A stretch of 64,000 nucleotides of DNA from Cordylochernes scorpioides (lineage: Eukaryota > Arthropoda > Arachnida > Pseudoscorpiones > Chernetidae), in NCBI GenBank assembly GCA_030710605.1, contig CP092877.1:73655970-73719969 (forward strand), read 5' to 3'. How positions within the stretch are numbered: the first letter of the stretch is position 1; each line of letters opens with the position of its first letter. Below the pieces are notes generated by a model. It was not told the DNA's origin and made no database searches. It saw nothing but the letters and a program-made list of their open reading frames with translations. The position numbers and the translations under genes are program-made. Below are positions 1-64,000 of the stretch, piece after piece.

Positions 1-117
1 ACATGATCCATTGATTGATTTATTCATGTACCCCTCTACAAAATTACGAAAAAAAAAACTGCCTATAATGAACCCCCCCTCAATATTGAGGTACGAAAAC
101 CAAAGCGTTAAAAAAGA
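1..117. other. Unassigned flank
   Basis: No gene or repeat family recognised. A perfect 14-bp palindrome (CCTCAATATTGAGG) lies at 78-91. Confidence 0.4.
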
Positions 118-127
118 ATAGGATATA

Positions 128-446
128 CTTTTTTTTTTGCTTATCCCTAGTACACGTGGTACAGGCCATGGTAATCATGGTGGGTAGTGGTAGGCGACTA
201 CTTTTACTATAAGTGCACCACATGTCTACACATGTGAAAAGCAGTTCGACTTTGCACTTACAAATGTACCAGAGCCCCGTTTGGTTACTTGCATTCGCTG
301 GTAGGGTTAGACTTTTGCAAGAATCGGGGGTCATTGGAGCATTTAAAAATATATATATATCAGAAAAAAAGTGCCCAATGCGGGAATCAAACCCGGGTCG
401 TAGCGGTCGAAAACCAAGGGTTTAGACCATCCTTCCACCGACCCCC
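128..446 (-). mobile_element. tRNA-derived SINE, full-length copy 1
   Basis: On the minus strand the copy starts with a G-rich GGGGGTCGGTGG head. A tRNA-like region follows with an A-box-like TGGTCTAAACC and a canonical B box (GGGTTYGATTCCC type, here GGGTTTGATTCCC). Then come a T-rich spacer, a unique body, and a tail (CATGATTACCATGG, then CACGTGTACTAGGGATAAGC) ending in an A-run. The flanking direct repeat ATAGGATATA (118-127 and 447-456) is a clean target-site duplication, so insertion by target-primed reverse transcription is well supported. The head resembles tRNA-Glu (TGGTCTA, TGGTTTTC and CCCGGGTTCGATTCCCG in order), which is an inference. There is no coding capacity. Confidence 0.85.
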
Positions 447-519
447 ATAGGATATATTTGAAAACTAACATTGAGTATATATAGTAGATGTTTTAAACAT
501 TGAGGACAGATACACTACT

Positions 520-883
520 ATACTCATAGACAAAATTTATCGAAGGGAAAAGAATTTGAAGTTGCAGGACATCTGTATTTTTTAAAGAGAAAGAAATATT
601 TTGTCCTCACACTATTTATTTATTGTGTCTTTAATAAAGGTCACTGTGTATCAAATATTTAAAGAGTTATTGTCTAAATCCCGATATACATGCTAATAGG
701 TACAACTTCCTTAAGGTTTGTCCATTAGTGCATATATCAGAGTCATTGTCTGAATCCCGATATACATGCTAAAAGGTATAACTTCCTTTAGTTTTGTCTA
801 TGAGTGTATATATTAGAGTTATTGTCTGTATCCCGATATACATGCTAAAAGGTACAACCTCCTTAAGTTTTGTCTATGAGTGT
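520..883. mobile_element. TIR element with 123-bp internal repeats, copy 1
   Basis: The left end (ACTCATAGACAAAATTTAT) is the diverged inverse of the right end (TTAAGTTTTGTCTATGAGTG). In between are about three degenerate repeats containing the conserved block GAATCCCGATATACATGCTA. No transposase is seen. The architecture matches the better copies at 1893 and 15346. Confidence 0.6.
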
Positions 884-1211
884 TTTTTGTACGGAGCCAT
901 TTAGCAAGATATTCAGGTGTTTCTATAAAACACGGCATTAGGAGCATTCTAGGTACCAAAGGCCATCGGAATTAACTCAAATTGTCTAAACGAAGATGTA
1001 GAAGTGGTTCTAAATAATGACGAGCAGTTAGAATCCTTGGAAAACCCTTCATTGAGGCCTACATAACATACAGTTTCTCTGTATTTGAGCAGGTCCTAGC
1101 CTTCATTGACGTCATACTTCTCTATCTTTAGCTCTTTATATATATTTTTTATAGTTTTGTCTAGTCCTTCAGTCCAATTCTTAATCAATTTTTTTACAGT
1201 TTCTTTTTCAG
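884..1211. other. Unassigned spacer
   Basis: AT-rich sequence between two repeat elements. I see no gene or recognised repeat. Confidence 0.4.
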
Positions 1212-1690
1212 TTGTTGTTGTTGTGTCCAATGAAGAGCCTCAGATGTCTCCATACATCTCTATCACAGCAGTAGCAATGTCCTATATCTTGGGTGTGTAA
1301 AGCTGCTGTTATAGGTCCATTTCAATTTTCTGTTGTTGTCGTGTCTAATGAAGAGCCTCAGATGTCTCCGTGTATCTCTATCACAGCAGCAACAATGTCC
1401 ACTATCTTGGGTGTGTAAAGCTGCTGCTCTAGGTCCATGTCAATTTTCTGTTATTGTTGTGTCCAATGAAGAGCCTCAGATGTCTCCATACATCTCTATC
1501 ACAGCAGCAGCAATGTCCACTATCTTGGGTGTGTAAAGCTGCTGCTCTGGGTCCATGTCAATTTTCTGTTGTTGTTGTGTTCAATGAAGAGCCTCAGATT
1601 TCTCAATGTATCTCTATCACAGCAGCAGCAATATCCACTATCTTGGGTGTGTAAAGCTGCTGCTCTGGGTCTATGTCAACTTTCTGCAAG
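1212..1690 (-). repeat. 113-bp tandem array A (non-LTR 3' end)
   Basis: About four tandem units of roughly 113 bp. Read on the minus strand, each unit ends an open frame (reading ...EQQLYTPKI..., then a stop), followed by GGCTCTTCATTGGACAC and a (CAA)n run. It is the 3' terminus of a non-LTR retrotransposon repeated head to tail. The unduplicated upstream coding part adjoins at 1690-1800. Related arrays lie at 7268, 20299 and 53900. Confidence 0.8.
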
Positions 1691-1800
1691 GCTACGGCCA
1701 TTGCTGGGCATGAGAATATGTGAGTAGGTGTTAGTTCCACACCAAGGCAGTCGTTGCATGTTCTATAGGTTCTTGTGCCATCTGGATGTATTGTCATTCC
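1612..1800 (-). pseudogene. Non-LTR retrotransposon ORF2, C-terminal remnant
   Basis: The minus strand encodes a cysteine/histidine motif (CNDCLGVELTPTHIFSCP) typical of the C-terminal end of Jockey/I-type reverse-transcriptase polyproteins, then a tail ending in EQQLYTPKI. The reverse transcriptase itself is missing, so this is a severe 5' truncation. It continues into array A, showing that the array grew from this element's 3' end. Clade assignment is tentative. Confidence 0.7.
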
Positions 1801-1892
1801 AATTGTCGTTTTAGTTCATTATCCTATAATATCAAAACTGCGAAAACAATTTCTGAATAAACAAATAAATATAAAACCTCATAAATATATTT

Positions 1893-2579
1893 ACACTCAT
1901 GGACAAACTTAAGGAAGTAGAAAGTCTTTGATATCGCCTGTCGTTTGGTTTTTTGAAGGACACAGAAGCAATTTTGTCACACTTGGTTATCTCATGTGTC
2001 TTCGATAAAGGTCACTGTAATATCTTTCAGAGTTATTGTCTGAATCCCGATATACATTCTAAAAGGTGCAACTTCCTAAAGTTCTGTCCATGAATGTATA
2101 CGCACTTGGTTATCTCGTATGTCTTTAATAAAGGTCACTGTAATATATTTCAGAGTTATTGTCTGAATCCCGATATACATTCTAAAAGGTGCAACTTCCT
2201 AAAGTTCTGTCCATGAATGTATACGCACTTGGTTATCTCGTATGTCTTTAATAAAGGTCACTGTAATATATTTCAGAGTTATTGTCTGAATCCCGATATA
2301 CATTCTAAAAGGTGCAACTTCCTAAAGTTCTGTCCATGAATGTATACGCACTTGGTTATCTCGTATGTCTTTAATAAAGGTCACTGTAATATATTTCAGA
2401 GTTATTGTCTGAATCCCGATATACATGTTAAAAGGTACAACTTCCTTAAGTTTTGTCCATGAGTGTATATACACTTGGTTACCTCGTGTGTCTTCAATAA
2501 AGGTCACTGTAATATCTTTCAGAGTTATTGTCTGAATCCCGATATACATGCTAAAAGTTTAAGTTTTGTCCATGAGTGT
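1893..2579. mobile_element. TIR element with five 123-bp units, copy 2
   Basis: The left end ACACTCATGGACAAAC.TTAAGGAAGT is the inverse of the right end TTAAGTTTTGTCCATGAGTG. Between them, after a 100-bp left-specific segment, five units repeat exactly every 123 bp (the block GTCACTGTAATAT starts at 2011, 2134, 2257, 2380 and 2503). Each unit ends with a copy of the right terminus. Because 123 is divisible by three, frames stay open on both strands, which explains long apparent ORFs. I do not think they are genes. Confidence 0.8.
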
Positions 2580-3039
2580 ATATCCCATATAATTCAATGT
2601 ATTGTATATACATACTGTATATACAATATGTCAGAGTTATAATACACCTACCTGTCTATATATATATACAAAGTGTTTATAATAATTTAAAATGACATTC
2701 ACCATAAGGCTAATTGTAAGCCATTTTATAATTGTCACCAAAATACAATTCAATGACACGTTCCCAGAAAGTTAATTTGTATGCAAATTGAGAAGTATGT
2801 TGGTTCAAAGTTTGGAGCAATTGTTAGCAACTTTCGACAATTTCTCATTTTGTTTCCTTTTCTCAACAAAACATCTGGAAATAGAAAGATAATTACGTCA
2901 AATTCTTTGTTTATTTAGTTAATCAAAATACTGAGAATTTACATTTATTTTTGCTCCTAGTACAATCAAATTGTAGTAGCAAAGTAGAACACTATTTTTA
3001 CCGCTCACAATTCAAATTAATCTAATTTAAAATTACCCA
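2580..3039. other. Unassigned AT-rich spacer
   Basis: No gene or recognised repeat. It contains a short TA microsatellite near 2660. Confidence 0.4.
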
Positions 3040-3345
3040 AAAATTCCTATTATCTAAAATTCCAATTATCCGAAAACCAATTATCCAAAATTCTGATTAT
3101 TTGAACTCTCTCTAAACACACAATTATTCAAAATTATAAATATCAAAACCTCATTTTTCAAAAATTTCAAATAATCAAAAACTATATTTTTCCCAAAATT
3201 ACAAATTTACCCCCCCCCCTACCCGAATTATCCAAAATTCTAAATATCCAAACTCCAATTATCCAAAAATTCAGAATATTCCAATTAACTGAGCTTCACT
3301 TATCAAAATTTCTGATTATTTAAACTGAAATTATCATATTTTAAA
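3040..3345. repeat. Degenerate AATTATCCAAAA short repeats
   Basis: Irregular copies of AATTATCCAAAA-type words repeat every 15-30 bp, with a C-run at about 3210. It resembles a decayed version of Tigger-type subterminal repeats like those at 28890, but the similarity is weak. Confidence 0.45.
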
Positions 3346-4064
3346 TTATCCCTAGTACACGTGTGTTACAGGCATGATAATCATGGTGAGTAGAAATTGG
3401 CACTACTCCTCCAAATGCTTCGAAACATCAAGCATGGATCTACCTCCACAACAATCTTGACCGGCCATGGCTTTATTCAGGCAGACCTTGCAACGGTATC
3501 GAAAGAAGACCCAACTTGCCCCCACTGCCAAGATGAAGACCAAACTGTAGACCACCTCCTCTTCACTTGCCCAACCTTCCAATACCAATGATTCCAGACA
3601 GCCACTCTCCTAGGTATCACCAACATATGTCCAGCATCCCTAGAAAATCTCCCAAGAAAGAAATCTGCCTGGCGACACCTCATTAATTGGACTTCCACTG
3701 GCATTGTATATAAATCCAAGAAGACTTAGGTCAGAAGGACATCCCTGGTAGTTGGCGACTTCTGTACGCTCCAGGAACCTGGGTTACTTAAATAAATAAT
3801 AATAATAATATAAATTGGCGACTGCTTTTACTGTAAGTGCACCATATATCTACACATGTGAAAAGCAGTTGGAATTTTACACTTACTAATATGCAAGAGC
3901 CCCGTTTGATTACTTGCACTTGCTGGTAGGGTTGGACTTTTGCAAAAATCGGAAGCCTTTGGAGCATTTTTTTTAATCAGAAAAAAAGTGCCAAATGCGC
4001 GCGGGATTCGATCCCGGGTCTTAGCGGCCGAAAACCAACGGTTTAGACCACCTTCTAGCGACCC
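3346..4064 (-). mobile_element. SINE copy 2, split by a retrotransposon
   Basis: The tail (3346-3401) and the body plus tRNA-like head (3812-4064) belong to one minus-strand SINE. They are separated by a 410-bp insertion at 3402-3811. The B box is GGGATTCGATCCC, slightly diverged. The A-run expected at the tail end is not obvious, which suggests an older copy. Confidence 0.8.
3402..3811 (+). mobile_element. 5'-truncated non-LTR retrotransposon insert
   Basis: The insert encodes the C-terminal end of a reverse-transcriptase polyprotein with the metal-binding motif CPHCQDEDQTVDHLLFTCP, and ends in an AATAATAAT tail. It is flanked by AAATTGGC at 3394-3401 and 3812-3819, a perfect 8-bp target duplication inside the SINE. 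The frame has a stop soon after the zinc motif, so it is dead. A second, broken copy of the same family lies at 31715-31935 plus 33128-33215. Confidence 0.85.
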
Positions 4065-4065
4065 C

Positions 4066-4387
4066 CTAAAATTAAAATTATCATAATTTTCAAAAATTTT
4101 GTTGAATAAAAGTTGGAGTCAAACCTGTTTCTCCAATGTAAGTTTTGGATGAAAGAATAAACCAACACAGAACAGCTTTCAAAAACCACTGTCCATTATC
4201 GCTTTTAAATGGATCACGTGTTAAAACAGGGTTAAAATATTTTTAAAGTCAGAAATATATACAACACAATATTCATGTTAGAAAGCTGGGTTCATCAATA
4301 GAAGATATAAATAGCATAAATAGAAAAAAAATGCTATTGTAATGTGGTTAATTTATTTACATAATTTTTAGTTATTTTAAAAATAGA
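4066..4387. other. Unassigned AT-rich spacer
   Basis: Nothing recognised apart from A/T runs. Confidence 0.4.
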
Positions 4388-4610
4388 TTTACATAGTTGG
4401 CTTTTTTTGGTCGCAGTGATACAGCCTACTCCACGCTGACGAGCGCGAAACGCGTTCGTGGATGGCTTTTCTTGATTTATCAAGAAATTGGGTTGTCCAA
4501 ATATCAGGGAACAGGCTAAATTAATGAATATTTGATTTCTGTTCCATCAGATGGCGCTCTGCTTTCAGAAAAGCACATGTGTACCTGGTCAGGATATGCC
4601 TTTTTTTATT
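4388..4610. mobile_element. MITE family B, half copy
   Basis: It carries the family's GC-rich core (CAGCCTACTCCACGCTGACG, then GCGAAACGCGTTCGTGGATG) and one terminus (TGGTCAGGATATGCC). The same blocks occur at 47461-47760 and, inverted, at 51090-51386. No coding capacity. Confidence 0.65.
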
Positions 4611-4745
4611 TCTAATAGTTGGCTTTGTGTTGTTCCTATATAAATGTGCGCGGTTACAATTCAAGTGGTAGACCGTTGTTACAGAGAATAAAGTTCGTTC
4701 ATTTTTACCTCTCCTCGCGTCAATTTTGAACCGCGACAATATCAC
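4611..4745 (+). mobile_element. Possible LTR 3' portion
   Basis: A TATA-like CTATATAAATG, an AATAAAG signal and a terminal CGCGACA before ATAT resemble the end of a gypsy-type LTR. No partner or start was found, so this is only a suggestion. Confidence 0.25.
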
Positions 4746-4779
4746 TCCTTTATTTTTTGCTTAGATTCCTTCTTAAAGA

Positions 4780-4950
4780 TGCCTGAAGGGTCATCGTTTC
4801 GACGATATCCCGAACATCCAACGTGCTGTCACGAAGGCACTAACTGGGATAACTCCAACGGACTACAGTTGGGCCTATGAAGCTTGGAAAACGCGCTGGT
4901 AACGTTGTGTTGACGCCCAAGGCGAGTTCTTTGAAGAATATTAACGTTTT
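4780..4950 (+). pseudogene. mariner/Tc1-type transposase, C-terminal fragment
   Basis: The plus strand translates to ITPTDYSWAYEAWKTRW, a stop, then RCVDAQGEFFEEY. This is the characteristic end of IS630/Tc1/mariner-type transposases. The catalytic domain is absent and an in-frame stop is present. About 400 bp downstream the element appears to end in GCACCCTGTA at 5351-5360, its inverted terminal repeat, which is interrupted by the SINE at 5007-5338. Confidence 0.65.
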
Positions 4951-5002
4951 GTACAAATCGGATCAATAAATTTGTTTTCTAGACTGAGTCTCATTACTTA
5001 TC

Positions 5003-5006
<4 letters not shown>

Positions 5007-5033
<27 letters not shown>

Positions 5034-5338
5034 TCGGTGGAAGGCTGGTTAAACCGTTTGGTTTTCGACCACTACGACCCGGGTTCGATTCCCGCATTGG
5101 ACACTTTTTCTGTTTAAAAAAAAAATGCTCCAATGGCCCCCTATTCTTGCAAAAGTCCAACCCCACCAGCGAGTGCAAGTAACCAAACAGGGCTCTGGCA
5201 CATTTGTAAGTGCAAAGTCGAACTGCTTTCACATGTGTAGACATGTGGTGCGCTTACAGTAAAAGCAGCCGCTAACTACCCACCATGATTATCATGGCCT
5301 GTACCACATGTACTAGTGATAAGCAAAAAAAAAAAAAA
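5007..5338 (+). mobile_element. SINE copy 3 with expanded poly-G head
   Basis: A complete copy with head, B box GGGTTCGATTCCC, body, tail and A-run. It is flanked by ACTTATCTACC at 4996-5006 and 5339-5349, a clear target duplication. Its 5' end has grown to 27 consecutive G (5007-5033), against about five to seven G in other copies. It inserted into the terminal repeat of an older mariner-type element. Confidence 0.85.
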
Positions 5339-5363
5339 ACTTATCTACCGCACCCTGTATATA

Positions 5364-5478
5364 CGAGGTGTGTTCAAAAAGTATCGCGACTTTTGTGTTT
5401 TTCAAAAATTATTTATTTATTCATGAATACCTATTTTGTCCCCTTCAAAGTAATCCCCATGAGATATTATACACTTGT
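5364..5478 (-). mobile_element. mariner terminal fragment
   Basis: Starts with CGAGGTGTGTTCAAAAAGTA after a TA and matches the left end of the intact mariner at 27300 almost base for base, including the transposase stop-codon end. It breaks off at ACACTTGT. Only the terminal repeat and the last transposase codons remain. Confidence 0.85.
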
Positions 5479-5855
5479 AGTGTCGGATACATAAGCAGAA
5501 ACGACCAATACAGTATTAGAATTCTATGAAGCAGTATGGTAGATTAAACTGGCGAAACCGCTTGGAGGGTTCACTATTGATGAGCCAGGCACATCCAATA
5601 TTTTTCATTGCAATAAGGGCAGTAGGAAGTTTGATTTATTACGTATACATACATATTTAAAATTCGAAATTATTTTAAAGGCGTAAGATTCTTTTTGAAA
5701 ATAAACAATTTCTACTGCCCTTACTGCAATGGAAAAATTAATGGGAGGGCCTATAGAATATAGGGTCTATAAAAATAAGGGCAGTAGAAATTGTTTATTT
5801 TCAAAAAGAATCTTACGCCTTTAAAATAATTTCGAATTTTGATAACAGATGGCGC
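5479..5855. mobile_element. MITE family C with long fold-back
   Basis: The arms near 5660-5730 and 5778-5843 are inverted copies built on GGGCAGTAGAAATTG. The left part carries the family block GGCGAAACCGC, GAGGGTTCACT and GATGAGCC that recurs at 9835, 13190 and 30498. Confidence 0.65.
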
Positions 5856-6175
5856 GCTAGTGCATTATACATACATATTTACAGAAAGAGGACCCTCTCT
5901 TTATAAAAAATGCTTTGAAACTTTATATTTTTTATCACCCCAGTGAAGAATATAATCATTGTGATATGATAATGAGCTACAACATCAGTTTTGACAAATA
6001 CAGACAATAACCTAACCTATATAAACATAGTTTCAGGCTATGGCCCTCATCAGTATAGGGATGGCTTCGATTTCATAACATCCTACTAGAGGGGTCATGG
6101 AATCGGTCGAATTGACCAAACAGGTGTTTAATCTGGTGAAGTAACAGAGCTGTTATTTCCGTTAGAATACCATAT
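5856..6175. repeat. Spacer with interspersed block E
   Basis: The segment 6020-6085 (GCTATGGCCCTCATCAGTAT) recurs inverted at 29622-29690 and in a diverged form at 48840-48925. The rest is unassigned. Confidence 0.45.
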
Positions 6176-6714
6176 TGTTACGTAGAAAGAAAAGCACATT
6201 CCAGATGGAGATAGAATGTTCTAGAACGTTTAAGAATCATGTAGAAAAAGCGGAAGACAACTGATTGGCAAATCTACAGCTATTGCGCAACGCTCGGTGC
6301 TAGCGACTTTCTGATTGGCTGACCAACCGTGACCATTCTGGAAAGATCTACTCCGGGATATATAGGGATGAGAAACTCATGCCAGGGGAAGAAGAAAGAT
6401 AAAAGAGAAGTCGAAGAACGAAGCTACGTGGTGTACTCCAAGCAAGCTGCTGTCTCAAGAGATCGGACTGCTGCTTACCGCCGACGCCGGTGTACTTTCT
6501 AGAAGATTTAAGAAGGTTCTACGAACTTCTGTCTCCTGTTCTGCTCCTGCTTTCCCTCACCGTGCTGCAGTTGGTGAGTTTTTAACTGCTGTGTTCTTTA
6601 TTGTTGTTTTATTTTTGCGCTCTTCTATAATTATTTTATCGATTAGGCTTAAATAAAGTCCTAAAGATTATTTGTACCCACGGAAGTTATACTTTGTCAA
6701 CCAACAACGCAACA
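6176..6714 (+). mobile_element. Solo LTR, 539 bp
   Basis: Begins TGTTACGTAGAAAG and ends AACGCAACA, flanked by ATAT at 6172-6175 and 6715-6718, consistent with a 4-bp target duplication. Inside it has inverted CCAAT boxes (CTGATTGGC near 6262 and 6312), a TATA-like GGGATATATAGGG near 6355, a GTGAGT donor-like site near 6574 and a poly-A signal AATAAAG near 6653. That is the U3-R-U5 layout of a gypsy or BEL LTR. No internal region is left, implying recombination between two LTRs. Confidence 0.8.
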
Positions 6715-7258
6715 ATATAAATATCGGTAGAATGACATACATGTACTTAAAGAGGCATCATTCTTGTTAAAAATCCATGTTTTAATCTTTATTAAACATA
6801 ATATCTCATCAAAAAATCACATAATCTACCACATGGGTAATGATTTCTATTAAAAGATTGAGAATCTAATCCCCCAAAGACAAATTAAAAACTCCCAAAA
6901 ATTTCCAAGAATTTATTGATCGCTCAAATTTTTCTTTGCCGAACCCCCCCTGGTGGCCAGACTTGGTACTAATTGAAGCCCTCCAGGGTTGTGTAGGTCA
7001 TTTAACATTTCTCCCAATTAATCTGTGGGGACCTAAGAAAGTTATCATCATTTTTCACTGAATGGACGCCATTTATAACATCACCCATCAGGAGAATAAA
7101 ACAAGAATTTAAAGGTTTCATTAATCTTTGTGTGGGCAACTTTGTGGTCTCAAGAGAGAGACTGACATATGGCGATGTGAAATGTATTGTTGGAGTAATG
7201 TGGGTTTTCACATTGTGTTATGTGAGATATAACACTGGAAATGTGCTATAGTACGTTA
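6715..7258. other. Unassigned spacer
   Basis: No reading frame here looks like a known protein. The GC content rises modestly at 6940-7200, perhaps an old element. Confidence 0.35.
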
Positions 7259-7267
7259 GAGTGATAT

Positions 7268-9503
7268 CATTTTGTTGTTGTCGTGTTCAATGAAGAGCCT
7301 CAGATGTCTCCGTGCATCTCTATCAAAGCAGTCGTTCTCTATCTTGGGTGTGTAAAGTTCTGGGTCCATGCCAATTTTTTGTTGTTGTCGTGTTCAATGA
7401 AGAGTCTCAGATGTCTCCGTTCATCTCTATCACAGCAGTCGTTCTCTATCTTGGGTGTGTAAAGCTGCTGTTCTGGGTCCATGTCAAATTTCTGTTGTTG
7501 TCGTGTCCAATGAAGAGCCTCAGATGTCTCCGTGCATCTCTATCACAGCAGTCGTTCTCTATCTTGGGTGTGTAAAGCTGCTGTTCTGGGTCCATGTCAA
7601 TTTTCTGTTGTTGTCGTGTCCAATAAAGAGCCTCAGATGTCTCCGTGCATCTCCATCACAGCAGTCGTTCTCTATCCTGGGTGTGTAAAACTGCTGTTCT
7701 GGGTCCATGTCAATTTTATGTTGTTGTCGTGTCCAATGAAGAGCCTTAGATGTCTCCGTGCATCTCTATCACAGCAGTCGTTCTCTATCTTGAATGTGTA
7801 AAGCTGCTGTTCTGGGTCCATGTCAATTTTCTGTTGTTGTCGTTTCCAATGAAGAGCCTCAGATGTCTCCGTGCATCTCTATCACAGCAGTCGTTCTCTA
7901 TCTTGGGTGTGTAAAGCTGCTGTTCTGGGTCCACGTCAATTTTCTGTTGTTGTTGTTGTCGTGTCCAATGAAGAGCCTCAGATGTCTCCGTGCATCTCTA
8001 TCACAGCAGTCGTTCTCTATCTTGGGTGTGTAAAGCTGCTGTTCTGGGTCCATGTCAATTTTCTGTTGTTGTCGTGTTCAATGAAGAGCCTCAGATGTCT
8101 CCGTGCATCTCTATCACAGCAGTCGTTCTCTATCTTGTGTGTGTAAAGCTGCTGTTCTAGGTCCATGTCAAATTTCTGTTGTTGTTGTTGTGTCCAATGA
8201 AGAGCCTCAGATGTCTCCATACATCTCTATCACAGCAATGTTCTCAATCTTGGGTGTGTAAAGCTGCTGTTCTGGGTCCATGTCAATTTTCTGTTGTTGT
8301 CGTGTCCAATGAAGAGTTTCAAATCTCCCCGTGCATCTCTATCACAGCAGTCGTTCTCTATCCTAGGTGTGTAAAGCTGCTGTTCTGGGTCCATGTCAAT
8401 TTTCTGTTGTTGTCGTGTCCAATGAAGAGCCTCAGATGTCTCCGTGTATCTCTATCACAGCAGTCGTTCTCTATCTTGGGTGTGTAAAGCTGCTGTTCTG
8501 GGTCCATGCCAATTTTCTGTTGTTGTTGTTGTCGTGTCCAATGAAGAGCCTCAGATGTCTCCATGCATCTCTATCACAGCAGTCGTTCTCTATCTTGGGT
8601 GTGTAAAGCTGCTGTTCTGGGTCCATGTCAATTTTCTGTTGTTGTCGTGTCCAATAAAGAGCCTCAGATGTCTCCGTGCATCTCTATCACAGCAGTCGTT
8701 CTCTATCTTGGGTGTGTAAAGCTGCTGTTCTGGGTCCATGTCAATTTTCTGTTGTTGTTGTGTCCAATGAAGAGTCTCAGATCTCCCCGTGCATCTCTAT
8801 CACAGCAGTCGTGCTCTATCTTGTGTGTGTAAAGCTTCTGTTCTGGATCCATGTCAATTTTCTGTTGTTGTCGTGTCCAATAAAGAGCCTCAGATGTCTC
8901 CGTGCATCTCTATCACAGCAGTCGTTCTCNNNNNNNNNNNNNNNNNNNNNNNNNNNNNNNNNNNNNNNNNNNNNNNNNNNNNNNNNNNNNNNNNNNNNNN
9001 NNNNNNNNNNNNNNNNNNNNNNNNNNNNNTATCTTGGGTGTGTAAAGCTGCTGTTCTAGGTCCATGTCAATTTTCTGTTGTTGTCGTGTCCAATGAAGAG
9101 TTTCAGATCTCCCCGTGCATCTCTATCACAGCAGTCGTGCTCTATCTTGTGTGTGTAAAGCTTCTGTTCTGGATCCATGTCAATTTTCTGTTGTTGTTGT
9201 GTCCAATGAAGAGCCTCAAATATCTCCGTGCATCTCTATCACAGCAGTCGTGCTCTATCTTGGGTGTGTAAAACTGCTGTTCTGGGTCCATGTCAATTTT
9301 CTGTTGTTATTGTCGTGTCCAATGAAGAGCCTCAGATGTCTCCATACATCTCTATCATAGCAGTCGCAATGTTTTCTATCTTGGGTGTGTAAAGCTTCTG
9401 TTCTGGGTCCATGTCAATTTTCTGTTGTTGTCGTGTCCAATGAAGAGCCTCAGATGTCTCCGTGCATCTCTATCACAGCAGTCGTTCTCTATCTTGGGTG
9501 TGT
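7268..9503 (-). repeat. 113-bp tandem array B with target duplication
   Basis: About nineteen units of 113 bp (116-119 bp where the TTG run is longer), each the 3' terminus of a non-LTR retrotransposon on the minus strand. The phase word ATCTTGGGTGTGTAAAG recurs at 113-bp steps. GAGTGATAT at 7259-7267 and 9504-9512 flanks the whole array, so it behaves as one insertion. Apparent plus-strand frames of 77-127 codons are artefacts of the repeat. Confidence 0.85.
8930..9029. other. Assembly gap, 100 N
   Basis: Exactly 100 N inside array B, probably a placeholder of unknown true size. The copy number of the array is therefore a minimum. Confidence 0.95.
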
Positions 9504-9528
9504 GAGTGATATAATAGATTGTACATCA

Positions 9529-9770
9529 GTAACAAGCTCACTAAAAAACCTGGGCTCAGCTGGCCAGGCTGATAGTACCCTGTAAGGGCTCCTAATCCAG
9601 GGATACAGGATAAGCAGCGTTTGTACTCCATGTTAGGAGCGGCTGCACATGGCATCTGTTCCTCATGTCAGAGACTGCCATTTATTTTGGAGATAAGTCG
9701 GCCTGCCACTGAGTAGTGCTCCCAGTCTTAATGACAAAGGTAGACGCATTCTACTCTACCCAATCAAGAT
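9529..9770. repeat. Interspersed repeat F, copy 1
   Basis: A block of about 230 bp (starting TAACAAGCTCACTAAAAAAC and including GGGCTCCTAATCCAGG and GTAGTGCTCCCAGTC) recurs in the same orientation at 29773-29998 with few differences. The class is unknown. On the minus strand it looks like a retrotransposon 3' region, but I cannot prove it. Confidence 0.6.
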
Positions 9771-9834
9771 AAGAAAGAAGAGATATACCACCAACAATAA
9801 AACACCAACACGTGAATGTTTCTTTTCACAAATA

Positions 9835-10010
9835 AATCAAATTTCTACTGTCCTTACTGCGATTAAAAAATTATATTGGAGGGCTTGTCGCTCATCAGTG
9901 GTGAACCCTCCCAGCGGTTTCGCCAATTTTTAATCTACCAGACCGCTTCTTTAGATCTCTAATACTGTATTGGATCATTCTGCTTTTATATGCTACACTG
10001 AAGGATGGAA
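9835..10010. mobile_element. MITE family C, half copy
   Basis: Contains CTACTGTCCTTACTGCGAT, CATCAGTGGTGAACCCTCCC and AGCGGTTTCGCCA, the family C blocks in inverted order relative to 5479. Confidence 0.6.
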
Positions 10011-10179
10011 TCCTAGAAATGGTATTCAAGCAAACTATGGACATAAGCTTTTAGGACAGTAGAATTGTATTTAAAAATGTTTGATTCATTTTTGAAAAAA
10101 ACATTCGCGTCTTGGTGTTTTCATTTGTATTATATATATGGCGTGTTATTGTTATGTATAATAGATTGTGAAACAAACA

Positions 10180-10375
10180 AAAGCATCTTCTGATCATATA
10201 ATTGAAAGTTACTGATAACTTGCCCCATCTATCGGAATAAATATCAAATAAACTTTAGTTCACAATTATTCCTGAATATTGTTCGAATAGCTTGTCTTGA
10301 TAAATAAAACCAATTTCCGATTATATTCCAAGTTAGATATTGTTGTATTTCAATTTGATTACACACACAGCGCTT
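10180..10375. mobile_element. MITE B-related fragment and spacer
   Basis: 10180-10245 matches the GAAAGTTGCTGATGGC, CCATCTATCGGAATAAATA block of the sequences at 34785 and 51805. The remainder is unassigned. Confidence 0.45.
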
Positions 10376-10389
10376 AACGTTACTTATTC

Positions 10390-11152
10390 AACAACAACAA
10401 CAACAACAAAAAGCCTTTATTCAGGGTCACTGACCCTATACAGGATTCACCAGAGGTATGCATAAGAACAAAGCAGTGAGACAAAGGAAACAACGATATA
10501 GACAGAAGAAAAAGAAAAAAAAAAACAAGAAAGAGAAAGAGGGAAGCATGAAAAAACAACACAAAAAGAGTAGCAGTAAGAAAGTGAGGAGTGAGTGTCA
10601 CTTGGCCTTCTTCTGAGATATGGACTTGTGGAAACCATAAAACGCCGTAGCAATATACTTATTCTGGGTCATATTGTCAATTATTGATGGAAGTGAAGCA
10701 CAGAGTTGCCCAGTTTTGAGCATAAGGGTTCTTCTTTCTTCTTTCAGAGAATAGCAATCAAAAATATAGTGAGTGATTTCATTTTTTAGTTTTGAATTAC
10801 AGAAGGTACAAATCGGGTCCTCACCGCAGAGCATCTTGGTGTGGTTTTCTCTAAAAAACTTGAAAGTATTCTAACTTGTGCGAGTAGTCTTACAACCGGG
10901 AAAGGAAAATCCCCTAAAAGGTATCCCTCCGTCATGAAGAATATGTGAATGTCTTTGTAGTGAGAGTATAGCTTAGATTTATCCATTCTTGTAAGGTCGT
11001 TTTGTATAGATTGGTCTGCCGCTGTTTTTAAGAGCCCTGTGATCGCGCTCCTCAGCGTTCCAGGATCATCACAGGAAACAAGTGCAGGGGATCCATTATT
11101 GTTAAGCAGATTGGTGAGCTTTTTAATGAAACCGATGGGTGTGCCCGAAGCA
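10390..11152 (-). mobile_element. L2-like non-LTR retrotransposon, 5'-truncated
   Basis: AACGTTACTTATTC at 10376-10389 and 11153-11166 is a 14-bp target duplication. Read on the minus strand, two frames remain of the polyprotein end. One has LYSHYKDIH, FPFPVVRLLAQVRIL and a zinc motif C-x2-C...H...C (CTFCNSKLKNEITHYIFDC) and continues in another frame after a shift near 10830. The 3' end has the hairpin AGGGTCAGTGACCCT, then GAATAAAGGC and a (TTG)n tail. The clade call is tentative. It is dead because the reverse transcriptase is missing. Confidence 0.85.
10598..10986 (-). pseudogene. L2-like ORF2 C-terminal remnant
   Basis: Two overlapping minus-strand frames (10786-10986, then 10598-10834) make up the region after the reverse-transcriptase domain: a conserved YPHYK-like block, then a CCHC-like finger, then a helix-rich tail. 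The same blocks occur at 21740-22150 and 32340-32600. The frameshift and 5' truncation leave no functional product. Confidence 0.75.
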
Positions 11153-11166
11153 AACGTTACTTATTC

Positions 11167-11880
11167 TTTAATTAACTACAATAAGGTGAAAGGATTATAT
11201 ATATTGATGAAATGGTAATCATGGGGAAATAAAATATGAGTCAGCGCGGCGCTATATATATATACGCCGATGCAGGATACAAAACAGAAAGTGAAAGTAC
11301 GGGTGTGACGTCAGCTCCGGTGTTGCCGAAGTTTGCCGCCCGACGTCACGGTCCAGCAGATATTGTACGTTGTATTGAACAATATAGAACAATATTTTGA
11401 AGATCGTATGCAAATATATATATACATACAAAGCATTTATTAAGACACCAGTCAGATTCTCCTCTCTCATTGCCGGCTTACAATGATATCTTCACAATAA
11501 TCAATCACCATCATGTAGTGGAGGAGATAAATTCCTACTTACTGCTTTGTAAAAGTTTATATAGGGACAGAGTAACCATTGATATGGCGCAAATACTTTG
11601 TACTGAGGTAAGTTGGCTGTCGTTTACTTTTGAGAAGTACGTCTCTCCTTTTTTATCTGATATACTGGCACCTAAATGTGTATAAAATGGAATCCAAGAC
11701 ACCTCATTGTTTACATGTCCATGTTAGCGGACGTTACTCGGTTGATGTTATGTTTTTTTCTTAATAAAAACAGTTTCAAAATGGTTTTTTAAATATAGTT
11801 TAGTAAGATTCAGGTTAGTGTAATTTAGATTCAGGTTATTGACAAACTTTGTTTGACAAACTTAAAAAAGTTTCCTATTT
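11167..11880. other. Unassigned spacer
   Basis: No gene recognised. Short open frames at 11252-11685 have no recognisable domain and lie on both strands. Confidence 0.35.
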
Positions 11881-11884
11881 TAAT

Positions 11885-11942
11885 GTCGCCGTTTAAGCAG
11901 TCACTAACTTACCCACCATGGTTATCATGGCCTGTACCATAC
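11885..11942 (+). mobile_element. SINE tail fragment
   Basis: AAGCAGTCACTAAC, TACCCACCATGG and TTATCATGGCCTGTACC match the SINE 3' tail. The head and body are missing. A Helitron starts five bases later. Confidence 0.65.
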
Positions 11943-11946
11943 CATA

Positions 11947-12559
11947 TCTTATATAAATAAAAATGAATGTTTGTATGTTTGTCTGTTTGTTGGTCTGGTG
12001 GTTTGTATGACCTGTATACAAATTCTCAGTAGTTCACTAATTCAAACCAAAATTTCCATACATAAGTAAAAAATAACGGGGATGACGATAGGCTATTTTT
12101 AAAAAATATATAAATCAATTATTAAAACTATATATTCAAATTATTCTGCTTAGCTCACGAGCAGCGCCCTCTAGAACGCGGGCGATCTGCCGGCGGCGCG
12201 CGCCCGTTGGCTGCCGGCGAGCACGTGACTTCCCTGTGCGCCGCCGGCGAGCACGTGACTTACCTGTGCGCGCGCATGCGCCATGCGCATCATCACGTGC
12301 TCGCCGGCAGCCAACGGGCGCGCGCCGCCGGCAGGTCGCTTTAGCGTTCTAGACGAGAAGCTTTTTCTTAATTACAATGCAAGTCCTTAACTATATTTAC
12401 AGGTTTTCTAATTTATAACTATTTCACATATTTACATAATTCGCCGTTTAAAATAACCGCTCTTGCTATATTTGCTATGTTTTATTCTGCTATGTTTAAT
12501 GTGTTTGAATAATACATTTAATCGTGTAAACCCGGGCGTTGCCCGGGTCATTCGTCTAG
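11947..12559 (+). mobile_element. Non-autonomous Helitron, complete
   Basis: Starts TCTTATATAAATAAAAATGA, a classic Helitron 5' end, and ends with the hairpin CCCGGGCGTTGCCCGGG eleven to twelve bases before CTAG. It lies between A (11946) and T (12560), as expected of insertion at an AT dinucleotide without duplication. There is no Rep/helicase gene. The first 230 bp are shared with the Helitron at 51389-51745, so both belong to one family. It contains a perfect 40-bp GC-rich inverted repeat. Confidence 0.88.
12189..12332. repeat. GC-rich perfect 40-bp inverted repeat
   Basis: Arms 12189-12228 and 12293-12332 are exact reverse complements (GCCGGCGGCGCGCGCCCGTT at the outer end). The 64-bp loop partly repeats the arm's inner end (GCCGGCGAGCACGTGACTT). 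At about 75-80% GC it stands out in AT-rich DNA. Confidence 0.9.
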
Positions 12560-12790
12560 TATATCATATAATTACTGAAATCAATATTTGAAAGACAAAA
12601 TAACCCTCTAAATATAAACGAAGAAAATATGAATTTATGAATTTATTGTTCTGAATATAGAGTAATACATCATTTAAATATTTAGATAATAAAAAGGCAT
12701 ATATCTTATATTGAAAACTGAAATATTGGCAAATAAATCCTTTATTTAATCCATACAATATATGAATATTTATTATCTAAATATAAATAT
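12560..12790. mobile_element. Diverged MITE family A
   Basis: Contains GATAATAAAAAGGCATATAT and CTGAAATATTGGCAAATAAA, the family A terminal and inner blocks, without an intact fold-back. Confidence 0.5.
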
Positions 12791-13189
12791 ATGAATATAT
12801 ATCAATTATAATTATAAATAGAAAAACCGAAAGAACAAAATTCTAACAGTAAGTAAGGTAGTCTTGAAGGAAAGAGATATTAAAGTTTTTCAATAGAAAA
12901 CTCCATGTGACAACTTTTTTTGTCGAGGTATGGTATCGCTGACAGGATAAAAAACTCTGTGAAATCAAATAATGTCACTGATATATTTTATTATTTTTTT
13001 TCTGTGAGAGGAGAAAAATATTTTTTTTTTCTGTGTGAGTTGGCTCGAAATAACTGAAAAGTCAAACAGAAGAAATGTTGAAGCTTTTTATATTTCCGAT
13101 ATTATTAATATTTATAAATTTAATTGCCATCTATCGGTAAAATTTGTAACAATTAATTTTACTGGAAAAGTGTTTCTTTTTAATAATAT
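12791..13189. other. Unassigned AT-rich spacer
   Basis: Nothing recognised beyond A/T runs. Confidence 0.4.
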
Positions 13190-13560
13190 CATTAAATATT
13201 ATCTCTACAGACCTTACTGCAATGATAAAAGTTATTGAATGAGAGGGCTTGGTTCATCAAAACCAATTCAATACAATAGCAGAGCGGTCTAGAGATTAAT
13301 TTGACGAAACCGCTGAGAGGGTTTACTACTGATGAGCCAAGCTCATATTATCAAATATTATCTCTACAGACCTTACTGCAATGATAAAAGTTATTTAATG
13401 AGAGGACTTGGCTCATTAAAACCATTTCAAAACAATAGTAGAGCGGTCTGGAGATTGATTTGGGGAAACCGCTGATAGGATTCACTACTGATGAACCAAG
13501 CCCTCTCATTCAATAACTCATATCATTGCAGTAAGGTCTGTAGAGATAATATTTGATTAT
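13190..13560. mobile_element. MITE family C, duplicated fold-back
   Basis: The ends read ATATTATCTCTACAGACC and GGTCTGTAGAGATAATAT. A second ATATTATCTCTACAGACC lies inside at about 13353, so a complete short element (13353-13560) sits next to a half copy. Inside are the GAAACCGCTGA and GATGA.CCAAGC family blocks. Confidence 0.7.
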
Positions 13561-13810
13561 ATTATTAAAAAGTAAATCTAATTGTTAAAAACTTCATTTA
13601 TAATATTATTACTATAAATAAGAGATTTATTATCATTAGAATTAAGCTGTTAATATGCTCTCTTATGCCACTCAATATATGAGAATTTAATATCTTTGCT
13701 CAAAAATATAGATATGTCAAATTATAAAAAGTAAGGAATAGAGTTTATTAGTATAGTTTAATATTGCCATAGAGATAGTTTCCATCATTCTTGGTACCAA
13801 GTAGAAAACC
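13561..13810. other. Unassigned spacer
   Basis: AT-rich, nothing recognised. Confidence 0.4.
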
Positions 13811-13967
13811 CCAAAAAACAAACCCAACTAAACAGAAGGGAATCGACACAGTTGGCCAGATAGAAATCTGGTCACCTGCGCCCTCTAGTCTATAAAGAGG
13901 GAGCCAAAAGCTTCCCAATGTGCACTAGGTGCAAAACCGAAGAGGCCACTCTCCAACATATACTAAA
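13811..13967 (+). pseudogene. Retrotransposon polyprotein fragment
   Basis: The plus strand reads CTRCKTEEATLQHIL, the cysteine-histidine knuckle near the C-terminus of non-LTR retrotransposon polyproteins. It ends abruptly at a Helitron terminus. Confidence 0.5.
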
Positions 13968-14060
13968 CTAGCCGAATGACCCGGGCAACGCCCGTGTTTT
14001 ACCCGATTGAATGTTTTTATTCAAATACTATTTGTTACAATTATAAATTGGCGCCTTAAA
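13968..14060 (-). mobile_element. Helitron 3' terminus
   Basis: On the minus strand GGGCGTTGCCC and TCATTCGG precede CTAG (13971-13968), followed by T. This nearly matches the Helitron ending at 12559. The 5' end could not be placed. An inverted pair of TTAAATAAATGCATAT-type arms lies at 14051-14200. Confidence 0.7.
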
Positions 14061-14517
14061 TAAATGCATATATAAGTTAATAACTATAGCCTATGTGCTT
14101 TATCTGTCTATGTACTGTTGGCTTCCGTTGGCTTACTGGGAAAAAGAAAGAGAGGATTTCATTTAGTTATTAACTAATATATGCATTTATTTAAGGGGCG
14201 ACCCGCTCCAACACAATAGTTACAAAACTAAAAAGCGAGTGGGGGGGGGGGGGGGGGGGGGGGCAAAGGTGGCGTGATCGTAGCCAACCAATAGGAGAGC
14301 GCCATTCTAAAAAAAAAAAAAGCAAACGGTGACAGAGATGAAGAATTATTAAGAACGCATGACGCTCGTAACTGTATATAGAATTGTGTTGGAAAGGACA
14401 AAAGATCCCTGTACAGAGAACCAAGAAGAGTTCTTGAGCTTCTTTACGAGCACGACCTCCAAGAACTTGTCTAATTTAGACTAAAAGGATAAGTGAAAAA
14501 AAAAATATATATATATA
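14061..14517. other. Unassigned spacer with 23-G run
   Basis: Contains an uninterrupted run of 23 G at 14241-14263 and a TA tract before 14518. No gene seen. Confidence 0.5.
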
Positions 14518-14714
14518 TGTCATAATTTGTATAGTTAATGCCAAGAGATATAATTTATTTTCGTCAAAATAAGTATGTAAATATGTTACGCTTGTGTTAA
14601 AATGTAAACATGTAAATTCATCCATCTATAAAAGCTGTACAAAAAATAAAGGTGGCAGACATCGTGTGTGCGCTGTTCGCTTGGCATAACGGTTGCGTCT
14701 TTTCATTTAGCTAC

Positions 14715-14718
<4 letters not shown>
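14518..14718 (+). mobile_element. Short solo LTR, 201 bp
   Basis: Starts TGTCATAATTTGTATA, the same first twelve bases as the LTRs of the element at 40033. It has an AATAAAGG signal near 14645 followed by a GT-rich stretch, ends CTACGACA, and is bordered by TATA on both sides inside a long TA microsatellite. Confidence 0.7.

Positions 14719-14760
<42 letters not shown>
14719..14760. repeat. (TA)n microsatellite
   Basis: About 40 bp of uninterrupted TA directly after the solo LTR. It continues the TA tract before the LTR. Confidence 0.95.
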
Positions 14761-14762
<2 letters not shown>

Positions 14763-15345
14763 AGCAAAGTATTTATTATTTTATTAACAGAGTATTATTT
14801 TTGATGCTTTGCTACTCTGTAAACTTATCTAGTTATAGGCCATATTATTATAGTAAATACGATATCTTATGGTATTTACTTTAATAAATACTCGATAAGA
14901 AATGTTATACAACGTTTTTGTGGCCCAACAATTACTTCTACAATTAACAAAAATGTACTATAGATATCACAAGAGATTAAGAAGTGGATAAAAGATATTT
15001 TAAGAGGAAGGAGTGATAACTAAAAAAAAATCCTTGTTTTCTTATTTGAATGCATTTGTAAAAGGAAAAGTGTCATTTTTTTGGTACATATATATAATAT
15101 CATTTATATTATAATATGAAATTGATTCAGTTCCATGCCTAAAAAACATGCTAAAGTTCTATTGTACTAGAAATGACTATACCAGTTATGGCCAATGCAC
15201 AATCTGTTAGGACCGATATAAATATTGGAGAAATCTGGTAGTTTGAAATGGCGAAATCGATAAAAATTCGCCAATAAATATATTTTTAATACTCTTTTCA
15301 AGATAATGTTAACAGTAAGTATATATAAACTTATTGAAAAAAAAA
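14761..15345. other. Unassigned AT-rich spacer
   Basis: No gene or repeat recognised. Confidence 0.4.
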
Positions 15346-15907
15346 CATAAGGAAGTGGAAAGTATTTGTTGTGTTGTGTGTTGCCGTTATTCTTTTTTAA
15401 AACAGAGGAAATTTGTTTACACTTGGTTATCACGTGTGTCTTCAATAAAGGTCACTGTAATATCTTTCAGAGTTATTGTCTGAATCCTGATATACATGCT
15501 GAGAGGTACAACTTCCTTAAGTCTTTATCATTAGTGTATATATACTTGGTTATCACGTGTGTCTTCAATAAAGGTCACTGTAATATCTTTCAGAGTTATT
15601 GTCTGAATCCCGATATACATGTTAAAAGGTAAAACTTCCTTAAGTTTTGTCCATGAGTGTATATACACTTGGTTATCTCGTGTATCTTCAATAAAGGTCA
15701 CTGTAATATCTTTCAGAGTTATTGTCTGAATCCCGATATACATGCTAAAAGGTACAACTTCCTTAAGTCTTTATCATTAGTGTATATACACTTGGTTATC
15801 ACGTGTGTCTTCAATAAAGGTCACTGTAAGATCTTTCAGAGTTATTGTCTGAATCCCGATATACATGCTTGAAAGGTACAGCTTCCTTAAGTTTTGTCTA
15901 TGCGTGT
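15346..15907. mobile_element. TIR element with four 123-bp units, copy 3
   Basis: Four units with exact 123-bp spacing (GTCACTGTAA at 15451, 15574, 15697, 15820). The left inverted repeat is worn (only CATAAGGAAGTGGAAAG is clear); the right ends TTAAGTTTTGTCTATGCGTG. Confidence 0.75.
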
Positions 15908-16039
15908 AAATAGGCGGAAAAGGGGGAGAAAATAAGCAACTTTAAGATAGTATAAGACGTTAAAGAGTTAAGACAGAAGGTCAATTAAAAGAAGTCAACC
16001 TACCTCTCCCACCATGTGCTCCGACCAAGGTTTGGGCGT
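15908..16039. other. Unassigned spacer
   Basis: Nothing recognised. Confidence 0.4.
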
Positions 16040-17560
16040 TAACAGTTTCTAAGGAGATTATCGATTATTGGTGATCGATAGGAAATGGGTTCAATGTCGA
16101 ATGACAAGGTCTAATTCAGTCGATGTTTGAACCTTGTCTAGGTTGTGGACATTTACTGGACTTTCTGTTTGGATATAGCTGACCGAACGTGGAATGTGGA
16201 CAGTCTATGGTTCTAACACATGTGTCTTTACATCTTGGATTTATCTGATAGAACATGGGACTTTATGGTTAATATTTACTGGTTATCTTTAGTCTCTTTG
16301 GATATAGCTGATCGAACGGGGAATGTGAACTGTCTATGGTCCTACCATCTGTCTTTGCATCTTGGATTTATCTCATGGAACATGGGACTTTATGGTTAAT
16401 ATATATTGGACTCTCTGCTGTTTGGATCTTGCTGATCGAACATGGAATGTGAACAGTCTATGGTCCTAATACATGGGTCTTTACATCTTGGATTTATCTC
16501 ATAGAACCTGGGACTTTATGGTTGTATCTACTGGACCATTTTGGTCTCTTTGGAAATAGCTGATCGCGAACATGGATTTTTAACAGTTTATGGTTCTATC
16601 ATGTGTCTTTACATCTTGTATTTATCTGATAGAACATGGGACTTTATGGATGATATCTACTGGACCATTTCGTCTCTTTGGATATAGCTGATCGAACATG
16701 GAATGTGAAGAGTCTATGGTCCCAACACATGTGTCTTTACATCTTGAATTTATCTCATAGAACATGGGACTTTATGGTTGATATCTAATGGACAATTTCG
16801 TCTCTTTGGATATAGCTTATTGAACATGGGATGTGAAGAGTCTATGACTCTACCATGTGTCTTTGCATTTTTGATTTATCTCATAGAACATGGGACTGTT
16901 CACTGGCTGATATTTAATGGACATTTAGGTCTCTTTGGATCATGATGATCGAACATGGAATGTGAACAGTCTATTGTTCTACCATGTGTCTTTACATCTT
17001 GAATTTATCTCATAGAACATGGAACTTTATGGTTGTATCAACTAGACATTTTAAGTCTCTTTGGATCTTGCTGATCAAACATGGAATGTGAACTGTCTAT
17101 GGCTCTATCATTTGTATTTACATCTTGGATTTGTCTGATAGAACATGGGACTTTATGGTTGATATCTACTGGGCATTAACAGATTCTTTGGATATAGCTG
17201 ATCGAACATAGAATGTGAACAGTCTATGGCTCTACCATGTGTGTCTTTACATCTTGGATTTATCTCATAGAACATGGGACTCTTCACTGGCTGGTATTTA
17301 TTGGACATTTAGGGCTCTTTGGATCATGCTAATAAAACATGAAATTATGGTTATACCATGTTTCTCTTGTATTTATCTGATAGAACATGGGACTCTCTCT
17401 TCATTGGTAGCATCTACTGGACTATATTTTGGTTTCATTGTATTTTAACATGGAATTTCAACAGTTAATGGTTCTAACCTTGTCTTTCTTCTGGGATATA
17501 TCTGAAGAACATGTAAATTTACTGATAGATATTTAATAGACATTTTAATTCCTTATTTTT
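16040..17560. repeat. 128-bp satellite array
   Basis: About eleven units of roughly 118-140 bp, most 127-129 bp, each containing GGATATAGCTGATCGAACAT, GTCTATGGTTCTACCATGTG, CATCTTGGATTTATCTCATA and GAACATGGGACTTTATGG. The units diverge from each other by many substitutions, so the array is older than array B. The two GAACATGG-bearing halves suggest an ancestral dimer of about 64 bp. Confidence 0.85.
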
Positions 17561-17827
17561 TTCTTGCTGATGGCCGTTATTTCTTTCCTCTTATATTAAA
17601 ATATCCTTTTATAAGCCGACACGACAGTCATTAAGCGGGTCCACAGATATACATGATGACATAATTTGCCTTTTAAAAACAATTAGCGTTAAAATGAATC
17701 AAATTTCACATTTTGACATCTATAACTGTGATGTACATTCCACCGTATCCTAATTTACGTGTTTTATTATCAAATTATGCGACGGAAACTTGGAATAGAG
17801 GTAGCAATACGAAATACTGCTATTATA
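17561..17827. other. Unassigned spacer
   Basis: Nothing recognised. Confidence 0.4.
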
Positions 17828-18001
17828 CAGTAGAATCTCCCTGTAAAAGACAACACCTAATTGCAGAACCAAAGTGTCTTTAAGGAGAGGTGTCCTCTTA
17901 CTGGAGAGCTGCTAAATAGTAAAAATGGTAATTTTACAAATGAAAACTGTCCTTTATAGATAGTTGTCCTCTAGCGCGAGTTTCCTTTCATGGAGGTTCT
18001 A
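17828..18001. mobile_element. Tigger/pogo-like MITE
   Basis: The left end CAGTAGAATCTCC after TA and the right end GGAGGTTCT are diverged inverted repeats. The interior has paired CCTCTTACTGGAGAG and GTCCTCTAGCGCGAG words, typical of pogo-like MITEs. No coding region. Confidence 0.6.
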
Positions 18002-18585
18002 ATATATATAGAAATAAATATAAATTAAATTTTGACTTATTCGATTCGATTAAAAAGCTTCCACCAAATGAAATTTATTCATGAATAAAGGATTACGGTA
18101 TGGTATTTCACATAATTAAATTTACAGATTACAAAGTTTGCATATCTTTCTGGAAACCAAATTTTCACATACAAAAAGTAATTTAATTTTTATTTCTCGA
18201 AGAGTATGAAAAATTTAAATATATTTCTAATCAAATTTTATAATCGTGGGAACTTAATTTATGTTATATTTACGTAATAAATTTTCAAAATAAACGCCAT
18301 CTACGGGTAGATTTGGGAACTAAAAATTTAAATCCAATCTCCAAATACACAACACGCAATATTAAAATTAAGGAGAAGGATTGGAGGGGTGGAAATAAAA
18401 TTTCCCATCAAACTACTTGAGAGGGTATAAATATTTTAATAAATTTACATAGAGATTTAATATCTTAGAAAAACATTGAGTTAATCAATCAAATTACCAT
18501 AGCTGGAGAAGTACGATGGGAAAATGGGCAGTTTGAAATATATTCAATCGTGGATGGTTTTTTTTACCGTAGTTATAATTATATT
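18002..18585. other. Unassigned AT-rich spacer
   Basis: No gene recognised. Confidence 0.4.
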
Positions 18586-18930
18586 CTCTATAACAAAAAA
18601 TTCGACGCACCAAGAAGCAGTTGCCCGATTTATATGAAAAAACGTATACAAAGAGGTTTCGACTAAACATAAAAATGATTGAAATTTGGTGGCCGAATTA
18701 TGCAAAGCAAGAGCTTCAGCGCATCTGAACTGCGCATCCAGCACGAGCATTCTAGACTCAATATTCGGCGCGGCACGAGCTGATTTTCAGAATTTCCGTT
18801 TAATATTTTAGTAGTACGCCTATTTCTACTGTATCAATGCCTCGCCGAAAGATTCGTGCTCATTACGAACATATGTCAGAGTTTGAAAATGGTCGTGCCA
18901 TTGGATTGAAAGAGGCTGGTATATCCTTAT
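18586..18930 (+). pseudogene. Tc1-like transposon, 5' end only
   Basis: The terminal region CTATAACAAAAAATTCGACG is followed by an untranslated leader and an ATG at 18837. That start opens MPRRKIRAHYEHMSEFENGR, the N-terminus of a Tc1-type transposase (start of the helix-turn-helix domain). Homology stops after about 31 residues, so the catalytic domain is missing. A related terminal fragment lies at 30115. Confidence 0.7.
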
Positions 18931-19374
18931 TTTCGGGAATAAAACTACATCACGGCGTGTCGTACACTTGTCTTAGTTTATCTATGCTCTCTTTGTGTAG
19001 ATAGAAACGTCTTTCTGGAAAATTTGTGAGTGAATTCACATTGCTCCATACATATATTGAGGCTTGTTAAGTATTTGTAGTACAACCATTAACCAGAATA
19101 TATAGAAGTCACGACCAACCATAAATATAATGAACTAGTGACACATACATCTGTTCAGACACCTGGTGCATCTGCAGTACAACCACATTAACCAGAATTT
19201 CTATCATAAAGATAGAGGCTGTCTGGCCGGCATTCATAGTTCCTAAAATTAAAGATACTTCGGCTACAATCTTTAATAATAAAATATTTGCAGGCCGAAG
19301 TATCTTGAATTTGAAAGAAGGGATAAGAGCTGAAGGCGACTAAACTATGTGACGAGTACAAGATTGAATATCAT
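18931..19374. other. Unassigned spacer with hairpin
   Basis: AAGATACTTCGGC near 19250 and its inverse GCCGAAGTATCTT near 19300 could form a hairpin. Otherwise unassigned. Confidence 0.4.
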
Positions 19375-19925
19375 GATTTGGTATTACATGCGTAGATATG
19401 CGGTGTTCTTACAGTACAAGCAGTCACAATTCATAATGAGTATCATGTTGACTTGGTACTATATGTGTAAACATTTGGTGTACTTATAGGATAAGTAGTC
19501 ACAAACTACATCATGGCTATCATATATAACTTGGTACTATATGTGTAAACATGTGGTGTACTTATAGGATAAGAAGTCACAAACTACATAATGGCTATCA
19601 TAACTTGGTACTATATGTGTAGACATGTGGTGTACTTACAGTACAAGCAGTCACAACCCTCTACCCACCATAGTTTGGTACTATATGTGTAGATATGTGG
19701 TGTACTTAAAGTACAAGCAGTCACAATCCTCTAGCTACCATTGCATAGTACTGTATGTATAAAAATTTGGTGTACCTACATTGCAATCTTGATTATCATG
19801 ACTTGGTATAACATACGTAGATATGTAGTGTACATACACAGGACAAGCTGTTACTACCCACCATGGCCTGTATGTAGATATGTGGTGTACTTACAGAACA
19901 AGCTGTCACTATCCTCCCTAATTTA
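19375..19925 (+). repeat. Minisatellite derived from the SINE tail
   Basis: About seven units of about 70-75 bp, each like TGTGTAGACATGTGGTGTAC, TTACAGTACAAGCAGTCACAA and CTACCCACCAT. This is the same order as the SINE tail (ACATGTGTAGACATGTGGTG, CTTACAGTAAAAGCAGTCG, CTACCCACCATGATTATCAT). No tRNA-like head or body is present. Confidence 0.8.
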
Positions 19926-20198
19926 ATGATCCAGGTACCACCAGTATTATCTAGAGACAAATAAACAAAATAATACATAAAATCCCATTTTAGATGACTT
20001 TTATAGGATCGCTAAATGCATTTGATGACTATTTTATTATTGCAACCTCATTATAAGACAATAACAGTTACAAGGTTATAGAGGTAGCAGAGATATAAAA
20101 AATATAGATCGTAATAAAATATCTTTTGTTACCTGATGGCCATTTTGTTGAGGATGTTATCTCGTCGGAATATTGATATCAGAACATTACACATGGAA
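19926..20198. other. Unassigned spacer
   Basis: Nothing recognised. Confidence 0.4.
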
Positions 20199-20298
20199 NN
20201 NNNNNNNNNNNNNNNNNNNNNNNNNNNNNNNNNNNNNNNNNNNNNNNNNNNNNNNNNNNNNNNNNNNNNNNNNNNNNNNNNNNNNNNNNNNNNNNNNN
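20199..20298. other. Assembly gap, 100 N
   Basis: Exactly 100 N directly beside array C, like the gap in array B. Probably a collapsed repeat of unknown length. Confidence 0.95.
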
Positions 20299-21340
20299 GA
20301 ATATACGTTGTTGTTGTGTACAATAAAGAGTCTCAGACGTTCCCATACGTCTCTATCACAGCAGCAGCAATGTACACTATCTTGGGTGTATAAAATTGCT
20401 GTTCTGGGTCCATGTCAAATTTCTGTTGTTTTTGTCGTATCCAATGAAGAGTCTCAGATGTCTCCATGCATCTCTATCACAGCAGTCACAATGTCCTCAA
20501 TCTTGGGTATATAAAGCTGCTGTTCTGTGTCCAAGTCAATTTTCTGTTGTTTTTGTCGTATCCAATGAAGAGTCTCAGATGTCTCCATGCATCTCTATCA
20601 CAGCAGTCACAATGTCCTCAATCTTGGGTATATAAAGCTGCTGTTCTGGGTCCATGTCAATTTTCTGTTGTTGTTGTGTCCAATGAAGAGTCTCAGATGT
20701 CCCCATGCATCTCTATCACAGCAGTTGCAATGTCCACTATCTTGGGTGTGTAAAGCTGCTGCTCTGGGTCCATGTCAATTTTCTGTTGTTGTTGTCGTGT
20801 CCAATGAAGAGTCTCAGATGTCTCCATACATCTCTATCACAGCAGTCGCAATGTCCACTATCTTGTGTGTGTAAAGCTACTGCTCTGGGTCCATGTCAAA
20901 TTTCTGTTTTTGTTGTTGTTGTCGTATCCAATGAAGAGTCTCAGATGTCTCCAAGCATCTCTATCACAGCAGTCGCAATGTCCACTATCTTGGGTGTGTA
21001 AAGCTGCTGTTCAATGTCCATGTCAATTTTCTGTTGCTTTTGTCGTATCCAATGAAGAGTCTCAGATGTCCCCATACATCTCTATCACAGCAGCAGCAAT
21101 GTCCACTATCTTGGGTGTGTTAAGCTACTGCTCTGGGTCCATGTCAATTTTCTGTTGTTGTTGTGTCCAATGAAGAGCCTCAGATATCCCCATACATCTC
21201 TATCACAGCAGCAGCAATGTCCACTATCTTGGGTGTATAAAGCTGCTGCTCTGGGTCCATATTAATTTCCTGAAAGGCTGCGGCCATTGCTGGACATGAG
21301 AATATGTGGGTAGATGTTAGTTCCACACCAGGACATGGAT
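20299..21340 (-). repeat. 113-bp tandem array C
   Basis: About eight units of 113-122 bp, the same 3'-end unit as arrays A and B. At its right end (21260-21330) it passes into the single-copy upstream sequence (minus strand ...FSCPAMAAAFQ...), the C-terminal frame of the retrotransposon. The 3' side runs into the assembly gap. Confidence 0.82.
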
Positions 21341-21713
21341 ATACGTCTAGAAGTAATTTTAGGTTAGAAAGGAAATATTCGTTCTCTAATTACGCCATTT
21401 TTAATCCCCAAATATACTTTCATTTATTCAATTTTATTTGCCTTTTGGTTTATTTATTCCTTCATACTTATATAAAAACTATTATTTGTGTTTTAATTTT
21501 TCGATCGTTGGCTATTATAATAATTTTAAAACTTCTTTGATTATTATCCTTACCAAAGCTATAAAACTATATAACTTTCATAAAACGTTCTTAGGGAAAA
21601 ATAGCCTCACAAAATAAAAGTCAATATATATATATAAAATAATAATAATGGTATTGATCTGTAATAATATATATAATTATTAGCTGTATATATATTTAAT
21701 GTTATATTAATCA

Positions 21714-22400
21714 GGACTGCAATAGATCAATCACTGCAAAAGGATCACACAAGAATAATAAATTCAAGACTATACCCCCACTATAAAAACATCTGCTCAA
21801 CTCCGTTACCAGAACACTATCTGTCCAGCGATTTCCCGCTCCGGGTCAAACGGTGTATTGCCGGACTGAGAATCCTCTCGGTGCTTTTTACTGATGATCG
21901 CCCCAGAATATTTAAAACAGACGGTTGGACATGCAATATTTGCGGGACAAGAATAGAGCCGGGGCTACATCACCATATACTCTCATGTATGGGGCTGAAA
22001 GACGAACGAGAAGTGCTCCTCAGTGAAATAGGCCTTGAGGGACTCTCTTTGGAGCTCCTGTTGAATGAGGTGGTGAGAAACAGAGCTGGAGCGTTTGCGT
22101 TGTTCAAATTTTGGAAGACGGCTGAAGAGAAAAGGAAGCTATATACATAATCTAATTGATGTAAATAATTATATGTAAATAATCTTTGTCAGGACTAGAA
22201 TGACGAATCATGTATGGGACTTTGATTCCAGTAAACGTTGCTGCTGTTGTATATAGTCACAGTGTAGAAAATACTACACTATACCTACTACATATAGGTT
22301 TCTCTCTGTATTCTTAGTTCTCTTCTCTTCAATTACTCTGTAAACTGGCGAATCCTTTATAGGACGAGAGGTCCTCAATAAAGTCTTTTGTTGTTGTTGT
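21714..22400 (+). mobile_element. Inner L2-like retrotransposon
   Basis: Flanked by ATATTTAATGT at 21692-21702 and 22401-22411, with similarity extending several bases further, so the 5' end is uncertain by about ten bases. The 3' end has AGGAC-GAGAG-GTCCT, CAATAAAG and a (TTG)n tail. Confidence 0.75.
21740..22150 (+). pseudogene. L2-like ORF2 C-terminal remnant
   Basis: Reads RLYPHYKNICS, FPLRVKRCIAGLRILSVLF, then CNICGTRIEPGLHHHILSC, a Cys-Cys-His-Cys finger, and a charged tail ending KRKLYT. A frameshift separates the first block from the open frame that starts at 21881. The reverse transcriptase and endonuclease are missing. Confidence 0.75.
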
Positions 22401-22566
22401 ATATTTAATGTAATATTTAAATCAAAGATACAATTCTTTCTTTGGTCTTGTAGAACGAGAGTGGTGTACACGTGCTCACATGTTCTAGTCAAAAACACAC
22501 ACATCCTCGATAAAGAGAGGCGAGTTGCCCCTCGAAATATTGGAACAATAAAATAATAATAATTAT

Positions 22567-22873
22567 GATTTTTTTTTGCTTATCCCTAGTACACGTGGTA
22601 CAGGCCATGATAATCATGGTGGGTAGTGGTAGGCGACTGCTTTATTGCAAGCGCACCACATGTCTACACATGTGAAAAGCAGTTCGACTTTGCACTTACA
22701 AATGTGCCAGAGCCCTGTTTGGTTACTTGCACTCGCTGGTGGGGTTGAATTTTGAAAGAATCAGGGGCCATTGGAGCATTTTTTTAAACATAAAAAAGTG
22801 CCCAATGCGGGAATCGAACCCGGGTCGTAGCGGTCGAAAACCAACGGTTTAGACCATCCTTCCACCGACTCCC
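22567..22873 (-). mobile_element. SINE copy 4
   Basis: Full-length, with B box GGGTTCGATTCCC, body, tail and T-run on the plus strand (A-tail on minus). The flanks AATAATAATTAT and AAATAATTAT look like a target duplication altered by AAT slippage. It is inserted in the outer L2-like element. Confidence 0.8.
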
Positions 22874-23131
22874 ATATAAAATAATTATAAATCCAATATA
22901 TGCAACATTCGCGGTATAATATCAATTTTTGTTTTAAAATCATCAGCCGCGTTATATTGTATTATATGCATCTTTGTTGAATATATCTATATATAAACAA
23001 CTCTAGTATCATATTCTTAATTAGATAAATATTTGGTTTCATTTGTCCTTTTTCTTTTTTTTTTTGTATAGCGAATTATTACAAGGCCTAATGTCTTAAT
23101 AAAGCTTTTGCTGTTGATTATTATCCTTACC

Positions 23132-23617
23132 TTTAAACTACCTTAACCCTACTTATCTATTAATCTAGATCGTTTCAATTAGTCATATGTCAATTAAAAA
23201 TGGTTTATTAACATCTAGTCAACGGTCAAGAGAGAGTTTACAGAGTTTAAAATAGTAGAGAAAATATATACACCAGACGAGACTTTCTCCGAAGGTACGT
23301 CTGGATCCTATCAGGAGCTTAGAATGGTCTTGAGTTCAGACTTGCGAGTTATGGAATCCGTGTTCCCAGCATGCTCGATGACTATGTTGAGGAACTTGAC
23401 AAGAATAACTAGTCATTATGGTTGTCAGCATTCCTGTTCTCTCAGAACTTCTATTCCATGACTAGTCTTTTGAGAAAATATAGTCACTTCAACCAATGAT
23501 TTATTCAACTACCGAGATTTCAGTGATTTGCTGTGACTCTCCTCTGAAGGATTTGGTTATAATTAATAAGTAGAACTAGGATTCAAAATAATCATTCCAC
23601 TGATGATTCCATGTTGA
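23132..23617. other. Unassigned spacer
   Basis: No gene or repeat recognised. Confidence 0.4.
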
Positions 23618-24068
23618 CACTTGGTTATCTCGTGTGTCTTCAATAAAGTTCACTGTAATATCTTTCAGAGTTATTGTCTGAATCCCGATATACATGGTAA
23701 AAGGTACAACTTCCTTAAGTTTTGTCCAAGGCAATTTTATTCACACTTGGTTATCTGGTGTGTCTTTAATAAAGGTCACTGTAATATATTTCAGAGTTAT
23801 TGTCTGAATCCCGATATACATGGTGAAAGGTACAACTTCGTTAAGTTTTGTCCAAGGCAATTTTATTCACACTTGGTTATCTCATGTCTTCAATAAAGGT
23901 CACTGTAATATCTTTCAGAGTTATTGTCTGAATCCCAATATACATGGTAAAAGGTACAACTTTCTTAAGTTTTGTCTATGAGTGTATATACACTTGGTTA
24001 TCTCAGTGTCTTCAATAAAGGTCACTGTAATATCTTTCAGAGTTATTGTCTGAATCCCAATATACATG
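23618..24068. mobile_element. TIR element with 123-bp units, copy 4 (ends missing)
   Basis: Four units, two of them sharing a variant joint (TTTTGTCCAAGGCAATTTTATTCACACTTGG). The left terminal segment is absent and the right end stops after ATATACATGC, before the terminal repeat. Confidence 0.7.
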
Positions 24069-24189
24069 CAGGAAGTCACTGAAATGTCGGAAGTTAAAAT
24101 AAACTATTAGTTGATGTGGCTTGTATTTCTGAATTTTCTGAAACTTCAAACCATAATAAGACAATGACAATTGACTTCTTGTCAATAAT

Positions 24190-24474
24190 TTACATTAAAA
24201 ATGGAAATAAAACTAAAATATAGATGATAACGCGGGGGATGTGGCCCGGCGAGTGAGCTTTCTTTCCCAGGCGATGAGCGAGTCCTCCGGTCAGCCCAAC
24301 CTGTACGAAGTACCGGTAGATGATGGATTTGGCCGACGCCAGGATGGCGTCATCTTCGAGGCCAGACCCGAAAATCCAGGCCCGCAAGTCAGGGGTTCGC
24401 CCGAGGACACTGAAGGCTTCGATAATGAGGGGCCTGATACGCTTGCAGCTCCAGTACCGATGGTCAATTAACAA
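24190..24474 (-). CDS. Hypothetical open frame, unrecognised
   Basis: A 94-codon minus-strand frame, GC-richer than its surroundings, containing RPLIIEAFSVLGRTPDL, DDAILASAKSIIYRYFV and a basic stretch AHRLGKKAH. The pattern (hydrophobic helix, D-rich turn, second helix) resembles the C-terminal tail found after the zinc finger of some non-LTR retrotransposon polyproteins, but no cysteine motif is visible. More likely an element fragment than a host gene. Start not verified. Confidence 0.3.
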   Translation of the reverse strand: MLIDHRYWSCKRIRPLIIEAFSVLGRTPDLRAWIFGSGLEDDAILASAKSIIYRYFVQVGLTGGLAHRLGKKAHSPGHIPRVIIYILVLFPFLM

Positions 24475-24565
24475 AGGATCTTCAGAACTGTTCTTTTGAT
24501 GATATCATGAAGAATTCTCCCGAAAATTTTCCATCAATTTTATCCTTTTTTTTTTGGTCTTATTT

Positions 24566-24640
24566 CTTCTCACAGTAACCTTTATTGAAGACACCAAATG
24601 AACCAAGTGTGAACAAAATTTCTCCGTCTCCTTAAAAAAA
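24566..24640 (-). mobile_element. Fragment of the 123-bp-unit TIR element
   Basis: TAACCTTTATTGAAGACACC and AACCAAGTGTGAACAAAATT are the inverse of one unit start. No terminal repeat. Confidence 0.6.
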
Positions 24641-25400
24641 AACAAAAAAAAAAACAGGCGACCTTAACATTAAGGACTCATGTTTTATTCATGAGTATAA
24701 AATAGATAACTTCATTCTCTATATAATTCAAAATTATATATGGGATTTGCAAAAATAATTGAAACAAAAGAATAAATATAAAGAAAATATTTATATATTA
24801 TGCAAATTTTATTACAATTTTTTTCGTGGACGCATTACAATTAAAATATTAGATAAAATAAACTTCTAGCGATTTGTAAAAAGAATAAACCCAAAATAAA
24901 TGTACAGGTTTCAAATGAAACTTTCTACCAAAAAAATTCCATCTATGATAGTCATTTTGAGGGTAGACAAATTTAGTTCTATTTTTAGACGATAGCTGGC
25001 GCTAGACATTCCGGCAAAAAAAAAAAACATCTCAGAAGATGGAAAGTTGGTAAAGAAGGGAAAAAACAAGAAATGAAAGTTTTCACAGAGTTTTTTTTTA
25101 TTCTGTGAAGGCTTCTTAAATATCTCTTTATTTGCTCCCTTCGATCTGACACCACTGGGACCACGTGGTTCTCTTATTTATCTTATTTAAAGAGAAGTGT
25201 GGTCGTGTTGAGAGAGGTAATTGGGGTCACGGGGGAAAGTTTAACGTAGTCCCATGTATTCTTGTTTTTGCCCTATTTATTACGTGTATCATTTGTATTT
25301 AGCAATGATATGAATATCTAAGACTTATAAAATATATTGGTGCATATATGCCATGAATATATATATACATATATATGGAAATCTTGCCGGGAGGATATTG
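24641..25400. other. Unassigned AT-rich spacer
   Basis: Poly-A interruptions and no recognised gene or repeat. Confidence 0.4.
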
Positions 25401-25406
25401 ATCTAG

Positions 25407-25559
25407 AGAGACAAAGGTCGCCTCTCCCGTCAAAATAGACGAATCTAGACGCCTAAGCTGATGTTGTGGCTTTGTCACCGACCCGAGGCCGCTAGTTTGC
25501 GGCGACAGTCAGTAGATGGCGTCTAGTTTTGACGTCTATTTTGACGGGAGAGGCGACCT
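25407..25559. mobile_element. Short TIR MITE
   Basis: AGGTCGCCTCTCCCGTCAAA with continuing ATAGACG at the left is exactly inverted at the right, a perfect arm of about 27 bp. TCTAGACGCC and GGCGTCTAG extend the pairing after a few mismatches. No coding region. Confidence 0.85.
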
Positions 25560-25571
25560 CTCCTCTTATAT

Positions 25572-25690
25572 ATATATAACAAAGAAAGCATATCCTGACC
25601 ACGAGCATAAGTGCTTTTTAGATGGCAGAGGGCCATCTAGTGGAACAGAAATAAACTAAAGGTTGATTTAACATGTTTCCTGATTTCTTA
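25572..25690. mobile_element. MITE family B terminus
   Basis: GCATATCCTGACCACGAGCA and TAGATGGCAGAGGGCCATCT match the family B end seen at 51100. Confidence 0.6.
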
Positions 25691-25882
25691 TTCTTTTTCT
25701 CCTCTTCTCCACACATACTATCAGTATTAAATACATGTACAGTAAGTTACATATACGGCTAAAAGAATTTTAAACTTTTTTTAACGCGTATGATTCTTTT
25801 GAAAATAAATTTATTTATTTTATAAAAAATTTCATATAACATTTGATATGCTAATTCATCATATACGGTTGAATATATAGTA

Positions 25883-26338
25883 GACTCATGGGGACAGAAC
25901 ATATGGAAGTGGAAAGTCTTTGATATTGCCGGTCGTTCATCTGATTTTTGAAGGAAACAAGAGGTTATTCACACTTAGTTATCTAGTGTGTCTTCAATAA
26001 AGATCACTGTAATATCTTTCAGAGTTATTGTCTGAATCCCGATATACATGCTAAAAGGTACACCTTCCTTGAGTTTTGTCCAATGCAATTTTGTTCACAC
26101 TTGGTTATCTCGTGCGTCTTTAATAAAGGTCACTGCAATATCTTTCAGAGTTATTGTCTGAATCCCGATATACATGCTGAAAGGTACAACTTCCTTAAGT
26201 TTTGTTCATGAGTGTATATACACTTAGTTATCTGGTGTATCTTCAATAAAGGTCACTGTAATATCTTTCAGAGTTATTGTCTGAATCCCGATATACATGC
26301 TGAAAAGTACAACTTCGTTAAGTTTTGTTCATCAGTAT
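25883..26338. mobile_element. TIR element with three 123-bp units, copy 5
   Basis: The left terminus GACTCATGGGGACAGAACAT is followed by the left-specific segment (GGAAGTGGAAAGTCTTTGAT). Three units follow and the end is TTAAGTTTTGTTCATCAGTA. Confidence 0.75.
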
Positions 26339-26961
26339 AGTTTTAACATCTTCAAAATAGTGACAATGAATTGCTGAAATTTTGTTAATCAATCCTACCC
26401 ACAATATTCATTAATATACCAAGAACTTAAAGAGCCACAACAATGAATATTTATCTATAATTTAATATATTTTGCTAACTTCACAAACAGCGCTAAAGAA
26501 AAGAACTGAATGACAAGCTAAACAAGGACCGGTCAAAGTAGAGAAAATAAACAAAATTTCACTGAAGCCTCTTAAAAAGAAATGGAATAAAAAAAAAGAA
26601 ATTGCAACACTAGCTAAGAAGATTTTCAAAACAACCTCCAACGTTTACGTAAAGTTTTTATCTGAGAAATTTTCTTTCGAAAATACTTTTTTCCCGTAAA
26701 ATCTATTTTGTGATTATTTAACTTGGTAGAGAAAATATATAGAAAAAGAATTTAATAAAATTGTAAATACATTTTTTACTAGTTCCTAAAATAGCGACAA
26801 ATCATTAATATATTCTTATGAAAACTATTTTTAAATAAAAAAATATTCATGAAATTTTGATTAATTGACTATATTCATAAAGGAATAATATAAAATTCAA
26901 TGGAGTAATTATAACAAGTTATATATATAGTTTTGAAAATAGAGCAATCCATATTTAATTC
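26339..26961. other. Unassigned AT-rich spacer
   Basis: Nothing recognised. Confidence 0.4.
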
Positions 26962-27140
26962 ATTAGATAATAAAAAGGCATATATTGGATTTATTAAAAT
27001 ATTTATTTTGCCAATATTTCGGCTGGCTGAACGCCGTATACAAAAATGTAATGCCTCGATAAAGGTTGGCGTTCAGCCAGCCGAAATATTGGCAAAATAA
27101 ATATTTTATTAAATCCAATATATGCCTTTTATTATCTAAT
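26962..27140. mobile_element. MITE family A, full fold-back
   Basis: Left arm 26962-27035 and right arm 27068-27140 are near-perfect inverted copies of about 73 bp. The outer part has GGCATATATTGGAT and the inner part CCAATATTTCGGCTGGCTGA. The central spacer is 32 bp. Confidence 0.85.
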
Positions 27141-27299
27141 ATATATTTATAGTCGACTCTTGATAATTTGAAAATCAAGGGACCAGAGAAGAACTTTCAA
27201 TTTATCAAAAGTTCAAAATAACAGGAGTTTAAACAACTGAGAGGGAGGGAAAGAAATCAAGTAAACAAGAGTTTGAAGTTTTGGCAGTTTCGGGATATA

Positions 27300-28620
27300 C
27301 GAGGTGTGTTCAAAAAGTATCGCGACTTTTGTGTTATTTCAAAAATTATTTATTTATTCATGAATACCTATTTTGTCCCCTTCAAAGTAATCCCCATGAG
27401 ATATTATACACTTGTGCCAACGGTTTTTCCAATCTTTGAAGCACTTCAAAAAATCATTTTTTAAAATTTTTTTCAGCTCCTCCTTCGATGCCGTCTTTAT
27501 CTCGTCAAGCGTAGCGTAACGTCGTCCTTTCATGGGCCTCTTCAGTTTAGGAAACAATAAAAAGTCACAGGGGGCCAGATCTGGGGAATACGGTGGCTGC
27601 GGCATCATTAGTGTGTTGTTTTTGGCCAAAAGGTCGCGCACAAGCAACGATGTGTGAGCAGGGGCGTTATCGTGGTGCAAAAGCCAATTTTTGTTCTTCC
27701 ACAAATCCGGGCGTTTCTGGCGGATTGCTTCGCGCAAATTGCGCATAACTTGCAGGTAATATTCCTTATTGACCGTTCTTCCCTGTGGCAAGAACTCATG
27801 ATGCACCACGCCCCTGCAATCGAAGAAAACTGTCAGCAAAACTTTCACATTCGACCGAACTTGGCGCGCTTTTTTCGGTCTTGGTTCGTGCGGCAGCTTC
27901 CATTGAGATGATTGAGCTTTGGTTTCCACGCCATAACCATAAACCCACGCTTCGTCACCAGTTATGACCCTCTGGATCAAATTTGGGTCGTCGCGGACAG
28001 AGTCCAACATTTCATTAGCAATGTTCATGCGATACTGTTTTTGGTCGCAATTGAGCAATTTTGGTACGAATTTCGCTGCGACCCGTCTCATGCCCAAATC
28101 ATTGATAAAAATCGAATGGCACGAGCCAATCGATATGTTTAGGTCCTCAGCAACTTCTCTAACGGTGATTCGACGATTGGCCAATATCATTTTCTCCACT
28201 TCATTAATTTTTTCGTCTGTTGTTGAAGTGCTCGGGCGTCCGGCACGCTCTTCGTCGTTCACATCTTCTCGGCCTTCTGAGAACATTTTGTACCACCGAT
28301 AAACGTTGCTTCGGTCCAAGGTAGCTTCTCCGTATGCCACAGTCAACATTCGGAATGCATTCGCACACTTAATTTCGTTTTTCACACAAAATTTGATACA
28401 GGTTCTTTGATCCATTTTTTTAATAGGTAAAAATCGAAGACGATCTAAAACACCTGCAAGCAAAGCAGCTGTCAACAATTAAGTGAACATTCAAAATGGT
28501 CGAGCTTGTCGGCATAAGTGAGAGACATGAGTACCAACATAAAGCCACAAAAAGATCGAAATTCGAATATACGTAACCCGCGAAAATTCAAAGGTCGCGA
28601 TACTTTTTGAACACACCTCG
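27300..28620 (-). mobile_element. mariner element, complete, 1321 bp
   Basis: Inverted repeats begin CGAGGTGTGTTCAAAAAGTA on both sides and extend to about 28 bp (TCGCGACTTT on one side, TCGCGACCTT on the other). TA flanks at 27298-27299 and 28621-28622 are the expected target duplication. One intact transposase frame fills most of the interior. A terminal fragment of the same family is at 5364. Confidence 0.95.
27354..28415 (-). CDS. mariner transposase, intact
   Basis: A 353-residue protein from the ATG at 28415, which opens MDQRTCIKFC. An upstream in-frame start would add 21 residues, but the chosen start gives the usual mariner length (345-355). The N-terminal half holds the paired helix-turn-helix DNA-binding region (about 1-110, with GRPSTSTTDEKI as linker) and a KFVPKLL block at the WVPHEL position. 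The catalytic DD34D triad is complete: D154 in TGDEAW, D249 in HHDNAPAH and D284 in LAPCDF, with 34 residues between the last two and YSPDLAP before the third. It would cut and join DNA at TA sites in the nucleus. No stop or frameshift is present, so the copy is potentially active. Confidence 0.95.
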   Translation of the reverse strand: MDQRTCIKFCVKNEIKCANAFRMLTVAYGEATLDRSNVYRWYKMFSEGREDVNDEERAGRPSTSTTDEKINEVEKMILANRRITVREVAEDLNISIGSCHSIFINDLGMRRVAAKFVPKLLNCDQKQYRMNIANEMLDSVRDDPNLIQRVITGDEAWVYGYGVETKAQSSQWKLPHEPRPKKARQVRSNVKVLLTVFFDCRGVVHHEFLPQGRTVNKEYYLQVMRNLREAIRQKRPDLWKNKNWLLHHDNAPAHTSLLVRDLLAKNNTLMMPQPPYSPDLAPCDFLLFPKLKRPMKGRRYATLDEIKTASKEELKKILKNDFLKCFKDWKNRWHKCIISHGDYFEGDKIGIHE

Positions 28621-28879
28621 TACATACTATGTTGATACAAGATTAAATAAATGACTTACCGCAAGTTTTTACAGTAATAAATTTATTGGGAGCTTTCAGG
28701 TCTTGCCCTTTCTCAAACAAGAGTTTGATCACAAAATTCGTGATTTATTATTTTAAATATTTATAAAGTTATTCAAAAATTTTCGTTTGTGGCAAGATAC
28801 TATTCCTTCAACTTCAAATTACCGAGGGGACCAATTGATATTGATTTTATTCAACTTATCGAGTATTTTTCAAGGGATC

Positions 28880-29394
28880 GGGAAAACGATTCAAATTAAC
28901 GAGTTTCAAATTATCGAGAGATTCAAATTAACGAGTTTCAAATAATCGAGAGATTCAAATTAACGAGTTTCAAATTATCGAGAGATTTAAATTAACGAGT
29001 TTCAAATTATCGAGATATTCAAATTAACGAGTTTCAAATTATCGAGAGATTCAAATTAACGAATTTCAAATTATCGAGGGATTCAAATTAACGAGTTTCA
29101 AATAATCGAGAGATTCAAATTAACGAGTTTCAAATAATCGCGAGATTCAAATTAACGAGTTTCAAATAATCGAGAGATTCAAATTAACGAGTTTCAAATT
29201 ATCGAGAGATTCAAATTAACGAGTTTCAAATAATCGAGAGATTCAAATTAACGAGTTTCAAATTATCGAGATATTCAAATTAACCAGTTTCAAATTATCG
29301 AGAGAACGAGTTTCAAATTATCGAGATATTCAAATTAACGAGTTTCAAATTATCGAGAGATTCAAATTAACGAGTTTCAAATAATCGAGAGGCG
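28880..29394. repeat. 32-bp minisatellite of Tigger subterminal motifs
   Basis: About 15-16 copies of a 32-bp unit made of two similar halves, TTCAAATTAACGAG and TTCAAATTATCGAGAGA (alternatively TAATCGAG). It ends in the right terminal repeat of the Tigger-like element, so it is an expansion of its subterminal binding-site-like repeats. Confidence 0.88.
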
Positions 29395-29398
29395 ACTG

Positions 29399-29772
29399 TT
29401 TATAGTTTACAACATAAAATTGATGATATTCATGTACCAAAAAAAGTCAAATCTCCCTTGAATTATTTATTAGAAAAATGCATTATGTTTATGACGCTAG
29501 TAAAAAACTGACAACTTTATGTTGGATTCTAGCTTGAAAATCTGCCACTGCCACTTCACAATCGAAAACACTTTTTTTTTAAGCAAATTTGACCAATTTC
29601 ACTTGAATGCTATGAAATCGAAGCCGCCCCTATACTGATGAGGGCCATAGCCCGAAAATTTGTCTGAATTTTCCTAAACGGGTGTTTTGGACTCATTATC
29701 AATCACCACTAGTAAAAAGAAAACTCCGCCTTTGCTGGTCCCAAGCCCGGAAGAAAAAGGAGAGGGGGAGCA
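29399..29772. repeat. Spacer with interspersed block E
   Basis: 29622-29690 (ATACTGATGAGGGCCATAGC) is the inverse of 6020-6085. The rest is unassigned. Confidence 0.5.
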
Positions 29773-29998
29773 GTAACAAGCTTACTAAAAAACCTGGGCT
29801 CAACTGGCCCGGCTAATAGTACCCTGTAAGGGCTCCTAATCCAGGATACAGGATGTGCAGTGTTTGTACTCCATGTTAGGAGCAGCTATACATAGCGTCT
29901 GTTCCTCATGTCAGAGGTGGCCATTTCTTTTGAGCTAAGTCGGCCTGCCACTGAGTAGTGCTCCCAGTCTTAATGACAAAGGCATTCTACTTCACCCA
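29773..29998. repeat. Interspersed repeat F, copy 2
   Basis: Matches 9529-9770 over its length in the same orientation, including TAATGACAAAGG at the end. No coding frame is conserved between the two. Confidence 0.6.
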
Positions 29999-30114
29999 GA
30001 CCCTAATATGATTGAGTGGAGATAAAGAAGAAGAACTATTAAAGATTTTTACTATGTTGATAAACGTAATACATTGTTCTAATGCATAAACAAAGGTAAA
30101 TATCCCTCTTTTGA

Positions 30115-30345
30115 TACACTGTATAACAAAAAAATCGACGCACGAAGAAGGAGTTGTCAGATTAGGACAAAAATTGGTGTATGTAAAGAGCATGTATAGG
30201 GGGAAAAAATGATTAAAATTTCAGAACAATTAATTGTTTTATTTCAGAGTTTGATCGTCACAAATTGAGAATGTCAATATGTCGTTGGACCCCCACTGGC
30301 CTGGATGCAGGCTGCCACCCGGCGTGTCATGGACTGATAAAGATT
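30115..30345 (+). mobile_element. Tc1-like terminal fragment
   Basis: CACTGTATAACAAAAAAATC and GACGCACGAAGAAG match the Tc1-like end at 18586. Downstream, AATATGTCGTTGGACCCCCA and GGCTGCCACCCGGCGTGTCA look like transposon-derived sequence. There is no open transposase. Confidence 0.5.
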
Positions 30346-30497
30346 CATGTATGTAAGGAATATAAATAAACATTAAAATGAAATTTCAGACATATGTAAA
30401 AATGGTAATTTACTTATTTCAGTTTGTGGTATGGGAAATATTTGAAGCACTAGTTCGTCATCTATATGTAGGGGAAAATAAACTTTTCATCACGTTT

Positions 30498-30606
30498 TCA
30501 ATTACAATAACGTTCTGCTGTCTTTATCGCGATGGAAAATATTGGGAGGTCTCAACTCATCAGTGGTGAACCTCACAGCGGTTTCGCCAGTTTAATCGAT
30601 CTCTCT
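30498..30606. mobile_element. MITE family C fragment
   Basis: Contains TATCGCGATGGAAAATATTG, CTCATCAGTGGTGAACC and AGCGGTTTCGCCAG. Confidence 0.6.
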
Positions 30607-31257
30607 TAAAACTAGGTGGGTTCAGTTAATAAGAAAATTCGGATAAATGGTTTAAATATTTTGTTGAAATCTCAAAATTAATACATTTATATCTACAGTC
30701 GGTTTGTCTTCCTATTCTATACCTGAAAACCAAATAACCAATTATTATTGATTGTGACTTTTTGTTGAATATTCAAATAGCCTTTTTTTCAGGTAAGTCA
30801 GAAATTCTCTAGAAAATTCCTATTAGAGAAGATAGAGTGAGAAATTTTGAAAAATTTGGAGTTGGAATAATTGGAAATTTTGGGTAATTAAAGTTGAAAA
30901 AATTGAATTTCGGTTATTTTGAAGTTGGTATGAATGTACCTTTGGAGAATTGAAGTTAGGAAACTTGGAAATATGGATTTATAGAGTTCAGGAATTCTGA
31001 ATGAAGTAGTGGTATGATATAGTGGCTAGCTGTAAATTCTGACTGAAGGAAGGCAATTTTAAAGAGAATGGTCACTTACCCAATCCGTTATAGTCATAGA
31101 AGAAGATGGAGTCATTTTACCCACAATTTATGATATTCCCAACATTGTAAATACGACTACCTCCAGATATTTTAGTAAATTGGGAAATACAATTATTAAA
31201 AATCATAAATATTATAAGTATTTTAATTTCAACTTCTAATTTAAAACATGAGTGGTT
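30607..31257. other. Unassigned spacer with degenerate GGAAATTTT words
   Basis: 30780-31000 repeats words such as TTGGAAATTTTGG and GAAGTTGG irregularly, the complement type of the repeats at 3040. No gene. Confidence 0.4.
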
Positions 31258-31712
31258 AGTGGGTGTGTGGTATAAAATGTCGTTTTTCGAAAACAACTAC
31301 CCAGGATCAAATCCCGTATTGGGCTTTTTATAAAGAAAAAAAAAATGCTTCAATAACTCATGTTTCTTGCTGGGGGGGTCGGTGGAAGGATGGTATAAAC
31401 CGTTGGTTTTCGACCGCTACGACCCGGGTTCAATTCCCACATTGGGCACTTTTTTTTCTGTTAAAAAAATGCTCCAATGGCCCCCGATTCTTACAAAAGT
31501 CCAACCCCACCAGCGAATGCGAGTAATCAAACGGGACTCTGGCATATTTGTAAGTGCAAAGTCGAACTGCTTTTCACATTTGTAGACATGTGGTGCGCTT
31601 AAAATAAAAGCAGTCGCCTATTCTACCCACCATGATTGTCATGGTCTGTATCACGTGTACTAGGGATAAGCAAAAAAAAAGTTTCTTGCCAAATTCCAAT
31701 CCCATATTACAA
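31258..31712 (+). mobile_element. Old SINE copy split by a younger SINE
   Basis: 31258-31361 matches the tRNA-like head and spacer (TTTCGAAAACAACTACCC, GGATCAAATCCCG) with many changes. It resumes after the younger SINE with GTTTCTTGCCAAATTCCAA at 31681-31712. Confidence 0.65.
31371..31680 (+). mobile_element. SINE copy 5, inserted in a SINE
   Basis: A full-length copy starting TGGGGGGGTCGGTGGAAGG, with B box GGGTTCAATTCCC and tail ending GGGATAAGC plus an A-run. The flanking repeat GTTTCTTGC at 31362-31370 and 31681-31689 defines its ends. Confidence 0.88.
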
Positions 31713-31935
31713 GCTATATATACAGAAGAAGGTTGTTATTGAGGAAACTTGTTCCCATTGTCAAGATGAAGACCAAACCGTGGACCACTTCACCTCTCTC
31801 TCTGCCCAACCTTCCAATACTAAAGATTCCTGACGGCCACCCTCCTAGGGGGATCACCAACCTAAGTGCATCATCCTTAGAAAATCTCCCAAGAAAGAAA
31901 TCTGTCCACCTCAGTTATTAGACTTCCACTGACAT

Positions 31936-33112
31936 GCAGCTCCAATTTGGGCAAACAACCAAAAATACTTGGTTGACAAGGTACAAGACAATTTTTTACG
32001 GAGACTTCTAAATTTACCCAGATATACTCCTGGTTTTATTCTACGTATGGAGTGCGGAAGAACATCACTGGGAGTTACGGTGCTGAAACTTACACTCGGG
32101 TTCTGGCTTAGAATTCTAAAAATGAACAGCAGCCGACTCCCCTATATATGCTTAGCTCAACTATATGAGATATCAAAAAATAGAAATATATATATTGGAC
32201 TTGCGGAAAGTTTGGCCAACATACTCAACTCAACAGGATTTTCTTGGTTAATTAACTGCAACGATGCAAGGATTATCCGGCAAGAAATACCATTAATAAC
32301 TAAAATTGCAATAGAACAATCTATTCAAAGTGACCAGGCAAAAATAGAGAATTCTAAATTCTACCCTCACTATAAGTATCTACACAGTTCATTCCGAATT
32401 GAAAACTATTTACTTAGCAACTTTCCATTCTCAGTAAAACGCTATATCGCACAACAGAGAATACTATATTCGTTTTTCAAGGAAAACCATACAAAAATTT
32501 CAGGGAGGGTGATAAGATTTGTGATCTCTGCAAAGAAAATATGGAAACTGAACAATCTCATTATATCTATGAATGCCAAGATATATTAGCGAGGAGAGAA
32601 GGACATTCATTTCAACGGTAGACACCAGCCAACTTAGGTCAATCCAAACGATGTTAACCAGTGCCCAAAACAGTAGACTAGTTGCTCAGGCCCTATATAA
32701 TTTTTACAAGGCAGTAGGTGTAAAGAGGGAGAAAAGAGAACTTGGAAGCTATTGTTCTTACACCTCAGAATGATGACGAAACATCGAGGGGCCATCGTGT
32801 TGGTCGACGATGAGATTGCGGAGCAGGTGATATGGATGGCTGTGCTGGAGTAGACCTTCTTTTTTTGTCTGGATGCTATATTTATGGCGAACTAAATAAC
32901 TTAGTCCCTATTTCTGCTCCGCGCTTATGGAATTGAAGACTTGGGGCGATGGCGTCGACTTTTCATATTAAATCTTACTTTTCCTTATTACTACTAATTG
33001 TATATAGTTGCGGAACTACTGGTTTCCTGTGCTGCTCTTTTCCTGTTATTGCACCTTGTACGGAGAATCTGTATAAGACTAACGTCTTAATAAAGGCTTT
33101 GTGTGTGTGTGT
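31936..33112 (+). mobile_element. L2-like retrotransposon, 5'-truncated
   Basis: GACTTCCACTGACAT at 31921-31935 and 33113-33127 is a 15-bp target duplication. The 3' end is AAGAC-TAAC-GTCTT, AATAAAGGC and a (TG)n tail, which fixes the microsatellite as part of the element. Confidence 0.9.
31969..32600 (+). pseudogene. L2-like ORF2, thumb and C-terminal region
   Basis: An open frame of about 206 codons contains LRRLLNLPRYTPGFILRMEC, the conserved block after the reverse-transcriptase palm, and later FYPHYKYLHSS and FPFSVKRYIAQQRILYSFF. The zinc finger CDLCKENMETEQSHYIYEC follows in another frame near 32520, so a frameshift breaks it. The palm with its YADD and the endonuclease are absent. The listed start has no biological meaning because the frame enters from a truncation. 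Confidence 0.75.
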
Positions 33113-33215
33113 GACTTCCACTGACATTGTAAAAAAACCAAGAAGATGTCAGCCCTGGTAGTTGGTGACTTCTGTATGTGGTGGCTCCAGGAACCTGCTG
33201 TGGGTTAACTAACTA

Positions 33216-33705
33216 AATATTATATATAGAGAGAGAAGATATATAATGCATTTATATCAAATACTATTTTCTATTATTCAATATTTTATTTATATATTAT
33301 CATTATTTTTGTTTGTTTTTATTAACCTTTTTGACTGATGTCCATAAAAGTCCTGCCCAGAAGTCCAACCTCTAAGTGATGGGCAGGAGAAACAGCACAA
33401 GTAAGGGACTGCCCTGTAGTTCGGTGTCATGAGCCCCGAGCCGCTACGGTAACCGTGAACAGGGAACTCTGAAATGTGGCTGACTAACGGGGCAATGGCA
33501 TCTCTCCTTTCCATGGAGCAGCAAAATCAATGGACAAGACACCACCATAAAAGTAATTTCAAATCCTACTCAATCTCATTCAACTCTACAACTTCCAAGA
33601 AAATATTTATTTCACCGAAAGAGAATCATACACACTATCTATTCAATATCTGAAGTTTTGAAAGTTAAAGCGAAAAACTTCCATATCATTATTAATAAAT
33701 ACAAA
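33216..33705. other. Unassigned, GC-richer block
   Basis: 33330-33530 is distinctly GC-richer (CTAAGTGATGGGCAGGAG, TGAGCCCCGAGCCGCTACGG). No domain recognised on either strand. It may be an element 3' region. Confidence 0.35.
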
Positions 33706-33707
33706 AG

Positions 33708-33976
33708 GGGGTCGGTGGAAGGCTGGTTAAACCGTTTGGTTTTCGACCACTACGACCCGAGTTCGATTCCCGCATTGGAAACTTTTTTCTGTTAAAAAAA
33801 AATACTCCAATGGCCCCCGATTCTTGCAAAAGTCCAACCCCACCAGCGAGTGCAAGTAACCAAACGGGGCTCTGGCACATTTGTAAGTGCAAAGTCGAAC
33901 TGCTTTTCACATGTGTAGACATGTGGTGCGCTTACAGTAAAAGCAGTCGTTAACTACCTACCATGATTATCATGGC
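33708..33976 (+). mobile_element. SINE copy 6
   Basis: Starts GGGGTCGGTGGAAGGCTGG and has B box GAGTTCGATTCCC. The body is intact and the tail stops after CATGATTATCATGG, so the last 30 bp and the A-run are missing. Confidence 0.8.
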
Positions 33977-34784
33977 TTTGAGATAAGAAAGAGGAAGATA
34001 AATACAAAATCATCTATATAATAATTGTTTTAAAACCAGAAGATAAACAAAAGAGTAAATCTTCATTCTTTCAATTCTGAGGAAAAAAGGAAAAAAAAAA
34101 GTTTTAAAATTAACTTTTTCCTAAACATCGATATGAATTCATCAAAATATCGATTGTGTGTGTAATATGTTAAACAATGATATATATATATAACGTATTC
34201 GCAATCTGTACAAAACCTTTTATTAAAAATAAAACAAAAAGACTTTTTTCCTATTAATATAGTCATAATATCTTTCCTCCCATTAAAAGTAAAAAATAAT
34301 AATAACAGAAGACATCCCATTAAAATAAAATAATTTAAATAACAACAAAAGATCTTTTTTTAAAAAGAAGCTTTTTAAAAGAAAACAAAAGATTTTTTAA
34401 AAGGGTTGAATAGAAATGTATCAATAATTTTGTAGAATAATTTTTGCATTTTTAATGAAATTTTGAAAGCGGCCACACACACCTACATACCCATATATTA
34501 TTTTAAATTAAGTCTAACCACATTTCGTAGATTATATGAAGATTTATAATATATAATACAATATAATACGGCTTATAATTGTAGAACGAAATTTGAAAAT
34601 TATCCCGCATGTGTTTCTTTTGAACGAAAAATCGAAATTTTATTTTAAGGGGAGAAATAACGATTATTTCTAACCTTAGGGATGAAGTATAAAAGGATGA
34701 ATTGTGAAGAGTAATGATAAAAGAAAATATAATAATATATTTATTATGAAATATTTGTATATATATATAATATAAAAGAAAAAG
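33977..34784. other. Unassigned AT-rich spacer
   Basis: Nothing recognised. Confidence 0.4.
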
Positions 34785-34931
34785 GCATCTCCTTATCGTG
34801 CAACTGAAAGTTGCTGATGGCTTACGCCATCTATCGGAATAAATATCAACTATTCTCGTTGATTTTTAATTATTCAGAATTGGCCAAATACCCATTCTTG
34901 ATTAATCAAGAAAATCTAACGACGTACGCGT

Positions 34932-34982
<51 letters not shown>

Positions 34983-35075
34983 TTAATCAAAAAGGCATAT
35001 ATTGGATTAAAATATCCATTATTTTGACATTTTGATCCAATATATGGCTTTTTAATTAAATATTTATTTATGGAT
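34785..35075. mobile_element. MITE B-related fragment, TA tract and MITE A
   Basis: 34785-34930 shares GCATCTCCTTATCGTGCAAC and CCATCTATCGGAATAAAT with the sequences at 49585 and 51805. A TA tract fills 34937-34978. 34985-35075 is a short family A fold-back with AAAAAGGCATATATTGG and the inverse CCAATATATGGCTTTTT. Confidence 0.6.
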
Positions 35076-35096
35076 TACTCTATTAAAAAATATATA

Positions 35097-35868
35097 TGTA
35101 ATAAGTTGAGGTCTGGTAGCCTCTTGTAGAATCCTGTCGACTCTCGCTATATGCTGTGGTAACCGGTGGTCAAACCTGTAGTAGCCGAGAGGGACAGTCA
35201 GGGCGTGGAGAGTTTTTCCAGTACCTCTCTGCACTTTGGAAGACCTTTAACAGTTTTCACAGAGTACAGGCAGTCGTGGTCGAGGCAGAGTGGAAAGCTT
35301 GGGAACCACACACACAAAACGAAGAGACACAGCTGAAGTAGGAAAGTTCCATGAACAGATAGGAGTTGAGCTAAGCAAGATGGAGATATAGAGTTCTTAC
35401 TGTTTTACATGGCGATGATGTGGACCTGGCTACAAGCGACAAGGGCTTGCGCCGACGGTGAAGAGACTAACTGCGGACTAACAACCTGTCGGCTAAAACC
35501 GAGGTGTTTATATACCATTCCCGAGGAGGGGGGGGGGGGGGGGGGGGGGAGACATCTGCGAATTTGAACTTTGAACGTCTGGGGCATTCTGCACCCTTTG
35601 GACCAGATGGCAACGGGCTGCCGAATTCCTTTAGAGTTGTCTCGAATTTAGACGTTTTTGAACTTCTCAACCTTGCTTTAACTTAGCTCTTAATCTATTA
35701 CATAGTTTTATTTATTTGTCTTCAATTTGTACAAAGTACATTACATATGGCGATGCAATGACACAGATTAATCATGCGCATAATTATTTATAGATGTGTT
35801 TCTATATACAACATGACAATCTTGTTATAAGTAATTATACAATATAGGGTTGTTGGTTTAAATTACCA
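35097..35868 (-). repeat. E1 3' LTR
   Basis: 772 bp. It contains a run of 22 G at 35528-35549 and the complement of AGTCGACAGGATTC near 35130. Confidence 0.85.
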
Positions 35869-38800
35869 TAGATGAGCCCCGGGAGTGAAAGGGTTTATCC
35901 GGGTTTAAACGGGTAAAGCCTCTCTAACACAGGTAAGTAATTAAAATTTCTTTTAATTAATTTAAACTGTGAGGGTTAAAAAGGGCTATAACAAGATGTT
36001 TTGTTTGGATATATCTGAAAATTATAAAAAATAAAATTTATGTTTAATTTAAAAGTTATGATATTCATTATAAAAGAGAAATTTAGATGAAACCTTTGTT
36101 TGATAAAAAAAATAATGATGCTAAAAATAAAATGATGTTCTAAGATATTGTTGGCGGGCGTTGGAAAGGGTTAGGGGTTAAAGAATATGCAATTGTAAGT
36201 ATTACACAGGCAACCAAATACTTAGGTCCAGGTGCAAAGCGAGGATATAGACTTGTGCGTCTTCCGAGGCAATGTTTCACCTGTGATCCTGTATAAGGGT
36301 TACAGTGCTTTGTCACAATTGTAGGGTTATTGCGTTGAAAAGTTGTTGAAGAACAAGTTGTTAATATGATTGAAAGGGGTGAAATGGAGTCATGCGTTAA
36401 GTAGAATTGTTGTAGCGACAGTAGGTGATCTGACTTGACTTAAAATCAAAGGTTGATTGTGGTCCGCTAGAGCTAAAAAATTGAGTTGTGGACGCTTTGT
36501 GTTTGCGTGGGTGATTATGCTCTAGGGATGATTGTAGTAAACTTTTGAAACGTGTTCAAGGCCAGAAGTTGGGATCTTTAATTCTGGGGAACTTTGATCA
36601 AATAGTTTGTTGAAATTATGAAATCAAAAAATTGTCAAGCAGTACTATCGTTTTTCTACGTTGATGTGAAGCAATGACTAAGAAGATAGTAGTGTAAAGT
36701 ACACTGAAGTGGTTAGATAAATAGATTGTTGTATGCCCGAAAGTTAATGATAACATAGTCATTTTATATAAAGGTATAAAAACAAATATAAAATAAATAA
36801 AAATATAGCAATATCATTGTGGTTGAATAAAGTTTAAGTGGATAAAATCAAACAATCAATATATAAAAGTGATAATAATGAAGAATTAAAGTGATTTTTG
36901 ACAACAAATATATCTTTTGTAATACTAAAATAATATTATGAAAATAAAATTGATTTTTTATATATAATGTTGGATTAAAAACTAGTGCTTATATAATTGA
37001 AAGGCAAAAATAAAAAATAAAATATTTTATACAAAAAAAAACAGAATATAAGTAAAGATTGTGATCTCAATTTAACATGTAAAATGTTTGATATGTAGAA
37101 AAAAATAGAGATTTACACAGGATTAAAATATCAAAATGTTCAATTTAAGGTAGGTCTTGTTCAAATTCAAATATCTAAATGTTTAAAAGTTGGGTTAAGA
37201 TATCGACTGTAGAAAAATGTGTGGAATTAAAAGGAATGCGGGACATGGGGATGGAAGGACTGGGGGCTTCTGGGGAAGAGTGGCGATGGATTTAGGTGTC
37301 CATTCCTACGACCGGGGTGCGATTTATATTGTTTTTGAGGGGAGGGAGATATGGGGGAAGTCTGCGGCTCACTGGCTTGAAATTCTTTCTCTCCTAGTCT
37401 GGTTATTTCGGGGTATGGATTAGGATGAGTTATCAGATTTGGGGTATAATATTGAACATTAAATAGGTGGGTGGCAAACTTGTGACAGAATGGGGTGTGT
37501 TATTAGAAATTTGTGGAATTTTTCTGAGGTAAAAGCGGGCGCTCTGTCAGATAACAGACATTTTGGAAATCCTTGTTGTAGTACAGTTTTGAGAGTTTGA
37601 ATGTACGTTAGGGTACTGGTTTACTGGTTAAACTCCCTTTGAGAGTGGTGAAAGCTTGTTGGTAGTTTTATGGTGTATTTGAAAGATGTAGTTTTCTCGG
37701 TGTTCGTAAGTGTTGTCGTTCGACGCTGTTGCGGTAAAAAATGTTATTCAATGATGTCAGGTTTAGATGTGAGTAAAAGTGCTATTTTCGACGTGGACAC
37801 GCTTTGGGGTTAGATGTGTCACAGGCATGAAGGCGTCTTTGTGGCCTGTTAAGTGAGAAAAATTGTTGTGATGCGCTGTGTGACACGAGTGAATTGAATG
37901 GAAAGGTGTCACGTGAAGTCGTTGTTGGTACAAAATCTAACCTGTTTCACCATGAATAACAAATTTACTAGTCCTGAGTGGTGGTTGTACAAAACACATC
38001 GAGATATCTTGGTTGTTAGTGAATGTGGCACGTTTAGTGGCGACGGAGCTTGTGTTGCTCGAATTCGATTTGTTGCTAAGTCGCGCGCTAATAGATGGTG
38101 GCCAATTGTAGAAAGTGATGGGAAGTGTGTTGTAGTTTGTTGAGAGAGATGTGTGGATAATTAATAATTATGCATGTAAAAGGAAAGGACGAGGGAGTGA
38201 AACTATGTTGGGATTTAATGATTGTAATAGTTTTGGAAGACTGTGACTTAATTTAGCTACTGACGTGGTAGTTGATGGGATTTTTATTTTTAACTTTTTT
38301 GGGGAAAGATAGTTACTTTTTTAGTTATGATTTTGAAGATATTGTATCTTTCGATTTTTTGCAATTTAAAAAAAAAAAATGCGTTTCACCTATGTTTATT
38401 AAAATTTGAATATATTTTTTAAATCGTTGATTATGGTAGTGCAAATATTATCCTTGTAAAAGGGGTAATGGCGTTATAGTGACTTATAAATTGAATGGGG
38501 CGTTTATATAAAATATTGAACATAAAAATGATTTTTGCAAAGTTTTGAGCATTTGATTAAAAAATTGGTGTTTTGGTATAAAAATAAGATATTAAGAAAA
38601 ACACACAAATAAGTTTAGAATTATGATTCGAGTAATTTAAAAAAAAAATAATGATTTTTTAAAAATGTAAAATTTAAAGTAATGATTTAAAATTTATAGG
38701 TTGCTTAAAATGAGGTAAAAATTGATAAATGAGGGTGTAAAAGATTTAAAATTTGAATTTAAATGATATAAAAATGGTAAAAATTGATTTTAAAATGATT

Positions 38801-39253
38801 TCAGTGAAAATAAACATTAAACTTATGGAAAATCAAGTTGTGAGCATGAGGAGAAAGTTTTTAAAAACTCACAGTTTTGAGGATTGTTCAGTCAGGAGAC
38901 TTGGTCTTTAGTTGTCGTCCTACTGATGACGTGGAAGACGCTCCGAGTAGAGCTTGTAGAAGTTTGTAACTTCTGTTTGGTGACGGCAGCATGTCGCCTG
39001 GAAGATTGGTGCGTTGTAAGGCCGAAGGGGGAAAGTCTCACCGGCTTATTTTGCGGGATTTTCGGCTGTGTCGTTGAAGTGTTGACAGCTTGCTCCTGAT
39101 ATATAGTCTCTTGTTGGCGGGGAGATTGCTTGATCGTTTCGTTGGACTGGCGGGTTGTTCCTCCATCTTGGCTCTTTCTCTCTTTTCTATCTGGACAGGC
39201 TTCTTACCTTCTTCACTGTGGTGTCCTTCGTTTGGGTTATCCTGTCGACTCTC
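35869..39253 (-). other. E1 interior, decayed
   Basis: The plus strand is strikingly G/T-rich (so the element's sense strand is A/C-rich), as in E2. Short plus-strand frames at 37217, 37898 and 38884 are antisense and have no recognised domain. Apart from the integrase remnant I recognise nothing. Confidence 0.6.
37497..37575 (-). pseudogene. Gypsy-type integrase core remnant in E1
   Basis: The minus strand reads CLLSDRAPAFTSEKFHKFL, matching the second catalytic aspartate region of Ty3/gypsy integrases (consensus SDRG..FTS..F). Flanking sequence is out of frame or unrecognisable. The aspartate is present but isolated. Confidence 0.7.
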
Positions 39254-40020
39254 TGTAATAAGTTGAGGTCTGGTAGCCTCTTGTAGAATCCTGTCGACTC
39301 TCGCTATATGCTGTGGTAACCGGTGGTCAAACCTGTAGTAGCCGAGAGGGACAGTCAGGGCGTGGAGAGTTTTCCAGTACCTCTCTGCACTTTGGAAGAC
39401 CTTTAACAGTTTTCACAGAGTACAGGCAGTCGTGGTCGAGGCAGAGTGGAAAGCTTGGGAACCACACACACAAAACGAAGAGACACAGCTGAAGTAGGAA
39501 AGTTCCATGAACAGATAGGAGTTGAGCTAAGCAAGATGGAGATATAGAGTTCTTACTGTTTTACATGGCGATGATGTGGACCTGGCTACAAGCGACAAGG
39601 GCTTGCGCCGACGGTGAAGAGACTAACTGCGGACTAACTAACTATTGTCGGCTAAAACCGAGGTGTTTATATACCATTCCCGAGGAGGGGGGGGGGGGGG
39701 GAGACATCTGCGAATTTGAACTTTGAACGTCTGGGGCATTCTGCACCCTTTGGACCAGATGGCAACGGGCTGCCGAATTCCTTTAGAGTTGTCTCGAATT
39801 TAGACGTTTTCGAACTTCTCAACCTTGCTTTAACTTAGCTCTTAATCTATTACATAGTTTTATTTATTTGTCTTCAATTTGTGCAAAGTACATTACATAT
39901 GGCGATGCAATGACACAGATTAATCATGCGCATAATTATTTATAGATGTGTTTCTATATACAACATGACAATCTTGTTATAAGTAATTATACAATATAGG
40001 GTTGTTGGTTTAAATAACCA
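39254..40020 (-). repeat. E1 5' LTR
   Basis: 767 bp. The G-run is 15 long (39687-39701). Its sense 3' end reads AGTCGACAGGATTCTACAA, some spacer, then TTACA. Confidence 0.85.
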
Positions 40021-40032
40021 TATATACATATA

Positions 40033-40943
40033 TGTCATAATTTGTATATAATTAAATGCAACCCCGACCCACTATGTATGTATCATGTATGATTTTCAAA
40101 GACTTAATAAAGAACAAGGTAACTGGAGGAAAGAAAGTAACAAAAGATATAGGAAGTAAGACTAAAGCTGGCACGACTATTTTGGCACCCCTGTGTCAAC
40201 ATTGCAGGGGCAGAGACCGGGCGTCTCTAGTGACCGCAGAAGTTATTTTAGCCAAGATTCACTCAATACTTCCTGACAAACAAGACGTGTCGAGTGACCA
40301 GAAGTTATAAAAGTTTGAGAGATATCCAGTACTTCCGGCAAAAACAGGACGTGTCTAATATCCTTCGAAACTATAAGCGTCAAGACACCAAACACTTCCT
40401 GACGAAATCAGATATACCAGGCAGGGCACAGCTTTCACCAAAGGAAGCCGCCGGCCTATCAGAAGATAGCACCTTAAGTAGGTCAACCAATAGGGAAAGA
40501 TCATGTGAGATCTCTCAACCAATCAGAGAGAAACTGACTCGTGGTGTTAAATCGAAAGACAAGAATGGTTAGTAGTGATTTAGCTTCCAAGAAGGTGACA
40601 TCTGCTCTAGACCTCTCTCCCTCTGCTCATCCCACAGCTAAGTACAATCACCGCCATGTGATCAACTAATTAATAAGTCAAATCGCTCAGTTCTTCTCAA
40701 GCTTTCTTTCCTCCAACCCGTTGCCTTATATTTCCAAACTCAATCACGTGTCCTGATTATTCCTAACTGTGTGCTTCACTTACCACTCAACGACTGCGCT
40801 TCAACCAATCCTCACCATTCAAATCCAACAACAAGGAACCCCGCAACGATATTGCCACAGAACGGTTAAGTCGACAGGATTCTACAACAGTGTAATACAT
40901 CAAATATTACAGTGATATAACAACAATTTGGCATCATATTACA
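40033..40943 (+). repeat. E2 5' LTR
   Basis: Begins TGTCATAATTTGTATATAA and ends CATCATATTACA. Three CCAAT boxes (GTCAACCAATAGG near 40484, CTCAACCAATCAG near 40516, TTCAACCAATCCTC near 40801) and CCTTATATTTCC near 40723 make a promoter plausible. It holds two overlapping small frames (40056-40310, 84 codons, and 40294-40572, 92 codons). AAGTCGACAGGAT at 40868-40880 repeats the primer-binding-site word inside the LTR. Confidence 0.9.
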
Positions 40944-40944
40944 G

Positions 40945-40959
40945 TAAGTCGACAGGATA
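40945..40959 (+). promoter_or_regulatory. Candidate primer-binding site of E2
   Basis: AAGTCGACAGGAT begins about three bases after the 5' LTR. The equivalent word occurs at the same place in E1 (minus strand). The priming tRNA is not identified; the usual leading TGG is not seen. Confidence 0.5.
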
Positions 40960-40987
40960 AAGATTATAGAGCTTAATCAGGATAAAG

Positions 40988-41464
40988 ATGGAAATTAACC
41001 CAGGCGCCAGCACAACAAAAGACAATGACAACCCAAGAGAGAAGGAACTGGCAACGAACGGAAAGAAGCTGACAACGAACGAGGCGACAAGACACACCCT
41101 GGCGACGGTAATTTTAGAACTGACCGCCGCGCTACAAGGGGCGAGATCCCCGCAACTGAAAGCGGTCTTCCGGAGCGCCACCCTCGGGACAACCGCCGCC
41201 TGCACCGCCGGTACGTGTCCGAACAACCTGACGCCCACCGAGTTATCGCCATCCGCCATGCCGTACCCGTGCACCCGGAAGCAACCCACGCGACACGGAC
41301 CCAGTGTACCGACAACGCGATCCACTCGAATGGAAGCAGTACAAATGACTAGATTTCCCTTTCAATCGCGCGGACAGTTCAAAAGGTCCCGATCCGGTTC
41401 AACAGATATTCCAAGCCAGCCACACCAAGCCGAAGACGCCACAATGGAGACTTTTCGAGACTAA
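40988..41464 (+). CDS. E2 gag-position open frame, 158 codons
   Basis: Starts MEINPGAST at the first ATG after the primer-binding site. It is rich in Thr, Pro, Ser and Arg with a basic C-terminal part (QSRGQFKRSRSGS). No capsid domain and no CCHC zinc knuckle are recognisable, and it is much shorter than a typical gypsy Gag (300-450 residues). The C-terminus overlaps the start of the pol-like frame, which is +1 relative to it, as in frameshifted gag-pol. It may be a nucleic-acid-binding remnant or simply an eroded gag. Confidence 0.6.
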   Translation: MEINPGASTTKDNDNPREKELATNGKKLTTNEATRHTLATVILELTAALQGARSPQLKAVFRSATLGTTAACTAGTCPNNLTPTELSPSAMPYPCTRKQPTRHGPSVPTTRSTRMEAVQMTRFPFQSRGQFKRSRSGSTDIPSQPHQAEDATMETFRD

Positions 41465-43805
41465 GGTAGGCAATCCACCCAATGACACCATCAAATTAAC
41501 TTTGGACTTGTATCTGACCCAGGACCTACCATGTACCTTTCTCATTGAACCAGACGCAGGTTCGAACATATTGCCGTATCATTTATACAATAGATTAAAA
41601 GCACAACTCCCCAATTTAAGTATTAAAAAACCTTCCCTTGATCTATCCCCCCTAAATAGTTTTACGAAAATAATAGGACATTTAACTTTCCCTCTGACAA
41701 TAGGCCAAATAACCCGTAGAGAGAACTTCCACGTGGTAAATGCATCCTTGCCATTTGGAGTTCTAACCTTAAAAACCCTTTATCAGTATAAATTAAAACT
41801 AAATTATAATCGCGGCACTATTTTCCAACTTGGCGTCCCATTGTCTAATACTATCTACCACTTTAAACATGTGTCAAATGAATGCAAGCACGGGCTAGGC
41901 CAAAACCTGTTCCAAAGGACTCGCACAGCACCCAAAGCTTTCACACGTGGAAACCCTTGCCTGCATTCATTGCCCAAACCCCAAATATTTACATGCCACC
42001 ATTATAATCTCACACCACACAACTTTTCACTCAACCCAATTACCAGTACTATATGCCCACAACATGTAAAGCCACCACGACTCCAACCTACAATTCCAAT
42101 AATGCCCAAAAAAGTGTCCGTACACCGACACAGCTCACCCACTTACCACACAAAATCCACACATGACCATACTTCGCAACGCCAGAAACACGCAAATGTA
42201 CCTCACAACACACGCAACACGCACGCCAAAAGACAACAACAACGACAAACAAGCGCATGCACAACCGTTAAGAATAATACGATCATCCCGTCTACACAAA
42301 ACATAGAAAAAATTCACGCCACCAAACAACCACACAATCGAAAAACCTTGCGATCTTTCCTAAAAGCTGTGAACGCCTATAAAGAGTTCATTCCGGACCA
42401 CGCCCGCTTGCGGACGCCACTTGTCAACCTTCTAAAAAAGGATGTCATGTGGGTCTGGGATGACGAATGCCAGAAAGCGTTCACTAACCTGAAAGAAAAC
42501 CTTACCACACACCCCACATTACACCTTTACCAGGAAGGTCTGCCATGCCAGGTGTACTATAATACCTCAACATTCAGCATTACAGGCGTTCTTAAACAAG
42601 TCTACCCTGATGGGAAGACATACACCGTTCAACATTTCAGCCGATCTCTACGTAGTCACGAGCGAAATTATTCAGACTTGGAACTACAATGCCTAGCCAT
42701 TGTGGAAAGTGTGGATAATTTCCGCACCTGTCTAATGGACAGAAAGTTTACAATATTTTCTGACCATCCCGCATTGCAGTGGTTGAAAGAGATCAAAGCT
42801 CCGTCAGGCAGATTGTTTCGATGGAGGTTAAGATTGTCAAGATACGAATATGAGGTCCGTAGCATAAATGGAGTACAACAATATGAAACGGGCGTTGTAA
42901 CTCGTATCCCATTTTGTGGCTTTCTAGATGCGCCACTCATAAAGAACCAACAATCTTCTCCACCGGGAAAATCCCGCGTGACTATGGACCCCAATAAACT
43001 GCGCACCGTCTCCCGAAAAGGAGTACTTAAAACTATAGTCCCAAATTCATTTACAACCAGACTTCTTAAGTCCGTACACACACAACACCACCACCCAAAC
43101 ATCTCCAAGATGACGAGACTCATCTCAGCACAATATTATTGGCAGAACATGACACAAGACATCGCAAAACAGGTGAAAACCTGCCCCACCTGCCGATTCG
43201 CTAGAAGAATCGATGAATACAAACAACCTGCACGTAAAAATACCGACACAGGTACCCAAACAAAACAAAATTCGTACATAAAGCACAGCGTACACACAAC
43301 ACAAACAATGCCAAAATTACCACATCCACGTCAGAGAAACGATCTCACGTCTCAACCTAAACCAATTACCGCCGACATATCTCTAATAAAACCATTGACG
43401 ATCAAGCAGGAGAACTGTAAACCTGACAACCAATCCAATCATATCACACCACTCCCTAAAGATATCAAACAGGAGAACTGCGAACCTACCAATCATTTAA
43501 ATTCTATAATTAATAAGGTTCAAGCAAATAGTTCAGAGTCCCCAGTTACAAAAATGTGGACGAACATGGGGCAATATCCTATCTTTCATCTGATTTTTAT
43601 CCTTTGTTTATTAGTTCTACCGTACAACTGTATTCCAATTTTATTCATTAAATACTTGTTTATCTATGCTATGCCCGATCAGAAAATCTTCGAACTACAA
43701 GAGGCAGTTTTTCATTGTGGACAAGCATTTATAAAACTCCTCATAATTTTAGGAACCATCTTCGCAGAAAACCTAAATAAACTCCGAAGAGATAACAGTA
43801 GCTGA
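41445..43805 (+). CDS. E2 pol-like open frame lacking RT palm and IN core
   Basis: The frame enters from the gag overlap (WRLFETKVGNPPND); residues below count from TTG at 41502. A retropepsin-like start has FLIEPDAGSNILP, with DAG (18-20) where DTG/DSG is usual. Residues 110-280 are low-complexity, rich in H, T, P, N and Q, where reverse transcriptase with YVDD should be; none is seen. From 283 the RT connection and RNase H of Ty3/gypsy appear (SFLKAVNAYKEFIPDHARLR, then VYYNTSTFSITGVL, SDLELQCLAIV, FSDHPALQWL). N354 replaces the first catalytic Asp, E394 and D421 remain, and the final ADALSR-type Asp is lost. An integrase HHCC finger follows (H526, H530, C561, C564), but no DDE core. The C-terminus has two hydrophobic segments (about 690-722 and 741-754). 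The frame is uninterrupted for 2.3 kb. Confidence 0.85.
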   Translation, partial: WRLFETKVGNPPNDTIKLTLDLYLTQDLPCTFLIEPDAGSNILPYHLYNRLKAQLPNLSIKKPSLDLSPLNSFTKIIGHLTFPLTIGQITRRENFHVVNASLPFGVLTLKTLYQYKLKLNYNRGTIFQLGVPLSNTIYHFKHVSNECKHGLGQNLFQRTRTAPKAFTRGNPCLHSLPKPQIFTCHHYNLTPHNFSLNPITSTICPQHVKPPRLQPTIPIMPKKVSVHRHSSPTYHTKSTHDHTSQRQKHANVPHNTRNTHAKRQQQRQTSACTTVKNNTIIPSTQNIEKIHATKQPHNRKTLRSFLKAVNAYKEFIPDHARLRTPLVNLLKKDVMWVWDDECQKAFTNLKENLTTHPTLHLYQEGLPCQVYYNTSTFSITGVLKQVYPDGKTYTVQHFSRSLRSHERNYSDLELQCLAIVESVDNFRTCLMDRKFTIFSDHPALQWLKEIKAPSGRLFRWRLRLSRYEYEVRSINGVQQYETGVVTRIPFCGFLDAPLIKNQQSSPPGKSRVTMDPNKLRTVSRKGVLKTIVPNSFTTRLLKSVHTQHHHPNISKMTRLISAQYYWQNMTQDIAKQVKTCPTCRFARRIDEYKQPARKNTDTGTQTKQNSYIKHSVHTTQTMPKLPHPRQRNDLTSQPKPITADISLIKPLTIKQENCKPDNQSNHITPLPKDIKQENCEPTNHLNSIINKVQANSSESPVTKMWTNMGQYPIFHLIFILCLLVLPYNCIPILFIKYLFIYAMPDQKIFELQEAVFHCGQAFIKLLIILGTIFAENLNKLRRDNSS

Positions 43806-45734
43806 AAAGATGACCAAACAATGTCGGAGAAACCACGCTCCAAAAACAAGCCCCGAGCCACACCCCAAAATAAATAGACGGGGGATAAATTGGGAATCAC
43901 CCCGGGGAGGGACTTTGTTTCTCCACATCGCCCCCTGCTTCCGGTTTCTAATTACCGTGGGGCCCCTCGACCAACAGCTGAATTGAGGTCAACTGTGGGC
44001 TTCTCTAAGTGTCGTTCAGTTTGGATCCCAATACGAGCTACATATCGACTTTTACAAAAAACATAGTTCAATTATATTCTCACAAGAAACTTAAGACACA
44101 CAGACACTCCAAATGAGTTCACATTTCTATTCTTTTATTCTTTTAAAGACTTCCAAACTTTACATTTTTCACACTAGGCACAAATTCCACCTACGCGTAG
44201 ACATCCCAGACCTTAGGATCTTGACAACACATAGAATTCGTTTCACACATTTCTTACACAAAAACTTCTAACATTTTTTCACAACACACACAAAGACAAA
44301 AAGTTACACATAATTGAGCAAGTAAAACATTTATAGGGCAAAATGGAACAATCAATACATTTAGATCAGGGCATGTAGATACCAAAGGGTTCCAACCAAT
44401 ACATCTTATTTTTCATATCAATCATTTTATTATTTTCTCTCAATTAAAAGTTAAATATTTAATCAATTTATCAATTTATTCAACTTATTACCACTTTTTA
44501 TCATTAATTATCATTTTTTTTTCCCAATTATTTTATATTATCATTTTTATTTATCAATTATCATTCTATTTACCACTTGACTTATATTGTCACAACTCAA
44601 TTATCAACGAAAACACTGGTTTTCGATTAAACTAAAAACATTAAATCACCCTTTATTGTTGAAACCTTTTTATTTTTCATTTTTCTTTTTTTTCAAGCAC
44701 TCAACTTTGATTTCGCTCAAAAAACTTTTATTTTATTTTTATTTTTGATTTCTCAAAAGCCCTAATAAAATTCCCTCGGTCTCCATTCCCAATTCCGAGC
44801 TAGAATATAATTAGGCAATTTTCCTTTTTTTTCTCACCACGCACCAAGCATTCACTTTGATTTCGTTCAACTCTTATTTTTATTTTTATTTTGATTTCTC
44901 AAAAGACCTAATGAAAACCCCTTCGATTTCATTCCCAATCTCAAGTAGGATAGTAATTAGGCAATTCTTTTTTTTTTTTTCACCAACGCAACAAAGCATT
45001 TTCTCTTTTTTTTCATACAACAAGGCTTTTTCTTTTTTTTTGTGCAACCAAGCCTTCACTTTGATTTCATTCAACTTTTATTTTTATCTTATTTTATTTT
45101 GATTTCTCAAAAGACCTAATAGAATTCCTTCGATTTCATTCCCAATCTCGAATAGAATATGGTTAGGCATTTTTCCTTTTTTTTTCTCACCACTCAACCA
45201 AACACATTCAATTTTGATTTCATTCAACTATTCTTATTTCATTTTGTTTTGATTTCAAAGCACCTTATGAAATTTCCTCGATTCCTTTTTCTCAGAATTC
45301 GAGCAAAAAAGTAACTAAGCAGTTGTCTTTGTCACCATGCAACAAAATATTTTTCTTTTTCAACCAAACACATTCAATTTTGATTTCATTCAACTATTTT
45401 ATATTATTTTTATTTGATTTCAAAAGCCTTAATAGAACTCCCTCGAATTCATTTCTTAACTCGAGTAGAATTCGTTTAGGCGCATTTTCCTTTTTTTTGC
45501 CCACTATGTACCATAACATTCATTGATTTCTTACAATTAAAAAATTTTTGATTTCTATTAATTATACTCAACCTATATCATCAACACCATTCTATTTTAC
45601 TTTTATATTACCAGCAATGTTTGTATATAGCCCCTCCATACCCACAACTAATTTTCCCACAAAATTATTTTTCACTTTACAGAATTCTCTCAGGCTAACC
45701 CCTTCTTGAATTCTTCACATGTAGGGGGCGCATC
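43806..45734 (+). repeat. E2 3' non-coding region with tandem repeats
   Basis: 44690-45500 contains about five degenerate units of 140-165 bp sharing TTTGATTTCATTCAACT, CCTAATAGAATTCC and CGATTTCATTCCCAATCTC, each ending in a long T-run. 43806-44690 has no recognised feature. Confidence 0.75.
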
Positions 45735-46645
45735 TGTCATAATTTGTATATAATTAAATGCAACCCCGACCCACTATGTATGTATCATGTATGATTTTCA
45801 AAGACTTAATAAAGAACAAGGTAACTGGAGGAAAGAAAGTAACAAAAGATATAGGAAGTAAGACTAAAGCTGGCACGACTATTTTGGCACCCCTGTGTCA
45901 ACATTGCAGGGGCAGAGACCGGGCGTCTCTAGTGACCGCAGAAGTTATTTTAGCCAAGATTCACTCAATACTTCCTGACAAACAAGACGTGTCGAGTGAC
46001 CAGAAGTTATAAAAGTTTGAGAGATATCCAGTACTTCCGGCAAAAACAGGACGTGTCTAATATCCTTCGAAACTATAAGCGTCAAGACACCAAACACTTC
46101 CTGACGAAATCAGATATACCAGGCAGGGCACAGCTTTCACCAAAGGAAGCCGCCGGCCTATCAGAAGATAGCACCTTAAGTAGGTCAACCAATAGGGAAA
46201 GATCATGTGAGATCTCTCAACCAATCAGAGAGAAACTGACTCGTGGTGTTAAATCGAAAGACAAGAATGGTTAGTAGTGATTTAGCTTCCAAGAAGGTGA
46301 CATCTGCTCTAGACCTCTCTCCCTCTGCTCATCCCACAGCTAAGTACAATCACCGCCATGTGATCAACTAATTAATAAGTCAAATCGCTCAGTTCTTCTC
46401 AAGCTTTCTTTCCTCCAACCCGTTGCCTTATATTTCCAAACTCAATCACGTGTCCTGATTATTCCTAACTGTGTGCTTCACTTACCACTCAACGACTGCG
46501 CTTCAACCAATCCTCACCATTCAAATCCAACAACAAGGAACCCCGCAACGATATTGCCACAGAACGGTTAAGTCGACAGGATTCTACAACAGTGTAATAC
46601 ATCAAATATTACAGTGATATAACAACAATTTGGCATCATATTACA
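45735..46645 (+). repeat. E2 3' LTR
   Basis: 911 bp, the same length as the 5' LTR, and I found no difference on reading. This implies very recent insertion. Confidence 0.9.
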
Positions 46646-46649
46646 TATA

Positions 46650-46740
46650 TATGTTTTAATACCTTGATAAAGGTTGGCGTTCAGCCAACTGAAATATTGG
46701 TAAAATAAATGATATTTTGATCCAATATATGCCTTTTTAA
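46650..46740. mobile_element. MITE family A half copy
   Basis: CCTTGATAAAGGTTGGCGTT, CAACTGAAATATTGG and CCAATATATGCCTTTTT, one arm only, directly after E2. Confidence 0.65.
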
Positions 46741-47308
46741 TAATAATAATAAAGTATATATATAGTAATTTGCATAAGTATAAATATTCTACATTATTAT
46801 TTTTTAATTCACGAGTGTGTGTTTTACATATAAAATGTTTATTATTAAAATAGATATGCAAATCAGTTATATTCACGCCTTTTTCTATGTCCACTCAAAT
46901 AACTAATGAATTTCTCCATTATTTCCTCTGTGTTTGGGTACTTCACCATATTGGAATAAAGGAAAATATTAATTTGTAAAAAGGGGGGGGGGGGGAGTTT
47001 CTATTCTTTGAATAAATATAAAATTATAAAATTCTGTTTTTGGAAAAAAATCCAATTACCAAGATTGAATAAGTTCCTATATTTCTACATGCTGTTATAA
47101 ATTAATTGGAGATAGTTATTTAAAATAAACCTTTCTCATGTTTATGTTTATATAGGGAATAGTTAATCAGATATATTATAATTAATTAATATTTTATCTT
47201 TAAAAACATCCCGTGACGATTATGTTTAACAGTATAAATTATAGACAGTATATTTTACATGAAATATATTTATATTAGACACACACGCACATATACATAT
47301 ATATATAT
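46741..47308. other. Unassigned AT-rich spacer
   Basis: Contains 13 G at 46983-46995 and a short TA tract near 47298. A minus-strand frame at 46568-46894 crosses the LTR and MITE and is not a gene. Confidence 0.4.
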
Positions 47309-47458
47309 ATATGAAAAAAATACAATAGAAAAAAATAAATGATAAGTGGGTCAGGTGCTCATGTACACATGTGCTCGTGGTCAGGAGATGCCTTCTTTAT
47401 TTTTAATATCAACACCTGACCCACTGATCTTTTATTTTTTTCAATTGTTTTTTCATGT
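47309..47458. mobile_element. MITE fold-back (outer arms of family B composite)
   Basis: TATGAAAAAAATACAATAG and GATAAGTGGGTCAGGTG at the left are inverted at the right (CACCTGACCCACTGATC, CAATTGTTTTTTCAT). Between them is a family B end (GTGGTCAGGAGATGCCTTC). TTTTTAATATCAACACC near 47407 is an uninterrupted version of the site hit by the Helitron at 51389. Confidence 0.75.
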
Positions 47459-47888
47459 ATTAAGCGTCTTTACGCAAATTTGGCCTTAAATACCCATTTC
47501 TTGATTTCTCTGGAAGCCATTGGGACCAAAAATCTTTTTGGTCGCAGTGGTTACAGCCTACTCCATGCTGACGAGCGCCAACAGCGCGAAACGCGTTCGT
47601 GGATGGCTTTTCTTGATTTATCAAGACATTGAGTTGGCCAAATATTACGGAGCAAGCTAAATAAACGTTTACTTTATTTTTTCTCCACTAGATGGCGCTC
47701 TGCCATCTAAAAAGCACATGTGCTTGTGGTCAGGAGATGCCTTCTTTATTTTTAATATATATATATATGAAAAAAATACACAATAAAAAAAGGTCAGTCG
47801 TTTGTTATTAAAATAAAAAAGGCATATCCTGACCACACTCTGTCATCAAAAGGTTCATGTGAATGTGGTCAGGATATGCCTTTTTTGA

Positions 47889-47898
<10 letters not shown>
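47459..47898. mobile_element. MITE family B half copy and short hairpin
   Basis: 47500-47755 has the GC-rich core (ACGAGCGCCAACAGCGCGAA) and terminus GTGGTCAGGAGATGCC. 47808-47895 is a separate hairpin with GGCATATCCTGACCACA and its inverse as arms. Confidence 0.7.
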
Positions 47899-47918
<20 letters not shown>

Positions 47919-47919
<1 letters not shown>

Positions 47920-48213
47920 GTCATAATATATACTCTTCCTGGAATAATAAAACAAACCTACAGCCAACCCAGAGAGAGATGGGCAGCTAAAGGGTGTCAC
48001 TTTAGACATCACGACATTCCAAAGGGGCTCCTGGGGTACGTCACTCAACACCTCGGGACTTTGGACACAGTTGGTGATTGTGTGCGACACGTTAGGGCGT
48101 TCAGCGGTGGCAGCCCCCTCGCGCTCCCTCTCTCTCTCGGATTGCCTGGGTCCCATATTCCAAATCGTGGTGTCCTTATTTCTCTTTCCCCACATTATTA
48201 ATATATTGTCACA
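47919..48213 (+). mobile_element. Solo LTR, 295 bp (short form)
   Basis: Starts TGTCATAATATATACTCTTC and ends ATATTGTCACA, inside a TA microsatellite. AATAATAAAACAAAC supplies an AATAAA signal. The same family occurs at 52155 but with a 26-bp longer 3' end. The 112-codon plus-strand frame through the TA tract is not a gene. Confidence 0.8.
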
Positions 48214-48390
48214 TATTTATATGTGGTATACAGGTTATGTCTTTTGTCTCAATTTGCCAACACTGGTGTTGTAGCTAATTCTTCATCATTGCTAGTAATG
48301 TATATTTACTACGGTGATGCAAGCATGACATCCTTTTGATGCATATTTAAAGGGAGATGTGCCTCTTCTGGTACATATGTGAAAAACAAT
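48214..48390. other. Unassigned spacer
   Basis: Ends with GTGAAAAACAAT, the left target duplication of the next element. Confidence 0.5.
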
Positions 48391-48688
48391 AGTATGACTT
48401 GTTCCATTATATGTATGTTCCATATGTAAATACCTGTTTTTTTCCTCTTTTCGCTCTCCACTTCTTCCATTCAAATTTCCATAATTTTTTTTTTCCAGAT
48501 CCATATTCTTATTTTCCATAGGATTATTCAAATAATAATCTGTATATATCTATCATGTGTATATAATATTTCTCCATTTTTGCCCCTTTGTATATTTCCC
48601 ACTTTCATAGGTTTCTCCGTCTTGTAACCCCTAAGGAGAATCCTCTGTAAGACCTGTGTGTCTTAATAAAGTTTTTTTGTGTATGTGT
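48391..48688 (+). mobile_element. L2-like 3' end, strongly truncated
   Basis: GTGAAAAACAAT at 48379-48390 and 48689-48700 is a 12-bp target duplication. The 298-bp insert ends AAGAC-CTGTGT-GTCTT, AATAAAGTT and a (TG)n tail. It has no coding part. Confidence 0.85.
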
Positions 48689-48700
48689 GTGAAAAACAAT

Positions 48701-49322
48701 GGTACAAATGTGATATTGTACTGGGATAAGGCGAATAAATTAAGAAAAAATGGAGGCATCTCCTTATTGTGTTCTTAGAGAGGTACCACTCCCTTTAATT
48801 ACGCATCAGAACTATATGCATTATGTTCATCCTCCTAGTTCAGGCCATAGCCTGAAAACATGGTATACAGTTTGGCTTTCTGTCTGAATTTACCAAAACT
48901 GGTTTTATGTCTCATTCCTTATTATCATTTGTAAAGTTGTTTACTAGGGTAATAAATATAATGCATTGTTCTGTTGTATAATTAAATATCTAAAATGCAA
49001 ATATTTATTTTTTAAAACGTATATTTTATTTCCATTCATTGACTGTTCTACATTTTTTTACCATAGATTTAGAAAATAACACTTTTTAAATTGTTGTAAA
49101 TATGTATAGTTACCTATCTTTTTTTTTAAATCACGAATATAGAATTCATTTTATAAATTCTATAAAATTATGATAAATATTTAATGCATAATTTGCTTTA
49201 AGTAATTGAAAATAAAAACTTACTTGATAAGTAAATAACTATCTTTCCTTTTTCACGAGTACACCTTCAATTCTCTATCTTTTCAACATGAAAACATTAT
49301 AATCATAACATATATATATATA
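48701..49322. repeat. Spacer with interspersed block E, diverged
   Basis: 48840-48925 (CAGGCCATAGCCTGAAAACA, GTCTGAATTTACCAAAACTG) resembles 29640-29690. The remainder is AT-rich and unassigned. Confidence 0.4.
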
Positions 49323-49522
49323 TTTAATTTTAAAAAGTCATATATTGGTTCAAAAAAATAATTTATTTTACCAATATTTCAGCTGGCTGAACGCCAACCT
49401 TTATCAAGGTGTTATAACATTTTAGTGTTTATAACACCTTGATAAAGGTTGGCGTTCAGCCAGCTGAAATATTGGTAAAATAAATTATTTTTTGGATCCA
49501 ATATATGTCTTTTTAATTAAAG
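49323..49522. mobile_element. MITE family A, full fold-back
   Basis: Arms of about 95 bp meet at GTTATAACATTTTAGTGTTTATAAC-type centre bases. They carry ATTTTACCAATATTTC, AGCTGGCTGAACGCC and AACCTTTATCAAGGTG. Confidence 0.88.
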
Positions 49523-49571
49523 ATTTATCTATGGATTGCTCTATTTTCAATATATATATATAATAAAAAAA

Positions 49572-49660
49572 GGGGGGGGGGATGGCATCTCTTTATCGTG
49601 CAACTGAAAGTTGCTGATGGTTTGCGTCATCTATCGGAACATATAATATATTTGATGATA
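49572..49660. mobile_element. Ten-G run and MITE B-related fragment
   Basis: GGGGGGGGGG followed by GGCATCTCTTTATCGTGCAA and GTCATCTATCGGAAC, as at 34785. Confidence 0.5.
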
Positions 49661-49747
49661 TTATTGAAAAGAAACACATTGCCAGTAAATTTATTTGTGA
49701 CAATTTATATAGATAGATGGCATTTGAATGTATAAACATATATATGA

Positions 49748-49978
49748 ATTTTAAAAATAAGGCCTATTTTGGATTTTAATACGATTATTTATTAATCCGA
49801 TATTTCGATGGATCAATCTTCCATCTTTTACGAGGTGTTTTGCCGTGAAGCACGCAGCAGGTCACGTGCCCCAGGTGAGCCACTACACCTCGTAAAAGAT
49901 GGAAGATTGATCCATCGAAATATCGGATTAATAAATAATCGTATTAAAATCCAAAATAGGCCTTATTTTAAAATATAA
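49748..49978. mobile_element. MITE family G, full fold-back
   Basis: Nearly perfect inverted arms of about 90 bp (AAATAAGGCCTATTTTGGAT, CCGATATTTCGATGGATCAA, ATCTTTTACGAGGTGT). The central spacer of about 45 bp is GC-rich (GCACGCAGCAGGTCACGTGC). It has the same layout as family A with unrelated sequence. Confidence 0.88.
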
Positions 49979-50895
49979 ATGTATTATGGATTGCTTTATA
50001 TTCAGAATATATATGAATATACAACGTGTTGTATATATAATAAATAAAGAAGAATAAATATTTTAGAATTTCAAATTACTTTCTGAATCCTATTAAAAAT
50101 GCAAAATAAAAACCATTCGTGGTCAAAAATAATTAAAATAATAATCAGTGACAATAAATGTTTTTATAGCTAAATTATTTTCGATAATATTAAGGAACAT
50201 TTTAAAATAAAAACCTATATATATTTATATAATATTATCTTATTTTGAATAAATAATAAAAAAAAAAACGACCTAAAAGATATTTAAAATGAATATAAAC
50301 AATGACTTTAATTTTATTCATCTTACAGAAGAAAAAAAAAATCAATTTTCTTTGATCTATACCTCCTTTTTAATAATACGGACATAATAAAAAAAAAAGG
50401 AGAAAGAGAGGGCTCAATGAAAACCTTTATGGGTTTTTAATATGCAACGGTGTTATGGAAAAATGGAGATCAGTAATGCAAATTAAAATGTAATTATGGG
50501 AAATGTTGGGACACATAAAAATACTTGCTATAGTAAAAGGGCTTAAATGCTTAGTTCTATTAAATAAATGATGGTTAGTGGGAAGGCAAAACATCCCCGT
50601 TCTGTGAATTCCATTAAAAATTTGCATTTTTTTGTCTATAATAATATTAAAATGAAGTTAATCAACGTAAAGAATTCGTTAATTTGATTGGTCGTATAAT
50701 TATGACGTCATTTTACCACGCCCCAATTTTGAGAATTAGCTATTAGTTTAATGATATACGTTTTATGCAAATTTAATAAGCTTTTATAAAGTGTGCTTGT
50801 TAAGTTAGCTGTAATTTCTACTTAGTAATATTTGAATGGTTTATTAACATATGTGAGAATATAATAAAATAATAATAATAATAATAATAAATATA
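49979..50895. other. Unassigned AT-rich spacer
   Basis: No gene or repeat recognised; several A-runs, and a (TAA)n run near 50870. Confidence 0.4.
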
Positions 50896-50899
50896 TATA

Positions 50900-51015
50900 T
50901 ATAAATTAAAAGGCATATTTTGGATCTAAAATAAAATAAACAATTTATTTAATATAAAAATGCCAATATTTCAATAAGCTATACGCCTAACTTCATCAGG
51001 GCGTTTCTTGTTTTT
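50900..51015. mobile_element. MITE A-like half element
   Basis: AAAAGGCATATTTTGGATC, GCCAATATTTCAATAAGC and TATACGCCTAACTTCATCAG give one arm with the layout of families A and G. The inverse arm is missing. Confidence 0.55.
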
Positions 51016-51032
51016 AAACTGCATATATACGT

Positions 51033-51795
51033 ATATGAAAAAACAATAGAAAAAAATAAAAGATAAGTGGGTCAGGTGTTGATATTAAAAATAAAGAAGG
51101 CATCTCCTGACCACGAGCACATGTGATTTTTAGATGGCAGAGCGCCATCTAGTGGAGCAAAAATAAACTAAACGTTTATTTAACTTGCTCCGTGATATTT
51201 TGCCAACCCAATTTCTTGATAAATAAAAAAAAGCCATACACGAACGCGTTTTCGCGCTGTTGGCGCTCGTCAGCGTGGAGTAGGCTGTAACCACTGCGAC
51301 CAAAAAGAATTTTGGTCCCAATGGCTTCCCGAGAAATCAAGAAAAAGCACATGTGTTCGTGGTCAGGAGATGCCTTCTTTATTTTTAACTAGAGGGGTGA
51401 TCCTGGCTTCGCCCCGGGATTGACCCGTGTGCATATCTACCCGAGTGATATATATTTAGATAAGATTTTTTTTATAATTGTTTGTTATTAGCATTATCTA
51501 TTTGTTTGCATCAGCATAATTTAATCTAATCTTTGATAGAGGGCGCTGTTCGTGAGCTAAGTAGAATAATTTGAATATATAGTTTTAATAATTGATTTAT
51601 ATATTTTTTAAAATAGCCTATCGTGTTCCCCGTATTCTTTTACCTATGTATGGAAATTTTGGTTTGAATTAGTGAACTACTGCGAATTTGTATACCGGAC
51701 ATACAAACAAACAAACATACAAACATTGATTTATATATACATAGATATCAACACCTGACCCATTTATCTTTTATTTTTTCTATTGTTTTTTCATA
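51033..51795. mobile_element. MITE family B, full fold-back split by Helitron
   Basis: The left arm (51033-51125) contains ATAAGTGGGTCAGGTGTTGA and AAAGAAGGCATCTCCTGACC. The right arm is the inverse but interrupted by the Helitron at 51389-51745. The core holds GCGCTGTTGGCGCTCGTCAG and GTGGAGTAGGCTGTAACC. Arms exceed 90 bp; no coding region. Confidence 0.85.
51389..51745 (-). mobile_element. Non-autonomous Helitron, 357 bp
   Basis: On the minus strand it starts TCTATGTATATATAAATCAA and ends with a GC-rich hairpin (ATCCCGGGGCGAAGCCAGGAT-like) and CTAG. Removing it restores ATTTTTAATATCAACACC, the uninterrupted sequence at 47400-47420. It shares the 5' region (TAGTTCACTAATTCAAACC, CTTAGCTCACGAACAGCGCC) with the Helitron at 11947. 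Confidence 0.9.
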
Positions 51796-51804
51796 TATAT
51801 ATAT

Positions 51805-52130
51805 ATATATAAAGAAAAAAGACATCTCCTTATTGTGCAATTGAGAGTTGCTGACGGCTTGCGCCATCTATCGGAATAAATGTCAACTATTCGTTGATTT
51901 TTATTCACGAATTGGCCAAATACCCATCCTTAATTAATCAAGAAAAGCTAACCACGTACGCGTTTCGGGCTGTTATCCCTTGTCAGCATGGTACAAACTG
52001 TATCTCAACCCCTAAAACAAATTAAATCAACGTTTAGTTGATTTCTGTTCCACTAGATGGCGCTCTGCCATCTAAATAACGCTCATATTAGTGATCAGGA
52101 TATGCCTTTGTTTTTAATTCTTTATATATA
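51805..52130. mobile_element. MITE B-related element
   Basis: The left end GACATCTCCTTATTGTGCAA and right end GTGATCAGGATATGCCTTTG bracket a related core (AACCACGTACGCGTTTCGGG, CTTGTCAGCATGGTAC). It diverges from family B but has the same order of parts. Confidence 0.6.
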
Positions 52131-52154
52131 TATATATATATATTAATAGATATA

Positions 52155-52478
52155 TGTCATAATATATACTCTTCCAGGAATAATAAAGTAAACCTAGAGT
52201 CAGCCCAGAGAGAGACAGCAGCTAAAGTCCGGTCATTTGAGACACCAGCGACATTCCAGGGGGCGACCACAGGGCCTTTTCTTGGAACCTCGAGACGAAT
52301 TAGACAGTTGGTGATTGTGTGCGATACGAACGGCCGGCCGCTCAGCGGTGGCCGGTCCCGTCTCTCTCTCTCTCTCTCTGGTTGTCTGGGTTCCTCTTCC
52401 AACTTGTGGTGTGATTATTTCTCTTTCCCCACATTATTTTTATATTGTCACATTGAAAGTCGACAGGATCTTATCACA
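52155..52478 (+). mobile_element. Solo LTR, 324 bp (extended form)
   Basis: Same family as 47919: starts TGTCATAATATATACTCTTC and reaches ATATTGTCACA at 52452, where the short form stops. It then adds TTGAAAGTCGACAGGATC and TTATCACA before TATA. TATA also precedes it. The added segment contains the word found at the candidate primer-binding sites of E1 and E2. Confidence 0.8.
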
Positions 52479-53250
52479 TATATATTTATTATTTTATATA
52501 GAATAGAGAGGGAATTTGATAAGAAAAATGTGTAAGGTTAATAAAAGTAGAAAAATATTCAAGTAGGCAAGAGGGAAGAAATGAAAAATCAATAATCCAA
52601 AATCAATTTTCTATTTTAAGCCTAATGAGACCAAACGATAAAAAAAAACAACAACCACAGAGTTATTTACTTTTCCTTGAGACGTCATTAAGCTTAAATC
52701 TGTTTAAATTTATCCTTCGACAACACTGCATTTCACTAATCCATCAGTGAATAGCAAAAAAAAAAAAAAAAAAAAAAATTAATTGCAGACTTTTCCTTCC
52801 AATTTGTTATTTTAATCAAACGGCTATTAACTTCAAATAAAAAGTATCTAAAACTTATTTCTATTTAGGAAAGAAATAAATTATAGAGTTTTTGATTGAA
52901 GCATTTTCGTTAGAAATTGGGTTTTAAAAAAATAATAATTTTTCGAATTGTGTATTTATGTAGTTTGATGGAAGATAAAAATGGAAATTTTGTTGTTTTT
53001 TAGGTAATTGGTTTGAAAGACAGACATTTTATGTAAACAGTTTCTAGTTAGTTTTCTCAAAGTAACCAATTCTCAATGAAAGGGGTTAGAGCAAAGAAGA
53101 AATGCTTGTTAAAAAAAAAGGAAGAATCTCCTTCATTCTTAAAAGTTTTCGATATACATTTATGGAGAATATCAATTATAAAATACCATCTATATACTTA
53201 GCTACCTTTATATATCGCTTAATATTATAAATAGTTATTTTTTAAACATG
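52479..53250. other. Unassigned AT-rich spacer
   Basis: Contains a 25-A run near 52755. No gene. Confidence 0.4.
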
Positions 53251-53361
53251 CACTCATGGACAAAACTTAAGTTAGTTGTACCTTTTAGCATGTATATCGA
53301 GATTCAGACAATAACTTTGAAAGATATTACAGTGACCTTTAATGAAGATATACGAGATATA
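53251..53361 (-). mobile_element. Fragment of the 123-bp-unit TIR element
   Basis: Starts CACTCATGGACAAAACTTAA (the terminal repeat) and continues through less than one unit. Cut off by the next transposon at TA. Confidence 0.75.
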
Positions 53362-53833
53362 CAGGGTGATCCAAAAGTCCCGCACTATTTTAAAAATTAA
53401 TAACTCCGCGAATATTTGCGCTAGAGCAATGCGGTAAACACCATTGTGTTCAGGATGCAATGGGATTTTTTATGGCAAATAATGAAAAATTCGAAATTGA
53501 TTTTAGTTACAATTTTATTCGCCAGATGGCGCACTACCAGAATCAGAGATTCAGCGGCCAAATTGTTTGATAAATTGAAAAATATAACTGATCGACACGT
53601 ATTTTTCCTTTTTGAATACCAGGAAAGAACCCTAATAACATCAAATAACAAATTAATAAAACACCACTTCGCAAAAAGTATGAAGAATTGGTTAACGATT
53701 TTTAAATACAATCAGAGATATGTAAAATAGGTAAATGCAAATTAAACATGTAGCAAAAAAAAAGATATTTTAGATACGGTTTGTTTCCGAAGGTAATAAA
53801 TTTCTAATATTTTTAATTCAACTCTCTCTCAGT
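53362..53833 (-). mobile_element. Tc1/mariner-type terminal region, copy 1
   Basis: Starts CAGGGTGATCCAAAAGTCCC after TA. It is an inverted, nearly identical copy of 62516-62986, which forms the 3' end of a transposase-bearing element. Here only the terminal region is present. The antisense-looking frames on both strands are not supported as genes. Confidence 0.75.
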
Positions 53834-53899
53834 ATCGATTATATTTATTTTAATTCATTTGAAAAATATGTATCTATCTCTGATAATTTATTTTACTCT

Positions 53900-54150
53900 G
53901 GAATGCCGTTGTTGTTGTCGTGTCCAATAAAAAGCCTCAGATGTCTCCATGCATCTCCATCACAGCAGCAGCAATGTCCACTATCTTGGGTGTGTAAGGC
54001 TGCTGCTCTGGGTCTATGTCAATTTTCTGCAAGGCTGCGGCCATTGCTGGCTATGAGAATATGTGGGTAGGTGTAAGTTCCACACCAGGACAATTGTTGC
54101 ATGCCCTATAGGTTATTGTGCCATCTGGATGTATTGTTATTCCTTTATAG
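53900..54150 (-). mobile_element. Single-unit 3' end of the 113-bp retrotransposon
   Basis: One copy of the 113-bp unit plus the upstream coding end (minus strand CNNCPGVELTPTHIF). It shows the element before tandem growth. 5' truncation is at nearly the same base as at 1800. Confidence 0.75.
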
Positions 54151-54154
54151 TATT

Positions 54155-55990
54155 TGGTGAAAATTAATGGAAAAATTATACTCAGACGACTCACCTACCA
54201 CCCCGACACAAGAAATCTCTGACCAGAAGAACAATATGGATTTAGGAAAGGACATGGGACAATAGACCAACCCTTATTTTTCACACAAAAGGTAAAAGAT
54301 GCACAAAACAGAAAACCAACTAACCACACAATAGCTGCTTTTTAGACCTTACACAAGCTTTTGATAAGGTATGGAAAAACAAGTTAATTACAAAATTATA
54401 CAAACATTTCGAAATTGATGGAAAAGCTATCACTTGGATAAATGATTCCCTTAAAAATAGATGCATCAGGGTCAAATATAATAGCACTTTATCTAAAACC
54501 TTCAAATTGTATCAAGGATTACCACAAGGATCAGACCTTAGCCCAAATCTCTTCACCCAATTTATTGAAGGCATAGAAGAATTTTTTCTCATAAAACCGA
54601 TATTGGACTTTTCGCTGATGACATTATTCTATGGAGTAGCAACACTAACTGGAAAAAAGCTGAAAGAGATTTGAACAAGACTCTTCTCCACCTAGAAAAA
54701 TTTGCTAATAAACATAAATTAGAATTTAACCCCCAAAAATCTGAAACCTGTCTTTTTACTACCGATAAGAAACTATACAAAATAAGACCAAATATTATTC
54801 TGAAAGAACAACAATTGCAATATAATAAACATCCTAAATATCTCGGCTACACCCTGGATCCAGAAATTAACTCCAGTAAACATATTGAAGGAGTTGTTAG
54901 AAAAGGAAGAGACCGACTAAAAATCTTGAAATATATTTCAGGAAGAGTGGGGAGCTGAAGCAACAACACTAAAATTAACTTACACATCTCTAATGAGACC
55001 TATCTTGGAATATGGATATCAAATCAATGGTACATCATCTGAAACAAATCTAAAATCACTGGAAAGGATACAACTAAATGCAGCTAGAATTATTACAGGT
55101 CTTCGAAATACCTGCCCTAATAATATTGTACTTTACGAGGCAGACATTATGCCCTTAAAGGGTAGAAGAAGCTTCAATCTGCCAAAATATATAAACAAAA
55201 TCAAGAGTTATGAAAACAAACACAGAACCTCCAATTGCATACTTAATTGGGAATCCAATATAAGACTCAAAAAAGAAGGCCAGCTCCACCTGGCCAAAAG
55301 AAATGGATTTTTAAAATATAATGTGGAAAAATATTATTTAGCAGAAAAAATATCCCAATGCGAATCACTAACAAAATGTTATTTTTAATGCCACTTTAAA
55401 TGAACCCACCAACAAACAATACCAAAATCCAGAATACTTAAAACAATTATCATTAGAAATAATTAATAACATTCCTAAAAATGCAATAACTCTCTATACC
55501 GATGGTAGCAGAGACGAGTTGGAACACACACGAGTTGGCAGTGGCTTCTCATTAAAACCACAAATGGCAATGAGAAAATAAACAGAAGAAACCCAGATTT
55601 TTGCTCAGTCTTCAGATTAGAACTTATAGCCATCTATGAAGTCTTAAAATCCATCAGAAACACTAAAAATCACGATATATGGATTCTTACTGATAGTAGA
55701 AGTGCAATACAACACTTGAGTCACACAAGGGAACTTAGAGACAAAGTAAGCAGGAACATAATTGGTTATCTCCAAAAACTCTCAATACCTCAAAAATTCA
55801 CCTTCAATGGATACCCTTACTTGTTAGCATTGAAGGCAATGAAGCTGCTGATGCGCTAGCGAAAAAAGGCACAAAAGAAACCTTGCTACAGAAAAATAAA
55901 CTTACTTTTAAAGAAATAGAAACAGTAGCAAAACAAAAATAAACAAGAACTGGAGGATCCCACCTAAGCACAGTTGGTACACCCTAGAAG
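54155..55990 (+). pseudogene. I-like non-LTR retrotransposon ORF2
   Basis: Order seen: RT fingers/palm (EEQYGFRKGHGTIDQPLFF, then AFDKVWKNKL), LYQGLPQGSDLSPNLF near 54510, FADDIILWS after a frameshift near 54600, thumb (LEYGYQINGTSS, ARIITGLRNTCP), and an RNase H domain (LYTDGSRDE near 55490, RLELIAIYE, LTDSRSAIQHL, EGNEAADALAKKG). An RNase H after RT fits the I group. Frameshifts occur near 54345, 54600, 54960, 55390, 55560 and 55830, and the endonuclease is missing. A dead copy. Confidence 0.82.
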
Positions 55991-56236
55991 CAGATGGCCA
56001 CCCAGACCTTTCGGTCCACAAGCCGGCATCCGAAGCATGCACTTCGCTGCTATTCTGTTCAACTCATAAGCCAAGTAACGATATCCAAGCTAGTGCTTGG
56101 ACATTGTACCTGGAAACACCACCTCCCAGACAACGTGTCTGGAAGGATTTCTATACCGGTGGCCTTTAATCACAGCAAAAGAGGACACTATCTACTGTGT
56201 CCAGCAGGGGAGGCGGCCCCCGGTCGACTCTGTTCA

Positions 56237-58530
56237 CTAACAGCTGAGGAAAAGCTCAGCTGCCACGTCGTGGGCTTTCTCAAGAAGCTTGCTGTGATTT
56301 CTCAGCAGCTTACTCTCGATCGCGCCCCTCGCCCTCCTTCTCTCTTCCTGCACTCCCACTACCCTTGGACAATCCAAGACGTAGTGGCGTGCATCCACAT
56401 CCCTTTCTTCATAGACGCAATCAGGGTTTCTCTTAATTTTAAATCTGTGGAGACTCCTGGGAAAAGGCCCATGTCCCGAACTACCCTAAGGAATTTGTGG
56501 GACATTACCTTACAGAGGTACTTGGGTGTTGTTACCCAATTGAATATACCTCTCTCCCCTTCACACTGTTCCTCCATCTGTCCAACCATAAGTCCTGGAC
56601 GTGCCCCCTGATCCTCCTATAAACTTCTTTCTTGGTCACTGGGGTCCTCAGTGATCTATCTCTAAAGCATCCTGCCTTAGTGAGCCTGTCTGCGAACTCA
56701 TTACCTTCTATGAGGCTGTGTCTCCTAACCCAATAGAGCTCCGGAGCCCGCGTTGTCATCTCCAGCTCCTGGATTATTTGATGCGCGAATTGCCCTTTCA
56801 CCAGATTGATGGCGACGAGGGCCGACATACAATCTGAATAGAGGCGGTCCGGGCTGAAGTTCTTCTCGGCACACACTCTGAGGGCTACCCTGATCGCAAC
56901 CAGCTCGGCTGAAAAGACCAATTCGTCCACTCTGAGTGTTAAGCTCTCTGAAGATCAGCTCTCCATTAGTGAAAATCACTACTTCAGTTCCAGTATTGGT
57001 TCCAGACTCACTACCATCAGTGAAAACCTCCGTGCCAATCCCTGTCGGCCCTCCAGGACTCCAATTCCACTTTGGCAACCACTGCGGAGGCTTCCTTGGG
57101 GGGTCCCTCTTCCATTCCAGGGCACCCGCTTCAAGTTCCAGGGCATCTTCCCTGTTCTCCCAGATCTTCTGTCTGATGGTCTCCTCCTCTAGTTTCAATC
57201 CCAGGGGAATAAGCCCAGCGAGGACCAAAAAGGCCTCACTGCTGGTAGTGCGATATCCCCCTGTGATTCTGAGTGCCGCTGTCCTCCGCACGCTCTCTAG
57301 AGTTTTTGCCACCTTCTGATCCCTGTTATAGCAGGATTGGCTCGACACAGGAGAGGAAGAGGTTCCTAAAAATAGTACCCTCCTTCCCCCCTTCCCCCCC
57401 CCTGTTGAGAGCCAACCAGGGCAGGCCTGCACAACGCCTCCCTGCCTCTCGCCACCATCTCCTCCGCCTGGTATTGCCAACCCATCTTGTCATCAATGAC
57501 CACCCCCATGACTACCCTCCGTCCTTTCATCCGGATAGCCGGCTTGTGCTCCCATTTGATCCCTTTCCTTTTAGTTCTTATGTCCCTAGGTTTAAAGCTG
57601 AGGGCTTTAGTTTTGGAGACATTGAACTTAAGGCCAGAGTCATGGGCCCAATTCGAGAGGATTTGGAGAGAAGCTTCAACACACTTCTCAGCTTTCACTC
57701 TTGAAGCAGCCTCAATGATGAGGAACTGGTCGTCAGCATAGAGAACCAGCCTGGCTCCCTCAGGGAGCTCCTCCTGGAAAACGGTGTTTACCAGGATATT
57801 CCACAGAATAGGTCCGCAGCAAGAGCCCTGGGGGCAACCCCTAGCACAGTTTCTTTCCAACTTCCGCCCACCAAAACTGAGGCTAATCCGTCTATCCCTC
57901 AGGAAGTCACGAACCAAGCTGCACAAATTATCAGGACAACCCATGTTCATCAAATTTCTCATCAGCTTGTTCCAGCTCATGGAATTGAACGCACCATCAA
58001 TGTCCAGGGCCACGAAAAGAACCCAAGCACCCTTATTTAAGCCCATCTCAACCCCCTCTAACACCTCGTTCAGAGCTGTGGTTGTGGAGTTCCCTTCCCT
58101 AAAACCATGTTGGAAAGAGGAAAGGAGCTCATTACTCTCTAGCCAGTGCTTCAGTCGCTGAGCTAGTAGGCTATCCAGGACCATACCTAGGCACACTAGT
58201 AAAGAAAGCGGATGATAATCATTAGGAGAATTACCCTTTCTACCAGACTTTTCGAGAAGCACTACTCGAGCAACCTTCCATGCCTCAGGAAAAGTACCAG
58301 TGTCCAGACACCTATTGAAAAACCTGGCAAGAAGTGATGGGTGCATTCTTAACAGGGCTTTCACGACCGTGTTATCGATCCCTTCGGGACCAGGAGATTC
58401 CCTTTTCCCGAACTTGAAAGCCGTCAGTTTCACCTCATTCTCAGAAAAGGGCGGATCCACCAAACCACAAGTGTTCAGAGAGATCTCGTCCTCTGGTTCC
58501 TCGTTTCCGAAGTGCCGATCCAAGTTGTTT
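56237..58530 (-). pseudogene. R1-like non-LTR retrotransposon ORF2
   Basis: On the minus strand the first frame (58523 to 57366) holds the reverse transcriptase: GPEGIDNTVVKALL, NDYHPLSLLVCLGMVLD, FQHGFREGNSTTTAL, ALDIDGAFNSMSW, RGCPQGSCCGPILWN and the catalytic YADDQFL. The second (57480 to 56725) has TAALRITGGYRTTSSEA, and RNase H begins at VFTDGSESG. The third (56930 to 56532) continues with FSAELVAIRVAL, LYSDCMSALVA and EGNEFADRLTKAG. The last segment has a Cys/His finger (...DARHYVLDCP) and stops at 56237. Three frameshifts and a missing endonuclease make it a pseudogene. R1-type RT is mostly reported from arthropods. Confidence 0.85.
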
Positions 58531-58867
58531 TTATTTTATCTTCTGCTTTCGAGCGAGAAGGTCTAGAACACATTATCTCTGAATTTTCTCATTGTTGGTG
58601 GATGGAACAGCACCAGTGATTATTTTGGCCGCTTTTGCTTGAACACTGTCTAGTCTTACTTTTAGTGATGAGCTTGAGGGAGCCCAGACCGGTGTTGCAT
58701 ATTCCATTATCGGTTTTATTAAGGTGATATATGTTGTTCTAAGAATTCTAGGTTTTTCTTCCCAATTTGTTCCACATAGCCATCTCAGAATGTTTAGTTT
58801 TCTGGTAGCTATATTTTAGGTGCTAATTATGTGTTTTGAAAATTCCAATTCCTCATCAATGACAGTT

Positions 58868-59142
58868 AAAATAATTTTATTGCCATCTTGTCAATACATA
58901 CAACGTGCACAGTCTGCACTATTTTAAAAAGATAATATGCATTATATACACTATGTACAATGAATATGGCGCCTCTGCCAGCGCTGCAGAGTTTGATGGA
59001 GAATCGCCAGTGGGTCTCCAGCAACACCACGCATTTTCGATCTACGATGAAAACGTAGATCGCGGACTTCGCCGCTTAGGAGATGGTGATGGCGTGGTCC
59101 TCGAGACCAACTGGAAAGATCCAGGACTGCAGTATCACACCT
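58868..59142 (-). mobile_element. Insertion inside the RT pseudogene
   Basis: The RT peptide RNPKYLGV resumes as VIDEELEFSKHI on the other side of this 275-bp block. On the minus strand the block ends GGCAATAAAATTATTTTA, an A/T-rich 3' end. It contains GTAGATCGAAAATGCGTGG and an inverse GATCTACGATG. Class unknown; no target duplication found. Confidence 0.5.
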
Positions 59143-60544
59143 AGGTATTTTGGATTTCTAATTTTATCAATTATATGTTTGTTTATGTTTATTTTGTGGT
59201 TATATTTATGCCTTTTTCCCTGTCAGTGGAGAAGACGCATAGGTTTGGTTTTATTGGGTTTATGGTCATTTGGAGTTCCATCGCCCACTTCTCCAGTCCT
59301 CTCATTGATGTGTTCAGTATTTTTTACGATTTTTCTATGCTGCTACTTGTGTGCCATATGGCTATATCGTCTGCATAACAGGCAACCTTTGAGTCTTCAG
59401 TGAGGTAAGGATGGATGTCGTTAATATATAGCAGATAGAGTAGAGGACTGAGCACAGATCCCTGAGTTACACCAGCTCATGTTCTTCCTTCCTTGGAAAA
59501 TTCTCCATTGACCCAAACCCTTAACCTTCTTCCCCTTAAGAAGTCTGCAATCCAGGTTAAGGTTTTTCCTCTTACTCCGATGCTGTGCAGCTTTTCACGT
59601 AATTTCTCCCTCCATACTCGATCAAAAGCTGAGGTCATATCAAGGATTATAGCCGTGGTCTTCTTTGGCGGTTTTTCCTGGAAAGAATCTATTATTGATT
59701 GACAGAAGTAGAACAGTTGATCAGTCGTACAGTGCTGGGATCTATAGGCAGTTTGGTAGAGGTTTATTTTATTTTTGTTAGTGAGCCAGACTATGAGCCT
59801 AGAGTGGATAATTCGTTCTGTTATTTTACAAAGTATGCTGGTGAGAGCAATTGGCCGATAGTTCTTGGATTCCTTGGCATCTTTGTTTGGATTCAGTATT
59901 GGCACAGTAATTGATATCTTCCAATTCTTTGGTAGTTTACCAGTTTACCATGAAATGTTTAGTATTCGTAGGAGTTGTTTATTAGCTTTGTCTTCAAAGT
60001 GTTTAATCATTTGACCAAACATTAGATTATCTCTTGGTGACCTCTTGGATTTTTTTATTGATGAGTTTAGCTCATTCAGAGTGAAGTCTTTCGAGAAAAT
60101 ATCTTGTTGATGGAAGTTTCTTGCTTGTTTAACTAACTGGTTTATATTATTTTTAGAGTCCTGTCTTCATTCGTATAGTTGAGCATGGAAGTGCTTGAAA
60201 TATATTCAGCAATTATGTTAGCCATCTGTTTGTTCTCGTTTTCTCGCTGTTCTATTCATATCGGTTAGAGTATTGGAGAATTGGTGTTGGTTTTGATTGT
60301 TTTCTAACACTCTAATCATATTCCAGTGTTGGCTGTCCTTTCTTGGATCCATTTTTTCGCAGAAATCTGCCATTTTTCTTGTTTGCATATCCAAATTTCT
60401 TGTTCTATTTTGTGATTAATTTCAATGTGTTCCTTTCTCTTTTCTTCTGTTTTATTTTTTAAAGAAGTTCATTGATATTGTCTCTCTCTGAAATCATTGC
60501 CTCGAGGTTGTGGTTCTTCCAGTGAGGTTGTGGGTGGCATGGAA

Positions 60545-60900
60545 TTCTAGGCGGAGTCAGATAACAAATTATTTATTGTAAAATCAACTTTTAATTACAT
60601 TTATTTATACAAATTATCAGAAGGGTTAAATTGGTGTATACTACATGTTGAAGTTATTTTTGTTTATATGTGTGTGTGGTCAAATATCATTTCTAGATTA
60701 TATAATGTTAGACATATGTGCTTGATATATTATAGATAAATATTTACATTTCATATTATTTATGATTTATATTTAGAATGATGTATAATTATTTTATAAG
60801 CATTATATATTTATAAGATGAATAATTTTAATATTTAAATTGAATAGTTATTAGACAAATTAAAACTTATAATGAAAATAGGAAAAGTTAATATTTGGGA
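60545..60900. mobile_element. AT-rich insertion inside the retrotransposon
   Basis: The coding sequence breaks after IPRGRRKDLRIPC and resumes with PHWKNHNLEAMISERD. The 350-bp AT-rich block between is not coding. Its ends and class were not resolved. Confidence 0.45.
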
Positions 60901-61399
60901 GCCGCTACAAGGTATCCGCAGGTCTTTACGTCTACCTCTAGGTATCGATGATTTTGCAGCTTTTGATATATTCGAAGAGAAGTTTTCCAAGTTTTTGTTA
61001 AGCGTTCTGTAATTCAATTTTTCGTTGCACAGTTCTTCAAGCTCTTCTGTGAATTTTTTCAAGTCAGCTTTCCTAAAGTTCCATGTTCTTTTATTCTATT
61101 GGACATTCTCAATTTTGAAGTTTAGGGTTGTTAAAATTCGTCGGTGGTCACTGATTGCACCTCTCAGGATTTTCCATTGTGTTGTGGGTGCGATGTTGAA
61201 ATTTATCGCTGTGATGTCTTTTGCGGATTCTGTGCCTGTGGACTTGAATAGATAGGTGTTCACTCCCTTATTTAATGGTGTAAGGTCGAGGTCGGTGACC
61301 TTTGTTATCCTGGACAGATGATCCCCAAGTTGAACTTTTGGCGTTAAAATCGCCGTGTATGATTGTGATATCCGAAGAGGCTTCACTTAATGTATATAT

Positions 61400-62090
61400 T
61401 GTGTGTACCCATACAAAATTCAAAGATATAACGAACTGAGAGTTGGCGATTTTGAGATGCGTCAAGAATTCGCTGCATGGGTTTTCCGGCAAATTGATAG
61501 TGATGAAAACTGGCTGTCGAATGTTCTGTGGACAGATGATGCTCACTTTTCTCTAAACGGAGAATTTAACATTCAAAACAGCCGCTTTTGGACAACAGAA
61601 AACCCTAGGATTTTTACAGAAATGCCACTTTATCAGCCTAGCGTTACAGTTTTGTGTGGGTTCACTTCTTCTTTTATTATTGGGCCATTTTTCTTTGAAA
61701 AATCAATGGAAGAACTTTTAAAACCGTTTTTGTAATTGGTGAACGTTATATTCAACTTTTGAGAGAAAAGGGTATTCCCATATTGCAGGGAAAAAGCACT
61801 AAGCGAAATAACATTCATGAAAGTTGGAGGACCTCCTCATATCTCCCGCGGTGCCAAACAATTGCTGAAGGATACGTTCGGTGAAATTCGTGGGATAAGT
61901 CGCCATATACCAGTGGCCTCCAAGATCACCAGACTTGACGCCTTGGCCATGTTGAAGGCTTCTATCAGATGGCACCTTTTATCAATTTCAACAGATATGT
62001 TATTTAATGCTGTCCATTCTGTCATTTATCGTCTGCAGGCGGTGATTGAGAATGAAGGGTGCTACATTGAGCAAGGATTGTGACCTAATA
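61400..62090 (+). pseudogene. Tc1/mariner-type transposase, broken
   Basis: 61403-61735 reads DENWLSNVLWTDDAHFSLNG, NIQNSRFWTTENP and GPFFFEKSM, the first catalytic-aspartate region and following strands of IS630/Tc1/mariner-type transposases. In another frame 61817-62083 reads GGPPHISRGAKQLLKDTFGE and RGISRHIPVAS, where DGAPPH is expected. The second catalytic Asp is replaced in VGGPPH, and the third region (SPDL) is corrupted. The N-terminal DNA-binding part is missing. It interrupts the endonuclease of the retrotransposon to its right. Confidence 0.75.
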
Positions 62091-62515
62091 CAAGAGAGAA
62101 GGCAGTTACCTCATGTGTTATATAAGCTGCCATGAATTATATTATCTACCAATATTTTGCAGCTCTTTGTGTTGGGATATGGGGATAATAAATGCTGTCC
62201 TCATATCTTTACTTTTTTTTTTTGTGAACAGTAATTTTTTGTTTGTCATTTGCTCACATATTATGTCGTGCAAACCAGAGTGTTATAACTTCTCGAATAA
62301 CACTGTTACACACCATTTTTCCCCTTATGTTTAGTTTTTCGCTCATTAGAAGAAATAGCATAAGGAATATTTTCTGTACACCAATAACTTTAGAAATTTT
62401 GTTCAAAAAAATAATACAAAATGATTTTACTAACACGTTTTTCAACGCAAAAGGTCGATTTGAAAAATATTTTTATTTGAGGGAACACATTCTTTAAAAT
62501 TGTGTTCAGTATGAG

Positions 62516-62986
62516 AGAGAGTTGAATTAAAAATATTAGAAATTTATTATCTTCGGAAACAAACCGTATCTAAAATATCAATTTTTTTTTTGCTACATGT
62601 TTTAATTTGCATTTACCTATTTTACATATCTCTGATTGTATTTAAAAATCGTTAACCAATTCTTCATACTTTTGGCGAAGTGGTGTTTAATTAATTTGTT
62701 ATTTGATATTATTAGGGTTCTTTCCTGGTATTCAAAAAGGAAAAATACGTGTCGATCAGTTATATTTTTCAATTTATCAAACAATTTGGCCGCTGAATCT
62801 CTTATTCTGGTAGTGCGCCATCTGGCGAATAAAATTGTAACTAAAATCAATTTCGAATTTTTCATTATTTGCCATAAAAAAATCCCATTGCATCCTGAAC
62901 ACAATGGTGTTTACCGCATTGCTCTAGCGCAAATATTCGCGGAGTTATTAATTTTTAAAATAGTGCGGGACTTTTGGATCACCCTG
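62516..62986 (+). mobile_element. Tc1/mariner-type terminal region, copy 2
   Basis: The 3' end of the element that carries the broken transposase. It ends GGGACTTTTGGATCACCCTG before TATA and is the inverted twin of 53362-53833. 62091-62515 between is AT-rich untranslated sequence. Confidence 0.75.
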
Positions 62987-63078
62987 TATATTGAAGATAG
63001 AGCAATCCATAAATAAATCTTTGAATAAAATATTTGATTCAATATATGCCTTTTTATTTATTTAAATATATATATATA
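62987..63078. mobile_element. MITE family A terminus and TA tract
   Basis: AGAGCAATCCATAAATAAAT and CAATATATGCCTTTTTAT are the outer family A sequence. The rest is TA repeats. Confidence 0.6.
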
Positions 63079-63934
63079 TGTCGTAGTCACTGTTGAGTAA
63101 TTCGACAGAAGCAAATGTATATTGGATGATTCGTCATTTACCGAAACCTATTCTCTCAAGCCTAATTCCCACATTACACTATAGGTAATTCCGACGGAGC
63201 AATCCACCATATTGTCACGTAACACTTTTCTTTTCGCCCATTGGATGTATCATTGTCAATCACGTGACGTCAGAATCTTCAACTTTAAGTGTTCTTTGTT
63301 TCCTCATTCTGTCTTGAGAATGCAACCTGATATAGGCTTTATACAAGTGTCACTCCAAAGGTTTTTTCAATCAATATTAAATAATTAAAATATTAAAAAT
63401 AAATTACACCATTGAAATCTACATGTATTCTTTACCCAACACAAACAATTTAATAAAATTGTAACAACAATGACTTATAGAAGACGCGACTTTGTTTATA
63501 GCGGCACAGCGGTAATTTCTAAACATTGCATTAGACACAATGGATTTTACGCGCCATGATCTTTTATGATTATAAAAGTAATTTAACTTCTAAAGTAAAA
63601 ATGAACTTATTGTGTATATATTGTATGATCTAGTAGAAATCAAAAGTCTGAATAGAAGTCTGAAAATAGGATTTGTCTTTTTTTCGGCACAACCATGAAC
63701 GCCAAGATATCTCCACAGAACGATGCAACACTATACCGTCAATATCATAAACGTCCATATCGAGTACCACTTTCATTTCAGGTTAATCAGTGTCCTAAAG
63801 TTTTTCCGTCTTCCTTGAATCAGGATTCTCTGAAGAGAACGAACTATTAAGATCATCTATATATATATATATCGAGAGAGAGAGAAAGAATTTTCGTGTA
63901 AGTACTATAATTCTATGGAAACAGCACATTTAGT
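63079..63934. other. Unassigned sequence after a TA tract
   Basis: Begins TGTCGTAGTCACTG directly after (TA)n, like the solo LTRs, but no matching CA end or duplication was found. No gene recognised. Confidence 0.3.
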
Positions 63935-64000
63935 ACACTCATGAACAAACCTAAGGAAGTAAAAAGTGTTTGATGTTGCCGGTCGTCTGTTATTTTGAGG
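63935..64000. mobile_element. TIR element with 123-bp units, left end (runs off window)
   Basis: ACACTCATGAACAAACCTAA and GTGTTTGATGTTGCCGGTCG match the left terminus and left-specific segment of copies 2 and 5. Confidence 0.75.

Follow-up and report, generated by a model that had tools for sequence, protein, structure and literature searches.

Can the Pol-like frame of an LTR retrotransposon be kept open once the enzymes that it encodes have lost their catalytic centres? The usual view of non-autonomous LTR elements is that they are either passengers without coding capacity or suppliers of Gag. In a stretch of 64,000 nucleotides from the pseudoscorpion Cordylochernes scorpioides, referred to here as the window, the LTR element E2 (40033-46645, plus strand) carries a long frame in which pieces of Pol persist. 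A first-pass annotation of this locus had described the frame as enzymatically dead and had offered two reasons for its openness: a selected role of its product, structural or dominant-negative, and very recent capture.

Anatomy and age of E2

The two plus-strand LTRs of E2, at 40033-40943 (TGTCATAAT...ATTACA) and 45735-46645, are both 911 bp long and match at 911 of 911 positions, which bears out the earlier reading that they are equal and identical and that the element inserted recently. This identity implies that the source copy was itself mobile recently and presumably already had an open frame. A 4-bp target duplication, TATA, flanks the element on the left (40029-40032) and on the right (46646-46649). 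The primer binding site (PBS) region lies at 40944-40960 (plus strand) and has the core AGTCGACAGGAT at 40947-40958, which may resemble the 3' end of tRNA-Ser; scanning the window with Rfam and for tRNAs gave no matches, so there is no tRNA in it against which the core could be set. The purine tract AGGGGGCGCATC (45723-45734, plus strand) stands directly 5' of the 3' LTR. Upstream of the LTR, the 3' part of the interior (43806-45734, plus strand; about 1.9 kb) is T-rich, lacks a long frame and contains degenerate tandem repeats. Along the whole element C exceeds G, while the excess of A over T ends at about 44 kb.

E2 combines TG...CA LTRs and a short target duplication with an RNase H (residues 319-448) that precedes the H2C2 finger (residues 513-565), which is the arrangement of Ty3/Gypsy elements (Metaviridae) and not the Copia order. 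The Mag lineage is recognised by a tRNA-Ser type primer site and a Mag reverse transcriptase (RT); for clade placement by RT sequence, E2 offers no RT palm in Pfam searches.

Two frames overlap in the interior. ORF1 (40988-41464, plus strand; 158 aa; start context AAGATGG) has no Pfam match, stays open in 1.3% of shuffles and is the only one of the tested pieces with nominally significant codon-position composition (p 0.017). ORF2 (41349-43805, plus strand; stop to stop 41349-43802) includes the frame of the first-pass annotation, 41502-43805, by which residues are numbered here. Its first ATG does not occur before codon 201, so that either fusion to ORF1 or a non-ATG start is needed. A candidate +1 shift site, TTT_CGA (41453-41458, plus strand), is located two codons 5' of the ORF1 stop: the 3' end of ORF1 reads ACT TTT CGA GAC TAA, and a +1 slip at TTT_C leads into ORF2, giving a predicted fusion of 156 + 782 codons. 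In the accessible text of PMC3498833, a +1 site consisting of UUU_C followed by CGN is proposed for several eukaryotic viruses. The TTT_CGN motif arises in 23% of codon shuffles of the ORF1/ORF2 overlap, so that the motif alone says little and it is only its position just 5' of the ORF1 stop that favours the candidate. ORF2 may thus continue ORF1 through a +1 shift.

Domains kept, lost and replaced

Pfam lists six families for ORF2 at E<=1: RT_RNaseH_2 (7.3e-27), RT_RNaseH (2.7e-25), Integrase_H2C2 (1.5e-14), two zinc-finger families that match weakly and a third family that matches by chance. Neither the RT palm nor the integrase core is among them, in agreement with the first-pass annotation, and no Pfam family of Gag was found for ORF1 or ORF2. 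The integrase HHCC zinc finger, by contrast, is retained as had been claimed (residues 513-565; 43038-43196, plus strand), with the ligands H526, one of H529-H531, C561 and C564. The other conserved piece, residues 256-470 (42267-42911, plus strand), had been described as an RT connection/RNase H fold. Its RNase H is confirmed by Pfam, but no connection domain is present: the closest solved relative is Ty3 (PDB 7q5b and 4ol8; E 1.4e-19; match from residue 262), whose RT lacks such a domain (PMC3851607, a meeting abstract), and the piece is thus RT thumb plus RNase H. The letters DAG, previously read as a protease triad, do occur at residues 18-20 of the segment at the protease position (residues 1-135; 41502-41906, plus strand), but protease identity was judged by eye only, with no Pfam match there at E<=10 and a single PDB match that is unrelated (E 1.4). 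Two single-sequence AlphaFold models were useless (pLDDT 35.8 and 31.9).

According to the available part of PMC5371799, the active RNase H of Ty3 has D358, E401, D426 and D469; its activity is abolished by D358N, E401Q or D426N, reduced by D469N and greatly reduced by mutation of Y459. When E2 is read against Ty3 in an ungapped alignment, in which the pairing of residues is our own and the letters were checked, the first Asp (D358) is replaced by N354 and the last (D469) by G464, the two losses of Asp noted before, and two further losses emerge, E401 to Q396 and Y459 to S454. Only D426 is kept, as D421, and three of the four catalytic acids are lost. Judged by the effects of these residues in Ty3, the RNase H of E2 is very probably inactive.

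The frame at 41502-43805 is nevertheless unbroken, as the annotation had it, with 767 codons and no stop, and was open in 0 of 2000 dinucleotide shuffles, which carried a mean of 36.8 stops. Three of its segments match no Pfam family. Linker 1 (residues 136-255; 41907-42266, plus strand), rich in H, T, Q and N, lies at the position of the RT palm and was open in 365 of 10000 shuffles (odds 0.037); linker 2 (residues 567-690; 43200-43571, plus strand), at the position of the DDE core, was open in 15 of 10000 (odds 0.0015), the borders of both having been set by eye. The hydrophobic tail (residues 691-767; 43572-43802, plus strand; peak hydropathy 2.54) was open in 48 of 10000. In the non-coding controls, the interior of the neighbouring element E1 and the 3' part of E2, windows of 120 codons were never open (0/3024 and 0/1570, respectively), whereas some windows of 77 codons were (71/3153 and 74/1699), so that the openness of the tail carries little weight by itself. 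None of the seven ORF2 segments, not even RNase H, showed significant codon-position composition (lowest p 0.065, in the tail; 0.9 in the ORF1/ORF2 overlap), and this measure thus lends no support.

Linker 2 also contains the peptide IKQENC twice (43401-43481; residues 634 and 655), each time within P-x2-IKQE-x3-P, which we take to resemble a SUMO/synergy-control motif. Between the two six-codon copies there are two base differences, neither of which changes the amino acid; immediately beyond the copies the residues differ too.

Signals shared with neighbouring elements

E1 (35097-40020, minus strand) is a non-coding LTR element whose three frames contain 52, 59 and 49 stops. Its LTR start differs from that of E2; it shares with E2 the PBS core, the TATA flanks and a purine tract, CGGGGCTCATCTA, at the matching position (common pattern GGGGC[TG]CATC). 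The core AGTCGACAGGAT has seven exact matches in the window against 0.18 expected (three in E1, three in E2 and one in the LTR-like piece S2), the number of independent ones being smaller. The tip of E2, TATA|TGTCATAAT, recurs on three LTR-like pieces that resemble solo LTRs and whose ends were set by eye: N14 (14518-14718), S1 (47919-48213) and S2 (52155-52478). The sequence TATATGTCATAAT occurs four times against 0.01 expected, in E2 and in these same three pieces; TATA itself is common in the window (828 starts in 64000 bases). From this shared tip and PBS core, E2 is most likely non-autonomous and of Ty3 type, mobilised in trans by a partner that is unseen here, and a single replication machinery may serve several defective elements.

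S1 and S2 are related (77% identical), and S2 extends 26 bases beyond the CACA at which S1 ends, with the AGTCGACAGGAT core within those bases. In the LTRs of E1 and E2 the core begins 46 and 75 bases, respectively, 5' of the LTR end. Either LTR ends seem to have been moved beyond the primer site, or two such sites seem to be in use. N14, E1, E2, S1 and S2 all lie in TATA or TA-repeat targets, the right flank of S1 being TATT; these five targets suggest an integration preference, in a window in which TA repeats are common.

The window showed no recognisable autonomous element, and no second E2-like frame was found in the rest of it with E2 masked (tblastn best E 0.41). Protein and pattern scans of viral and prokaryotic contigs yielded no relatives of E2, a result that, given the origin of these contigs, is silent on the host genome; in the viral collection 5 and 6 stretches matched a peptide pattern, and 8 stretches came up in the other collection, none of them confirmed. 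The window also holds, both on the minus strand, a mariner-type transposase frame (27357-28478; 374 codons stop to stop) and a reverse transcriptase frame (57369-58535; RVT_1 2e-32) that is presumably non-LTR.

Selection, decay or inheritance of a dead Pol

The reading that we prefer, and to which we give an even chance of being right, is that E2 is a trans-mobilised Ty3-type derivative whose frame is kept open by selection for a non-catalytic product. If the ancestor was catalytic and the decay neutral, the absence of stops together with the loss of at least three of the four RNase H acids has a joint probability of at best 7.4e-5 (K2P) or 7.0e-5 (HKY), a calculation on one copy that has its optimum at d of about 0.03, leaves indels out, assumes the catalytic ancestor and was made after the residues had been seen. 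As an open frame with three of four acids lost is this unlikely under neutrality, we lean, with moderate confidence, towards selection for a product that is structural or interfering. E1 serves as a control, since it shares signals with E2 yet has stops in all three frames. The proposal of a structural or dominant-negative role is thus upheld by the joint probability for a single copy and by the open linkers, but not by codon-position composition in ORF2.

The strongest competitor, which we hold to be possible though well short of probable, is that E2 is a recent relic: a mobile copy would have lost its RT and integrase cores by template switching and been moved in trans, the rest of the frame being neutral and not yet broken. 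Defective copies are often moved in trans, and both the identical LTRs and the missing codon-position signal in ORF2 fit such a history; the joint probability of about 7e-5 given a catalytic ancestor speaks against it, as does the fact that both linkers replace the cores in frame and remain open. That probability loses its force if the ancestor already had a dead, tether-like RNase H. In retroviruses, Odin and Tat elements, as described in the accessible portions of PMC9040795 and PMC10508981, tethers are degenerate Ty3-type RNases H, and the RNase H of E2 might be such a domain, dead but structurally selected in an autonomous ancestor, with the palm, a second RNase H and the integrase core lost recently. 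We consider this unlikely, for Pfam shows a single RNase H stretch in E2, the score of this domain as RNase H is still 93.8 bits, and only about 45 residues lie between the RNase H and the HHCC match. Least probable, and very much so, is that a domesticated pol-derived host gene was taken up between the LTRs. The linkers and tail without Pfam family would suit this origin and composition helps little either way, but the frame occupies the position of Pol and overlaps the ORF1 that precedes it, and the very recent capture contemplated by the first-pass annotation is on this ground less likely.

Under selection for a non-catalytic product, an autonomous partner would supply the enzymes that copy and integrate E2 RNA, recognising E2 by its LTR tips, its primer site and its purine tract. 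The E2 polyprotein, probably made by a +1 shift from ORF1, would retain the RT thumb/RNase H body together with the zinc finger of integrase, with catalytic cores gone or mutated. Most likely it would associate, inside the particle, with RT and integrase of the partner, the HHCC finger perhaps joining integrase, and would either draw the partner's enzymes to E2 RNA or interfere with the partner; selection would then keep the frame open. In the asymmetric homodimer of Ty3 RT, one subunit supplies the polymerase and the other the RNase H (PMC3851607; PMC5371799), and the D426N mutant apparently still dimerises (PMC5371799), as far as the available text of these sources goes, so that an RNase H body that is itself dead could dimerise with a subunit that is active. 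Caution is called for, since the subunit A dimer contacts named in the same portion of PMC5371799, R140 and R203, precede the part of RT that E2 keeps.

If this reading holds, the survival of a Pol frame beyond the loss of its catalysis would mean that pol, too, can be kept for structure, as in the retroviral tether, and E2 would supply a natural adaptor or dominant-negative protein. It is rather doubtful that E2 stands for a class of non-autonomous LTR elements living by a dead Pol, made of docking parts and disordered linkers that steer or block a partner's enzymes; such a class would parasitise a parasite, with a decoy enzyme as its weapon. Among the open-licence papers listed no title names a class of this kind, which may exist in print. 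New here are the candidate +1 link to ORF1, the tip common to three LTR-like pieces and the PBS core common to E1.

LARDs have a non-coding interior, and BARE-2 has a broken gag and an intact pol. E1 is LARD-like; E2 is not a LARD, having an open frame of 767 codons in its interior, nor a TR-GAG element, as no Gag family was found in either ORF, nor of BARE-2 type, lacking RT palm and integrase core. Like E2, the LARD, TRIM, TR-GAG and BARE-2 elements are non-autonomous, and none is described with a dead Pol frame in the accessible text of PMC10552921. Closer is wheat RLG_Quinta, for which, in the available part of PMC11302176, mobilisation by RLG_Cereba is argued from shared LTR termini, PBS and purine tract; it lacks RT and integrase and keeps an intact frame. 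RLG_Quinta differs in that it retains GAG and a domain of unknown function instead of a dead RNase H and HHCC finger; the partner of E2 is unseen here. TARE1 was rejected as a precedent, being described as autonomous in the portion of PMC3701649 available. The truncated proteins Ty1 p22/p18 and DRT2 are restriction factors that inhibit the parent or a related element (PMC4599808 and PMC10951436, in part); they are Gag/capsid fragments, whereas the E2 frame is Pol-derived and its interference hypothetical. In Ty3, as in E2, RNase H lies 5' of integrase, and Ty3 has an RT palm and an integrase core. Its RNase H is active (PMC5371799, as excerpted), whereas the catalytic residues of E2 are mostly replaced. 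The tether elements, finally, share with E2 a degenerate Ty3-type RNase H, which they keep beside a new one (PMC9040795 and PMC10508981, in the parts at hand), whereas E2 has a single RNase H stretch and no RT palm, although its ancestor may have had a second.
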